Position numbers and translations under genes: made by a program. From the NCBI GenBank assembly GCA_903875045.1, contig CAIQUS010000206.1, positions 1 to 48,633 on the forward strand: a stretch of 48,633 nucleotides of DNA. The letters are read 5' to 3'. Below are positions 1 through 48,633 of this stretch, piece by piece (the first letter of the stretch is position 1; every line of letters starts with the position of its first letter). Under the pieces are notes generated by a model that had not been told where the DNA came from, did not search any database, and saw only the letters and a program-made list of their open reading frames with translations. Origin of the DNA: an uncultured Bacteroidales bacterium. GTDB taxonomy: Bacteria > Bacteroidota > Bacteroidia > Bacteroidales > FEN-979.

Positions 1-20
1 ACCGCAAAGAACACAAAGAA

Positions 21-102
21 ACCGCAAAGGGCCGCAGAGATAACTCGCAGATAATTATAACTTTGCGAAACTCTGCGAAAAAACTCTGCGGCCCTCTGCG
101 GT
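21..102. repeat. Imperfect inverted repeat in leader region
   Basis: Left arm 21-39 and right arm 84-102 are reverse complements over 19 bases with a single mismatch at base 26. The intervening 44 bases repeat the same purine-rich GCAAAG/GCAGAG words. It can form a long hairpin upstream of the first gene. A different sequence with the same layout occurs at 32712-32795. Function is unknown; a transcript-end or processing element is possible. Confidence 0.7.
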
Positions 103-138
103 TATATTATTTGTTAGCAGACTTATCGGAGTGCCCTC

Positions 139-165
139 AATTTTCAAATTTTCAAATTTGCACAT
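139..165. repeat. Short TTTTCAAAT-type tandem repeat
   Basis: Nine-base words of the form TTTTCAAAT are repeated here, followed by a CATCATCA-rich stretch, just before the first start codon. The reverse complement of the same word recurs at 8679-8716. This favours the ATG at 188 over the in-frame GTG at 131 as the start, because the 19 codons between them are repeat-derived. Confidence 0.55.
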
Positions 166-187
166 CATCACATCATCACATAAAACC

Positions 188-1246
188 ATGGCATACATAA
201 ATGGAATAGGGTTAATTTCACCACAAAGGACTGCAGAAACAGATGATTTTCTGTTAGAGCCTGTGGAATATTCGTCGGATTATCTGCGGTGTATTGAACC
301 GGCTTACAGGACCTATATCGATCCGATCCAGTCACGGAGGATGAGCCGGCTGATCAAGATGGGCATTGCTTCGGCCAAAATGAGCATGGCGGACGCAGGC
401 TGCACGATACCTGATGCCATTATTACCGGCACCGGACTTGGAAGCGTGGAGGATACTGAAAAAATTCTGGGAGAACTGACCAAAGAGGAGAAATTCCTGA
501 ACCCGACACCATTCATTCAATCAACCTACAACACCATAAGTTCGCAGGTGGCCATTCAGTTGAAATGCCACAATTACAACTCAACTTATGTACATCGCAC
601 TTTCTCGTTTGAAAGCGGACTGATCGACGGGCTGATGCAAATGGAGGAGCAAATTGCTGCCAATGTGCTGGTGGGGGCCATCGATGAGATGACCATGAAC
701 CACCTTCAGATTACCAGACGTGTCGGACACTGGAAGATGGAGCCGGTAAACAATCTTTCATTGCTGGATCATAAAACCCCTGGAGCCCTGGCGGGCGAAG
801 GCGCGGCATTTTTCGTATTAGGCGCCGAACCAGTTCCATTCGCTTACGCGGAACTGAAAGATGTTGCCACCTGTTACAACCTCAATGAATCCTTCCATCC
901 TGATTCATTTCTACAGGGATTTCTGGGAAAACACGGGCTTTCATTACAGGATATCGACCTGATTATCCTTGGCCTGAATGGCGATTGCGAACACGATCCC
1001 ACCTATACCGAATTTGCCAGCCGGTTTTTCCCCGGAAAAGCACAGGCCTGGTACAAACACCTATGCGGCGAATATCACACCGCAACCGGTTTCGGGCTGT
1101 ATGTTGCAGCCAACATCCTGAAGAAACAGGTTTATCCGGACATTTTGCATTTAAACCACATCCATCCTGAAAAGCTAAAGAACATTCTGATTTATAACCA
1201 TTTCAGAAATGTAAACCATTCTTTTATGCTGGTGCAGGGGTGTTAA
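188..1246 (+). CDS. Beta-ketoacyl synthase chain-length-factor-like protein (stand-alone)
   Basis: A 352-residue protein of the thiolase-fold ketosynthase family, similar to the chain-length-factor (CLF) partners in aryl polyene, flexirubin and type II polyketide systems. The ITGTGLGSVEDTE and GALAGEGAAFFVLG stretches fit the fold. The nucleophile elbow reads YVHRTFSFESG, so the catalytic Cys of an active ketosynthase is absent. It closely resembles the C-terminal half of the protein at 3356-5701 (shared ITGTGLG.VEDTEK, FIQST.NT, HLCGEYHTA, LIYNHFR), so the two are paralogues. I chose the ATG at 188 because the upstream GTG extension is encoded by repeats. It probably pairs with a catalytic ketosynthase to set acyl chain length. 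The rest of its cluster probably lies left of the window. Confidence 0.82.
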   Translation: MAYINGIGLISPQRTAETDDFLLEPVEYSSDYLRCIEPAYRTYIDPIQSRRMSRLIKMGIASAKMSMADAGCTIPDAIITGTGLGSVEDTEKILGELTKEEKFLNPTPFIQSTYNTISSQVAIQLKCHNYNSTYVHRTFSFESGLIDGLMQMEEQIAANVLVGAIDEMTMNHLQITRRVGHWKMEPVNNLSLLDHKTPGALAGEGAAFFVLGAEPVPFAYAELKDVATCYNLNESFHPDSFLQGFLGKHGLSLQDIDLIILGLNGDCEHDPTYTEFASRFFPGKAQAWYKHLCGEYHTATGFGLYVAANILKKQVYPDILHLNHIHPEKLKNILIYNHFRNVNHSFMLVQGC

Positions 1247-1380
1247 CTTCATTACGGAATCAGTTTTGGTTTTACCACAAAACTTTATCATTTACTCAAG
1301 TTTCGGAGTTAACCGAGTGTCATGATAATTTATTATTCATGAGAGTTCTCAATGGTTTCTATTAGAAAATCCAATCATAT

Positions 1381-1554
1381 CATCCCTTCGGGATTTTGTT
1401 GCAAATCAATATGGTTCACTACTACAATCATTTCATCCCTTCGGGATTCTGTTGCAAATCAATATGGTTCACTACTACAATCATTTCATCCCTTCGGGAT
1501 TCTGTTGCAAATCAATATGGTTCACTACTTCAATCATCTCATCCCTTCGGGATT
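1381..1554. repeat. 53-base tandem repeat, 3.3 copies, with CCCTTCGGG hairpin cores
   Basis: The word CATCCCTTCGGGATT occurs at 1381, 1434, 1487 and 1540, exactly 53 bases apart, and the DNA between the words is nearly identical. Each core is a short palindrome with a TTCG loop. The intervening sequence is conserved rather than variable, so this is a tandem repeat and not a CRISPR array. Confidence 0.85.
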
Positions 1555-1593
1555 TTGTCGTGAAGCAGGGAATGACATTCCAACGACCAAAAG

Positions 1594-1616
1594 CCCGAAG
1601 GGCTGAAATGATTGTA
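1594..1616. repeat. Inverted copy of the 53-base repeat core
   Basis: These 23 bases are the reverse complement, with one mismatch, of the TACAATCATTTCATCCCTTCGGG segment of the array at 1381-1554. The array is therefore closed by an inverted copy, as in small non-autonomous or REP-like elements. Confidence 0.65.
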
Positions 1617-1843
1617 GAATAATCGGTTTGTAGCGTCTATCTATAAACCCTGAAGGGGTGGTATTTTCTTCATAATATGCCAATTTTTTAACCCCGAAAC
1701 CTGAGTCATTTATAATACCAGATGACATCAAAATTTACCTCTTCAGTTCAGAATCTATTTCATATTTTTGGCATACGCCATTCTGATCATACTGAAAAGG
1801 TTCAGCAAGTAAAGGATCAGATCACATTCATCTGTTAAACTAT

Positions 1844-3196
1844 ATGAAAATGAAAATGTTGAAGAATCTCCCTCTGCTGCTTTTTTTCGCATTAACCGTG
1901 GGAATGGTCTCCTGTAAAAAGGATACTGAGGTTCCGCCTGTGACAGCAAATCCGAATCCGGCCAAAAACAATGACCTTATCTTATCCCAGAATAATTGGG
2001 GAGGAAGTGGTTTGATCAACTCCATTCACCAGGCTCAGCAACTGGATGACGCATTTTACTGCATCGGGTACAGTGGCCTTCCAAACAGTACCTCAAACAC
2101 AGGAAGGTTTATGAAAATCAATCAGAACGGATCTGAGATATGGAACATTCCCCTGGGAATGCAGGTCAAAGCCATGAGTGAGCCATTAATCTTCAGCGGT
2201 ACATCGCAGGTAAACAAGAGTTTTGTCCTGGTGGGAGGAATTGATAAGGATGGAGATGGGGTTTCCGACGAATGCCGGGTACAGTTAAGGAGTGCCGATG
2301 GAGTGTTAATTGTGGAAGACACCATTTCTGAACCAGGATATCAACTCTCTCTTACAGCGGTTAATGCAAATTCCATCCCTTCACCAACAACATTCAATTC
2401 TCAGTATTTTGAGGCAGTTGGTTTTGCAACAAACGCTGCCGGAACATCATTTCCCTGTTTACGCACTTTTACAGTAACCGGGGAGGGTAAACTTTTTATC
2501 AATAATGTGTCGAAAATAGTTCGCACCGATTATCCCGGAAGCAGATTCTCCTCGGTTGCCTGGAATAACGGATATCTTTACCTCATCATGAACAACCAGA
2601 ATAATTTTACAGTTTTAAGTTATAAACAGGAAATCGAAAGCGGGCTTGAACACCATACATCAGTATATACCTTTAACTGGAATACCATTGTAGCTGCACT
2701 AAACGGATTGGCCACCAAAACCAATAACAGGAAGAGCATGATTGCAGATGAAACCGGGGTTTATGTGGCTGGGAACGTTGAAACGTGGGATACTCCGGCT
2801 CCCGACAACGGAGGCAAATGGAGTGCAGGACTGGTACTGAGGCTGGATCTGTCAACCGGGGCGATTGCATGGAAAACAAACATCAACCTGTCAAATTATG
2901 GCGACTTCCTGAATGGGATTTTTTTTGAAAACGTACCCAACGGAAACATCTTTGTGGTAGGATCTCATTCCGGGGTTTATTATTCATCCACCGGGAAGGA
3001 ATTTTCGAACGGATTGCTCTGCCGGATCAACAGGACCAGCGGTGATCTGATTAATTCCTATACCTTTGGTGATCCCTCAACCAGCTCTTCCATCAATTGC
3101 GGGATATCCACAGGGAATTCATTATATATGTTTGGGTTTACAAATTACACCAGGAATTCTGAAGACGATTACTGGCAGTTAACGATAAATAAATAA
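1844..3196 (+). CDS. Putative outer-membrane lipoprotein, propeller-like
   Basis: A 450-residue protein beginning with a lysine-rich n-region, a hydrophobic stretch (LLLFFALTVG) and a lipobox ending at Cys24 (GMVSC), followed by KKDTEVPP, as in exported Bacteroidota lipoproteins. The mature part has repeated beta-strand-like segments with Gly/Asn/Asp turns and a GLVLRLDLSTGAIAWK stretch reminiscent of PQQ or kelch-type propeller blades. I do not recognise a specific family. The first ATG is used; two in-frame ATGs follow within 12 bases. It stands alone between repeats and the ketosynthase gene, so its link to that locus is uncertain. Confidence 0.7.
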   Translation: MKMKMLKNLPLLLFFALTVGMVSCKKDTEVPPVTANPNPAKNNDLILSQNNWGGSGLINSIHQAQQLDDAFYCIGYSGLPNSTSNTGRFMKINQNGSEIWNIPLGMQVKAMSEPLIFSGTSQVNKSFVLVGGIDKDGDGVSDECRVQLRSADGVLIVEDTISEPGYQLSLTAVNANSIPSPTTFNSQYFEAVGFATNAAGTSFPCLRTFTVTGEGKLFINNVSKIVRTDYPGSRFSSVAWNNGYLYLIMNNQNNFTVLSYKQEIESGLEHHTSVYTFNWNTIVAALNGLATKTNNRKSMIADETGVYVAGNVETWDTPAPDNGGKWSAGLVLRLDLSTGAIAWKTNINLSNYGDFLNGIFFENVPNGNIFVVGSHSGVYYSSTGKEFSNGLLCRINRTSGDLINSYTFGDPSTSSSINCGISTGNSLYMFGFTNYTRNSEDDYWQLTINK

Positions 3197-3324
3197 TTAT
3201 AATACTCAGAAAACTTTTTTGATCCGCATATCCCTGTAATGCTCTCTGCATGCAGTATCATCGTAATTCCTGCATCGCAATGCCCAAATCATAATTCGCA
3301 TCATCGTAATTTGTTTTATTCTCT

Positions 3325-3332
3325 TAATTTTG
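3325..3332 (+). promoter_or_regulatory. Candidate Bacteroidota -7 box (TAATTTTG) before KS-CLF gene
   Basis: A perfect match to TAnnTTTG lies 24 bases before the start at 3356. No good TTTG -33 element is seen at the usual spacing of about 19 bases, so only the -7 half is supported. Confidence 0.4.
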
Positions 3333-3355
3333 CACCCTAATTGAAATAACCGCTG

Positions 3356-5701
3356 ATGTCAAAAAGGGTCTATGTTACCGGGATCGGGATTGTATGTGCC
3401 ATTGGGAACAATGTGGAGGAAACCCTGCAATCGTTGCTGAGTGAACAATCGGGAATCGGAGAAATAACGCTGTTCAAAACCATGCACAAGGGGATTATCC
3501 CCATGGCCGAGGTTAAAATACCTACCAGTGAATTGCTTGAAGAGCTTGGTCATGCAGGTGAAAAAAAATTCACCCGTACCGCTTTGCTGGGGATGAAAGC
3601 AGCAAAGGAGGCACTTGCATCATCAGGCATTCAGGATATCCATCAATATAAAACCGGATTGATCTCCGCTACAACTGTTGGCGGGATGGACCGGAGCGAA
3701 GGTTTTTATGCATCATTTCTGGCTGACCCGAAGAAAGGCCGCCTCACCGACATCGTCAATCACGACTGTGGCGACAGCACCGAACGCATTGCAACCTCTT
3801 TGGGGATCAAGGATTATATAACTACCATCAGCACGGCCTGTTCATCATCGGTGAATGCCATCATGGCCGGCTCAAACCTGATCAAAACCGGACAGCTCGA
3901 CAGGGTGATCGTCGGGGGAACGGATTCGGTGACCAGGTTCACCCTCAATGGCTTCAACACCCTGATGATCCTCGATAAAACCGGATGCCATCCTTTTGAT
4001 GAAAACCGTGCCGGACTCACACTGGGTGAAGGAGCAGCTTTCCTGGTGCTTGAGTCGGAAGAGGTCGTTCAGAAAGAGCAAAAGACCATCCTGGCTGAAG
4101 TGTCGGGCTATGGCAATGCCAATGATGCTTATCATCAAACGGCATCATCTCCGGAGGGCACCGGGGCCTTTATGGCCATGTCGCAGGCTTTGGCAATGAG
4201 CGGACTGTCACCGGACAAAATAGATTACATCAACGTACATGGCACAGGCACCCAAAACAACGACCTTTCCGAAGGCATTGCCATGGAGCGCCTTTTCGCA
4301 GATCAGGTCCCTCCATTCAGTTCCACCAAGGGCTATACCGGCCATACACTAGGGGCAGCTGGTGCAGTTGAAGCAGTTATTTCCATCCTGACGATTCAAC
4401 ACCAGGTCATCTTTCCGAACCTGCATTTTTCAACCCCGATGAAGGAGTTGCATATCCGGCCGGTGACCTCCATTGAGACCTTCCATGAAACGTCTTCATC
4501 TCGTGAAATCATCAACGTGTTGTCCAATTCCTTTGGTTTCGGAGGGAATAATTCGGCCATCGTATTGTCAAATCCGAAATCCCAAATCCCAAATCCCAAA
4601 TCCCAAATTTCCAATTTCCAATTTCCAATTTCCAACATCTTCATCAACGGCCTCGGAAATGTTTCTCCGCAGAAAACCACCGACAACAGCCGTTTTCTTG
4701 AGGAACCGATATCATTTGACACCAATCAGTTAAAGTGCATTGATCCGGGGTATAAGGAATTTATTCCGGCTGAAATGATTCGCAGAATGGGCAGGATCAT
4801 CAAGATGGGTGTAGCCGCATCGAAGTTATGCCTGAAGGATGCCGGCAGCGGGCATGCCCCTGACGCGATTATCACAGGCACAGGACTGGGATGTGTGGAA
4901 GATACCGAAAAGTTTCTCGCTTCGATGATCAATAACAATGAGGAGTTCCTCACCCCTACCTCGTTTATACAAAGCACCCACAACACGGTAGCCGGGCAGA
5001 TCGCATTGCTGCTCAAATGTCATGGTTATAACTTTACGTATGTCCACCGCGGAATTTCTTTCGAAACCGCACTGGGGGATGCCATGACTCAAATGCAGAT
5101 GGGCGGATTCGCCCATGTTCTGGTTGGCGGGTCCGATGAGCTTACAGCCAATTCCCATACCATCACCTCCCGGCTGGGCTTCTGGAAACCAAAGCCTGTT
5201 CATTCATTCAACCTACTGAATGATAAACAACACGGTACCATCGCAGGAGAAGGAGCCTCGTTCATGTTTCTTGAAACACAAAAAAATGAACACACTTATG
5301 CACAGCTTACCGGCGTGACCACCTTTCTGAAACCCGCCTCCAAACTGGAGGTTCAAAAGCGGCTTCATGATTTCCTGGCAACCTTTGGATTAACAACGGG
5401 TGATATTGGCCTTGTCATCCTTGGACTGAATGGCGATCCCTGCGGCGACCAGGCATACCATGACCTTGTTGAAACAGAATTTCAGCAGACTTCGCTGGCT
5501 TATTTCAAACATCTCTGCGGTGAGTATCACACCGCTTCGGCATTTGGTGCATGGCTTGGCGCAATGATCCTGAAAACACAGTCGGTCCCCGAGGTGGTCA
5601 GGGTAAATAATCCACTGAAACAACCGAAGCTGGAACATGTACTCATATACAACCATTTCAGAGAAAACAACCAAGTATTTATCCTGCTAAGCCGCCCGTA
5701 A
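3356..5701 (+). CDS. Ketosynthase-CLF fusion protein (3-oxoacyl-ACP synthase II type)
   Basis: A 781-residue protein with two ketosynthase folds in tandem. Residues 1-404 form an active FabF-type enzyme: Cys162 in TACSSS, His295 in VHGTGT, His330 in GYTGHTLGAAG, and the NSFGFGGNN motif at 391-399. Residues 405-427 are a linker encoded by a 7-bp-period repeat. Residues 428-781 form a CLF-like fold in which the Cys region reads YVHRGISFETA, so no nucleophile is present. This half is a paralogue of the protein at 188-1246. KS and CLF normally form a heterodimer that condenses malonyl-ACP onto a growing chain; here they are covalently joined. The deacetylase gene begins at the next base, so the genes are probably co-transcribed. 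An aryl polyene, flexirubin or dialkylresorcinol-like product is inferred from context only. Confidence 0.85.
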   Translation: MSKRVYVTGIGIVCAIGNNVEETLQSLLSEQSGIGEITLFKTMHKGIIPMAEVKIPTSELLEELGHAGEKKFTRTALLGMKAAKEALASSGIQDIHQYKTGLISATTVGGMDRSEGFYASFLADPKKGRLTDIVNHDCGDSTERIATSLGIKDYITTISTACSSSVNAIMAGSNLIKTGQLDRVIVGGTDSVTRFTLNGFNTLMILDKTGCHPFDENRAGLTLGEGAAFLVLESEEVVQKEQKTILAEVSGYGNANDAYHQTASSPEGTGAFMAMSQALAMSGLSPDKIDYINVHGTGTQNNDLSEGIAMERLFADQVPPFSSTKGYTGHTLGAAGAVEAVISILTIQHQVIFPNLHFSTPMKELHIRPVTSIETFHETSSSREIINVLSNSFGFGGNNSAIVLSNPKSQIPNPKSQISNFQFPISNIFINGLGNVSPQKTTDNSRFLEEPISFDTNQLKCIDPGYKEFIPAEMIRRMGRIIKMGVAASKLCLKDAGSGHAPDAIITGTGLGCVEDTEKFLASMINNNEEFLTPTSFIQSTHNTVAGQIALLLKCHGYNFTYVHRGISFETALGDAMTQMQMGGFAHVLVGGSDELTANSHTITSRLGFWKPKPVHSFNLLNDKQHGTIAGEGASFMFLETQKNEHTYAQLTGVTTFLKPASKLEVQKRLHDFLATFGLTTGDIGLVILGLNGDPCGDQAYHDLVETEFQQTSLAYFKHLCGEYHTASAFGAWLGAMILKTQSVPEVVRVNNPLKQPKLEHVLIYNHFRENNQVFILLSRP
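4570..4633. repeat. Heptamer tract inside the KS-CLF reading frame
   Basis: AAATCCG, four AAATCCC units (4577-4604), AAATTTCC, then three AATTTCC units (4613-4633) lie exactly at the junction of the two domains and encode a Ser/Asn/Pro/Gln/Phe linker. Because seven is not a multiple of three, loss of one unit would end translation at 4733 and gain of one unit at 4701. Either would leave the KS half intact without the CLF half. Confidence 0.85.
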
Positions 5702-6505
5702 ATGTTCACATTTCGCCGCTTCACGCTGATTTTTTTCATCATACTTCTGAGCCTGAACCTCTGGAACATCATCCTGTCAAAATCCTCCGGGGGATTTATA
5801 CATGACCAAACCCCTTTGTTGTACGGGCTGTTGTTTACCCTCTATTTTGGAATATCATTCGCCATGGCCTTCCTGCCTTGTACCAATTTTCATCACCCGG
5901 TGATCTGCCACGGAAGAGGTGACGAAAAATCGGTTTCCATCACCTTTGATGATGGCCCTGAACCGGTGAAAACCCAGCTCATTCTGGATATCCTGAAGAA
6001 ATATGAAGTGAAAGCAACATTTTTCTGCATCGGCAATAAACTGGCAGGTCAGGAGCCGGTCTTGAAGCAGATGCATGATGAGGGACACCTTATTGGCAAC
6101 CATTCATTTTCACATTCCAAATGGTTTGACCTCTTTCCTGCGAAGATCATTCGGGCCGAGTTACTGAAAACAGACCAAATTATTAAGAATATTACCGGCA
6201 AATCACCCCTGTTTTTCCGCCCGCCATTTGGTGTTGTGAACCCGATGGTAAGCAATGCTTTGAAAAAAACGCACTGGCAGGCGGTTTGCTGGAACATCCG
6301 TTCATTGGATACCATTCAGAAAAATCCTCAAAAAATCATGCAAAAAATTCTCAGGAAATTATCACCGGGTTCGATCATCCTGCTGCACGATTTTTCACCG
6401 TTCACCCTGCAACATCTTGATGACTTGCTGATGGCAATCACCAGGAAGGGATACCAAATTGTTCCCCTGGATCAACTGATAAAATTGCCGGCTTATGGTG
6501 AATAA
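5702..6505 (+). CDS. Membrane-anchored polysaccharide deacetylase (NodB family)
   Basis: A 267-residue protein with two hydrophobic N-terminal segments (about 7-25 and 38-58) followed by a NodB domain. Motifs visible are TFDDGP at 81-86 with metal and catalytic Asp83/Asp84, the metal-binding pair His134 and His138 in NHSFSH, RPPFG at 173-177, and LLHD near the C-terminus. The family removes N- or O-acetyl groups from carbohydrates using a divalent metal. Its ATG directly follows the stop of the KS-CLF gene, implying translational coupling. Family members occur in some polyene and flexirubin loci, where the substrate is not clear. The topology suggests a catalytic domain outside the inner membrane. 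Confidence 0.88.
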   Translation: MFTFRRFTLIFFIILLSLNLWNIILSKSSGGFIHDQTPLLYGLLFTLYFGISFAMAFLPCTNFHHPVICHGRGDEKSVSITFDDGPEPVKTQLILDILKKYEVKATFFCIGNKLAGQEPVLKQMHDEGHLIGNHSFSHSKWFDLFPAKIIRAELLKTDQIIKNITGKSPLFFRPPFGVVNPMVSNALKKTHWQAVCWNIRSLDTIQKNPQKIMQKILRKLSPGSIILLHDFSPFTLQHLDDLLMAITRKGYQIVPLDQLIKLPAYGE

Positions 6506-6542
6506 ATGTACCTCAACCCCCGAAAGTGATGCTATGGTGGGA

Positions 6543-6717
6543 AATTCCAAGTCTCAAATTCCAAGTCTCAAATTCCAAGTCTCAAATTCCAAGTCTCAAA
6601 TTCCAAGTCTCAAATTCCAAGTCTCAAATTCCAAGTCCTGCTTTCAATGCCTTTTAAACCAACACACTTTAGTTTTCCCCTTGGGATTTGGATCCTGGAA
6701 TTTGGATCTTGGAATTT
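6543..6717. repeat. Heptamer/14-mer repeats in opposing orientations
   Basis: Six full copies of AATTCCAAGTCTCA (6543-6626) plus a partial copy form a 14-base (2 x 7) tandem array. After a 45-base gap, five heptamers of the GGATTTG/GGAATTT type (6683-6717) run in the complementary sense. The two halves could pair into a long imperfect hairpin in the mRNA between the deacetylase and LolA-like genes. Open frames here only translate the repeat. Confidence 0.8.
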
Positions 6718-6754
6718 TCATAAATGTACTGTTTTGAATATAATCTAAAGAAGC

Positions 6755-7402
6755 ATGCCAACCAAAATATTGATCCATCTCATTGTATTAATGGCATGGT
6801 GGATACCTTGCCCGGCCAACTGCCAGAACAGTCCATTGGATGGGGTTTCCATCGAATCCCTTAAAACACGTGTCAAGGAGGTAGCCTGGAATACCCGGAC
6901 CATTGCCTGCGATTTTTCCCAGGAAAAGGAGATGAGTATGATCAGTGAGAAGATCAAATCGAACGGAAAATTCTACCTGAAAAAAGAAAAAATGCTCCGT
7001 TGGGAGTATTTACAACCTTTTTCGTATCTCATCGTTATTAAAAATGACCAGATATCCATCCAGGATGAGTACAAAGTAACCCATTTTCAGGTGCATTCGA
7101 ACGAAGTTTTCCGCGAGATAAACCGCATCATTCTTGGCAGTATCCAGGGAACATTGCTCACTGATGACCAAAATTTCAAGGCAACTTATTTTGAAAGTCC
7201 AACATCCTGGGTCGTAAAGTTAAAAACATTAACTCCAAAGCTGAAAGAATCACTGTCGGAAATTGTCATTTATTTCGACAGGAAGGATTACATGGTCAAT
7301 CAGCTCGACATGCACGAACCCGGCGGCGATTTTACCCGGATCACCTTTACCTCCAGAAAACTCAACCAACCCATTGCCGATGAAAAATTTATGGTTCGTT
7401 AG
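6755..7402 (+). CDS. LolA-like outer-membrane lipoprotein carrier protein
   Basis: A 215-residue protein with a signal peptide (hydrophobic to about residue 22, then ANCQ). Its core resembles LolA, the periplasmic chaperone that carries lipoproteins or lipids to the outer membrane: an early CDFSQEKEMSMI segment, SNGKFYLKKEKMLRWEY for the first strands, and later FDRKDYMVNQLDMHEPGGD. It differs clearly from the second LolA homologue at 45809-46444, which sits beside ftsK in a conserved place. Its stop overlaps the next gene's start by 23 bases, pointing to coupled translation. In polyene-type loci such LolA paralogues are thought to help move the lipid product. That role is inferred here. Confidence 0.8.
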   Translation: MPTKILIHLIVLMAWWIPCPANCQNSPLDGVSIESLKTRVKEVAWNTRTIACDFSQEKEMSMISEKIKSNGKFYLKKEKMLRWEYLQPFSYLIVIKNDQISIQDEYKVTHFQVHSNEVFREINRIILGSIQGTLLTDDQNFKATYFESPTSWVVKLKTLTPKLKESLSEIVIYFDRKDYMVNQLDMHEPGGDFTRITFTSRKLNQPIADEKFMVR

Positions 7403-8117
7403 CATCATCTTTGTATTGGTGGCAGGTTGTATTTCCATTAAACCATCTCACACCAATCGTCAATCGTCCATCATCAATCGTCAATCATCAACGGTTGTCT
7501 CTTATACCACCCCGGTGGTAAGCCATCTTTTTAAAGCTACCCTGGATATAAAAAAGCATCATCTTACAGGATTGCTGGTGATTAAGAGGATGGAAACACC
7601 ACCCCCGGCCCCGGCCCCTCCCCAAGAAGGGAGGGGAGAAACACCACCCCCGGCCCCTCCCCCTGCCCCTCCCCAAGAAGGGAGGGGAGAAGATTCGTCA
7701 GGGATTTATAGGATTGTGTTTATGAATGAGATCGGGATGACATTTTTTGATCTGGAATTGTCTGCCGACAGTTTGAAGGTAGTCTCCTGCTTCGAATCGT
7801 TGAATAAAAAAGCGCTGATGAAGATTTTTGAGACTGATTTCAGGGTGCTGAACTGGTCAGGATTGGTTCAAAACGAGCAGGTGTACCTGCAGAAGGAAAC
7901 CAACAATATGATTGTAAAGGGCAGGATCGGAAAGTATAAAACCTGGCAAACCTATTCTCCTTCAGGAGATACCCTTTGTACCATCGCGGCAAAATCGAGC
8001 ATTGCCGATCCGGTTATCATCAGCTTTGTTCAATATAATGACGGGTTTCCCGGAAAAATCACCATCGAAAATCCCTTTATCGGGATGAAACTGGCATTGA
8101 GAAAACTATCGAAATAG
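7380..8117 (+). CDS. Lipoprotein of the KS/LolA locus, unknown family
   Basis: A 245-residue product. The ATG at 7380 gives a clean lipoprotein signal (WFVSIIFVLVAGC, lipidated Cys17), so longer frames upstream are rejected. Residues 26-37 are encoded by CAATCGT heptamers, and a later Pro/Ala/Gln/Gly-rich stretch is encoded by two GC-rich hairpin repeats (7615-7687). The remaining sequence (IYRIVFMNEIGMTFFDLELS, then a C-terminal ITIENPFIGMKLALRKL) looks like a beta-rich LolB/LolA-like fold. The gene overlaps the preceding LolA-like gene by 23 bases. A role as outer-membrane acceptor for whatever the LolA-like protein carries is a guess from position. Confidence 0.7.
   Translation: MKNLWFVSIIFVLVAGCISIKPSHTNRQSSIINRQSSTVVSYTTPVVSHLFKATLDIKKHHLTGLLVIKRMETPPPAPAPPQEGRGETPPPAPPPAPPQEGRGEDSSGIYRIVFMNEIGMTFFDLELSADSLKVVSCFESLNKKALMKIFETDFRVLNWSGLVQNEQVYLQKETNNMIVKGRIGKYKTWQTYSPSGDTLCTIAAKSSIADPVIISFVQYNDGFPGKITIENPFIGMKLALRKLSK
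7454..7488. repeat. CAATCGT heptamer tract inside the lipoprotein gene
   Basis: Five consecutive heptamers (CAATCGT, CAATCGT, CCATCAT, CAATCGT, CAATCAT) lie nine codons after the lipidation Cys. Losing one unit brings a stop at 7519-7521 and gaining one a stop at 7532-7534, leaving peptides of about 44 or 53 residues. This is the layout of an on/off slippage switch. Confidence 0.8.
7615..7687. repeat. Two GC-rich palindromic repeats within the lipoprotein gene
   Basis: CCCCTCCC...GGGAGGGG hairpins with a CAAGAA loop occur at 7615-7636 and 7666-7687 inside the reading frame. They encode APPQEGRGE-type peptides. A related hairpin lies between genes at 45704-45727, so this repeat family is found in both coding and non-coding DNA here. 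Confidence 0.75.
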
Positions 8118-8168
8118 CCTGAAATCCTTTTGTAAACCTGGCTATGTAACCAGATTTAGTGGTACTTA

Positions 8169-8678
8169 TCAAGCTGATTTTGTAAACGGATGTTCATTTT
8201 TCCACATTTTCCAGACAAGAAAAATCGGGAATAAAAACCAGGGTGCATTGGCCAGCGTGACAACAATTGGAGCAAAGGTGGCATGAGGCCCCCAGAATTC
8301 TTCGCTCATGATAATGAATACATTCGTAAAGAGTATGGAAGAGTAGATAACTGTAGGGATGCGGATCCAATCTTTTCCCTTGATGAAAGCATAAATCGCA
8401 AAGATATAGTAAGGGCCAAAAAATACTGCATCAAGCCAGATGGTTGCTTTCCACCAGGTGGGCCGTGCCCATTGCAGTGGATCGAAATTGATGCCCCACC
8501 AGTGTACCATGTCGACCAGAAATGGCAAAGGCCACAACGGATACTGAAAATCATCGGGATTCTTAATTACAAGCTGTTCCAGATCAACAATATAGGTGAT
8601 ATAAAACAGGTTCAGAAAGAAAAAGGCAAGGTAGATGTAATCGGTTTTACGGTCTTTTAAGGGAATGGGTTGTCTCAT
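8169..8678 (-). CDS. EXPERA-domain membrane protein (TMEM97/EBP-like)
   Basis: A 169-residue protein with four hydrophobic segments. It fits the EXPERA fold of emopamil-binding protein and the sigma-2 receptor TMEM97: an N-terminal KTDYIYLAFFFLN segment, YIVDLEQL with an acidic residue in helix 1, the pattern DPL...P.WWKA at the start of helix 2, an AIYAFIKGKDWIRIP loop, then VIYSS. EBP members isomerise sterol double bonds; TMEM97 binds sterols and lipids. The bacterial role is unknown. It follows the short-chain dehydrogenase gene on the same strand with a 44-base repeat-filled gap, so the two may act on the same lipid. It converges with the lipoprotein gene. Confidence 0.72.
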   Translation of the reverse strand: MRQPIPLKDRKTDYIYLAFFFLNLFYITYIVDLEQLVIKNPDDFQYPLWPLPFLVDMVHWWGINFDPLQWARPTWWKATIWLDAVFFGPYYIFAIYAFIKGKDWIRIPTVIYSSILFTNVFIIMSEEFWGPHATFAPIVVTLANAPWFLFPIFLVWKMWKNEHPFTKSA

Positions 8679-8716
8679 GATTTGAAAATTTGAGGATTTG
8701 AAAATTTGAAAATTTG
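8679..8716. repeat. TTTGAAAAT-type repeats between SDR and EXPERA genes
   Basis: About four nine-base words of the TTTGAAAAT type fill nearly the whole gap between the two reverse-strand genes. The reverse complement of the same word occurs at 139-165, ahead of the first CLF gene. Confidence 0.65.
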
Positions 8717-8722
8717 GGGGAT

Positions 8723-9562
8723 TTAGTCAGTTTCGAAGATAGTCAAATTGTTTTTTTTGCGGGCATTTTTAGCCAATTGCCTTGCAATATTGAGCCGGAA
8801 CCCGGGAATATTGGAGATAAAAGCACCAATTTTTACACTGATATCGGAATAGGCAAGGGTTTTCGGCTTTTGGACGAGTTTAACCAGGTGGCTGGCAACA
8901 TCTTCGGGGGTTTTTGGTTTTGTGAACAGGGCGGTAATGAAGTTCTGTTTTTCTGCCATCAGAAAATCCTGGTCAATAGCCCCCAAACGTGAATCGGGCA
9001 GGGAATCCGTTTTAATATATCCCGGGAAATACTCACTTACAATAATCTCTGTACCAGCCCATTCGGCCTGGATGGTTCGGGTCCAGGCTGAAAATGCTGC
9101 CTTGGAACAAACATAAGGCGCATAAAAAGGAATTCCCATCATGAACCCGGGGGAGCCGATGTTGATGATTTGTCCGCCTCCCTGTTTGCGCATAAACCGG
9201 ATCGCCTCCTGTGTTGCAGCCACCGGTACGATGAGGTTGGTTGAAAATGCACTCCGTAAATCAGCAGGTTTTACAGCATTGGACTTTGCCACGATGATAC
9301 TGGCGGCATTGTTGATGAGCACATCGATGCGGCCAAAATGTGCAACCACCTTTTGAACCATTTCACGGGCCGGGGATTCATCGCAAAGATCCATGGCAAT
9401 GACCAATGGCGTATGCATCTTTGCGGCCAGTTCATCGAGTTTATCTTTCCTTCGTGCAGCTATGGCCACGCGTGCCCCGGCAGCATCAAGTGCCAGTGCT
9501 GTTGCAGCCCCTATGCCTGAAGATGCGCCGGTGATGAGAATGACTTTGGGGGAGAGGGTCAA
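8723..9562 (-). CDS. Short-chain dehydrogenase/reductase (SDR)
   Basis: A 279-residue classical SDR. It has TGASSGIG for the nucleotide-binding turn, an AARR segment suggesting NADP preference, NNAAS, the catalytic Ser in NIGSPG and the YVCSK catalytic Tyr/Lys motif, then PGYIKTD. The C-terminal extension after the core is about 60 residues. The only usable start is TTG at 9562, because the frame is closed by a TAA two codons upstream. A heptamer tract begins three bases before that codon. A substrate cannot be deduced. Position next to the EXPERA gene suggests a lipid or sterol-like substrate. Confidence 0.85.
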   Translation of the reverse strand: MTLSPKVILITGASSGIGAATALALDAAGARVAIAARRKDKLDELAAKMHTPLVIAMDLCDESPAREMVQKVVAHFGRIDVLINNAASIIVAKSNAVKPADLRSAFSTNLIVPVAATQEAIRFMRKQGGGQIINIGSPGFMMGIPFYAPYVCSKAAFSAWTRTIQAEWAGTEIIVSEYFPGYIKTDSLPDSRLGAIDQDFLMAEKQNFITALFTKPKTPEDVASHLVKLVQKPKTLAYSDISVKIGAFISNIPGFRLNIARQLAKNARKKNNLTIFETD

Positions 9563-9565
9563 GTG

Positions 9566-9614
9566 GATTTACGATTTACGATTTACGATTTGGGATTTAC
9601 GATTTAGGATTTAC
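9566..9614. repeat. GATTTAC heptamer tandem repeat
   Basis: Seven consecutive heptamers (GATTTAC x3, GATTTGG, GATTTAC, GATTTAG, GATTTAC) lie between the divergent SDR and aldose epimerase genes. They are three bases from the SDR start and could alter its translation or the spacing of promoter elements. Confidence 0.85.
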
Positions 9615-9641
9615 AATTGAGGGCCAAAAATAGGAAGAATG

Positions 9642-9672
9642 TTGTTTGTGTCTCTTTTTTTTCATACGTTTG
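9642..9672 (+). promoter_or_regulatory. Candidate Bacteroidota promoter of galM-like gene
   Basis: TTG at 9642-9644, a 20-base spacer, and TACGTTTG at 9665-9672 match the TTTG/TAnnTTTG pattern. The start codon at 9695 is 22 bases downstream. Confidence 0.45.
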
Positions 9673-9694
9673 TTCTAAAATAAATATTTACCCG

Positions 9695-10873
9695 ATGAAA
9701 TACATCAATTCCTTATATATTCCGGCATTGTTTTTTCTGGCATGTTCTTCAGACAATATAAAAATAAAGGAGCCCAAAGAAACAGAGTCGGCCATCAACA
9801 TTAACATTGACTTACCGGGTACAACCAAATCAACATTAAAAATCATGAAAGAGCCCTTTGGCAAAGCAGATCAGAAGGAGGTTTTTATTTTCACCCTCAC
9901 CAATACAAACGGGTACACCGTCAAAATAACCAACTATGGCGGCATCATTACCTCCATCCTGATGCCTGATAAAACCGGTCATAAAGGTGACATCGTTCTT
10001 GGATATGACAAACTGGATCAGTACATTGCCAACAGCCCATATTTTGGTGCGATGGTGGGCCGCTATGCCAACCGCATTGCAAATGGAAAATTCTCATTGA
10101 ACGGCACCGGTTATAATCTTGCCATCAACAATGGGAAGAACAGTTTGCATGGCGGTGTGAAAGGATTTGATAAAGTTGTCTGGGATGCCCGTGTCATAAA
10201 TGATTCAACGAAGGCGCAACTCGAGTTGACGTACCTTAGTAAAGATGGCGAAGAGGGTTATCCCGGGAACCTGAAGGTGAAGGTAACATATACCCTTGAT
10301 GACCATAATGAACTTACCACGCTGATTGAAGCTGAGACCGACAAGCCCACACCTGTGAACCTGTGCAACCATACCTATTTCAATCTGAGCGAAGCCGATA
10401 CCAGTATTCTCGGACACATTCTAACCCTTTATTCTGACCAGTTTACACAAGTCAACAGTGAACTTATCCCAACCGGAGAGCTTCCTTTTGTGCGTGGAAC
10501 CGCCATGGATTTCAACAATTCAGAAGCAATCGGCGGGCGCATTGCGCAAGTGAAAGGGGGATATGACCACAATTTCGTGCTGAAGAAAAAGCCCCGGGAA
10601 CTTGCGATGGCTGCTCAATTATTTGATCCCCGGTCCGGACGGCAGGTGGAAATTCTGACTACCCAGCCAGGTGTTCAGTTCTATTCCGGAAATTTTCTGG
10701 ATGGTACCATCAAAGGTAAAGGCGAAAAAATTTACCAGAAACATTACGGACTTTGCCTCGAAACACAACACTTTCCTGATTCACCCAACCAGGGTGCATT
10801 TCCGAATACCATTCTGAAGCCGGGGGAAAAGTTTGCAGAGAAAACGGTATGGAGGTTTTCGGTGATACACTAG
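9695..10873 (+). CDS. Aldose 1-epimerase (mutarotase), lipoprotein form
   Basis: A 392-residue GalM-family enzyme. The ATG at 9695 gives a short lipoprotein signal (YIPALFFLAC, Cys17), so it is probably tethered at the cell surface or in the periplasm; a longer frame from 9617 would hide this signal. Family motifs are TNYGGIITS, SLHGGVKGFDKVVWD, catalytic His in NHTYFNLS, GYDHNFVL and catalytic Glu in LCLETQHFPDSPNQ. It interconverts alpha and beta anomers of sugars such as galactose. The following genes encode a LytTR regulator and a propeller kinase, a setting compatible with carbohydrate sensing. Confidence 0.9.
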   Translation: MKYINSLYIPALFFLACSSDNIKIKEPKETESAININIDLPGTTKSTLKIMKEPFGKADQKEVFIFTLTNTNGYTVKITNYGGIITSILMPDKTGHKGDIVLGYDKLDQYIANSPYFGAMVGRYANRIANGKFSLNGTGYNLAINNGKNSLHGGVKGFDKVVWDARVINDSTKAQLELTYLSKDGEEGYPGNLKVKVTYTLDDHNELTTLIEAETDKPTPVNLCNHTYFNLSEADTSILGHILTLYSDQFTQVNSELIPTGELPFVRGTAMDFNNSEAIGGRIAQVKGGYDHNFVLKKKPRELAMAAQLFDPRSGRQVEILTTQPGVQFYSGNFLDGTIKGKGEKIYQKHYGLCLETQHFPDSPNQGAFPNTILKPGEKFAEKTVWRFSVIH

Positions 10874-10882
10874 ACGATCTAC

Positions 10883-10922
10883 GATTTGGGATTTGGAATT
10901 TGGAATTTGGAATTTGGAATTT
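10883..10922. repeat. GATTTGG/AATTTGG heptamer tandem repeat
   Basis: Two GATTTGG and three AATTTGG units (10883-10917) plus a partial unit stand directly before the response-regulator gene. A longer in-frame start at 10893 would translate this repeat, so the ATG at 10932 is preferred. Confidence 0.85.
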
Positions 10923-10931
10923 AATTTTAAG

Positions 10932-11672
10932 ATGATGAACTGTATTATTATAGATGATGAGAGGCACTGTATTAAAACATTGATCAATTTGCTGGAAATT
11001 AATTTTCCGGAGGTTCATATTTTGGAGAGTTGCCTGGATTCAACCAGGGCTTATGATTTAATTCAGTTGCATAAGCCTGATTTCATTTTCCTCGACATTG
11101 AGATGCCCTTGTTGAATGGGTTTGATCTGCTTTCGAAATTTGAAAATCTGTTTTTTGATGTGGTTTTTACAACAGCTTACGATTCGTATGCTGTGAAAGC
11201 AATCAAATATAGTGCACTGGATTACCTTCTGAAACCCATCAGTAAAGAAGACCTCGCTGCTGCGATTGAAAAAATAAAAAGCAAGCAGAGTTCGATCAGC
11301 ACCAGGCAACTTCAGATGGCAACAGCTGTTCATAACCGGCAATTGCCAGATACCATTGCCATGCCTACTTCCGACGGATTGACTTTTGCATCGGTCAATG
11401 ATATTGTTTTTTGCATGGCAGAAAGCGGATATACACGTATTTCCTTTGCAGATAAGAGTGAAATCATGCTCTCCAAAACATTGGGCGATGTGGATGAACT
11501 GCTCAGCGAATATCATTTTTTCCGTATCCATCACTCCACCCTGATCAACCTGAAACATGTGAAACAATATGTCCGTGGTGAAGGTGGTGAAGTGATCATG
11601 AGCAACGGTGCCAGTTTACAGGTCGCCCGTACCCGCAAGATGGATTTCCTGAATATTTTCACGCGGATTTAA
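10932..11672 (+). CDS. LytTR-family response regulator
   Basis: A 246-residue regulator. The N-terminal receiver domain has the acidic pair in IIIDDE, the phosphoacceptor Asp55 in FLDIEMP, and Lys101 in LLKPI. The C-terminal LytTR DNA-binding domain covers about residues 140-245, with IVFCMAESGYTRI, FFRIHHSTLINLKHVKQY and LQVARTRK. The start follows a heptamer tract and there are two adjacent ATGs (10932, 10935). It precedes a LytS-type kinase with a propeller sensor and is very likely its partner, although 129 bases separate the genes. Confidence 0.92.
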   Translation: MMNCIIIDDERHCIKTLINLLEINFPEVHILESCLDSTRAYDLIQLHKPDFIFLDIEMPLLNGFDLLSKFENLFFDVVFTTAYDSYAVKAIKYSALDYLLKPISKEDLAAAIEKIKSKQSSISTRQLQMATAVHNRQLPDTIAMPTSDGLTFASVNDIVFCMAESGYTRISFADKSEIMLSKTLGDVDELLSEYHFFRIHHSTLINLKHVKQYVRGEGGEVIMSNGASLQVARTRKMDFLNIFTRI

Positions 11673-11766
11673 ATCCCGGTCCGCCAACCAATGCCCAAAA
11701 CCTGCCGGTTACCAGATAATACCTACCGACTACCAATTCCTGCTTTACATCTCCTCCTTTTTCACT

Positions 11767-11774
11767 TACATTTG
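11767..11774 (+). promoter_or_regulatory. Candidate -7 box (TACATTTG) before sensor kinase
   Basis: TACATTTG lies 27 bases before the GTG start at 11802. A weak TTTA lies 19 bases upstream in the -33 position. This suggests that the kinase has its own promoter. Confidence 0.35.
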
Positions 11775-11801
11775 TAAGATGGACAATTTTAACAACCAAT
11801 C

Positions 11802-14800
11802 GTGAAAATCTTTTCAAAATTTCCCTGGTACTTCACCTTTATATCCTTTACGTTTTCCATTCTTTGGTTTCATAATGTCCTTGCTCAGCAACCTGCCGAT
11901 TATTTTTTTCAGAAACTGACCACTGTCAACGGTCTTTCATCCAATTATATTCAATGTATATTCCGCGATTCCAGGGGATATGTATGGATTGGCACGGGTA
12001 ACGGGCTTAATCGTTTTGACGGGAAAAACATCAAGGTCTATCATCATGATCCCGGAAACCCCCGTTCATTACCACACGAAAGCATAAGTCAGATCACTGA
12101 GGACCAACATGAGAATCTATGGATACTCACAGGTTCAGGTTTGTGTGAGCTTAACACTTTGACTGACCAGTTTACCAGTTACCGGCACGACTCAGGTAAT
12201 CCGGGATCTGTGGGTGCCAACGCAATACCTTATGTTGATAAAAGACATAATCTTTGGCTTGGTTCAGATAAAGGTTTGCAACTCTTCAACCCTGTTAACC
12301 GTAATTTTGAAACCTTTCAACTGGCATCTGTTGATTCGATCAGCAGAAACACCTCACAGGGAAATGCATGGGCTTTAGTGGAGGACAAGCAACATAACAT
12401 CTGGTTTTGTGGGATAAAAGGACTTTACAAATTTGATCATGTGCGAAGCAGGATGAAGTTGTTTCCACTTCCGGTCACCTCGAATGATCCCATTGCAGAT
12501 TTGTTAATTGACCATGAAGGCACCATCTGGGTGGTATACCGGACAACCGGAATCGCTAAATTTAATCCTGTAAACGGCACCTATGATTTTATTGCACCTT
12601 ATCCGGTAAACCGTTTTAGTTTATTTGGAAAGATTTCCGAATGGCGGGATCATAATGGCATATACTGGCTGGTTATTTGTACCGAAAATGGGTTGTTCCT
12701 TTATGACAAAAAAACAGGTAGCAAAGCCAGGGTAAAGAACGTTCCCGGCAACCCGAATTCCCTCGCATACAACACAACATACTGGGTTTATACCGATTAT
12801 GAGAATATTTTGTGGATAGGAACCATCAAAGGTCTGAATATCCTGGACAATGCTGATCAGCAGTTTCATTCCAGACATCTGGATTATGAAGATTCCGAAA
12901 CTGGGAAACAGGATAATGTCAGTATTGAAACCATTTATGAAAACGAGGGGTTTAAAATGGTATCTTTTATCTGGTTCAAGGGAATAGGCATTTATGATCT
13001 GAACTGGAAACTGGTGAAATTTTTCAAATCAATCCCCCCGTCGGATACGGGATTAAGAGCAAGGAATGTGTTTTACGTTTACCGGGATTTCAGAGGTATT
13101 TATTGGTTGTCCTCCTCCAACAGTCTGGTGAAATACGACATGATCAAAAACCATTTTAAAGTATTTATGCTTCCTGATGGTATTCCGGCGCTTGCCAAAA
13201 AAGCCAAGATCCTGCGCGAAATAATTCCATTTGATTCTACCAGTTTCTACATTCTCACTTTAAACCGGGGCATTTACAAATTTGATTTTATCAATGAGAA
13301 AATAGTACAGCACCTGATCCATCGCGACAACGATAAAACCTCCCTGCCCACCAATGAACTGAGGGCATGTTTTATCACCGGCAAGAAATCTTTGCTCATC
13401 ACCTCCATACATAACGGAATATTTGTCTTCGATCCTCAGAAAAACAGTTTTGAAACCTACGGCTCAAACCCTGATATATCCATTAATGAAGCCATTAAAG
13501 CACTGAACTTTGATCACAGCCTTTCCGGGAATATCATCTGGCTTAACTCTGTAAATGGGTTGGTGAAATTTGATCTGATAACAAAAAAATTTGAGCTTTT
13601 CAATTCCAGGAACGGGTTGGCAGTTGATGCACTGTTAAGCAATGAAGTGGATGACCATGGCAATGTATGGGTTGCACACAATGCCGGAATTTCCAGGTTC
13701 GATACGACCAGTCGCACTTTTACCAATTATTCGGAGAACAATGGCTTGAATTTCAAGGAATTCAGTTTCAATTTGCAAAAACTGAAGGACGGCAATATTT
13801 GTATCCCTGATGGGGTCCGGCTGATCTACTTTAACCCCGACAAGTTAACAAAGAACCAGAGTGTTCCACAGGTTCACATTAACACTGTCAGAGTATTGAA
13901 TGAGCCTCATAAAATCAGCATCGACTCCATCACCAAAAAAAAATCACTGACTCTTCAATACGAACAGAATTTGATAACGGTTGATTTTTCGGTACTAAAC
14001 TTTTCGCATCCCAATGAAAACAGCTATTACTACCGTGTGGATGAAGATTCTTCCTGGCATAAATTGAATGAAGGCATTGTAAACCTGGTTAGTTTATCAC
14101 CGGGTAAATATGTACTGCATGTAACTGGCAGCAACGGCAGTGGCGCGATGAACCTCCAAGGTGATTCGCTGGATATCACCATTCTCCCCCCCTACTATCA
14201 AACCTGGTGGTTCAGGATGGTTATTGTGCTGGCCATTTTATTTCTCTTTTTCATGATCCAGCGGATGCGTATTAAAACAATAAAACGGGAGGAACAACTC
14301 AAAACCGAATTCAACAAACAGCTGGCCCAGGCCGAAACCAAAGCCCTGCGTGCCCAGATGAACCCCCATTTTATCTTCAATTCACTGAATTCCATCAACA
14401 GTTTTGTCATCGACCAGAAACATGAGATTGCCTCCGACTACCTCATCAAATTCTCGAAACTGATCCGCCTGATCCTCGACAATTCCCGCAGCGAAACGAT
14501 CTCCCTCAGCAAGGAACTGGAAACCTTAAAGCTATATGTATTGCTGGAGAGCGCGAGGTTCGACAATAAATTCACCTGCTCATTTCAGGTGGCCGGTGAT
14601 GTTGAGATCAATTCAGTAATGATCCCACCCATGCTTTTGCAGCCGTATGTGGAAAATGCCATCTGGCACGGGCTGATGCAAAAAGAGGGAAACGGGACCA
14701 TCACTATTGACATTGAAAAATCGGACGAAGAGTATTTGAATATTTCCATTACCGACGACGGCATCGGACGGGAAAAAGCAGCGGAATTAAAGAGCAAATC

Positions 14801-14957
14801 GGCTACCCACAAATCGCATGGATTAAAAGTAACCGCCCTTCGGATCGACATGATGAACAAACTCAATTCCACCGGGGCGAAGGTGAGAATTGTTGATTTG
14901 AAAGATGCGCATGGTAATGCGATGGGAACCAAGGTGGATTTGATTATCCCCTTTTAA
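11802..14957 (+). CDS. Two-component propeller sensor histidine kinase (LytS type)
   Basis: A 1051-residue membrane sensor starting at GTG, followed by a good signal peptide (cleavage near VLAQQ, residue 29). The periplasmic part holds many Reg_prop blades (YVWIGTGNGLNRFDG, NLWLGSDKGLQLF, ILWIGTIKGLNIL) forming two seven-bladed propellers, then a Y_Y_Y-type beta domain (about 715-790). One transmembrane helix lies at about 805-822. The cytoplasmic part has a His_kinase (PF06580) domain with phosphoacceptor His856 in QMNPHFIFNSLNSI and an ATPase with Asn952 in PYVENAIWHG and a DDGIG motif. The lack of a fused receiver or AraC domain makes it a classical partner for the LytTR protein upstream. 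Such kinases often sense glycans. The ligand is unknown. Confidence 0.92.
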   Translation: MKIFSKFPWYFTFISFTFSILWFHNVLAQQPADYFFQKLTTVNGLSSNYIQCIFRDSRGYVWIGTGNGLNRFDGKNIKVYHHDPGNPRSLPHESISQITEDQHENLWILTGSGLCELNTLTDQFTSYRHDSGNPGSVGANAIPYVDKRHNLWLGSDKGLQLFNPVNRNFETFQLASVDSISRNTSQGNAWALVEDKQHNIWFCGIKGLYKFDHVRSRMKLFPLPVTSNDPIADLLIDHEGTIWVVYRTTGIAKFNPVNGTYDFIAPYPVNRFSLFGKISEWRDHNGIYWLVICTENGLFLYDKKTGSKARVKNVPGNPNSLAYNTTYWVYTDYENILWIGTIKGLNILDNADQQFHSRHLDYEDSETGKQDNVSIETIYENEGFKMVSFIWFKGIGIYDLNWKLVKFFKSIPPSDTGLRARNVFYVYRDFRGIYWLSSSNSLVKYDMIKNHFKVFMLPDGIPALAKKAKILREIIPFDSTSFYILTLNRGIYKFDFINEKIVQHLIHRDNDKTSLPTNELRACFITGKKSLLITSIHNGIFVFDPQKNSFETYGSNPDISINEAIKALNFDHSLSGNIIWLNSVNGLVKFDLITKKFELFNSRNGLAVDALLSNEVDDHGNVWVAHNAGISRFDTTSRTFTNYSENNGLNFKEFSFNLQKLKDGNICIPDGVRLIYFNPDKLTKNQSVPQVHINTVRVLNEPHKISIDSITKKKSLTLQYEQNLITVDFSVLNFSHPNENSYYYRVDEDSSWHKLNEGIVNLVSLSPGKYVLHVTGSNGSGAMNLQGDSLDITILPPYYQTWWFRMVIVLAILFLFFMIQRMRIKTIKREEQLKTEFNKQLAQAETKALRAQMNPHFIFNSLNSINSFVIDQKHEIASDYLIKFSKLIRLILDNSRSETISLSKELETLKLYVLLESARFDNKFTCSFQVAGDVEINSVMIPPMLLQPYVENAIWHGLMQKEGNGTITIDIEKSDEEYLNISITDDGIGREKAAELKSKSATHKSHGLKVTALRIDMMNKLNSTGAKVRIVDLKDAHGNAMGTKVDLIIPF

Positions 14958-15118
14958 ATTTCTTCGTCTCCAAGACAGATTACTCAGGTGAAGCAGGTAG
15001 ATGAAAGAGGGTATCTTTTTCATAGAATAATAAAACATAAATAAGCCTGGAATTAGCCTGAAAATGGTGATCGAATTTTTTCTTATATTTACGGCTACCC
15101 ACCAAAACCAGCTATTAT

Positions 15119-16312
15119 ATGAGAAAACAATTCGCCAATTATGTGTTGACGGGGTTCATTTTTACTCTTGTAACACATGCCGTTTTTTCCCAGGTGTCTG
15201 TCACCACTGATAACACCCAACCGGATCCTTCTGCCATGCTGGATGTACAATCAACAACCAAAGGGCTGCTCGCTCCCAGGATGACCAATGCCCAGATGAA
15301 TAATATTCCTAACCCGGCAAACGGGTTGATCGTCTTTTGCTCCGACTGCAGCAGCACAAATATCGGAGCACTGGCCATGTTTTCCAATGGTATCTGGTAT
15401 ATTTTCACCACAGGATGTCAGATACCGTTATCTCCTGAAGCCGACATCCATGATCCACAACCAACCCAGATTACTTGGAACTGGTATCCTGTGACAGGCG
15501 CCACCGGTTATAAATGGAATACCACAGAAAACTACAACTCTGCAACTGACTTGGGCGAAGCCACAACAAAAACAGAATCAGGGCTGGCTTGTACGACTGC
15601 TTATGCACGGTATATCTGGGCCTATTCCGATTGCGGGGTTTCTACATCAACTTTGCTGAATGAGTCTACATCTGCATGTGGTACTTCGGGCGTGCCTTGC
15701 CCTTCAATGCCTGCAGTTTTGTATGGAGGAATAACTTATCATACCGTGCTCATCGGAACTCAATGCTGGCTCAGAGAAAATCTGAATATCGGAACCATGA
15801 TATCGGGCACACAGGAGCAAACAAATAACAGTCTGATTGAAAAATACTGCTACAACAACCTTGAGTCAAACTGTGATATTTATGGCGGCATGTATCAATG
15901 GAATGAGATTATGCAATACGTAACGACACCAGGAGCACAGGGAATTTGCCCGCCAGGATGGCATATTCCCACTGATCCGGCATGGACCACACTTATAACA
16001 AATCTTGGAGGAACAGTTATTGCAGGCGGAAAAATGAAAACCACCGGTAATGTAGAGGATGGCACTGGTTTATGGCGCTACCCCAATACAGGTGCCAGCA
16101 ACGAAAGTGGGTTTTCATCAGAAGGTGCAGGATACCGGAACAACGATGGTACGTTCAGGGTGCTTGGCTACAGCACTTACTATTGGAGTTCCACGGAGAA
16201 TACATCCGGCAATTCCTGGTACCGGCTGATGCACTATAATTACAACGGCATACTGAGAGACAATGTCGGGAAGATTTTCGGTTTTTCGCTGCGTTGCTAC
16301 CGCGATGTTTAA
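15119..16312 (+). CDS. Fib_succ_major (TIGR02145) surface protein
   Basis: A 397-residue secreted protein with a signal peptide ending near VFSQ. The N-terminal part has the SAMLDVQSTTKGLLAPRMT segment typical of Bacteroidota surface and tail-fibre-like proteins. The middle (about 105-190) looks like a fibronectin-type domain. The C-terminal 200 residues are the Fib_succ_major domain: QCWLRENLNIG, YGGMYQWNEIM, GICPPGWHIPTD, YYWSSTE and FSLRCYRD. There is no recognisable type IX sorting domain at the end. Function is unknown, but the domain is common in multi-copy paralogue families. It is monocistronic. Confidence 0.88.
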   Translation: MRKQFANYVLTGFIFTLVTHAVFSQVSVTTDNTQPDPSAMLDVQSTTKGLLAPRMTNAQMNNIPNPANGLIVFCSDCSSTNIGALAMFSNGIWYIFTTGCQIPLSPEADIHDPQPTQITWNWYPVTGATGYKWNTTENYNSATDLGEATTKTESGLACTTAYARYIWAYSDCGVSTSTLLNESTSACGTSGVPCPSMPAVLYGGITYHTVLIGTQCWLRENLNIGTMISGTQEQTNNSLIEKYCYNNLESNCDIYGGMYQWNEIMQYVTTPGAQGICPPGWHIPTDPAWTTLITNLGGTVIAGGKMKTTGNVEDGTGLWRYPNTGASNESGFSSEGAGYRNNDGTFRVLGYSTYYWSSTENTSGNSWYRLMHYNYNGILRDNVGKIFGFSLRCYRDV

Positions 16313-16361
16313 AATCAATCTTCAATTGTAACATTTGCTTTAACCGATGAAAACAATATTC

Positions 16362-16392
16362 TTTGACTTCTGCAAAAAAAATGGTAAAATTG
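16362..16392 (+). promoter_or_regulatory. Candidate Bacteroidota promoter of M16 peptidase-smpB unit
   Basis: TTTG at 16362-16365, exactly 19 bases, then TAAAATTG at 16385-16392 (one mismatch to TAnnTTTG). The gene start at 16430 leaves a leader of about 30 bases. Confidence 0.5.
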
Positions 16393-16429
16393 CACTTAAT
16401 TCCGAAGGAATCCTGATAAACCCCACCCC

Positions 16430-19252
16430 ATGAAAAATTCAATTCTTAAATCTCTGGCAATGACCGGCTTAATTCTCATTGCCTTATCGGTATTCAGCCA
16501 GCAACCAGTTCTCGACCTGACTACACCGCTTGCCGTTGACCCCAATGTTAAAATTGGTAAACTTGACAATGGCCTCGTTTACTACATCCGGCAAAATAAA
16601 AAGCCCGAAAAAAGGGTTGAGCTCAGGCTGGTGGTAAACGCCGGTTCAATACTTGAAAATGACGATCAGCAGGGTCTTGCACATTTCATGGAACACATGA
16701 ACTTCAATGGGACAAGGACCTTTCCAAAGAATGAGCTGATCGATTTCCTTCAAAAAACAGGGGTGCGATTTGGCGCCGACATCAATGCGTATACGAGTTT
16801 TGATGAAACTGTTTATATGTTGCAACTCCCCACAGATGACACAACCCTGGTGGAACAAGGCTATAAAGTGCTCGAAGATTGGGCGCATTATGCCGTTCTT
16901 GACAATAAGGAAATAGACAAGGAACGCGGGATCATCACCGAAGAATGGCGCCTTGGCCTGGGTGCACAGGATCGTATGATGAAGAAATTCTTCCCTGTGA
17001 TATTCAAAGATTCAAAATATGCCGATCGTATCCCGATAGGTAAAATTGAGGTGATTGAAAATTTCAAACATGAAACCTTAAAGGATTTCTACCGCGACTG
17101 GTATCGTCCAAATCTGCAGGCAGTTGTACTTGTCGGAGATCTCGACATTGCCAAAGCTGAAGCCCAGATCAAAGCCCATTTCGGCAATCTTCAAAATCCT
17201 GCAAATCCGAGGGAACGGACCTCATTCGATATTCCTGACAACACAGAACCCCTTATTGCCATTGCCACCGATAAGGAAGCCACCGACAATTTCGTGCTTG
17301 TATTTTACAAACATCCGTTGTCGGCCGATAAAACATTGGGCGATTTTCGTGATAAAATCATGGCGGAACTATACACCGGCATGCTGAACAACCGTTTCAA
17401 CGAAATTTCTCAAAAACCCGAATCTCCTTATGTATTTGCCGGTGGTGGCTATGGCCGGTTTCTCTCCAGGAACAAAGATGCCTTTATGATCAACGCCATG
17501 ACCAAGGAGAGTCAGATTGACAAAAGTCTCGAGGTATTGTTAAGTGAAAACGAACGGGTGAAAAGGTTCGGATTTACACAAACTGAACTTGACCGGCAAA
17601 AGGAAGAAATTTTCAGCCAATATGAAAAAGCCGCCAAAGAATTCGACAAAACCGAATCCAGGAATTTCTGTTCCCAATATGTAAGCAATTACCTTTCGCA
17701 GGATGCCATCCCCGGTGCCCAGAAAAGCTTCAAATATCTGAAGAACATTCTCCCTGAAATCAAATTGACTGATATCAACGCACTTGCCAAACAATGGGTC
17801 ACCGACAACAACCTCGGGCTGGTGGTAATGGCACCTGAAAAACCTGAGGTAAAGGTGCCGACAAAAGAAGAAATTCTTTCGATCATCCGCGATTCGAAAA
17901 CGAAGACTTTAACCCCGTATATCGACAATTTCAGGGAAGAACCACTCGTTCAGGGAACACTGAAACCTGGTAAAATAACAGCCACCAGGGAAAACAAAGA
18001 TCTTGGCGCCACGGAGCTTACCTTATCCAACGGCGTTACTGTCGTATTGAAACCGACCAAGTTCAAAAATGATGAAATCCTGATATCGGCCTACAGCCCC
18101 GGTGGAAATTCACTCGTTCCCGACAAAGATTTTATGTCGGCAAATTATGCGACACAAATCATTGACATGAGCGGGGCCGGGAATTTTGACAACATCGAAC
18201 TTCAGAAGAAGTTAAAAGGTAAAACTGTTCAGATCAGCCCATACCTCGATGATGTAAAAGAGGGTTTCAGGGGAAGTTCCACTCCCAAGGACTTTGAAAC
18301 CATGATGCAGCTCGTTTACCTCTATTTTGACCAGCCGCGTAAGGATACTACAGCATTTAAAGCCTTCATGTCGCAAATGGAGAACCAGATGAAATTCATG
18401 AAGAGCAACCCTGTGATGACTTTCTATGACACATTGTATAAAGTTGTTTTCCCGGGATACAAACGCATGGTTATTTTCCCGTCGCCTGCACAACTTAACG
18501 ACGTAAAGCTGGATCAGGCTTTTAAAATTTACAGAGACCGTTTTGCAGATGCCAGTGATTTCAAATTTTTCCTGGTCGGAAACTTCTCCGTTGACTCTAT
18601 TTCACCGTTTATTGAGCAGTATTTCGGAAGTCTCCCGGGTTTAAACCGCAATGAAACCTGGAAAGATACCTCGCCCAAACCTGCCGATGGTATTACAAAC
18701 CTCACTGTTTACAAGGGAACCGATCCGCAAAGCATGGTAGGAATTGTAATGCCTGAGAAATTTGTGTGGAATGAAAAGAATGTATTGTGCATGAACATGA
18801 TCCGGGAAATCATGGGCATCAAACTGGTAGAGGTTATTCGGGAAAAGTTGAGCGGGGTTTACTCTCCACAGGTCCAGTTGAACATCGACCAGTATCCGGC
18901 ACCGGCACTCCAGCTGATGGTAATGTTTGGATGCTCTCCCAAAACCACAGATAAACTGACAAAAGCCGTTTTCGGTGAAATCAAAAAAATCAGAAAAAAC
19001 GGCCCCACTGAGGTTGATCTGAAAAAAGCTCAGGAAGTCATGATCCGTGCAAGAGAAACCGATCTTGAAAAGAATGAATTCTGGCTTAGAAAAATCGAGT
19101 CGGTTTATTTCAACCACGATTCGCCAAACAATGTTTCTACCTTCAAAGACCGGGTGAACGCTATCACCATTGAAGACCTGAAAACTGCAGCAACCACATT
19201 CCTGAATCCCGATCACTATATCCGGGTTGTGCTGATGCCTGAAAAAAAATAG
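16430..19252 (+). CDS. M16 family zinc metallopeptidase (PqqL-like)
   Basis: A 940-residue periplasmic peptidase with a signal peptide (cleavage near VFSQ). The first M16 domain has the inverted zinc motif His85-x-x-Glu88-His89 in HFMEHMNFNG, with the third ligand Glu165 in DKERG about 75 residues on, as expected. The second half (from about 510) is the inactive M16 repeat, and together they form the clamshell of pitrilysin-type enzymes. These degrade small peptides or process exported proteins. The stop codon is immediately followed by the ATG of smpB, so the two genes share a transcript. Confidence 0.93.
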   Translation: MKNSILKSLAMTGLILIALSVFSQQPVLDLTTPLAVDPNVKIGKLDNGLVYYIRQNKKPEKRVELRLVVNAGSILENDDQQGLAHFMEHMNFNGTRTFPKNELIDFLQKTGVRFGADINAYTSFDETVYMLQLPTDDTTLVEQGYKVLEDWAHYAVLDNKEIDKERGIITEEWRLGLGAQDRMMKKFFPVIFKDSKYADRIPIGKIEVIENFKHETLKDFYRDWYRPNLQAVVLVGDLDIAKAEAQIKAHFGNLQNPANPRERTSFDIPDNTEPLIAIATDKEATDNFVLVFYKHPLSADKTLGDFRDKIMAELYTGMLNNRFNEISQKPESPYVFAGGGYGRFLSRNKDAFMINAMTKESQIDKSLEVLLSENERVKRFGFTQTELDRQKEEIFSQYEKAAKEFDKTESRNFCSQYVSNYLSQDAIPGAQKSFKYLKNILPEIKLTDINALAKQWVTDNNLGLVVMAPEKPEVKVPTKEEILSIIRDSKTKTLTPYIDNFREEPLVQGTLKPGKITATRENKDLGATELTLSNGVTVVLKPTKFKNDEILISAYSPGGNSLVPDKDFMSANYATQIIDMSGAGNFDNIELQKKLKGKTVQISPYLDDVKEGFRGSSTPKDFETMMQLVYLYFDQPRKDTTAFKAFMSQMENQMKFMKSNPVMTFYDTLYKVVFPGYKRMVIFPSPAQLNDVKLDQAFKIYRDRFADASDFKFFLVGNFSVDSISPFIEQYFGSLPGLNRNETWKDTSPKPADGITNLTVYKGTDPQSMVGIVMPEKFVWNEKNVLCMNMIREIMGIKLVEVIREKLSGVYSPQVQLNIDQYPAPALQLMVMFGCSPKTTDKLTKAVFGEIKKIRKNGPTEVDLKKAQEVMIRARETDLEKNEFWLRKIESVYFNHDSPNNVSTFKDRVNAITIEDLKTAATTFLNPDHYIRVVLMPEKK

Positions 19253-19693
19253 ATGGAGAAAACAATCAACATACGGAACAAACGGGCTTCACACGAATAT
19301 TTCCTGATACAGGAAGTTACTGCCGGCATTCAATTAACCGGCACCGAGATCAAATCGATTCGTGATGGTACGGCCTCTATTGCCGACGCATATTGTACCT
19401 TTACCGGAACTGAACTTTTTGTCCGCAACATGCATATCGCCGAATATTCGTTTGGTACCCATTACAATCACGAACCAAAACGCGACCGGAAACTTCTGCT
19501 CACGAAGAGGGAATTAAAAAAGCTTGCTGTTAAAGTCAAAGAACGGGGATTTACCATCATCCCTGTTCTTTTATTTATCAACGATAATGGATTGGCAAAA
19601 CTCACCATCGCGCTTGCGCGTGGAAAACACGCTTATGATAAGCGGGAAACGCTGAAGCAGAAGGATCATCAGAGGGAGATGGAGAGACATTAG
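19253..19693 (+). CDS. smpB: SsrA-binding protein SmpB
   Basis: A 146-residue protein, the usual length. It binds tmRNA and delivers it to stalled ribosomes for trans-translation. Recognised by the N-terminal [47 protein letters not shown] and the C-terminal [18 protein letters not shown] segment, which ends in the basic tail that enters the mRNA channel. It starts directly after the M16 peptidase stop with no gap. No ssrA gene was noticed in the window. Confidence 0.97.
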
Positions 19694-19694
19694 G

Positions 19695-19758
19695 GATTTA
19701 CGATTTACGATTTACGATTTACGATTTACGATTTAACGATTTAACGATTTACGATTTA
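19695..19758. repeat. GATTTAC heptamer tandem repeat after smpB
   Basis: Five perfect GATTTAC units (19695-19729), two GATTTAAC units, another GATTTAC and a partial one fill the whole space between smpB and the thioredoxin-like gene. They start one base after the smpB stop. The same heptamer is found at 9566-9614. Confidence 0.9.
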
Positions 19759-19770
19759 AACTTGATGCCA

Positions 19771-20337
19771 ATGAAAAAGAAAAGTTTGTTTTTGTTTTTT
19801 ATTTTATTTTTTGTATTGAATCTGCCGGGTTTTGTTGCAGCCCAGGAAAAAGAGAAAACCGACAGCAAACAAGTGGCCATTAAATGGTATTCTTTTGAAG
19901 ATGCCTATAAACTGAATAAAAAGAAGCCGAAAAAAGTCTTCATCGACGTATTCACGGATTGGTGCGGCTGGTGTAAAAAAATGGATGCTGAAACTTTCAC
20001 AAACCCTGTCATTGCCAAATATATGAATGCGCATTTTTATTGCGTCAAATTTGATGCGGAACGCAAGGACACCATCGTGCTTGACGGGAAAACCTTTGTA
20101 AATCCAAACCCGACCGGCAAGCGGACCACACATCAGCTGGCCAATGAATTGCTCAGGGGCAAAATGTCATACCCATCATACGTATTTCTGAGTGAGCAGG
20201 GACAACTCCTCTCCGTTGTTGGAGGTTATCAGCAGGCCAAAGATTTTGAAGGTGTTATCTCCTTCTTTGGTGAAAATGCTTATTTGAAAGGCACATGGGA
20301 AGAATACAGGGCCACCTTTCAGGGAACCTTGAAATAA
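19771..20337 (+). CDS. Periplasmic thioredoxin-like protein
   Basis: A 188-residue protein with a strong signal peptide (KKKSLFLFFILFFVLNLPGFVAAQ) and a thioredoxin_7/DUF255-type fold. It has IDVFTDWCGWCKKMDAETF with the redox pair in WCGWC, VKFDAERKD, a cis-Pro region in SYPSYVFL, and SVVGGYQ. It probably reduces or isomerises disulfides in the periplasm. The start at 19771 gives a Met-Lys-Lys-Lys beginning; an ATG two codons earlier at 19765 is also possible. A perfect terminator hairpin begins at its stop codon. Confidence 0.87.
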   Translation: MKKKSLFLFFILFFVLNLPGFVAAQEKEKTDSKQVAIKWYSFEDAYKLNKKKPKKVFIDVFTDWCGWCKKMDAETFTNPVIAKYMNAHFYCVKFDAERKDTIVLDGKTFVNPNPTGKRTTHQLANELLRGKMSYPSYVFLSEQGQLLSVVGGYQQAKDFEGVISFFGENAYLKGTWEEYRATFQGTLK

Positions 20338-20365
20338 AAAAAAAGGCTGCAAATGCAGCCTTTTT
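20338..20365. terminator. Bidirectional rho-independent terminator
   Basis: Seven A, then GGCTGC, loop AAAT, GCAGCC, five T: a perfect stem flanked by A and T tracts. It can terminate the thioredoxin gene on the plus strand and the tRNA-His transcript on the minus strand. Confidence 0.88.
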
Positions 20366-20369
20366 CAGG

Positions 20370-20444
20370 GGTGGAAGATGGGGCTTGAACCCACGACCTA
20401 TAGATCCACAATCTATCGCTCTAACCAACTGAGCTACGACCACC
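20370..20444 (-). tRNA. tRNA-His (GTG)
   Basis: The minus strand folds as a cloverleaf with an extra 5' G(-1) opposite C73, as in histidine tRNAs. The D stem is GCTC/GAGC, the anticodon stem ATAGA/TCTAT has loop TTGTGGA (anticodon GTG), and the T arm contains GGTTCAAGCC. CCA is not encoded. Acceptor pairs 5-68 (T-T) and 6-67 (C-T) are mismatched, which is unusual; the other five pairs are good. The gene is followed by the terminator at 20338-20365. Confidence 0.92.
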
Positions 20445-20507
20445 ATGTTTGATTTTGCAAAAGTACAAAAAAAATATATCTGACAAACGACAATTCACAA
20501 TCTTGCA

Positions 20508-21617
20508 GTGTTTTTTAAAAAGCGCCCCCACATTCCTTCCGGTTCACTGAGTTCAATTGCCTGGAAAAAATTAAAAAAGGACCATCTTGGATTTGGGTCG
20601 CTCATCTTTATTTTATTTACAGCCCTGGTTGCATGCCTGGGTTATCTGATCACACCCGATTCAACGCCTTACGCAAATGACCAGTATCTTGAATTGGGTT
20701 TGAAAAAACCCGGATTTTCGGTTACCATGCTGCCTGTTAAAAACAACATCCGGCAAACCAGCCATCCGTTTTATAAAACAATGATCTCCGGTTTCAGGGA
20801 GAGCGTTCAAAACATCCCTGTACGGGCATGGTCCATTAAAAACAACCACATTGCCTTTATTGAATTCGGGGCAATGCCGGGAGATGCATCTATGGTTAAA
20901 ATATTGCCATTGAACGCCGTAAAAATGCCGGTGCAAAAAACATTCTGGGTTGGCACCGACCGCTTCGGGCGTGATTATCTCAGTCAGTTGATGATTGGCA
21001 CCCGTGTCAGCCTCTCCGTCGGACTCATCTCCGTTCTGATATCCCTGGTCATTGGGATTTTTATCGGGGCCATTGGCGGTTATTACCGTGGTTGGGTTGA
21101 CAATCTTATCATGTGGCTGATCAATGTGGTGTGGTCGATTCCTACGCTTCTCCTGGTTATTGCAATCACTTTTGCCCTTGGAAAAGGCTTCTGGCAGGTA
21201 TTTATTGCCGTAGGGCTGACCATGTGGGTGGAGGTTGCCCGGGTTGTCCGCGGTCAAATTCTGGGCATCCGCGAAAAAGAATATGTGGAAGCCGCAAGGG
21301 CCCTCGGGTTTTCAGACTTCAGGATCATCTTTCACCACATTCTTCCGAATGTGATGGCTGCCGTGATCGTGATATCTGCGGCCAACTTTGCATCAGCCAT
21401 CCTGATGGAAGCCGGTTTAAGTTTTTTAGGTTTGGGGGTACAGCCTCCTGTGCCATCCTGGGGATCGATGATAAAGGAAAATTACGGGTACATCGTGCTC
21501 GATTACGCCTATCTTGCCATTCTGCCGGGTATCGCAATCATGCTGATGGTCCTGGCCTTTATGCTGATGGGAAATGCACTCCGCGATGCGCTTGATGTAA
21601 GAATGTCGGAAGTTTAG
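20508..21617 (+). CDS. ABC transporter permease, DppC/OppC type
   Basis: A 369-residue inner-membrane permease for oligopeptides or nickel-like substrates, starting at GTG. TM1 is at about 29-48; a large periplasmic stretch of roughly 95 residues (ITPDS to FWVGTDRFGRDYLSQ) follows, longer than in E. coli DppC. The core holds five further helices, the FGRD segment, the EAA loop (EYVEAARALGFSDFRIIFHHILPN) and LSFLGLGVQPPVPSWG. The other subunits (DppB-type permease, ATPases, binding protein) are not beside it, so they must be encoded elsewhere. It is convergent with the DUF5723 gene, with a 12-base gap. Confidence 0.9.
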   Translation: MFFKKRPHIPSGSLSSIAWKKLKKDHLGFGSLIFILFTALVACLGYLITPDSTPYANDQYLELGLKKPGFSVTMLPVKNNIRQTSHPFYKTMISGFRESVQNIPVRAWSIKNNHIAFIEFGAMPGDASMVKILPLNAVKMPVQKTFWVGTDRFGRDYLSQLMIGTRVSLSVGLISVLISLVIGIFIGAIGGYYRGWVDNLIMWLINVVWSIPTLLLVIAITFALGKGFWQVFIAVGLTMWVEVARVVRGQILGIREKEYVEAARALGFSDFRIIFHHILPNVMAAVIVISAANFASAILMEAGLSFLGLGVQPPVPSWGSMIKENYGYIVLDYAYLAILPGIAIMLMVLAFMLMGNALRDALDVRMSEV

Positions 21618-21629
21618 ACATTGACCTGC

Positions 21630-23120
21630 TTAATGTTTGCTTTTCTTCGGTTCAACACCACCACAGTTTTCCGGCCCTTTGATACGGCAATTTCCTTTGT
21701 TGAAAAACAATTTCAGCGAAAAATAGACATCGAGTCCGGTAAAATCGTTGAGATGAAAAAATCCACCGAGTTTATCTGTTCCGACTGTTAAACAATATAT
21801 TCTCACAGCCAGGCCAACCCTGGTTAATTGCCAGTTATACAATGAAACGGGCATACTCGCCTCAAACCATCTTGTTTCATATCGTGGTGTAATGGAGAGT
21901 TCTGCCGGCCTCATAACAGCGGCTTTTGCAATCGGAAATCCATAAACAAGACTTGCATTGATATACCAGGAATCTCTGATGTGATAGTCAAACTGGGCAC
22001 TAAAAGCAGCCGGAAGCCACAAGGTGAATTTATCACCTGCCCAGGCAGAGGTTGTATCACCGTAAAACTTATAACTGAGGGTGTCGAGAAACTGATGGAT
22101 CGTACCGAATTTCATATTGGTTACATTCTCCCAATTGGCGCTGCGATTATCAATCCTGAGTTTACTGGCATTATGATTAAAGTTTATGCCCCCGATATCT
22201 ATCAGTGCAACCCCGATCCTGTAAATGTAATCTTCGTAAGGCTGGGCGCACAGCGAGTTGAAATATTCCTCCTGATGATATCGCGCCAGCCGTGTATAAG
22301 TCACCCCCAAATCAACCCCAAAACCGCCTCCTTTGAATAATGGTGAGGTGTTGGCCGTATTCTCAGTGTAATTCATCGGTAAGGATAAACCCATCTCTGC
22401 ATCCATATTTTTAACAACAACGGCAGAGTCATTTGGCACAATATAATCCAATTGCCTGGCATTAAGATAAATTCCTCCCAAACCAAGCAATCGTTTCACC
22501 GAAATGCCTGCCGAAAACACATCAAAACCCCGGGCATAAAAAGTATTACTGTAGCTAACACCAATTTCCGCCCATGACATCCCAGAACCCCTGATCGGGC
22601 CATTGTCAACGTAATTGATATTATGCTGTGGGCGGTAATTGAGTCCGAGATAAATGAAATTTGCCATCTCATAAGGCACATTATTCAACGATACAACGGT
22701 TCTCTCGGCAGTAGTCAATGCAAATGCATGATGCCCCCAGATAAGCATTGCACCCGGACCGTTGATGCGGGTTTGCACAAATGCATTCTTTAACCTTTTA
22801 TTGGGATAATGGTAAAATATACGTTGCTCTGTGCCGTACTCCTCAGCATGTGTGGGCCACTGGTACCCCGATTTAAAAAAATTCCCAAACCGGTATTCCG
22901 ACTTTTTCATGTACAGATAATTGTTCTGAACAAAAATATCCAGCCCAAGCAACTGAACCTCAAGATATGATTTTGAATTATGCAGTGAACTGGGATTTAA
23001 TTGAAGACCGTTGATGCCGGCATAGTTTCCCAAAGTAACCCCGGTCATATCCTGGGCGGAAACCGAAACATTTATTGACAGAACAAAAACGAACAATGCT
23101 GCTACTCTGCTGATATTCAT
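21630..23120 (-). CDS. DUF5723 family outer-membrane protein
   Basis: A 496-residue protein with a signal peptide (ALFVFVLSINVSVSAQ) and many alternating hydrophobic/aromatic strands, as in an outer-membrane beta-barrel. The N-terminal GVTLGNYAGINGLQLNPSSLH segment is characteristic of DUF5723 and resembles the lipid-pore start of FadL/PorQ-like barrels. The ATG at 23120 is preferred over the longer TTG-started frame from 23141, since it puts the signal peptide at the N-terminus. Function is unknown. It is transcribed divergently from tpx. Confidence 0.82.
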   Translation of the reverse strand: MNISRVAALFVFVLSINVSVSAQDMTGVTLGNYAGINGLQLNPSSLHNSKSYLEVQLLGLDIFVQNNYLYMKKSEYRFGNFFKSGYQWPTHAEEYGTEQRIFYHYPNKRLKNAFVQTRINGPGAMLIWGHHAFALTTAERTVVSLNNVPYEMANFIYLGLNYRPQHNINYVDNGPIRGSGMSWAEIGVSYSNTFYARGFDVFSAGISVKRLLGLGGIYLNARQLDYIVPNDSAVVVKNMDAEMGLSLPMNYTENTANTSPLFKGGGFGVDLGVTYTRLARYHQEEYFNSLCAQPYEDYIYRIGVALIDIGGINFNHNASKLRIDNRSANWENVTNMKFGTIHQFLDTLSYKFYGDTTSAWAGDKFTLWLPAAFSAQFDYHIRDSWYINASLVYGFPIAKAAVMRPAELSITPRYETRWFEASMPVSLYNWQLTRVGLAVRIYCLTVGTDKLGGFFHLNDFTGLDVYFSLKLFFNKGNCRIKGPENCGGVEPKKSKH

Positions 23121-23223
23121 CAATTCAAGCTTAAATTCCAAAAAAAATCAAGATCCGGATGATCCTGAAAGCAACGAATGATAATACTTTTAACGAAAAT
23201 GGTACAGGAATATTACAATTTAC

Positions 23224-23231
23224 TAATTTTG
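23224..23231 (+). promoter_or_regulatory. Candidate -7 box (TAATTTTG) before tpx
   Basis: A perfect TAnnTTTG match lies 24 bases before the tpx start. No clear TTTG -33 element is present at the usual spacing. Confidence 0.4.
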
Positions 23232-23255
23232 CACGCTTAATCTAAAACTTAACTT

Positions 23256-23756
23256 ATGGCAACTATTTCACTGCAAGGAAACCCGATTCATACAATCGGA
23301 TTACTCCCCGAGGTGGGGAAAATGACCCCCGACTTTCTACTAACCAAGACCGATCTTTCAGACATTTCGTTGTCTGGATTTAAAGGAAAAAAAATTGTCC
23401 TGAACATTTTTCCCAGTCTTGACACCGCGGTTTGCGCTACTTCTGTCAGAAAATTCAATGCTGAGGCTGAAAAGCGCCCCGACACCGTGGTATTATGTAT
23501 TTCCAAAGATCTTCCGTTTGCCCACGCCCGTTTTTGTGCAGCAGAAGGACTTACCAATGTCATTCCTGCATCGGAATTGCGCAATGCTAATTTTGGCAAT
23601 AACTATGGCGTATTGATCATTGATGGACCATTGGCCGGACTTTTTTCACGTGCAGTGGTCGTCGTTGATGAAAATGGCACTGTTATTTACAGCGAGCAGG
23701 TATCCGACATCGTGCTGGAGCCAAATTATGAGGCAGCTTTGGCCTCCTTGAAGTAA
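23256..23756 (+). CDS. tpx: Thiol peroxidase (Tpx)
   Basis: A 166-residue atypical two-Cys peroxiredoxin of the usual length. It reduces hydrogen peroxide and alkyl hydroperoxides using thioredoxin. Peroxidatic Cys60 is in [13 protein letters not shown] and resolving Cys94 in [10 protein letters not shown]. The N-terminal [19 protein letters not shown] and C-terminal [15 protein letters not shown] are typical. It has no signal peptide, so it is probably cytoplasmic. It is followed by tRNA-Leu. Confidence 0.96.
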
Positions 23757-23773
23757 CTGTTTGAAAAAAAGTG

Positions 23774-23781
23774 TACCTTTG
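23774..23781 (+). promoter_or_regulatory. Candidate -7 box (TACCTTTG) for tRNA-Leu
   Basis: TACCTTTG lies 27 bases before the mature tRNA 5' end, a reasonable distance for a processed leader. No -33 motif is at the standard spacing; a TTTG at 23760 is too close. Confidence 0.4.
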
Positions 23782-23808
23782 CACTCCCTTTTCCGGGAGA
23801 TCCTTGAT

Positions 23809-23890
23809 GCGGGTGTGGCGTAATTGGTAGCCGCGCAAGACTTAGGATCTTGTGCCTTCGGGCGTGGGGGTTCGAGTCCCTTCATCCGCA
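23809..23890 (+). tRNA. tRNA-Leu (TAG)
   Basis: An 82-base class II tRNA. Acceptor GCGGGTG pairs with CATCCGC and the discriminator is A. The anticodon stem CAAGA/TCTTG has loop CTTAGGA, giving anticodon TAG, which reads CUN leucine codons. The long variable arm TGCCTTCGGGCG and T arm GGTTCGAGTCC are present. CCA is not encoded. Confidence 0.95.
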
Positions 23891-23926
23891 CAAATATTGT
23901 TGTACCACCAATACAAGACCATTTTC

Positions 23927-25228
23927 ATGAATATTACCACAGAAAGTACAGGACCACTTACCCTCCTTCTTAAAATCGGTATCGAACCGGCTGATTATTC
24001 TGCCGCCATTGAGAAACAAATTTCAGACTACAGGCGCAAAGCGAATATACCCGGGTTCAGACCAGGCCACATTCCAATGGGCCTTATTAAAAAGATGTAC
24101 GGTAAAGCCATCCTGGCAGATGAAGTAAATAAACTCATTTCCGACAGCCTGATCGGTTATATCAGGGATGAAAAACTCGATATCTTGGGCAATCCTTTGC
24201 CAAACCTCGAAAAAAATTCAGCCATCGATTTTGAAAATCAGGATTCTTTTGAATTTTATTTTGACCTTGGACTGACCCCTGAATTTGCAATCCCAATTGA
24301 TCAGGATCTGAATATTGAGAATTATATCATCTCGGTTGATGATATAATGATTGATAAATACATCGAAGATACCCGCAAACGGTATGGCAAACCAGTCATT
24401 TCGGATGCCACCGAAGAGGAGGCATTAACGGATGGCGAAACCGAAGACCCAAAATCCGGGGCTGAAGAAACGCAACCAGTGCAGGAGGAATTACAAAAAA
24501 CCCCCATAGAACCGGTTGTTGAGCCTGCAGAACTGAATCCGGAATTTTTTGAAATGGTGTACCCTGGCCGAAACATTCAAACTGAAGAGGATTTCAGGAC
24601 GCAGGTCAGAAATGACGCTTCACTCAGTTTTGCTTATGAAACAGACAAACTGCTTTTCAATTCCATCACCGAAGCCCTGGTAAAAAACACGGAAATGCCT
24701 TTGCCCGATGAATTTCTTAAACGCTGGCTCGTCGAAAACAATGATGGAAAGTATACTCCTGAGGAGATTGAAAAAAACTACACATCCTTTGCCGAATCGA
24801 TGAAATGGCAGCTTATAGAGAACAGGCTGATCAAAGAGCACAACCTTGAAGTTACGGAAGAAGAGATCAGAAATTATATCAAAATTAACATGTTGCGTCA
24901 GATAAACGCAGAAGATATGGAACCTGAAATGGTACAACGGTACGAATCGATCGTTGATACCTTTATGAAAAACAAAGATCAGGTAAAACGGATAAACGAC
25001 CAGCTGTACAATGATAAAATGATGCAATTCTTCAAATCAGCCATGGTCTTTCACCCGAAAGAGGTTTCTTATGAAGATTATATCAAAATTGCCTCTGAAA
25101 ACCACAACCATGACCATGACCACGATCATGACCATGACCACGACCATGACCACGATCATGACCATGACCACGACCATGACCACGATCACGACCATGACCA
25201 CGATCATGACCACAGCCATCAACATTGA
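23927..25228 (+). CDS. tig: Trigger factor lacking the PPIase domain, with His-rich tail
   Basis: A 433-residue ribosome-associated chaperone. The N-terminal ribosome-binding domain is intact with the signature loop GFRPGHIP at 43-50 (His replaces the usual Lys at 48). Where the FKBP-type PPIase domain of about 100 residues should follow residue 155, there is only an acidic, Pro/Thr/Glu-rich linker (159-202). The family motif AELNPEFFE (201-209) and the helical substrate-binding arms then resume. Residues 393-433 alternate His with Asp, Asn, Ser or Gln (21 His), like the metal-binding tail of SlyD. The ATG at 23927 removes a tRNA-overlapping extension. clpP and clpX follow, as in many bacteria. 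Confidence 0.88.
   Translation: MNITTESTGPLTLLLKIGIEPADYSAAIEKQISDYRRKANIPGFRPGHIPMGLIKKMYGKAILADEVNKLISDSLIGYIRDEKLDILGNPLPNLEKNSAIDFENQDSFEFYFDLGLTPEFAIPIDQDLNIENYIISVDDIMIDKYIEDTRKRYGKPVISDATEEEALTDGETEDPKSGAEETQPVQEELQKTPIEPVVEPAELNPEFFEMVYPGRNIQTEEDFRTQVRNDASLSFAYETDKLLFNSITEALVKNTEMPLPDEFLKRWLVENNDGKYTPEEIEKNYTSFAESMKWQLIENRLIKEHNLEVTEEEIRNYIKINMLRQINAEDMEPEMVQRYESIVDTFMKNKDQVKRINDQLYNDKMMQFFKSAMVFHPKEVSYEDYIKIASENHNHDHDHDHDHDHDHDHDHDHDHDHDHDHDHDHDHDHSHQH
25103..25215. repeat. Hexamer/30-mer repeat encoding the His-Asp tail
   Basis: GACCAT/GACCAC/GATCAT hexamers encode alternating Asp-His. A 30-base higher-order period is visible (GATCATG at 25124 and 25154). As the period is a multiple of three, copy-number change would alter tail length without a frameshift. 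Confidence 0.85.
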
Positions 25229-25247
25229 TAATTAAAAATTCCACCCC

Positions 25248-25925
25248 ATGACCGATGAATTTTCAAAATATGCCATTGGGCACAAAGGCATCAGCAGCCT
25301 CACCCTGGCAAAATACAAATCAATATCTTCCAATTACATTTCACCAACCATTATTGAAGAAAGGCAGTTAAACATCGCCACCATGGATGTTTTTTCGCGT
25401 CTGATGATGGACCGGATCATTTTCCTGGGAGTTCCCATTGATGATTATGTTGCCAACATCATCCAGGCACAATTGCTGTTCCTTGAATCGGTTGATTCCC
25501 GGAAAGATATTCAGATATATCTCAACACCCCGGGTGGATCGGTATATGCCGGCCTTGGAATATATGATACCATGCAATATATCAATCCGAATGTTGCAAC
25601 GATATGTACAGGCATGGCCGCTTCAATGGGCGCCATTCTGTTGTGTGCCGGTGAAAAAGGCAAGCGTACTGCCCTCAAACATTCCCGCATTCTGATCCAT
25701 CAGCCAATGGGAAGCGCCGAAGGACAAGCTTCTGACATTGACATTACTGCCCGGGAAATTCAAAAACTCAAGAAAGAGTTGTACGAAATCGTATCACTTC
25801 ACTCCGGACAACCCTACAAACGCATCCTGAAAGATGCAGACCGTGATTACTGGATGACCAGCGATGAAGCCCGCGAATATGGGATGATTGATGAAATCCT
25901 TGTTCGTTCGAAAAAAGAAAATTAA
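25248..25925 (+). CDS. clpP: ATP-dependent Clp protease proteolytic subunit ClpP
   Basis: A 225-residue serine peptidase that forms tetradecameric chambers for ClpX-delivered substrates. The triad is visible as Ser126 in GMAASMGA, His151 in IHQPMG and Asp200 in [25 protein letters not shown] is the oxyanion and core region. The N-terminal extension of about 30 residues is typical of Bacteroidota and is probably processed. It is 19 bases after tig and one base before clpX, forming a proteostasis operon. Confidence 0.97.
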
Positions 25926-25926
25926 A

Positions 25927-27162
25927 ATGGCCAAGTCAGCAGACAAATGCTCGTTTTGCGGTCGTAGCAGGCGTGAATCACTCATGCTCATCGCCGGACT
26001 GGAAGGTCATATATGCGATCAATGTGTCATGCAGGCACAGATCATCCTTTCGGAACAAATGGCAGCTGAGAAACATAACAACCTGCCCGATGTTTCGCCC
26101 ATGAAACCGGTTGAGATCAAAAAGTACCTCGATCAGTTCGTCATTGGCCAGGATGAGGCAAAAAAAGTGATCGCCGTTGCCGTTTATAACCACTATAAAC
26201 GTTTGGCTCACACCAAAGTTGCCAAGAGCGGGGATGTTGAAATTGAAAAATCAAACATTGTTGTAGTTGGCGAAACCGGTACGGGAAAAACTTTACTGGC
26301 CAGGACAGTCGCCAAGATGCTCAACGTTCCATTCTGCATTGCAGATGCTACAGCCCTGACTGAAGCCGGCTACGTTGGAGAAGATGTGGAGAGTATCCTG
26401 GCCCGGCTCCTTCAGGTTGCCGACTACAATGTGGCTGCTGCCGAACGTGGTATCATTTTCATTGATGAAATTGACAAAATCGCACGCAAAAGCGATAACC
26501 CGTCGATTACACGTGATGTCAGCGGTGAAGGGGTTCAGCAGGCACTGCTGAAAATGCTCGAAGGCTCCATCGTGAATGTACCACCCCAGGGTGGAAGAAA
26601 ACACCCGGAACAAAAAATGATCCAGATCAACACCCAGAATATCCTTTTCATCACCGGCGGGGCTTTTGACGGAATAGAGAAAAAAATCTCAAACCGGCTT
26701 CAAACCAATAAAATAGGATATAAAAGCGATCGGAAACACGAAAGCATCGATAAAGATAATATCCTGCAATACATCACCCCTGTTGACCTGAAAGCCTTCG
26801 GCCTGATTCCCGAACTGGTTGGCAGGCTGCCGATTGTAACCTACATGCACACCCTCGACCGGCATACATTGCGCAGGATTCTCACAGAGCCTAAAAACTC
26901 ACTGATTAAACAGTATACCAAGCTTTTTGAATTGGACAATATCAAAGTGACCTTTGAGGAAGATGCCCTGGCATTTGTGGTTGACAAAGCAATTGAATTT
27001 AAACTGGGAGCCAGGGGATTACGATCTATTCTTGAAGGAATAATGGTTGATGCCATGTTTGAATTGCCTTCGAACAGCAGTACCAAAACTTTCCAGGTAT
27101 CCGCTTCCTTTGTTGAAGCCCAGTTCAGAAAAACCAGCATGGCCCATTTAAAGGTTGCCTGA
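25927..27162 (+). CDS. clpX: Clp protease ATP-binding subunit ClpX
   Basis: A 411-residue AAA+ unfoldase. The N-terminal zinc finger has Cys8, Cys11, Cys30 and Cys33. Walker A is GETGTGKT at 115-122, the pore loop is GYVGED, Walker [11 protein letters not shown], and [10 protein letters not shown] precedes the small AAA domain. The ATG at 25927 is chosen because it begins just before the zinc finger; an upstream start would lie inside clpP. It unfolds proteins for ClpP. Confidence 0.97.
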
Positions 27163-27217
27163 TACCAAACCCGGTATTGCCTTCGTTATTCATCAAACCT
27201 TTTGCACCGGGAAAACA

Positions 27218-27802
27218 ATGCGTCAAGGAGTCATCATCGTAGTTTTGGTAATTTTATTCAGAAACATTGCCATTTCACAAGATACGACCAAAACGATTCC
27301 GGTTACACAGATCGTTGAAGGTGACACCATTGCACTCATTGATGTAAAACCTGTCGTTATTTTTCCACCAAACGTATTTCAGAGCAAAAGAGAATCTGTC
27401 CGTTACGATAAGCTGGTGTATAATGTTAAAAAAGTATACCCTTATGCCAAGTTGGCTGGAAAACAATTAGCTGTTTATAAGGCAATTATGGATACGATAC
27501 CAACCGAAAATGCACGGAAATCATTCATCAAAAAAGCAGAAAAGGAACTCGAAAAACAGTTTGGGGATGAAATAAAAGATTTGACTTTTTCTCAGGGAAA
27601 AATTCTGATCAAACTTGTTTACCGCGAAACCGGTAATTCCACATTCGATATTGTCAAGCAACTCAGAGGAGGCTTTACCGCCTTTATATGGCAAACGCTG
27701 GCAAAGATCTTTGGCTATGACCTTAAAACCGATTATGATCCGGGTGGTAACGACAAAGCGATTGAACAAATCGTGCTAATGATTGAAGCTGGTGCAATTT
27801 AG
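27218..27802 (+). CDS. DUF4294 family exported protein
   Basis: A 194-residue protein with a signal peptide (GVIIVVLVILFRNIAISQ). The conserved part has VVIFPPNVFQSKRE, YDKLVYNVKKVYPYAKLAGKQL and LIKLVYRETGNSTFD, features of the DUF4294 family of Bacteroidota. The ATG at 27218 is chosen for the signal peptide; the frame from 27155 would overlap clpX. Function is unknown. It is 55 bases downstream of clpX and probably on the same transcript. Confidence 0.82.
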   Translation: MRQGVIIVVLVILFRNIAISQDTTKTIPVTQIVEGDTIALIDVKPVVIFPPNVFQSKRESVRYDKLVYNVKKVYPYAKLAGKQLAVYKAIMDTIPTENARKSFIKKAEKELEKQFGDEIKDLTFSQGKILIKLVYRETGNSTFDIVKQLRGGFTAFIWQTLAKIFGYDLKTDYDPGGNDKAIEQIVLMIEAGAI

Positions 27803-27855
27803 TTTTTAGATTGGTTGAATAACCATAACTTTACAGGCGAATCACGAAAATCCTG

Positions 27856-29823
27856 ATGAAACTATCAATCGTCATCGTTAATTACAATGTCAAGTATTTT
27901 CTGGAGCAATGCCTTCATTCGGTGCAAAACGCCTGTAATGGCATCGAGGCTGAAGTTTTTGTTGTTGACAATGACTCGGTAGATGGTTCGGTAAAAATGG
28001 TTAAAGACAAGTTTCCTGAAGTTCATCTCATTGATAACAAAGAGAATAAGGGGTTTTCATCAGCAAACAATCAGGCCATCCGAAAATCAAAAGGTGAATA
28101 TGTGTTGCTGCTCAATCCTGATACGATTGTTGAAGACGACACCCTGCGCAAAGTGGTTGATTTTATGGATCAGCACCTGGATGCCGGAGGCCTTGGCGTG
28201 AAAATGCTTGATGGAAAGGGGAAATTCCTTCCCGAAAGTAAACGCGGACTGCCATATCCCAAGGTAGCTTTCTTTAAAGTGTTCGGGTTTTCATCCCTGT
28301 TTCCCAAATCACGCCTGTTCAGTACATATCACCTGGGTTATCTTGATAAAGACAAAACACACGTTGTTGATGTACTTGCCGGTGCCTTCATGCTTTTACG
28401 TAAAAAAGTGCTTGATAAAATCGGATTGCTTGATGAGGCCTTTTTTATGTACGGAGAAGATATCGACCTGAGTTACCGGATCACGCAGGCTGGTTATAAG
28501 AATTATTATTACCCGGATACCCGGATAATCCATTATAAAGGGGAAAGCACAAAAAAAGGCAGTCTCAATTATGTGTTTGTTTTTTACAACGCCATGATTG
28601 TATTCGCCAGAAAGCATTTCTCAAAAGAAAATGCCCGTGCATTTTCAGTCATGATCAACATTGCCATCTATTTCCGGGCCTTGATTTCAATTCTGAACAG
28701 GTTCATCAACAGGATCATGTTGCCATTATTCGATGCGTTGCTCATTTTTGCCGGAATATTGCTGATCAAAGATTATTGGGAACGGCATTTCATCTTTCCC
28801 GATGGAGGGCATTATCCTTATGCCTTTATCCATATAGCGGTTCCTGTTTATCTTTCAACCTGGTTGCTATGCATATACCTGAGCGGAGGATACGATAAAC
28901 CGATCAGGCTCCGACGCATTGTTCAGGGAATGGTCGTTGGCACCCTCATCATTCTTGTTGTCTACTCTTTGTTAAATGAACATTACCGGTTTTCGAGGGC
29001 ACTCATCATCCTTGGTGCAATCTGGGGCACCCTTGTCATGCTCACCGAAAGGTTTCTTTTGCATTATTTTAACATCAACGGATACAAATTGAATTCCGAA
29101 AAGAATAAACGGTTCATCATAATTGGCGAAAAAGAAGAGTCTGAGCGTGTTGCCGAACTTCTCCAGCAAACCGGAATGAACCCTTCTTTTACAGGGCTTG
29201 TGAGTTACCACCATCACAGGAATAATTCGAACGGCTTTATTGGTCATCTGGGGCAAATCAAGGAAATAATCACCATTCATAAAATTAATGAGGTAATTTT
29301 TTGTGCCAAAGATGTTCCGGCACAAGTGATCATCGATAAAATGTCGGAGTTGAAAAATGAGCAGGTCGACTACAAAATTGCGCCTCCCGAAAGCCTTTCA
29401 ATTATAGGGAGTAATTCTATTAACACATCTGGCGACTTATATGTTATTGATATTAATGCAATTATAAAAAGATCGAACAGAAGAAAAAAACGAATGCTTG
29501 ATTTTCTGGTCGCAGTGTCTCTCCTTGTATTTTACCCGGTTGCAGTGTTTTTAGTCAGAAATCCTGTTGGTTTGGTGAGAAATATTTTTTCAGTTTTACT
29601 TTCATTTAAGTCGTGGATCGGTTTTACGCCACATGCCGACAACGAAGCCAGCAAACTGCCTGAAATTAAACAGGGTGTTTTAAATCCGCTGGATGCATTC
29701 CAAAATAAAAATGTTCCTGAAGAAACAACCAACCGTCTTGACCTGTTGTATGCCCGTGATTATAAATTAACCAATGATTTGAATATTATCCTCAGGGGAT
29801 TCAGAAACCTGGGCAGGATTTGA
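27856..29823 (+). CDS. Family 2 glycosyltransferase fused to degenerate polyprenyl-sugar transferase
   Basis: A 655-residue protein. Residues 1-265 are a GT2 domain (LSIVIVNYNVKYFLEQCL, VDNDSVDGS, LLNPDTIVEDD, catalytic region FMYGEDIDLSYRI), related to rhamnosyl or galactofuranosyl transferases. About five transmembrane helices follow, then a Rossmann-like segment starting near RFIIIGEKEESERVAELLQ, as in WbaP/WcaJ-type phosphoglycosyl transferases. The last 110 residues keep only the edges of that catalytic domain (RRKKRMLDFLVAVSLL, SWIGF, YARDYKLTNDLNIILRG). The KFRSM, RLDELPQ and GPRPE-type motifs are missing, so the transferase half is probably inactive. It probably acts in envelope glycan assembly at the inner membrane. 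Confidence 0.85.
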   Translation: MKLSIVIVNYNVKYFLEQCLHSVQNACNGIEAEVFVVDNDSVDGSVKMVKDKFPEVHLIDNKENKGFSSANNQAIRKSKGEYVLLLNPDTIVEDDTLRKVVDFMDQHLDAGGLGVKMLDGKGKFLPESKRGLPYPKVAFFKVFGFSSLFPKSRLFSTYHLGYLDKDKTHVVDVLAGAFMLLRKKVLDKIGLLDEAFFMYGEDIDLSYRITQAGYKNYYYPDTRIIHYKGESTKKGSLNYVFVFYNAMIVFARKHFSKENARAFSVMINIAIYFRALISILNRFINRIMLPLFDALLIFAGILLIKDYWERHFIFPDGGHYPYAFIHIAVPVYLSTWLLCIYLSGGYDKPIRLRRIVQGMVVGTLIILVVYSLLNEHYRFSRALIILGAIWGTLVMLTERFLLHYFNINGYKLNSEKNKRFIIIGEKEESERVAELLQQTGMNPSFTGLVSYHHHRNNSNGFIGHLGQIKEIITIHKINEVIFCAKDVPAQVIIDKMSELKNEQVDYKIAPPESLSIIGSNSINTSGDLYVIDINAIIKRSNRRKKRMLDFLVAVSLLVFYPVAVFLVRNPVGLVRNIFSVLLSFKSWIGFTPHADNEASKLPEIKQGVLNPLDAFQNKNVPEETTNRLDLLYARDYKLTNDLNIILRGFRNLGRI

Positions 29824-29866
29824 AAGTTATTTTTTATTTTGAACGTTTCAAAATAAGAAAAAGAGT

Positions 29867-29874
29867 TACCTTTG
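29867..29874 (+). promoter_or_regulatory. Candidate -7 box (TACCTTTG) before E2 gene
   Basis: TACCTTTG lies 26 bases before the start at 29900. A TTTG at 29838 is 25 bases further up, slightly wide of the usual spacing. Confidence 0.4.
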
Positions 29875-29899
29875 CATAAATCAAATAAGTCAGCTGTAT

Positions 29900-31240
29900 A
29901 TGGCAAATTATGAGGTAGTTGTACCAAAACTTGGTGAAAGTGTCATCGAAGCAACCATCATGAAATGGTTAAAGTCCGAGGGAGAAATGATCCGGGAAGA
30001 TGAAACACTTGTTGAAATAGCAACCGATAAAGTTGATTCGGAAATTGTATCACCTGTTTCAGGAAAACTGATAAAAAAATTGTTCAATGAAGGCGATCCT
30101 GTTCCAGTCGGAACTGTTTTTGCCATCCTTGACATTTCTGGTGAAAAAGCAGAAAAACAGGCAGAAAAACCAGAAAATATAGAACTGAAACCTGATGCAT
30201 CACCGGCTGTCTTGACGGTTCCCGCCATGCCCCATGCACCCGAATCTGTTCCCCAACAGGCAATTCACACGCATGATGAAAGCGGAGCGGCAGGAAATAC
30301 ACGATTTTACTCACCTCTGGTACGAAGCATCGCCCTTCAGGAAAACATATCTTTTGCCGAATTGGATGAGATCCCGGGAACGGGAAAGGATGACAGGATT
30401 ACCAAACAGGATGTGCTCAACTACCTCAAAGATCGCCGTCAAGGCATCAAACCGGTTGAACACCAGGCAATCGCCATCGCAGCAGCGGCTCCCGTTGTCG
30501 CCCCGCAAACAATCCAGCAAATCATTCCCGGCAGCGATCGGATTGTTGAGATGGACCGTATCCGCCAGCTGATCGCCAGCCACATGGTAAAATCGGTGCA
30601 AACCTCCCCCCATGTCACCTCCTTCCAGGAAGTCGATATGACACGTATCGTGCAATGGAGGGAAAAGAACAAAGATGCTTTCCAGAAGCGGGAAAACGAA
30701 AAACTCACCTTCACACCTGTTTTTATTGAAGCCATCGCAAAAGCAGTGAGGGATTTTCCACTTATCAACGTATCGGTGGATGGAACCAAGGTGATCATCC
30801 ATAAGAATGTCAACATCGGCATGGCCGTGTCACTGCCAAACTTCAACCTCATCGTGCCTGTAATCCGCAACGCCTCTGAAAAGAGCCTGCTTGGCATTGT
30901 AAAATCTGTGAATGACCTGGCTCAGCGTGCACGCATCAGCAAACTTGTCCCGGATGAAATTTCAGGGGGCACCATCTCGCTCACCAACCTTGGTTCATTC
31001 GGAACCCTCATGGGAACCCCGATTATTAACCAGCCTCAAACTGCCATCGTAGCTGTGGGTGCGATTAAAAAAAGGGCAGTTGTCATTGAAACACCCGATG
31101 GCGACACCATTGCCATCCGGCCTGTCATGATGCTTTCGGTAACGTATGACCACCGTGTAATCGATGGTTCACTCGGAGGCCAGTTTCTTAACTGTATCGT
31201 CCAGCATCTTGAAACTTTTGATAATACCCAAACCATTTAA
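29900..31240 (+). CDS. 2-oxoacid dehydrogenase complex E2 (dihydrolipoyl acyltransferase)
   Basis: A 446-residue E2. An N-terminal lipoyl domain carries the lipoylated Lys44 in EIATDKVDSEI. A flexible Ala/Pro linker leads to the E3/E1-binding domain (FYSPLVRSIALQE to KQDVLNYLKDR, about 134-180) and then the catalytic domain with His418 and Asp422 in DHRVIDG. It transfers the acyl group from lipoate to CoA. Whether it serves pyruvate, branched-chain or 2-oxoglutarate dehydrogenase cannot be told, because E1 and E3 are not nearby. Its stop overlaps the next gene by one base. Confidence 0.93.
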   Translation: MANYEVVVPKLGESVIEATIMKWLKSEGEMIREDETLVEIATDKVDSEIVSPVSGKLIKKLFNEGDPVPVGTVFAILDISGEKAEKQAEKPENIELKPDASPAVLTVPAMPHAPESVPQQAIHTHDESGAAGNTRFYSPLVRSIALQENISFAELDEIPGTGKDDRITKQDVLNYLKDRRQGIKPVEHQAIAIAAAAPVVAPQTIQQIIPGSDRIVEMDRIRQLIASHMVKSVQTSPHVTSFQEVDMTRIVQWREKNKDAFQKRENEKLTFTPVFIEAIAKAVRDFPLINVSVDGTKVIIHKNVNIGMAVSLPNFNLIVPVIRNASEKSLLGIVKSVNDLAQRARISKLVPDEISGGTISLTNLGSFGTLMGTPIINQPQTAIVAVGAIKKRAVVIETPDGDTIAIRPVMMLSVTYDHRVIDGSLGGQFLNCIVQHLETFDNTQTI

Positions 31241-32070
31241 TGGAACTGAACCTGACCAAACCCATCGCATTTTTTGATCTTGAAACCACAGGGATCAAAG
31301 TTGCCACCGACCGTATCGTTGAAATATCCATCGTTCGCCAGCAAGTTGATGGCACGGTGAAAATAAAGACCCTGCGGATCAATCCTGAAATGCATATTCC
31401 GGCTGAAGTAACTGAAATACATGGCATCTCGGATGATGATGTAAAAGATTGCCCGACCTTTAAGCAGGTTGCCCGCGAATTGGCACAGTTCCTCGAAAAT
31501 TGCGATCTGGCTGGCTATAATTCCAACCATTTTGATATCCCGCTTCTGGTGGAGGAGTTTCTGAGGGCAGATGTCGATTTTGAGTTGAAAGGCAGACGAT
31601 TCGTGGATGTTCAAAACATTTTTCATAAAATGGAGCCACGGAACCTGAGTGCGGCATACAAGTTTTATTGTTCAAAAGACCTGATGAATGCACACAGTGC
31701 TGAAGCGGATACCATTGCCACATTTGAAATCCTGAAAGCGCAGCTGGACCGATATGCCGATGTAGCATTCAAGGACAAAAAGGGGAATATCACACAACCA
31801 GTCATCAATGATATCAAGGCACTCAGCGAATTTTCCCATGCCACCAACTCAGTTGACCTCATCGGCCATATCGTATACAATGATAAGAATGTTGAGATTT
31901 TCAATTTCGGAAAACATAAAGGGAAAGCGGTTGCACAGGTTTTTAAGGATGAACCTTCCTATTATGACTGGATGATGAAAAGTGACTTTCCGCTGTCGAC
32001 CAAAAAGGTTTTGACCGTGCTTAAACTCCGGGGGTTTAACAATTCCTCTGTAAAACTCGAATTATTCTGA
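31240..32070 (+). CDS. DnaQ-like 3'-5' exonuclease
   Basis: A 276-residue protein with an RNase-T/DnaQ fold: Exo I AFFDLETTG with the first Asp and Glu, Exo II in YNSNHFDIP, and Exo III H...AEADT. The C-terminal part (from about 195) has FGKHKGKAVAQVF and YYDWMM, as in the extra domain of exonuclease X-like proteins. It probably trims DNA 3' ends in repair or proofreading. Its ATG overlaps the E2 stop (TAATG), implying coupling. Confidence 0.9.
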   Translation: MELNLTKPIAFFDLETTGIKVATDRIVEISIVRQQVDGTVKIKTLRINPEMHIPAEVTEIHGISDDDVKDCPTFKQVARELAQFLENCDLAGYNSNHFDIPLLVEEFLRADVDFELKGRRFVDVQNIFHKMEPRNLSAAYKFYCSKDLMNAHSAEADTIATFEILKAQLDRYADVAFKDKKGNITQPVINDIKALSEFSHATNSVDLIGHIVYNDKNVEIFNFGKHKGKAVAQVFKDEPSYYDWMMKSDFPLSTKKVLTVLKLRGFNNSSVKLELF

Positions 32071-32089
32071 TTTTTTTGATACCTCTGTC

Positions 32090-32701
32090 ATGAAAATTAT
32101 TTGCATCGGGCGCAACTATGTGGCGCATATCAAAGAACTTAACAACGCCATCCCCACTTCTCCGATTTTTTTTCTGAAACCAGACACGGCTTTGCTGATA
32201 CGAAACCGCCCGTTTTATTATCCTGCATTTTCAACCGATATCCACTACGAAGTTGAACTTGTATTAAAGATCTGCAAGACTGGAAAACACATTCAGAAAA
32301 AGTTTGCATCAGATTATTTTAACGAAATCGGGATCGGCCTCGACATGACCGCCCGCGATTTGCAGGATACTGCCAAAACAAAAGGGCTTCCATGGGCTGT
32401 GGCAAAAGGTTTTGATCAATCGGCACCGGTCAGTAAATTCTTGCCCAAATCGCAATTTTCTGATTTAAAAAACATCAGTTTTCACCTGGATCTGAATGGA
32501 ACAACGGTTCAGCAAGGCAATTCAGGATTGATGATGTACGATTTCGACGATATCATTTCCAACATTTCAACTTTCATGACCCTTCGCACCGGAGACTATA
32601 TTTTTACCGGTACTCCGGCCGGGGTCGGCCCTGTAACAGTCGGGGATAAACTGGAAGCGTGGATTGAAGGTGAGAAAATGTTATCCTGCTCCATCAAATG
32701 A
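32090..32701 (+). CDS. Fumarylacetoacetate hydrolase (FAH) family protein
   Basis: A 203-residue single-domain FAH protein. It shows the starting IICIGRNYVAHIKEL, metal-binding Glu residues in IHYEVELVL, an Asp in GLDMTARDLQ, and FTGTPAGVGPV near the end. Family members hydrolyse or decarboxylate acyl-pyruvate-like compounds with Mg2+. A specific substrate cannot be assigned. It is 19 bases after the exonuclease gene and probably co-transcribed. Confidence 0.92.
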   Translation: MKIICIGRNYVAHIKELNNAIPTSPIFFLKPDTALLIRNRPFYYPAFSTDIHYEVELVLKICKTGKHIQKKFASDYFNEIGIGLDMTARDLQDTAKTKGLPWAVAKGFDQSAPVSKFLPKSQFSDLKNISFHLDLNGTTVQQGNSGLMMYDFDDIISNISTFMTLRTGDYIFTGTPAGVGPVTVGDKLEAWIEGEKMLSCSIK

Positions 32702-32711
32702 GAATAATATA

Positions 32712-32795
32712 ACCACTAAGGCACTTAGTACACTCAGGAACACTGAGAGACAAGCAGGACTTAGTGATTCTTAGTGGCCTAAGTGCCTCAGTGGT
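32712..32795. repeat. Imperfect inverted repeat between convergent genes
   Basis: Arms 32712-32728 and 32779-32795 pair over 17 bases with one mismatch. An inner CTCAG...CTGAG hairpin lies within. It may act as a two-way terminator between the FAH gene and the DUF721 gene, although there is no T run. The layout matches the element at 21-102. Confidence 0.65.
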
Positions 32796-32821
32796 AAAAA
32801 GCCATTCAAGAGTATGTCAGT

Positions 32822-33112
32822 CTAATTCAACACAATCTCTTCAATCACCACTGCTCCAGCCTCCTTGTTGAGGGCGTTCATGATTTTGGTCCGGGCGTAT
32901 AGCAATTCATTCCGCAAGGGTGCAGAATTAACTTTCACATAGAGTATCTTCTTCCGTATATGCAATTGACTGGTGTTCCTGGCCACCATCTCCCCTACCA
33001 CCTTTTCCCAGGCCTGCAAAACCTTGGCCTGATTCAACTTATCACGAAGGTGAAACCTGTCCAAAAACTCCTCAATAGCTGCCTTTAACGGTTGTTCATT
33101 CGATCTTCTCAT
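32822..33112 (-). CDS. DUF721 / DciA-like protein
   Basis: A 96-residue protein with the DUF721 pattern: KAAIEEFLDRFHLRDKLNQ, AWEKVVGEMVARNT, LHIRKKILYVKVNSAPLRNEL. DciA members load the replicative helicase in bacteria that lack DnaC; short Bacteroidota members have not been clearly tested. It is the last gene of the nusB-porQ-ispH-recF operon, three bases after recF, consistent with a DNA replication or repair role. Confidence 0.83.
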   Translation of the reverse strand: MRRSNEQPLKAAIEEFLDRFHLRDKLNQAKVLQAWEKVVGEMVARNTSQLHIRKKILYVKVNSAPLRNELLYARTKIMNALNKEAGAVVIEEIVLN

Positions 33113-33115
33113 ACA

Positions 33116-34207
33116 TTAATCCAAAGGTATACTAAAAATCTCATGCTCAATCTCCATGGCATCAAAAATGGAGATAATCCGTTCCCTGCTCGTATCAGTG
33201 ATAAAAACCTGCCCAAAACTGTTTTCGCTTACTAACTTGATTAATTGAGAAACCCGTAAATCATCGAGTTTATCAAAAACATCATCCAGTAATAAAACAG
33301 GTTTAAAACCTTTGATGTTCCGGGTATAATCAAACTGAGCGAGTTTGACGGCGATGACAAATGATTTTTGCTGGCCCTGCGACCCTAATTTCTTGACGGG
33401 ATAGTCATCGATCACGAATTCAAGGTCGTCTTTGTGAACCCCCATGGTACAATATTGTGCAGCCCGGTCTTTGGCCAGGGCAGCCTTGAATTCATCGCGA
33501 TAGGAACTTCCTGAACCTTGCGTCACATACCTGATGCCGACGGTTTCCGATCCGTTGCTGAGAAACCTGTAATATTGCTGAAACAATGGAATGAACTGCT
33601 GCAGGAATGTATCCCGTTTATGGCTGATCTGCCCGCCCAGCCTGATCATTTGTTCGTCCCACGGTTCCAGTGAAACCGCATCAAAGTAATGTTGCTCGCC
33701 AAAAGATTTCAACAAGGCATTTCGTTGAAAAAGAGCTTTGTTATATTGAATAAGGTCATCCAGATAAAATTTATCAAACTGGGAAATAACGCTGTCGATA
33801 TATTTTCGTCTCAATTCGCTTCCATCGTTGATCAGGTCTCGGTCATAAGGCGAAATCATCACCAGCGGAAAATTTCCGATGTGGTCGGCCAGGCGCTCGT
33901 ATTCCTTTTTATTGAACAGGAACCGTTTGCGCTGGTTTTTTTTCTGGATACATTGCACCAGGTCTGTGGTTTCGTCATCCCGCCGGTAGCTGCCATGGAT
34001 CGCAAAGAAATCTTCACCATGGCGGATGTTCTGCGCATCAAGGCTGGTAAAACAACTTTTGCAAAAAGAGAGGTAGTGAATGGCGTCAAGCAGATTTGTT
34101 TTTCCAACACCGTTGTTGCCTACAAAACAATTTATCTTTTCAGAAAAAACAAATTCCGCCTGGGAATAATTTTTAAATCCGGTGATGATTAATTTTTGCA
34201 GATACAT
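33116..34207 (-). CDS. recF: DNA replication and repair protein RecF
   Basis: A 363-residue SMC-like ATPase of the usual length. Walker A is GNNGVGKTN at 30-38. The ABC signature is in KKLGSQGQQKSF, and Walker B is VLLLDDVFDKLD. It loads RecA on gapped DNA with RecO and RecR. The gene starts one base after ispH and is not beside dnaA or dnaN, as is usual in Bacteroidota. Confidence 0.95.
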   Translation of the reverse strand: MYLQKLIITGFKNYSQAEFVFSEKINCFVGNNGVGKTNLLDAIHYLSFCKSCFTSLDAQNIRHGEDFFAIHGSYRRDDETTDLVQCIQKKNQRKRFLFNKKEYERLADHIGNFPLVMISPYDRDLINDGSELRRKYIDSVISQFDKFYLDDLIQYNKALFQRNALLKSFGEQHYFDAVSLEPWDEQMIRLGGQISHKRDTFLQQFIPLFQQYYRFLSNGSETVGIRYVTQGSGSSYRDEFKAALAKDRAAQYCTMGVHKDDLEFVIDDYPVKKLGSQGQQKSFVIAVKLAQFDYTRNIKGFKPVLLLDDVFDKLDDLRVSQLIKLVSENSFGQVFITDTSRERIISIFDAMEIEHEIFSIPLD

Positions 34208-34208
34208 C

Positions 34209-35087
34209 TCAGGAGTGGATTATCTGAATTCGTTGAGCGATTTCTTCCATCAGCCACCCTGGTGTTGAAGTTGCACCGCAAATTCCAACGGTTTGGATAT
34301 TTTCGAACCATTCATGTTTCATTTCATCCGGACCGGAAACAAGTTCAGTACGTGGATTCGCTGATTGACAAACCTGGTAAAGGATCATCCCGTTCGAACT
34401 TTTCTGTCCGCTCACAAAAATAACCAGATCAAACTTACCGGCAAATTCCCTGACCTGATCCGATCGGTTTGAAACTTGCCGGCAAATGGTGTCATTCCAT
34501 TCAAAATCAATCGGATGAGCAGTTGCATTCTGCTCCATTCTTTCCCTGATCAGCCTGTCAATTTCATGAAAATCATCAACTCCCATGGTGGTTTGACTGT
34601 ATAACCTTACAGGCCGCTTGAAGTCTATATTTGTCAGGTCATTTTCATTCCCAACCACAATCGCTGTCCCATTTGTCTGACCTTTTAACGCATTTACCTC
34701 CGCATGACCTTCTTTCCCGTAAATTGCGATTTGCCCTTGTACGGCCTGCATCTCAAGGTATCCACGGTAAATCTCATTTTGAAGATTCAGCACAATCGGA
34801 CAGGTGGCATCAATCAATTCAAGATTGTTTTGAATGGCGATTTTATATGTTTCCGGAGGTTCCCCATGTGCCCGGAAAAGCACCTTACAATCGGACAGGT
34901 TGTTAAGCTCGTCATGGGTAATAATCACCAATCCCATCTCTTTCAAACGGTTCACCTCCATATTGTTGTGAACAATATCACCCAGACAGAACAATGTATG
35001 ATCAAGAAGGAGTTCGCGCTCCGCAACTTCGATGGCATACTTCACACCAAAGCAAAAGCCGGAATGGGGATCAATGGTAACCTTCAA
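34209..35087 (-). CDS. ispH: 4-hydroxy-3-methylbut-2-enyl diphosphate reductase IspH
   Basis: A 292-residue enzyme of the last MEP-pathway step, making IPP and DMAPP. The three iron-sulfur ligands are Cys12 in GFCFGV, Cys96 in DATCP and Cys202 in DTICRQVSNR. The substrate-binding H in GDIVHN and the catalytic Glu130 in GHAEVN are present. It lies between porQ and recF with gaps of one to two bases. Other MEP genes are not in the window. Confidence 0.96.
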   Translation of the reverse strand: MKVTIDPHSGFCFGVKYAIEVAERELLLDHTLFCLGDIVHNNMEVNRLKEMGLVIITHDELNNLSDCKVLFRAHGEPPETYKIAIQNNLELIDATCPIVLNLQNEIYRGYLEMQAVQGQIAIYGKEGHAEVNALKGQTNGTAIVVGNENDLTNIDFKRPVRLYSQTTMGVDDFHEIDRLIRERMEQNATAHPIDFEWNDTICRQVSNRSDQVREFAGKFDLVIFVSGQKSSNGMILYQVCQSANPRTELVSGPDEMKHEWFENIQTVGICGATSTPGWLMEEIAQRIQIIHS

Positions 35088-35089
35088 AT

Positions 35090-36154
35090 TTATTGTTTTT
35101 TAACAAATTCCTGAAGATTGACACCAATGGTTATGTAGTTTCGTGCAATTCCTGCAGTGTAGGATCCGCGTGTGTAACTCAGGTTAAACATTTTAACCCG
35201 AAGGCCTGCCCCTGCAGAGAAACCGGTGAGCCCGGCGGCTCCTGATAGTTTGAGTTCCTGGCGGCGCTGGTAATTATAACCGATACGGATTGCGAGAACT
35301 TTTGCAATGGTAAGTTCGGCTCCAAGAACAATATGGCGCATCAAGCCATCTGCAAACTTCCCGGCCCCCGACTTTTCTTTTACCTGACCGGTAATAGGGT
35401 CGGCAGTGTTGGCGGGATCGCTCGGATCAAGATAAGTCAGATCCCATTTTTGCAGGTTGGTAAGCAACTGGGAAAAACGTAATGGAATATGTTTCAGTTT
35501 TTGGGAAAGACCGATCTGCAATTCAAATGGCAGGGGTTGGTATTGTCCGGGCAGATATGGAACAAGCTGGGTTCCAATGTTACGACCAACCAATGAAGCT
35601 GTAAACGACTGATCTTTTGAAGTATATGTTCCTGAAACATCAACTGCGATGCCAAATGAATGGTACGTTTCAAGTTTAGAGTAAATCAATTTGCCACTCG
35701 CCCCAATTGAAAACAGCGGAGATAGCCTGCGTCCCCAACCGATATTTAAGGCGTATTCTGAGGCATAAAAATCGCCGGTAAGATTTCCTGCCGGATCTGC
35801 GCCGGTAAATTTACCCTCATTCATAAACTGCAAACTTGCCACAAAACATCCGACTTTGCTGAAATTGTGGGCAAAAGCAACAAAACCGTAATTGATGCCG
35901 CCCGGATTGTTTACATAACTCAGTGCAAGATTGTTGTTCATCTCAGGAGTGATCAAAGAAGGATTTGCCTGAGCCAGGGTGAGGTCATTGTCGTTAATGG
36001 CCAAAAAATTACCTCCCATGCCAGCAATGCGGGCTGAGTTGGTATACCCGAGAAATTTATAAGTTCCGTTACCCCCGATCTGTGCAGATGCATGGATAAT
36101 AAAAAGGCCATAAAGGCAAAAAAACAGGGTGGTTGTTCGTAGTATGTGGTGCAC
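35090..36154 (-). CDS. porQ: Type IX secretion system protein PorQ
   Basis: A 354-residue outer-membrane barrel of the FadL-like family, with a signal peptide (LFFCLYGLFIIHASAQ). The start of the mature protein, GGNGTYKFLGYTNSARIAGMGGNFLAIND, and LTLAQANPSLI match PorQ. PorQ works with PorU, PorV and PorZ in the attachment complex that links secreted proteins to A-type LPS. Its presence implies that the organism has a type IX secretion system. It is in one operon with ispH and recF. Confidence 0.9.
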   Translation of the reverse strand: MHHILRTTTLFFCLYGLFIIHASAQIGGNGTYKFLGYTNSARIAGMGGNFLAINDNDLTLAQANPSLITPEMNNNLALSYVNNPGGINYGFVAFAHNFSKVGCFVASLQFMNEGKFTGADPAGNLTGDFYASEYALNIGWGRRLSPLFSIGASGKLIYSKLETYHSFGIAVDVSGTYTSKDQSFTASLVGRNIGTQLVPYLPGQYQPLPFELQIGLSQKLKHIPLRFSQLLTNLQKWDLTYLDPSDPANTADPITGQVKEKSGAGKFADGLMRHIVLGAELTIAKVLAIRIGYNYQRRQELKLSGAAGLTGFSAGAGLRVKMFNLSYTRGSYTAGIARNYITIGVNLQEFVKKQ

Positions 36155-36228
36155 GGTTATTTTTTTGGTATATTTTCTTAACGAAAATCCCCTTCATATA
36201 TTTTATTGATCGGCCAATTGAGGTTCAT

Positions 36229-37191
36229 TTATGTCATTAATCCCCTTCCGGTTTTTCGGATCTTTTTATCCTCAGTCAGGTCTGAAACCAATTTATCAAG
36301 GATACCATTGATGAACAGCTTGCTTTTTTGGGAACTGAATTGCTTGGAAATTTCAATATATTCATTCATGGTCACTTTCACAGGAATTTGGGAAAAATGC
36401 GTCAGTTCCGTTAAGGCCATTTTGATAAGCAGGATATCTGTCAGGGCAATCCGCTCCAGCTCCCAGTTACGGGTGCGGGCATCAATCAGTTTGTCTGATT
36501 CATCACTGTTCATGATCGTTTTACGAAAAAGTTCCAGGATAAACTTGCGGTCGTCATCCGGGTCAATTTCCTGCCCTTTGGTGAGAAGACCAGTTAAGGA
36601 ATCCCGCTCACCAAATGATTCGGACATCAGTTTGATCGTTTTGAGCACAAAAACGGCAGCGACCTCAAAGTCATCGTCCCAAAAAATGTTTCTCTCTTCG
36701 AAATAAAACTGCAAATCAGGAGATTTTGCAATAAATTTCCTGAACAATTTCTCAAGAAAATCCTGATCTTCGCGGTAAGTACCAATCCCTGAGCCCAGAT
36801 ATTCAGCAAGATCCTTACTGGTTTTCAGCTTCTGGTATATTTTCCGCACCATCTCCTGCTCTTCTGTCCAGGAAATTTTGTAGTTAGTCTGATTTTCTGT
36901 CAGTTGAATATTCTGCTGCAACTGCAATATCAATCGGTTTTCAGATAATTTGTAACTGGGATTGACCTCTTCGGGGGTGGGGAAAAATTTGGTTTTCGAT
37001 TCTTCCATCCTGAACCGGTAAAAATGAATCACCTCAAGCAAAAAGGAGAGTTGGAGGAAATATAGTTCGTAAACCTTGTCAAGGCTGGTCAGCAGATTTT
37101 TTTCAGCAGCTTCTATTCTGGCTTCCCCGCCCTGAAAGTAAGCATACAACGCCTGAAGTACTTTGATGCGATAATGTCTTCTGCCTAGCAT
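36229..37191 (-). CDS. nusB: Transcription antitermination factor NusB (long Bacteroidota form)
   Basis: A 320-residue protein, about twice the length of E. coli NusB. The N-terminus MLGRRHYRIKVLQALYAYFQ is the NusB beginning. A long charged helical insert fills the middle, and the C-terminal half has WELERIALTDILLIKMALTEL, a P-V-KVTMNEYIEISKQFSS segment and KLFINGILDKL, which are conserved NusB elements. It binds boxA RNA with NusE in rRNA antitermination. It heads the reverse-strand operon, 74 bases before porQ. Confidence 0.93.
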   Translation of the reverse strand: MLGRRHYRIKVLQALYAYFQGGEARIEAAEKNLLTSLDKVYELYFLQLSFLLEVIHFYRFRMEESKTKFFPTPEEVNPSYKLSENRLILQLQQNIQLTENQTNYKISWTEEQEMVRKIYQKLKTSKDLAEYLGSGIGTYREDQDFLEKLFRKFIAKSPDLQFYFEERNIFWDDDFEVAAVFVLKTIKLMSESFGERDSLTGLLTKGQEIDPDDDRKFILELFRKTIMNSDESDKLIDARTRNWELERIALTDILLIKMALTELTHFSQIPVKVTMNEYIEISKQFSSQKSKLFINGILDKLVSDLTEDKKIRKTGRGLMT

Positions 37192-37267
37192 AACAATTTT
37201 ATGAAAAAGAACATAACTATAAATGTCTGATTGAGGGCTGCAAAGCTACGGAAATAAGAAATAAAAC

Positions 37268-37296
37268 TTGGTATTCAAATAAAATTTTTATTTTTG
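37268..37296 (+). promoter_or_regulatory. Candidate Bacteroidota promoter before DUF3276 gene
   Basis: TTG at 37268-37270, an 18-base spacer and TATTTTTG at 37289-37296 (TAnnTTTG). The preferred start codon at 37347 is 50 bases downstream. It diverges from nusB. Confidence 0.45.
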
Positions 37297-37346
37297 CGTT
37301 CGCTCAATTGAACGATTTTAAAGCAATAAATTTAACAGACTGCAGG

Positions 37347-37730
37347 ATGGAAGAGATTGAAAATAAGGATCGGGACCGGGGAGAAATTTTCTCACGTGCC
37401 GTTCGTGCGGGTAAGCGAACCTATTTTTTTGATGTAAAAGCTACCGTTGGGGAGGATCATTATATCACAATAACGGAGAGTAAGAGACGGTTCAACAATG
37501 AACAGGGTAAGTTTTTTTATGAGAAACACAAATTGTTTCTTTACAAGGAAGACTTTGATAAATTCGCCAATGGTTTGAGCGATGTCGTTGAGTTCATTCG
37601 GACAGGCCATGCTCCGGACAGGCCGGAAAATGCCACAGATACATTTGTGGATGATGGTTCTTCGGAGGTGAAAAACAGCCATAGGTCGATCGAATTTGAA
37701 GACCTGTCTGCTGATTCCGACAACAACTAA
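37347..37730 (+). CDS. DUF3276 / PUR-domain nucleic-acid-binding protein
   Basis: A 127-residue protein with one PUR-type repeat: IFSRAVRAGKRTYFFDVKAT, HYITITESKR, and FEKHKLFLY-like and KFANGLSDVVEFI segments, followed by a disordered acidic tail. Related Bacteroidota and spirochaete proteins bind single-stranded DNA or RNA. The ATG at 37347 fits the family start; a TTG 13 codons upstream is unlikely. It precedes parA by 139 bases. Confidence 0.87.
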   Translation: MEEIENKDRDRGEIFSRAVRAGKRTYFFDVKATVGEDHYITITESKRRFNNEQGKFFYEKHKLFLYKEDFDKFANGLSDVVEFIRTGHAPDRPENATDTFVDDGSSEVKNSHRSIEFEDLSADSDNN

Positions 37731-37840
37731 ATTTTCCCTTCCCGGATTTTCTGTAGAGACTATCTCATTGGCCAAAAACTGAGACAGTTTCATTTTTAAT
37801 AAAACTTTTCAACATTTCACCGGGGTAGGCTATTTCGATG

Positions 37841-37848
37841 TAATTTTG
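37841..37848 (+). promoter_or_regulatory. Candidate -7 box (TAATTTTG) before parA
   Basis: A perfect TAnnTTTG match lies 21 bases before the parA ATG at 37870. A TTTC at 37815 is the best, weak, -33 candidate. Confidence 0.4.
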
Positions 37849-37869
37849 TGAACTTGTATAAAATACCAA

Positions 37870-38673
37870 ATGGGTAAAGTAATTGCAATTGCAAATCAAA
37901 AAGGCGGTGTAGGCAAAACAACCACAGCCATTAACCTGGCTGCAGGCCTTGCAGTGCTGGAGCATAAAACACTGATCATTGATGCCGATCCGCAGGCAAA
38001 TGCCACCTCCGGTGTTGGATTTGATCCCCGAAATATCAAAACCAGCATTTACGAGTGCATAATTGATGATGTTGAAGCCAGGAATATTATTCTGAACACC
38101 TCAACCCCATTTCTTGACCTGCTGCCTGCCCATATTGACCTGGTTGGCGCAGAAATAGAGATGATCAACCTTCCAAACAGGGAAAAAATGATGCGGAAGG
38201 TCATTGCGGGAATCAAGGATGATTACGATTTTATCATCATCGATTGCTCCCCATCCCTGGGATTGATCACCGTCAATTCACTCACCGCGGCTGATTCTGT
38301 TATCATCCCCGTCCAGTGTGAATACTTTGCGCTTGAAGGTCTTGGTAAGCTGCTGAATACCATTAAAATTGTTCAATCAAGGTTAAACCCGGCCCTGGAC
38401 ATCGAAGGTATTCTGCTGACCATGTACGATAACCGCCTCAGCCTGGCCAAACAGGTTGTGGAGGAGGTGAAAACCCATTTTCAGCAGATGGTTTTTCGAA
38501 CCATCATCAACAGGAACACCAAGCTGGGTGAAGCCCCGAGTTTTGGACTTACCATCATGCTGCATGATATCAACAGCTCGGGTGCTATAAACTATTTAAA
38601 CCTGGCCAGGGAAATTCTTCAAAACAACGACCTTACAAGGCTGACGAACGCAGAAAAAGAGATCAATGTCTGA
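37870..38673 (+). CDS. parA: Chromosome partitioning ATPase ParA/Soj
   Basis: A 267-residue deviant-Walker ATPase. KGGVGKTT at 11-18 includes the signature Lys11, and DADPQANAT, IIIDCSPSLG and PVQCEYFALEG complete the active site. It segregates the chromosome with ParB-parS. Its last eight bases overlap parB, implying coupled translation. No sequence close to the parS palindrome was seen nearby. Confidence 0.95.
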   Translation: MGKVIAIANQKGGVGKTTTAINLAAGLAVLEHKTLIIDADPQANATSGVGFDPRNIKTSIYECIIDDVEARNIILNTSTPFLDLLPAHIDLVGAEIEMINLPNREKMMRKVIAGIKDDYDFIIIDCSPSLGLITVNSLTAADSVIIPVQCEYFALEGLGKLLNTIKIVQSRLNPALDIEGILLTMYDNRLSLAKQVVEEVKTHFQQMVFRTIINRNTKLGEAPSFGLTIMLHDINSSGAINYLNLAREILQNNDLTRLTNAEKEINV

Positions 38674-39556
38674 AATTCACAGTAAAAAGAAAGCCTTGGG
38701 GAGAGGCCTCAGTGCCCTGCTGGACAACACAGAAACTGAAAATCCTCAGAAAGAAATTTCGGGAGAATACACGGCAGAGTATATTGCCCAGGTTCGCATT
38801 GAGCAAATCGAGCCAAACCCATTTCAGCCCCGCGCGCATTTTGATGAAAATGAACTTCGTGAACTGGCCGATTCGATTGAGGAACACGGCATCATCCAAC
38901 CACTGACCCTTCGCAAGATCGGCCATAACAAATTTCAGCTGATTTCCGGCGAACGTCGCCTGAAAGCATCTAAACTGGTTGGTTTGTCGCAGGTTCCGGC
39001 CTACATCCGGCTTGCCAATGATGAGCAAATGCTCGAGATGGCTCTCGTTGAAAATATCCAGCGGGAGGATTTGAACCCTCTTGAAATAGCCATCAGTTTT
39101 CAACGCCTGCTGGAAGAGTGCAGGATTAAACAGGAGGATTTAAGCCAAAAAGTTGGCAAAGACAGGTCAACCATTTCGAATTACATACGGCTGCTCAAAC
39201 TCCCTTCGGAAATTCAGGTTGCCGTCAGGGATAATCTGATTTCCATGGGCCATGCACGGGCCATCATCAATGTACCCGATGAACAATCTCAACTGATGAT
39301 TCTGAAAAAGATACTGGAAAAAAAATCATCGGTACGGGATGTTGAAGAAATGGTAAGGAATCTCGGAAAGAAAAAAACGTCAATCCCGCAAAATAATGCC
39401 CTTCCGGCAAAATACGAAAAAGCGAAGTTGTCTCTTCATGATAAACTCCGCTCCAAAATTGATTTTAAAATAAACAGAAAAGGTGCCGGAGCCATTATTA
39501 TTGAGTTCAAATCATCTGAAGATTTCGACAGGATCATCTCCAAACTTGATGCCTAA
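38666..39556 (+). CDS. parB: Chromosome partitioning protein ParB
   Basis: A 296-residue CTPase and parS-binding protein. The N-terminal KKALGRGLSALL, ParB/Srx domain with IEPNPFQPR, LISGERRLKASKL and ALVENIQREDLNPLE, a central HTH (DLSQKVGKDRSTISNYIRLL) and a C-terminal dimer region are all present. The start overlaps parA. The stop is directly followed by the DUF5683 gene, so all three are one operon. Confidence 0.95.
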   Translation: MSEIHSKKKALGRGLSALLDNTETENPQKEISGEYTAEYIAQVRIEQIEPNPFQPRAHFDENELRELADSIEEHGIIQPLTLRKIGHNKFQLISGERRLKASKLVGLSQVPAYIRLANDEQMLEMALVENIQREDLNPLEIAISFQRLLEECRIKQEDLSQKVGKDRSTISNYIRLLKLPSEIQVAVRDNLISMGHARAIINVPDEQSQLMILKKILEKKSSVRDVEEMVRNLGKKKTSIPQNNALPAKYEKAKLSLHDKLRSKIDFKINRKGAGAIIIEFKSSEDFDRIISKLDA

Positions 39557-40129
39557 ATGAGGGCTTTCCGTCTTTTTACATTTTTTTTCCTCGCAGTCCT
39601 GGTTCACAGGGTCCCGGTATTCTCTCAGACGGATACGACTTTTGTTGAATTGCCTGATTCCATTCGTGAAAAGGAGCACTCCCCGACCAAAGCGACCCTT
39701 ATGTCGACTTGTTTACCCGGACTGGGACAGGTTTATAATAAAAAATATTGGAAGATTCCAGTCATATATGCAGGATTTGGCCTTATGACCTATTTCATCT
39801 ATACCAATGCCGATGAGTATATGAATTACAAATTTGCATATATCGAATCGTCGTATGGGAACAAAAACGGATCCTACAGTTACCTCGTTAACCGGTATTC
39901 AACAGCCGACCTGCTTTCGGCACGCGAATATTACCGGAGAAATCTGGAGATAAGCATTTTGCTGACCGCGGTCTGGTATGCCCTTAACATTCTGGATGCC
40001 ACAGTAGATGCACATTTGTATACCTTTAATATCAGTGATAAATTAACCATGAAAGTGGAACCGGCACTTTTACCTACCGGTTTCAGTTATAAACCTGCCG
40101 GAGGTGTAAGGCTTTGTCTGCATTTCTGA
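39557..40129 (+). CDS. DUF5683 membrane protein
   Basis: A 190-residue protein with a signal-like N-terminus (LFTFFFLAVLVHRVPVFSQ). The DUF5683 core is KATLMSTCLPGLGQVYNKKYWKIPVIYAGFG, whose hydrophobic stretch suggests membrane insertion, followed by a Tyr/Asn-rich segment and WYALNILDATVDAHL. The function is unknown. The fixed position after parAB and before dapB is a common Bacteroidota arrangement. Its ATG follows the parB stop with no gap. Confidence 0.86.
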   Translation: MRAFRLFTFFFLAVLVHRVPVFSQTDTTFVELPDSIREKEHSPTKATLMSTCLPGLGQVYNKKYWKIPVIYAGFGLMTYFIYTNADEYMNYKFAYIESSYGNKNGSYSYLVNRYSTADLLSAREYYRRNLEISILLTAVWYALNILDATVDAHLYTFNISDKLTMKVEPALLPTGFSYKPAGGVRLCLHF

Positions 40130-40150
40130 CACTCAAATGAGCGTATCAAC

Positions 40151-40888
40151 ATGAAAATTGCGTTGCTTGGATATGGTAAAATGGGCCAGGAAATAGAAAA
40201 ACTGGCTGTGAAACGAGGCCATGAAATCGTCCTTATCCTGAACAGTCTTGAAGACTGGGAAAATGATGATGTGGATCTTTCTTTGGCTGATGTTGCCATC
40301 GATTTCTCAACACCCATCAGCATCATTGAAAATATTTACCACTGCTTCGATGCCAATATCCCAATGGTGATCGGAACGACCGGTTGGCTCGATGATCTTG
40401 AAAAAGTCCAGCAGGATTGCCTGACAAGAGATCAGTGCCTCTTTTTTGCGCCCAATTTCAGCATCGGGGTCAATCTGTTCTTCGATTTAAACCGTTACCT
40501 TGCCAGCCTGATGTCAAAATGGGAGGATTATTCCGTTTCTATTGAAGAAACCCATCACATACATAAGCAGGATGCACCCAGTGGAACTGCCATTGTTCTT
40601 GCCAACGACATCATCAGGCATACCGAACGGAAAGAAAAATGGGTGAAGGAAATTGTTGAAAACCCCGAAGAATTGGGGATTAAATCGTATCGCACAGACA
40701 ATGTACCTGGTACACATGTCGTAAAGTACGAATCAGAGGAAGATTGCATTGAAATTATCCATACCGCAAAGAGCAGAAGAGGGTTTGCCCTCGGAGCGCT
40801 CATGGCTGCTGAATGGATTGTTGGGAAAAAAGGTTTTTTTGACATGAAAAACCTTCTTGAAGCTCAAATATTTACCTACCCTCAATAA
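40151..40888 (+). CDS. dapB: 4-hydroxy-tetrahydrodipicolinate reductase DapB
   Basis: A 245-residue enzyme that reduces the DapA product with NAD(P)H in lysine and diaminopimelate synthesis. It has a Rossmann start IALLGYGKMGQEIE, VIGTTGW, APNFSIGVN, the ETHHIHKQDAPSGTA substrate-binding motif with its His and Lys, and SRRGFALGAL near the C-terminus. It sits 21 bases after DUF5683. Confidence 0.96.
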   Translation: MKIALLGYGKMGQEIEKLAVKRGHEIVLILNSLEDWENDDVDLSLADVAIDFSTPISIIENIYHCFDANIPMVIGTTGWLDDLEKVQQDCLTRDQCLFFAPNFSIGVNLFFDLNRYLASLMSKWEDYSVSIEETHHIHKQDAPSGTAIVLANDIIRHTERKEKWVKEIVENPEELGIKSYRTDNVPGTHVVKYESEEDCIEIIHTAKSRRGFALGALMAAEWIVGKKGFFDMKNLLEAQIFTYPQ

Positions 40889-40936
40889 GAAATTCGCTGT
40901 TATTACGTTCATTAAGCTAAATTAATATACTGAGAT

Positions 40937-42451
40937 ATGAATCTTTACTTAATTGTTACCATTATATTTTTCATACTCTCCATCATCGGAATGTATGGGA
41001 TTTTTGAAAAAGCGGGTGAAAAGGGCTGGAAAATCCTGGTACCTTTCTACAATTGGTATATCTGGTTAGGCATCATCAGGAAACCGTTGTGGTGGTATAT
41101 CTTTCTTTTGGTGCCGTTCATCAATGTCTTCGTTATCTTACTGATGATTGTGGAAGTGCTCAAATCCTTTAAAAAGCATGGCTTGCTCGATCAGGCTTTG
41201 GGTGTGCTGTTCCCGTTTTTTTACCTGCCTTACCTGGCGTTCTCGCCCAAAGAACACTATTTTGACCCTTCAAAACAGCCTCCCGTCCATAAATCAGCTG
41301 TACGTGAATGGGTTGATGCCATCATCTTCGCTGTGATTGCCGCAAGTATCATACGGATTTTTTTGATAGAAGCCTATACCATTCCCACCTCTTCCATGGA
41401 AAAAACGTTGCTTGTTGGCGATTACCTGTTTGTAAGCAAAGTAAGTTTTGGTCCGAAAGTCCCTAATACCCCGCTGGCCTTTCCATTTGTGCACCATACA
41501 CTTCCGTTTACCGAAAGTTCCAAGTCATACCTGGAGTGGATCAAATTGCCCTATTACCGTTTCCCCGGAATGGCCGATATAAAAAACATGGATGTCGTTG
41601 TTTTTAACTACCCTGACGGGGATACACTTTCGACTAAACTGCAAAGCAACGTAAGCTATTATCTGCTTCTGCGAAGATATGGCAGAGATGTTGTCTGGAA
41701 CGACAAACAAAATTTTGGCGACATCATCGCACGTCCGGTCGATAAACGGGAGAACTTTATCAAGCGTTGCATTGGCATTCCGGGCGATACGATCCGTATT
41801 GTTGACAGAGTTGTTTATGTCAACGGCAAACCTGAACAGAATCCCGGGAAACGACAATTCAAATACCGGATGAAAACCAACGGGAACCCGATTAATAAAA
41901 AGAATTTTGAAAAACTGGATATTACTGAAGAAATCACACCACTACCTGATGACACCTATGAATTAACCCTCTCAGATGAAGCCATTGGGAAACTCAAACA
42001 GTACAGCAATGTGATTTCCATCGAACCTGTAATCATCCCTAAAGGCATTGCGGAACCGAACATTTTCCCTTTCGACACCAACTATCCCTGGAATGTTGAT
42101 AATTTCGGTCCTGTGTGGGTTCCCAAAAAGGGTGTGACCATTCCGATCAATATGCAGAATATTTGTTTTTACAAACGGATCATTGGCGTTTTTGAAAACA
42201 ACAAACTTGAGATCACAGATGGTAAAATATTTATCAACGGGAAAGAATCAAATGAATACACCTTCCAGATGAATTACTACTGGATGATGGGTGATAACCG
42301 CCATAATTCTGCCGACTCACGTTATTGGGGGTTTGTTCCTGATGACCATGTTGTGGGAAAAGCGGTTTTTGTATGGCTTTCCCTGGATCCCAATAAAACA
42401 CTCCTTGATGGAAAAATCAGATGGAGTAAACTGCTTAGAATCGTAAAATAA
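40937..42451 (+). CDS. lepB: Signal peptidase I (long Bacteroidota form)
   Basis: A 504-residue S26 peptidase. Two or three N-terminal transmembrane segments (about 5-24, 50-75) form a DUF5684-like region, then a further helix leads to the catalytic part. The nucleophile is Ser153 in PTSSMEKTL and the general base Lys276 in FIKRCIGIPGD. The end has GDNRHNSADSRYWGFVPDDHVVGKA. An insert of about 150 residues between the conserved boxes explains the length. It removes signal peptides at the outer face of the inner membrane. Confidence 0.95.
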   Translation: MNLYLIVTIIFFILSIIGMYGIFEKAGEKGWKILVPFYNWYIWLGIIRKPLWWYIFLLVPFINVFVILLMIVEVLKSFKKHGLLDQALGVLFPFFYLPYLAFSPKEHYFDPSKQPPVHKSAVREWVDAIIFAVIAASIIRIFLIEAYTIPTSSMEKTLLVGDYLFVSKVSFGPKVPNTPLAFPFVHHTLPFTESSKSYLEWIKLPYYRFPGMADIKNMDVVVFNYPDGDTLSTKLQSNVSYYLLLRRYGRDVVWNDKQNFGDIIARPVDKRENFIKRCIGIPGDTIRIVDRVVYVNGKPEQNPGKRQFKYRMKTNGNPINKKNFEKLDITEEITPLPDDTYELTLSDEAIGKLKQYSNVISIEPVIIPKGIAEPNIFPFDTNYPWNVDNFGPVWVPKKGVTIPINMQNICFYKRIIGVFENNKLEITDGKIFINGKESNEYTFQMNYYWMMGDNRHNSADSRYWGFVPDDHVVGKAVFVWLSLDPNKTLLDGKIRWSKLLRIVK

Positions 42452-42452
42452 G

Positions 42453-42460
42453 TAAATTTG
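42453..42460 (+). promoter_or_regulatory. Candidate -7 box (TAAATTTG) before the DUF4412-like gene
   Basis: TAAATTTG begins one base after the lepB stop and lies 26 bases before the next ATG. No good -33 element is visible. Confidence 0.35.
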
Positions 42461-42486
42461 TAACTTCAAACCAAAAACCCAAAACA

Positions 42487-43170
42487 ATGAGAAAAGTTCT
42501 TCAAGTTTCCGCCATTTTAATTTTTGCTGTTCTTTACTGTTCTTTCAACACCAGTGCCGGCAAACCATTTGAAGGTGTTATCACCTATAAAATCACCTAT
42601 CCTGACAGTAAATTTTCAGAAAGTCAACTCGCGATGTTTCCCAAAGTGCTTACTGTCTCTGTTAAAGGCTCAAAATCAAGGACCGACTTACAGATGAGTG
42701 GGATGACGACGGTTGAAATCAGTGATTATACAGACAAAACCAGCGTGTCGCTGCTCAACATGATGGGTCAGAAATATGCCATCAAGCAAACAACAGCCGA
42801 AATCGAGAGCAAAAACGCTGCGGAAGGAACCACAACGGTTGAACAATCGAATGAAACCAAAGTGGTTGCCGGTTATACCTGCAAAAAAGTAGTTGTTACC
42901 GTGAATGACGATGGTGCCAAAAGTACTTTCGAAGCCTGGTACACCAGCGAACTTGGTTCGAAACAAGCCAATTTCAACAACCCATTGTACAAAGACATCG
43001 ATGGAGCATTGCTTGAATTCCTGATGAAAAATCGTGAAGTTACCATGAAATTCACCGCCACATCTGTCGAAAAAAAGAGTTTGCCTGCAAAAGATTTTGA
43101 AATACCTTCTGACTATACACTTACCACACAGGATGAACTGAAAAGCAAGTTCGGTGGCGGTAATGAATAA
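42487..43170 (+). CDS. Exported DUF4412-like protein
   Basis: A 227-residue protein with a signal peptide (VSAILIFAVLYCSFNTSAG). The mature part has the pattern FEGVITYKITYPDSK, repeated TDLQMSG/TTVEISDY strands, a TKVVAGYTCKKVVV segment and AWYTSELGSK, which is like DUF4412 or GLPGLI-type exported proteins. A possible Cys18 within the signal is not in a clear lipobox. Function is unknown. It is five bases from ftsK and probably co-transcribed. Confidence 0.72.
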   Translation: MRKVLQVSAILIFAVLYCSFNTSAGKPFEGVITYKITYPDSKFSESQLAMFPKVLTVSVKGSKSRTDLQMSGMTTVEISDYTDKTSVSLLNMMGQKYAIKQTTAEIESKNAAEGTTTVEQSNETKVVAGYTCKKVVVTVNDDGAKSTFEAWYTSELGSKQANFNNPLYKDIDGALLEFLMKNREVTMKFTATSVEKKSLPAKDFEIPSDYTLTTQDELKSKFGGGNE

Positions 43171-43175
43171 TTAAC

Positions 43176-45686
43176 ATGGCCCGACCAATCAATCCGCCAA
43201 GAACAAATACGTTTAAGGGAGAGCCAAAGGAGGAAGAAATACTGGTTGAAGATTTACCAGTTGCTGATACCAAGGTAAAAAAGACCAGGGAGAAAAAGGT
43301 AAAACCTCCCAGGGAACCAAAACCACCCAAAGAGAAAAAAGTTCGTTCCGAACAAGATTTGGTACGTTTGGAACGACGTTTCAGGGTGTTCGGGCTTTTT
43401 TCACTGTTGTTGTCTTTATACCTGCTTTTTTCCTTCCTCTCCTATATTCTCACCTGGCAGACTGATTACAGTTTTACAGATACGGTGTTCAAACATTTCA
43501 CTGTCGATGGTTTTTTCGACAATAAGATACCTGTTGAAAACTGGATGGGCAAAATTGGCGCACTCACCGGGTATCTTTTCATTTCAAAATGGTTTGGCGT
43601 AGCCTCTTTCCTGTTTGTTGTCATGCTGTTTAATACCGGCATGAAACATTTTTTTCATATCACTGTTTTTCCTTTGTGGAAAACCCTGGAATATTGTTTT
43701 TTCGGAATCATCTGGACCCCTGTATTGCTTGCATTGATAATGCCGGGTTATGATTTACTTACAGGAGTTTATGGTTTTCAGATGAACATCTGGCTGACCG
43801 AATTTCTCGGGATTTCCGGTCTTGCCATGGCACTTGGTTTCACTGCGCTCAGCTTCCTGATCATCTCTTTTAACATTCCTTTCCGCTGGTTTAAGCCCAA
43901 GGCAGGTGTTGAAATCCCGGTCGAAGCAGCAGCTTCAGCAATTGCTTCTCCTGAAACCGATCAGGCGTTACCAGTCGAAATTGTTGAAACCGCTGTTATT
44001 CCCGTAAATTTCATGAAGGAGCCGGAGGAAGAGGAATCAACATCCATCGATTTGGAATTGCCTTCCCGTTTTGCACCGGTCCCTGATGATCTGCCGGATC
44101 TGGAACTTCAGATCGAGACAGTTGTTGAAGAGGTGCCTGCGAAAGGGATCATCGGGCACCAAACCCTGGAAACCCGTTATGATCCTACCCTCGATCTTTC
44201 AGGATACAAATACCCGCCCCTGGATCTTTTAAGCGATTACGGCGGAGAATCATTGAACGTGAATAAAGAGGAACTCGAAGCCAACAAAGATAAAATTGTC
44301 AAGACGCTTTCAAATTATGATATCAAAATTGCGAAGATCAAAGCAACGATCGGCCCGGCCGTAACACTTTACGAAATCGTTCCTGAGGCCGGTGTTCGCA
44401 TTTCAAGGATCAAAAACCTGGAGGACGATATTGCGCTGAGCCTTGCTGCCATGGGGATTCGCATCATTGCCCCCATCCCGGGAAAAGGCACCATCGGTAT
44501 TGAAGTTCCGAATCAAAACCCTGAAATTGTTTCGATCAAATCGCTTCTTGCAACCGACAAGTTTAAAAACACCACCTTTGAATTGCCTTTCGTTCTTGGA
44601 AAAACCATCTCCAATGAAACCTTCATTGCCGACCTTGCCAAAATGCCCCATCTGCTGATGGCGGGAGCAACCGGACAAGGTAAATCGGTTGGGTTAAATA
44701 CGATCATTACCTCCCTGCTTTACAAAAAGCACCCTTCACAGGTAAAATTTGTATTGATTGACCCCAAGAAAGTTGAACTGACGCTGTATAATAAAATTGA
44801 GCGTCATTTCCTGGCAAAGCTGCCCGATGCTGAAGAGGCAATTATCACCGATACCAAAAAAGTAATCCGCACACTCAATTCCCTGAATATTGAAATGGAC
44901 AGCCGTTACGATTTATTGCGTGATGCCCAGGTCAGAAATATCAAGGAATACAATGAAAAATTCTTCTCCCGCAAACTCAACCCGAACGACGGACACCAGT
45001 TTTTACCATACATTGTGATTGTGATTGATGAGTTTGCCGATCTGATCATGACTGCCGGCCGTGAAATTGAAACCCCATTGGCAAGGCTGGCACAATTGGC
45101 CCGAGCCACCGGAATTCATCTGATCATTGCAACCCAGCGACCGTCAGTCAATATCATCACAGGAACCATTAAAGCCAATTTCCCTGCGCGTATTGCATTC
45201 AGGGTCATCTCCAAGATCGACTCCCGGACGATTCTTGATTCCTCCGGTGCTGATCAGCTCATCGGCCGTGGCGACATGCTGATGTCGACAGGCAGTGACC
45301 TGATCCGGATCCAGTGTGCCTTTGTTGATACACCGGAAATTGATAAACTGACTGAATTCATCGGATCACAACGGGGTTATCCTGAGGCCTTTGCATTACC
45401 GGAATATTTCGATGAAGAGAGCGGATCATCTCCGAAGGAATTCAATGCCAATGAAAAAGATGAATTTTTCGGAGAGGCAGCCAGGCTTGTTGTTAATCAC
45501 CAGCATGGTTCAACATCGCTGATTCAACGAAAACTCAAACTTGGGTACAATCGTGCCGGCAGAATCATTGACCAACTGGAAGCAGCAGGCATTGTAGGCC
45601 CGTTTGAAGGCAGTAAGGCCAGGGATGTCAGGTATAAAGACCTGCCATCATTGGAGGAATATCTTTCCATTCTTGGACAAAAATAG
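43176..45686 (+). CDS. ftsK: DNA translocase FtsK/SpoIIIE
   Basis: An 836-residue translocase that clears chromosome ends at the septum. A basic Pro/Lys-rich N-terminus precedes four transmembrane segments (about 70-235), a variable acidic linker, then the motor with Walker A GATGQGKS at 497-504, FVLIDPKKVELTLY, Walker B IVIVIDEFADLI and ATQRPSV. The C-terminal winged-helix gamma domain (GSTSLIQRKLKLGYNRAGRI) is present. The lolA and transketolase genes follow, a common Bacteroidota order. Confidence 0.96.
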   Translation: MARPINPPRTNTFKGEPKEEEILVEDLPVADTKVKKTREKKVKPPREPKPPKEKKVRSEQDLVRLERRFRVFGLFSLLLSLYLLFSFLSYILTWQTDYSFTDTVFKHFTVDGFFDNKIPVENWMGKIGALTGYLFISKWFGVASFLFVVMLFNTGMKHFFHITVFPLWKTLEYCFFGIIWTPVLLALIMPGYDLLTGVYGFQMNIWLTEFLGISGLAMALGFTALSFLIISFNIPFRWFKPKAGVEIPVEAAASAIASPETDQALPVEIVETAVIPVNFMKEPEEEESTSIDLELPSRFAPVPDDLPDLELQIETVVEEVPAKGIIGHQTLETRYDPTLDLSGYKYPPLDLLSDYGGESLNVNKEELEANKDKIVKTLSNYDIKIAKIKATIGPAVTLYEIVPEAGVRISRIKNLEDDIALSLAAMGIRIIAPIPGKGTIGIEVPNQNPEIVSIKSLLATDKFKNTTFELPFVLGKTISNETFIADLAKMPHLLMAGATGQGKSVGLNTIITSLLYKKHPSQVKFVLIDPKKVELTLYNKIERHFLAKLPDAEEAIITDTKKVIRTLNSLNIEMDSRYDLLRDAQVRNIKEYNEKFFSRKLNPNDGHQFLPYIVIVIDEFADLIMTAGREIETPLARLAQLARATGIHLIIATQRPSVNIITGTIKANFPARIAFRVISKIDSRTILDSSGADQLIGRGDMLMSTGSDLIRIQCAFVDTPEIDKLTEFIGSQRGYPEAFALPEYFDEESGSSPKEFNANEKDEFFGEAARLVVNHQHGSTSLIQRKLKLGYNRAGRIIDQLEAAGIVGPFEGSKARDVRYKDLPSLEEYLSILGQK

Positions 45687-45703
45687 AACACCTCAACCCC
45701 CGG

Positions 45704-45727
45704 CCCCTTCTCCTCAAGGAGAAGGGG
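45704..45727. repeat. Perfect GC-rich palindrome between ftsK and lolA
   Basis: CCCCTTCTCCT, loop CA, AGGAGAAGGGG: 11-base perfect arms. It resembles the two hairpins inside the lipoprotein gene at 7615-7687. There is no following T run, so a classical terminator is doubtful. Confidence 0.75.
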
Positions 45728-45808
45728 AGAACCATCTCCAAGAGGTAGAGGGACGGGTCAGGCGACTTAAAAACATGAACACACAAAATTTTACTTTATT
45801 CCCTCACT

Positions 45809-46444
45809 ATGAAACTCAAAACCATCTTAACCAGTTTATTCCTTCTTTCAGCCATTCTTGCAATCAGCCAGTCAAAAGATTCCAAAGCTTCGTCGCTGTT
45901 GGATGAGGTGAGTAAAAAAGCAAAATCGTTTAAATCGATCAAGGTCGACTTCATTTATTCCATGGAAAATACCAAAGCAAAAATCAATGAAGAAAAAACC
46001 GGGACACTGCTTGTTTCCGGCGACAAGTATAAAATGTCGGCTGCAGGCCAGACAGTCATTTGTGATGGTAAAACCATCTGGACCTATATCAAAGAATCAA
46101 ATGAAGTTCAGGTAAATGCCCTTGAAAACAAAGATGATGCTTTAACACCTTCCAAATTATTGACATCCTACAATTCAAATTACAAATCAAAAATAATCAA
46201 AAGTGCCGATCCTGCAGTAGAATCAATTGAGTTGATCCCCAATACAAGCAAAAACTTCACGAAAGCCATTCTTGGTATTGACAAAGCCAAAAAACAGGTT
46301 AAAAGTTTTACCATTTACGATAAAAACGGAAATACATTTTCTTATAAAATTAAAAACTATCTCACTGATACGCCTGTCACTGATGCTGATTTTACGTTTG
46401 ATGCAAAGAAATTTCCGGGCGTTGAAATAATTGATATGCGATAA
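45809..46444 (+). CDS. lolA: Outer-membrane lipoprotein carrier protein LolA
   Basis: A 211-residue periplasmic protein with a signal peptide (LTSLFLLSAILAISQ). Features are VDFIYSMENTKAKINEEKTGTLLVSGDKYKM, a QTVICDGKTIWTYIKESNEVQV segment, KAKKQVKSFTIYDKNGN and FTFDAKKFPGVEIIDMR, which are the typical LolA beta-half-barrel. It carries lipoproteins from the LolCDE exporter to the outer membrane. This copy, in a conserved position after ftsK, is likely the housekeeping one; the other is at 6755-7402. Confidence 0.9.
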   Translation: MKLKTILTSLFLLSAILAISQSKDSKASSLLDEVSKKAKSFKSIKVDFIYSMENTKAKINEEKTGTLLVSGDKYKMSAAGQTVICDGKTIWTYIKESNEVQVNALENKDDALTPSKLLTSYNSNYKSKIIKSADPAVESIELIPNTSKNFTKAILGIDKAKKQVKSFTIYDKNGNTFSYKIKNYLTDTPVTDADFTFDAKKFPGVEIIDMR

Positions 46445-46446
46445 CC

Positions 46447-47289
46447 ATGCGTACCCGGCAAACCAACGACCCGATACGGTTGCATGAAATTGCAACGGAA
46501 ATCCGGCAATCGGTTGTGGTTAGTCTTGCTGAAGCTCAATCGGGTCACCTCGGAGGTTCTCTGGGACTGGCGGATATTTTCACGACACTTTACTTCTCGG
46601 TTTTAAGCCACAATCCACAGAATCCTTACTGGTCCGATCGCGACCGGGTTATCCTGAGCATCGGTCATGTAGCCCCGGTATTGTATGCCACACTGGCCCA
46701 TTCGGGCTATTTCCCGGTTGAAGAACTCAAAACCTTAAGAAAGCTTGGAAGCAGGCTCCAGGGGCATCCAGGCAGAGACCATGGATTGCCAGGGATAGAA
46801 TTGTCGGCAGGTTCGCTGGGACAAGGACTGTCGGTAGCCGTTGGAATGGCACTTACCGCTAAAATGGATCACAAAAACCACCATGTTTTCAGCATCCATG
46901 GTGACGGGGAATTGCAGGAGGGCTCCATCTGGGAAGCTGCGATGTCGGCGGCCCACCACAAACTGGATAACCTGATTGCCATCATCGATCGCAACGGATT
47001 ACAAATAGACGGCAGAACTGAAGATGTGATGCAGATTGAACCCCTTTCCGATAAATGGCGCAGTTTCGGCTGGCATGTAATCGGCTGTGACGGGAACAAT
47101 ATCGAACAACTCATGATGGCTTTTGCAGAAGCCGGAACCATTCTGGACCACCCGACCGTGATTATTGCAAAAACCACCATGGGCAAAGGAATCCGAAGCA
47201 TCGAAGGCGATTACAGATGGCATGGAAAAGTTCCGTCATTGGAGCAAGCCGGGGAATTCGTGAAGCAACTGCAAACCCAGGGTGAATAG
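46447..47289 (+). CDS. Transketolase, N-terminal (TPP-binding) subunit
   Basis: A 280-residue split transketolase N-half. Motifs are SGHLGGSLGLADIFTTLY, SIGHVAPVLYATLA, GHPGRDHGLPGIELSAGSLGQGLS and the TPP/Mg2+ motif GDGELQEGSIWEAAM...DRNGLQIDG. The C-terminal subunit gene, which usually follows and is needed for activity, is not present here; instead the strand changes and AT-rich DNA begins. It starts two bases after lolA. It acts in the non-oxidative pentose phosphate pathway if a C-subunit exists elsewhere. Confidence 0.92.
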   Translation: MRTRQTNDPIRLHEIATEIRQSVVVSLAEAQSGHLGGSLGLADIFTTLYFSVLSHNPQNPYWSDRDRVILSIGHVAPVLYATLAHSGYFPVEELKTLRKLGSRLQGHPGRDHGLPGIELSAGSLGQGLSVAVGMALTAKMDHKNHHVFSIHGDGELQEGSIWEAAMSAAHHKLDNLIAIIDRNGLQIDGRTEDVMQIEPLSDKWRSFGWHVIGCDGNNIEQLMMAFAEAGTILDHPTVIIAKTTMGKGIRSIEGDYRWHGKVPSLEQAGEFVKQLQTQGE

Positions 47290-47388
47290 CTGCGGTTTAC
47301 GGTTTCATCAAATTCGTTTATTCACTTTTTCAACCAAACGTACCCGGTTTATATGTGTGAATACATCCCATGAATAAATAAGAAAGCC

Positions 47389-47601
47389 TTAAGGAATCAG
47401 AAACTCTTTGTATTCTGTGACTTCCCATACGCGTTCAAAGTTTGCTCCGTTCAATATAAATAATATCTGAGAGGCGGCAATAAGAACAATTGTAAACACA
47501 ATAAGATATCTTTCATTCCTGGCACTGCTGAAAATAACAAACGCAGATAAAACCACCAGGCTGCCAAAAAATGTTAATTGAAGGAAAATGATATTCCACA
47601 T
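47389..47601 (-). CDS. Small membrane protein, unknown
   Basis: A 70-residue protein with two hydrophobic helices (IIFLQLTFFGSLVVLSAFVIF and YLIVFTIVLIAASQILFIL) joined by a short SSARNER loop. The ATG at 47601 places the first helix at the N-terminus; a longer frame from 47652 would add residues from the repeat-like cassette boundary. I do not recognise a family. It lies between the transketolase gene and the methylase gene and is transcribed with the latter. Confidence 0.5.
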   Translation of the reverse strand: MWNIIFLQLTFFGSLVVLSAFVIFSSARNERYLIVFTIVLIAASQILFILNGANFERVWEVTEYKEFLIP

Positions 47602-47634
47602 ATCGTTTTGGCGCTTGGCGAAGTGGCGGAATTC

Positions 47635-47735
47635 TGAGCACAAAACTGTCAATACACCTCAAAAGTTGATGCGAGGTAGAATGTTCAATTAACCACTGAA
47701 CCCGCCATTGAGCCAAACGCCTGTTGGGTGCTGGC
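47635..47735. other. Candidate cassette boundary downstream of the methylase gene
   Basis: The methylase frame runs on through GCC-rich DNA (CCGCCATTGAGCCAAACGCC on the plus strand) and ends with residues QQAFGSMAGSVVN, unlike the rest of the protein. I recall similar words beside isolated accessory genes in Bacteroidota genomes, so this may be a shared recombination or repeat sequence. That is memory, not a search result. Base composition changes close to this point. Confidence 0.35.
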
Positions 47736-48633
47736 TTTCTTTCTGTCGTCTTTTGATATGTTTCGTACTCGTTTATTTTTTATTAGTATTCTAAAATATG
47801 GGCATTTTCCATCTATTGATAAGTCTTTGTCATCGTTCCCTTTCCTGAATTTAATTAGTTCAAATTGGTCAGGATTAAATTTATGTAGAAATGTTATTGG
47901 TACTCCTATGTGTCCGTTATAGTCCAATGGTATGTCTTCTGTTTTGTCAACGTTAATACCTTCATAATTGTCATATTTTGGATATTCATTCTCGTTTCCA
48001 AAATATTTTTTTGCTAGCTCAATGTCTTCGTGTCTTTTGAAGTTGTCCAAGTTTGTCAGCCATAAGCAATTGTTTGGTGATATTATTCTATTTCCAAAAC
48101 TATCTATTCGTGCTTCTGTGCCATAAAGTTCGTAATGTTCAGGGACAATAAAACCTGAAACGCCCCTTCCAAGATTTATTCCCAACCAAGCTCTATTCTC
48201 TTTTATAAGTTTAAAAATTTCTTTGTATGTAATTGCGTTAATGTTGCCTATTATCAAAAATTTCTTGTCATACTTTACTAATTGAGCTACATATTCTCTG
48301 AATAACGAAAATGGAGGGTTTGTAACAACTATATCTGATTGCTTTAATAGTTCAATGCTTTCAGGACTACGAAAATCACCATCACTTTTAAAATGAATAA
48401 TATCGTTAGAATTTGGTGAAGACGTTTCTCCTTCTTTACCTGTATACTCAAAGAAAAAACCATTTTCAGTTTCTTCAGTATTAAATAAATCATTCTTTTG
48501 CTCTTGATAGCAAGCCGCAATCAGTTTTTTTAGTCCTAATTCCTTGAAATTGTCAGCGAAATATTTAAAAAAATTACTAATGCGAGCATCATCACAGTTA
48601 CAAAAAACCACCTTATCTTTAAAGTGATTTTTA
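47685..48633 (-). CDS. EcoRI-type adenine-specific DNA methylase, 5' end beyond window
   Basis: At least 315 residues; the frame is open to the window edge and the start lies outside. The catalytic motif is NPPF in DIVVTNPPFSLFREYV. Upstream are VVFCNCDDARISNFFKYF and an LIAACYQ segment; downstream are WLGINLGRGVSGFIVPEHYEL and NNCLWLTNLDNFKR, all matching the EcoRI methylase family (PF13651). It transfers a methyl group from SAM to adenine. A cognate nuclease is not in the window and could lie to the right. The gene is AT-rich (15 of 60 bases G/C at 47761-47820, against 36 of 60 at 46921-46980), suggesting transfer. The C-terminal 13 residues come from the boundary sequence. Confidence 0.87.
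   Translation of the reverse strand, partial: KNHFKDKVVFCNCDDARISNFFKYFADNFKELGLKKLIAACYQEQKNDLFNTEETENGFFFEYTGKEGETSSPNSNDIIHFKSDGDFRSPESIELLKQSDIVVTNPPFSLFREYVAQLVKYDKKFLIIGNINAITYKEIFKLIKENRAWLGINLGRGVSGFIVPEHYELYGTEARIDSFGNRIISPNNCLWLTNLDNFKRHEDIELAKKYFGNENEYPKYDNYEGINVDKTEDIPLDYNGHIGVPITFLHKFNPDQFELIKFRKGNDDKDLSIDGKCPYFRILIKNKRVRNISKDDRKKASTQQAFGSMAGSVVN

What the first reader, a model, noticed from the sequence alone, without database searches (positions are those of the whole stretch)
4570..4633. Possible heptamer slippage switch at the ketosynthase-CLF junction
A tract of about nine 7-base units lies in frame exactly between an active ketosynthase and its CLF half. Reading the other two frames by hand shows that losing one unit ends translation at 4733 (about 456 residues) and gaining one ends it at 4701 (about 450 residues). 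Both leave the ketosynthase intact and remove the CLF. No in-frame ATG near the start of the CLF half allows re-initiation. The locus could thus switch between a fused pair and a lone ketosynthase, changing chain length or product.
Basis: partly seen in the sequence, partly recalled or inferred. Interest (0 to 1): 0.75.

Follow-up and report, generated by a model that had tools for sequence, protein, structure and literature searches.

The report
Heptamer repeat fusing two pigment genes
A short 7-base repeat has overrun the gap between two enzyme genes of a bacterial pigment pathway and joined them into one gene; it looks like one of many such repeats that sit in frame inside ordinary genes of this bacterium and its relatives, rather than a dedicated genetic switch.

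Summary
In detail: a 67-bp heptamer tract (4569-4635) lies in frame between a ketosynthase and a CLF; -1 unit ends at 4733 (456 aa), +1 at 4701 (450 aa). Switching could not be tested, and context argues against a dedicated switch. In 26 of 26 relatives inspected KS2 and CLF2 are separate genes; the tract replaced the KS stop and put ATT where relatives have the CLF ATG. The same two motifs form 31 arrays in this genome; by my tally 16 lie in frame inside Pfam-matched proteins, among them MurG-MurC, PurL, PolA, MeaB and a TsaB-like protein. Five of these genes, compared across the genus, show 7-bp DNA arrays in 47 of 86 rows (5 rows are this genome), lag 8 in 8 rows, six other lags in none. 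Different genes of one genome share units above permutation (13 of 57 pairs, mean 3.1, this genome excluded; weaker at stricter cut-offs). Best reading: genus-wide spread of heptamer arrays, kept where in frame, which here fused two flexirubin-type genes. No strain or read data were available.

The parts
3356..4573 (+). Ketosynthase half (KS2, aa 1-406) of the 781-aa fusion
   Evidence: Pfam PF00109/PF02801; 63-82% identical KS2 in relatives (per-locus values)
4569..4635 (+). Heptamer tract in the former KS-CLF spacer; encodes the linker NPKSQIPNPKSQISNFQFPISN
   Evidence: TRF, translation
4569..4608 (+). First sub-array, AAATCCC/CAAATCC class, 5.7 copies
4606..4635 (+). Second sub-array, AATTTCC, 4.3 copies
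4628..4630 (+). ATT codon at the position of the CLF start ATG of several relatives (L032, L035, L036, L040)
   Evidence: aligned by eye on the INGxGxxSPQ motif
4628..5701 (+). CLF half (CLF2), no start codon of its own before 4775
   Evidence: Pfam PF13723; start codons listed; homologous separate CLF genes
4699..4701 (+). Stop reached after +1 (or -2) unit
4731..4733 (+). Stop reached after -1 (or +2) unit
4485..4487 (+). ATG in another frame inside the KS end that would read into the CLF after +1 unit
131..1246 (+). First CLF (CLF1); its KS1 lies on contig C140, whose start overlaps the window start
5702..6505 (+). Polysaccharide deacetylase directly after the fusion
6755..7402 (+). LolA2 of flexirubin type (NF053544, 209 bits, cut-off 125)
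7263..8117 (+). ORF holding LolB2 of flexirubin type (NF053540, 88.7 bits, cut-off 60); true start probably further in
9565..9622 (+). Another heptamer array (GATTTAC class), between genes
10884..10922 (+). Another heptamer array (ATTTGGA), at the start of the response-regulator ORF
19695..19758 (+). Another heptamer array (GATTTAC, 8.9 copies), directly after an ORF

Best explanation
The tract is one member of a family of dispersed 7-bp tandem arrays that has spread through this genome and, with other units, through its genus. Such arrays settle in spacers and, where they leave the frame open, in linkers and loops of proteins. At the KS2-CLF2 spacer the array grew over the KS stop codon and replaced the CLF start (ATGACCAA-like sequence became ATTTCCAA), leaving two stop-free sub-arrays that happen to be in frame, so KS and CLF of a flexirubin-type pigment pathway are now made as one polypeptide with a linker of about 20 residues. 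Shown: tract, frame, separate genes in relatives, dispersed arrays, in-frame arrays in other genes, genus-wide recurrence with changing units. Inferred: order of events, that the fused protein works, that unit changes are rare, and that units spread from site to site.
For: 26 of 26 relatives inspected (16 of the same genus, 10 of other genera) keep a stop codon between KS2 and CLF2. ATT lies where L032, L035, L036 and L040 have ATG. The AATTTCC triple unit gives 44 overlapping matches in this genome and 1 in the 42 other family genomes; AAATCCC 16 here, 14 in six of the 42 others. 31 places carry either array (two repeated rows dropped); by my tally 16 are interior and in frame in proteins with Pfam matches, 1 interior in an ORF without a match, 6 at or before an N-terminus, 8 without a long ORF. 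Lag-7 DNA repeats (22 or more of 28) in 47 of 86 orthologue rows of five genes: TsaB-like 8 of 18, PurL 15 of 19, MurG-MurC 7 of 14, PolA 9 of 20, MeaB 8 of 15; lag 8 in 8 rows, lags 4, 5, 6, 9, 10, 11 in none. With this genome left out, 13 of 57 same-genome pairs of different genes share an exact heptamer class, permuted mean 3.1, 0 of 5000 shuffles reach it. The array also stands in both orientations within genes (NFQFPIS or GNWKLEI peptides), so it is a DNA-level, not a protein-level, feature.
Against: No ancestor or sister strain is at hand, so the order of events is inferred. The five genes were chosen because they carry arrays here. The sharing of units weakens at stricter cut-offs (6 of 40 pairs, 40 of 5000 shuffles reach it, at 18 bp; 4 of 34, 138 of 5000, at 20 bp). 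In the KS2-CLF2 spacers of the 26 relatives only 4 (L018, L020, L034, L181) show a strong short-period repeat, so this spacer is not a hot spot in most species. Nothing shows that the fusion is expressed or active; the AlphaFold model is of middling confidence (mean pLDDT 63.3, pTM 0.73).
Confidence: 0.75

Rival explanations
1. Phase-variable switch: slipped-strand mispairing of the heptamers toggles a KS-CLF fusion against a lone ketosynthase and so alters the pigment.
For: Non-triplet unit, about nine units, frame consequences as computed. Heptanucleotide tracts are potential or known phase-variation elements in Haemophilus influenzae, mostly in promoters (PMC2651432, passages read).
Against: No variation data. 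The same arrays sit in frame in housekeeping-type genes. The tract is two shorter sub-arrays of different unit. The fusion was seen in one genome of 27.
Confidence: 0.14
2. The tract or its unit number is mis-assembled, or the CLF is translated on its own from the ATT or from ATG 4485, so that no stable fusion exists.
For: Repeats break assemblies here: the window begins in the KS1-CLF1 spacer, where its first bases overlap the end of contig C140. An out-of-frame ATG at 4485 would serve a +1 state.
Against: The tract is 67 bp with unique flanks inside a contig, short against usual reads (inference; read length unknown). The fused frame is open over all 781 codons.
Confidence: 0.07
3. The fusion is a degenerating, non-functional locus.
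For: Loss of the CLF start codon; a second KS-CLF pair exists in the genome.
Against: No stop in either half; the KS motifs TACSS, HGTGT and TGHT are invariant in the nine-row alignment (their catalytic role is recalled).
Confidence: 0.04

Closest known systems
Dispersed heptanucleotide repeats: TAACTGA repeats of Beggiatoaceae, Cyanobacteria and five Bacteroidetes (PMC4679880, passages read); GGGAATC repeats of Xanthomonas and GGGGA(C/T)T of Nostoc (PMC4692102, passages read)
   Same: 7-bp unit, scattered over the genome, lineage-specific unit; long arrays and other heptamers noted in Bacteroidetes spacers
   Different: Those are described as mainly intergenic and under-represented in coding regions; here 16 of 31 arrays lie in frame inside Pfam-matched proteins (my tally)
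Short-repeat satellite families in prokaryotes (PMC6749651, passages read)
   Same: Heptamer-derived families, e.g. 22 satellites of one heptamer in Chloroflexus aurantiacus; a transposition-like spread is suggested there
   Different: No recurrent in-frame invasion of the same genes across a genus appears in the passages I saw
ORF fusion and fission by microsatellite indels in Mycobacterium tuberculosis and M. bovis (PMC1501019, passages read)
   Same: A repeat-length change joins two neighbouring ORFs
   Different: There short mononucleotide runs shift a frame; here an array replaces stop codon, spacer and start codon
Heptanucleotide contingency tracts, e.g. upstream of hmw1a/hmw2a of Haemophilus influenzae (PMC2651432, passages read)
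   Same: Heptamer array whose unit number could change gene output
   Different: No variation shown here; array coding, in frame, and of a family present in housekeeping genes
ApeO-ApeC KS-CLF heterodimer of aryl polyene synthesis (PMC8358021, passages read)
   Same: KS plus CLF working as a pair
   Different: There two separate proteins, and a CLF about half the size; here one polypeptide with a full-length CLF

Membership tests
Phase-variable (contingency) repeat locus | Tandem repeat in or before a gene with unit length that shifts the frame | tested here: met
Phase-variable (contingency) repeat locus | Unit number varies between cells or strains | not testable with these tools
   No reads, no second strain; metagenome scans capped at 0
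Phase-variable (contingency) repeat locus | Arrays concentrated in surface or host-interaction genes rather than housekeeping genes (recalled criterion) | tested here: not met
   16 of 31 arrays interior to proteins such as PurL, MurG-MurC, PolA, MeaB, E2, NAD synthase
Dispersed heptanucleotide repeat family | One 7-bp unit as tandem arrays at many sites of a genome | tested here: met
Dispersed heptanucleotide repeat family | Preference for spacers, under-representation in genes | tested here: inconclusive
   8 of 31 arrays have no long ORF, 6 are at N-termini, 17 interior; not corrected for the coding fraction of the genome
KS-CLF pair of a flexirubin-type cluster | Intact KS motifs, CLF without the cysteine, flexirubin-type neighbours | tested here: met
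   TACSS, HGTGT, TGHT invariant and CLF reading YVHRGISFE at the matching place (motif roles recalled); LolA2_flexi and LolB2_flexi above cut-off
KS-CLF pair of a flexirubin-type cluster | Two separate genes | tested here: not met
   One 781-codon frame here; separate in 26 of 26 relatives inspected
Rickettsia-type palindromic elements inserted in frame in genes (recalled) | Long palindromic, hairpin-forming element | tested here: not met
   The tract is a head-to-tail 7-bp array of 67 bp; papers on these elements seen as a search listing only

The most novel reading that the evidence does not exclude
A process peculiar to this Bacteroidales lineage lays down and copies 7-bp arrays around the genome, housekeeping genes included; each species carries its own units, the same protein loops are re-seeded again and again with new units, only in-frame copies survive, and now and then an array erases a stop and a start codon and makes a new fused gene. 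That would be a mutational or selfish element below the size of any insertion sequence that writes new linkers into proteins.
Probability: 0.3. Interest if true: 0.75.

Novelty: new variant of a known kind. Interest (0 to 1): 0.5.

Why it matters
It shows a simple route by which two genes become one: a short repeat overruns the stop of the first and the start of the second. More broadly, 7-bp arrays inside PurL, MurG-MurC, PolA, MeaB and a TsaB-like protein across a genus, at the DNA period of 7 and with units that go with the genome, make a testable question of how heptamer repeats, long known to be over-represented in bacteria, arise and spread, and how much protein linker sequence they write. 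If the copying reading is right it is a new kind of mobile behaviour; if not, it still warns against reading such tracts as phase-variation switches.

Tried and rejected
MurG-MurC as a second array-made fusion: rejected. At least 12 of the 18 other members of the genus searched have MurG and MurC in one open frame (G009, G012-G018, G020, G021, G024, G025), so that fusion is older than the array in its linker.

KS1-CLF1 as independent fusions in G013, G018, G019, G032 (suggested by open frames of 816-846 aa): rejected; none of the 17 KS1-CLF1 junctions read is fused (the other 3 of the 20 stretches were KS2).

Protein-level function of the repeat peptide: unlikely, since both orientations, with different peptides, occur and the repeat is exact at the DNA period of 7.

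Programmed frameshifting was considered and set aside: no long homopolymer or known slippery heptamer was seen by eye; not tested further.

Outside the genus the evidence is thin: of 12 MurG-MurC or MurC/MurG frames from other genera, 1 (G037) reached 22 of 28 at lag 7; 4 further frames of the genus (G010, G019, G023, G026) did not; in many of these only one half was scanned, so the linker may have been missed. In 100-kb samples two genomes of genus g2 had no period-7 run of 21 bp and G032 of g4 had 3. These samples are not random: several contigs of G012, G016 and G025 were picked because earlier hits lay on them, and some contain the very genes discussed.

Structure: one AlphaFold job, nine rows; the search of solved folds could not run. 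Not in print: a description of in-frame heptamer arrays recurring in the same genes was not found in searches of the open-licence library (listings; passages of six papers read); flexirubin with phase variation gave 0 papers.

Full report
What is there. The window carries, at 3356-5701, one 781-codon frame whose first half is a ketosynthase (Pfam matches within aa 3-358) and whose second half is a CLF-type ketosynthase relative (aa 468-596). Between them lie two abutting 7-bp arrays, 4569-4608 and 4606-4635. Neighbours are a second CLF, a polysaccharide deacetylase, and LolA2 and LolB2 of flexirubin type above their NCBIfam cut-offs, so this is a flexirubin-type pigment locus.

Relatives. P0001 was sought in 43 genomes of the family, this one included. 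In all 26 a stop codon separates the genes; spacers or overlaps differ widely. The other 16 relatives of the 42 were not read at this junction. Aligned on the INGxGxxSPQ motif, four relatives (L032, L035, L036, L040) have ATG exactly where the window has ATT at 4628; most others have it one or two codons earlier. The window reads CCAATTTCCAAC where L035 reads CCAATGACCAAT, so the last heptamer unit stands where the start codon was. In the spacers of the 26 relatives only L018, L020, L034 and L181 show a strong repeat of period 4 to 10. The 17 KS1-CLF1 junctions read are all unfused, but in several an array of 8 or 9 bp extends the KS1 C-terminus; in this genome too the KS1 tail and stop stand in such an array.

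The tract belongs to a family. Three AATTTCC units in a row give 44 overlapping matches in this genome and one match in the 42 others; three AAATCCC units give 16 here and 14 in six others; the reversed control patterns gave none. I fetched or held every place: 31 after dropping two repeated rows. With at least 40 codons in frame on both sides, 16 arrays are inside proteins with Pfam matches: KS-CLF, MurG-MurC (two), a protein matching the TsaD family that by length and motifs I take for TsaB (recalled), PolA, lipoyl E2, MeaB, NAD synthase, FAD oxidase, a HemN-like radical SAM protein, Lnt, alpha-2-macroglobulin, a glycosyltransferase, PurL (two) and FecR. One more is inside an ORF without a Pfam match, six are at or before an N-terminus and eight have no long ORF. 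This tally is mine, made by hand from those calls.

Genus-wide recurrence. I compared TsaB-like, PurL, MurG-MurC, PolA and MeaB genes in the genus. Alignments show heptapeptide-like inserts that differ between species in the same variable stretches. At the DNA level 47 of 86 rows have a window with at least 22 of 28 identities at lag 7; 8 rows reach this at lag 8, none at lags 4, 5, 6, 9, 10 or 11. Five of the 86 rows are this genome and two PolA rows (L313, L316) are one gene, so 41 of 80 without them. In PurL the arrays lie in several variable stretches, not one. Exact period-7 runs are also the commonest class in the sampled DNA: 13 of 26 runs of period 3 to 12 in this genome; of 36 period-7 runs in all samples 14 are interior and in frame, in a sample that is not random.

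Genome-specific units. With this genome left out, arrays in different genes of one genome share an exact heptamer class in 13 of 57 pairs (runs of 16 bp or more), permuted mean 3.1, 0 of 5000 shuffles reaching it; at 15 bp 15 of 63 (0 of 5000), at 18 bp 6 of 40 (40 of 5000), at 20 bp 4 of 34 (138 of 5000). With it included, same-genome pairs share in 18 of 67 and same-gene pairs of different genomes in 27 of 259. So the unit goes more with the genome than with the site. Copying between sites would give this; so would a genome-specific mutation bias.

Mechanism. Most likely the spacer acquired or grew a heptamer array, as spacers and loops do in this lineage; the array replaced the KS stop and the CLF start; the frame left open happened to join the two genes, and selection for CLF would keep it. 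The steps after the anatomy are inference. A model of the fusion gives mean pLDDT 63.3 and pTM 0.73 with the linker 410-424 below 50, in keeping with a loose linker but too weak to judge the pairing of the halves. A switch remains possible, since each change of one unit would part the genes, but nothing measured supports it, and in-frame arrays of the same kind in housekeeping-type genes suggest that unit changes are not frequent.

Known work. Heptamer repeats in Bacteroidetes and Cyanobacteria spacers, in Xanthomonas and Nostoc, short-repeat satellites in prokaryotes, ORF fusion by microsatellites and heptanucleotide phase variation are in print (passages of PMC4679880, PMC4692102, PMC6749651, PMC1501019, PMC2651432). 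KS-CLF pairs act as heterodimers of two proteins in aryl polyene synthesis (passages of PMC8358021). My searches found no account of in-frame heptamer arrays recurring in the same genes across a genus, within the limits of an open-licence library. I rate this a new variant of a known kind.

Noticed in passing
L174:1340-1890 (G021), also L176, L169, L167, L179: KS1-CLF1 spacers carry an array like CAATGCAGA at the KS1 end and its complement before the CLF1 start, an inverted pair; the G021 stretch folds at -201.7 kcal/mol, z -10.2 against shuffles. The other four were seen by eye only.
   Followed up: partly
window 1-127 and L127 (G000:C140:1-330): The window's left end overlaps the start of contig C140, so the assembly breaks in the KS1-CLF1 spacer; the KS1 C-terminus and stop lie in an 8-bp array.
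   Followed up: partly
L184 / L035 (G022 KS2): A long tandem repeat (CGATGATACCGGGCACATGGATACGGGGCC-like unit) is inserted in frame in the C-terminal part of the ketosynthase itself.
   Followed up: no
window 6542-6637: Perfect 14-bp array AAATTCCAAGTCTC, 6.9 copies, in the spacer before LolA2.
   Followed up: no
window 25101-25213: Coding array of 12/18/30-bp units (ACCACGACCATG), a histidine-rich stretch.
   Followed up: no
window 1372-1558: 53-bp unit repeated 3.5 times (96% matches) in a spacer.
   Followed up: no
L149:3052-3079 region: In a glycosyltransferase gene the heptamer stands first in one and then in the other orientation (peptides GNWK then FEFPISNFQF), an inverted pair inside a coding sequence.
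   Followed up: no
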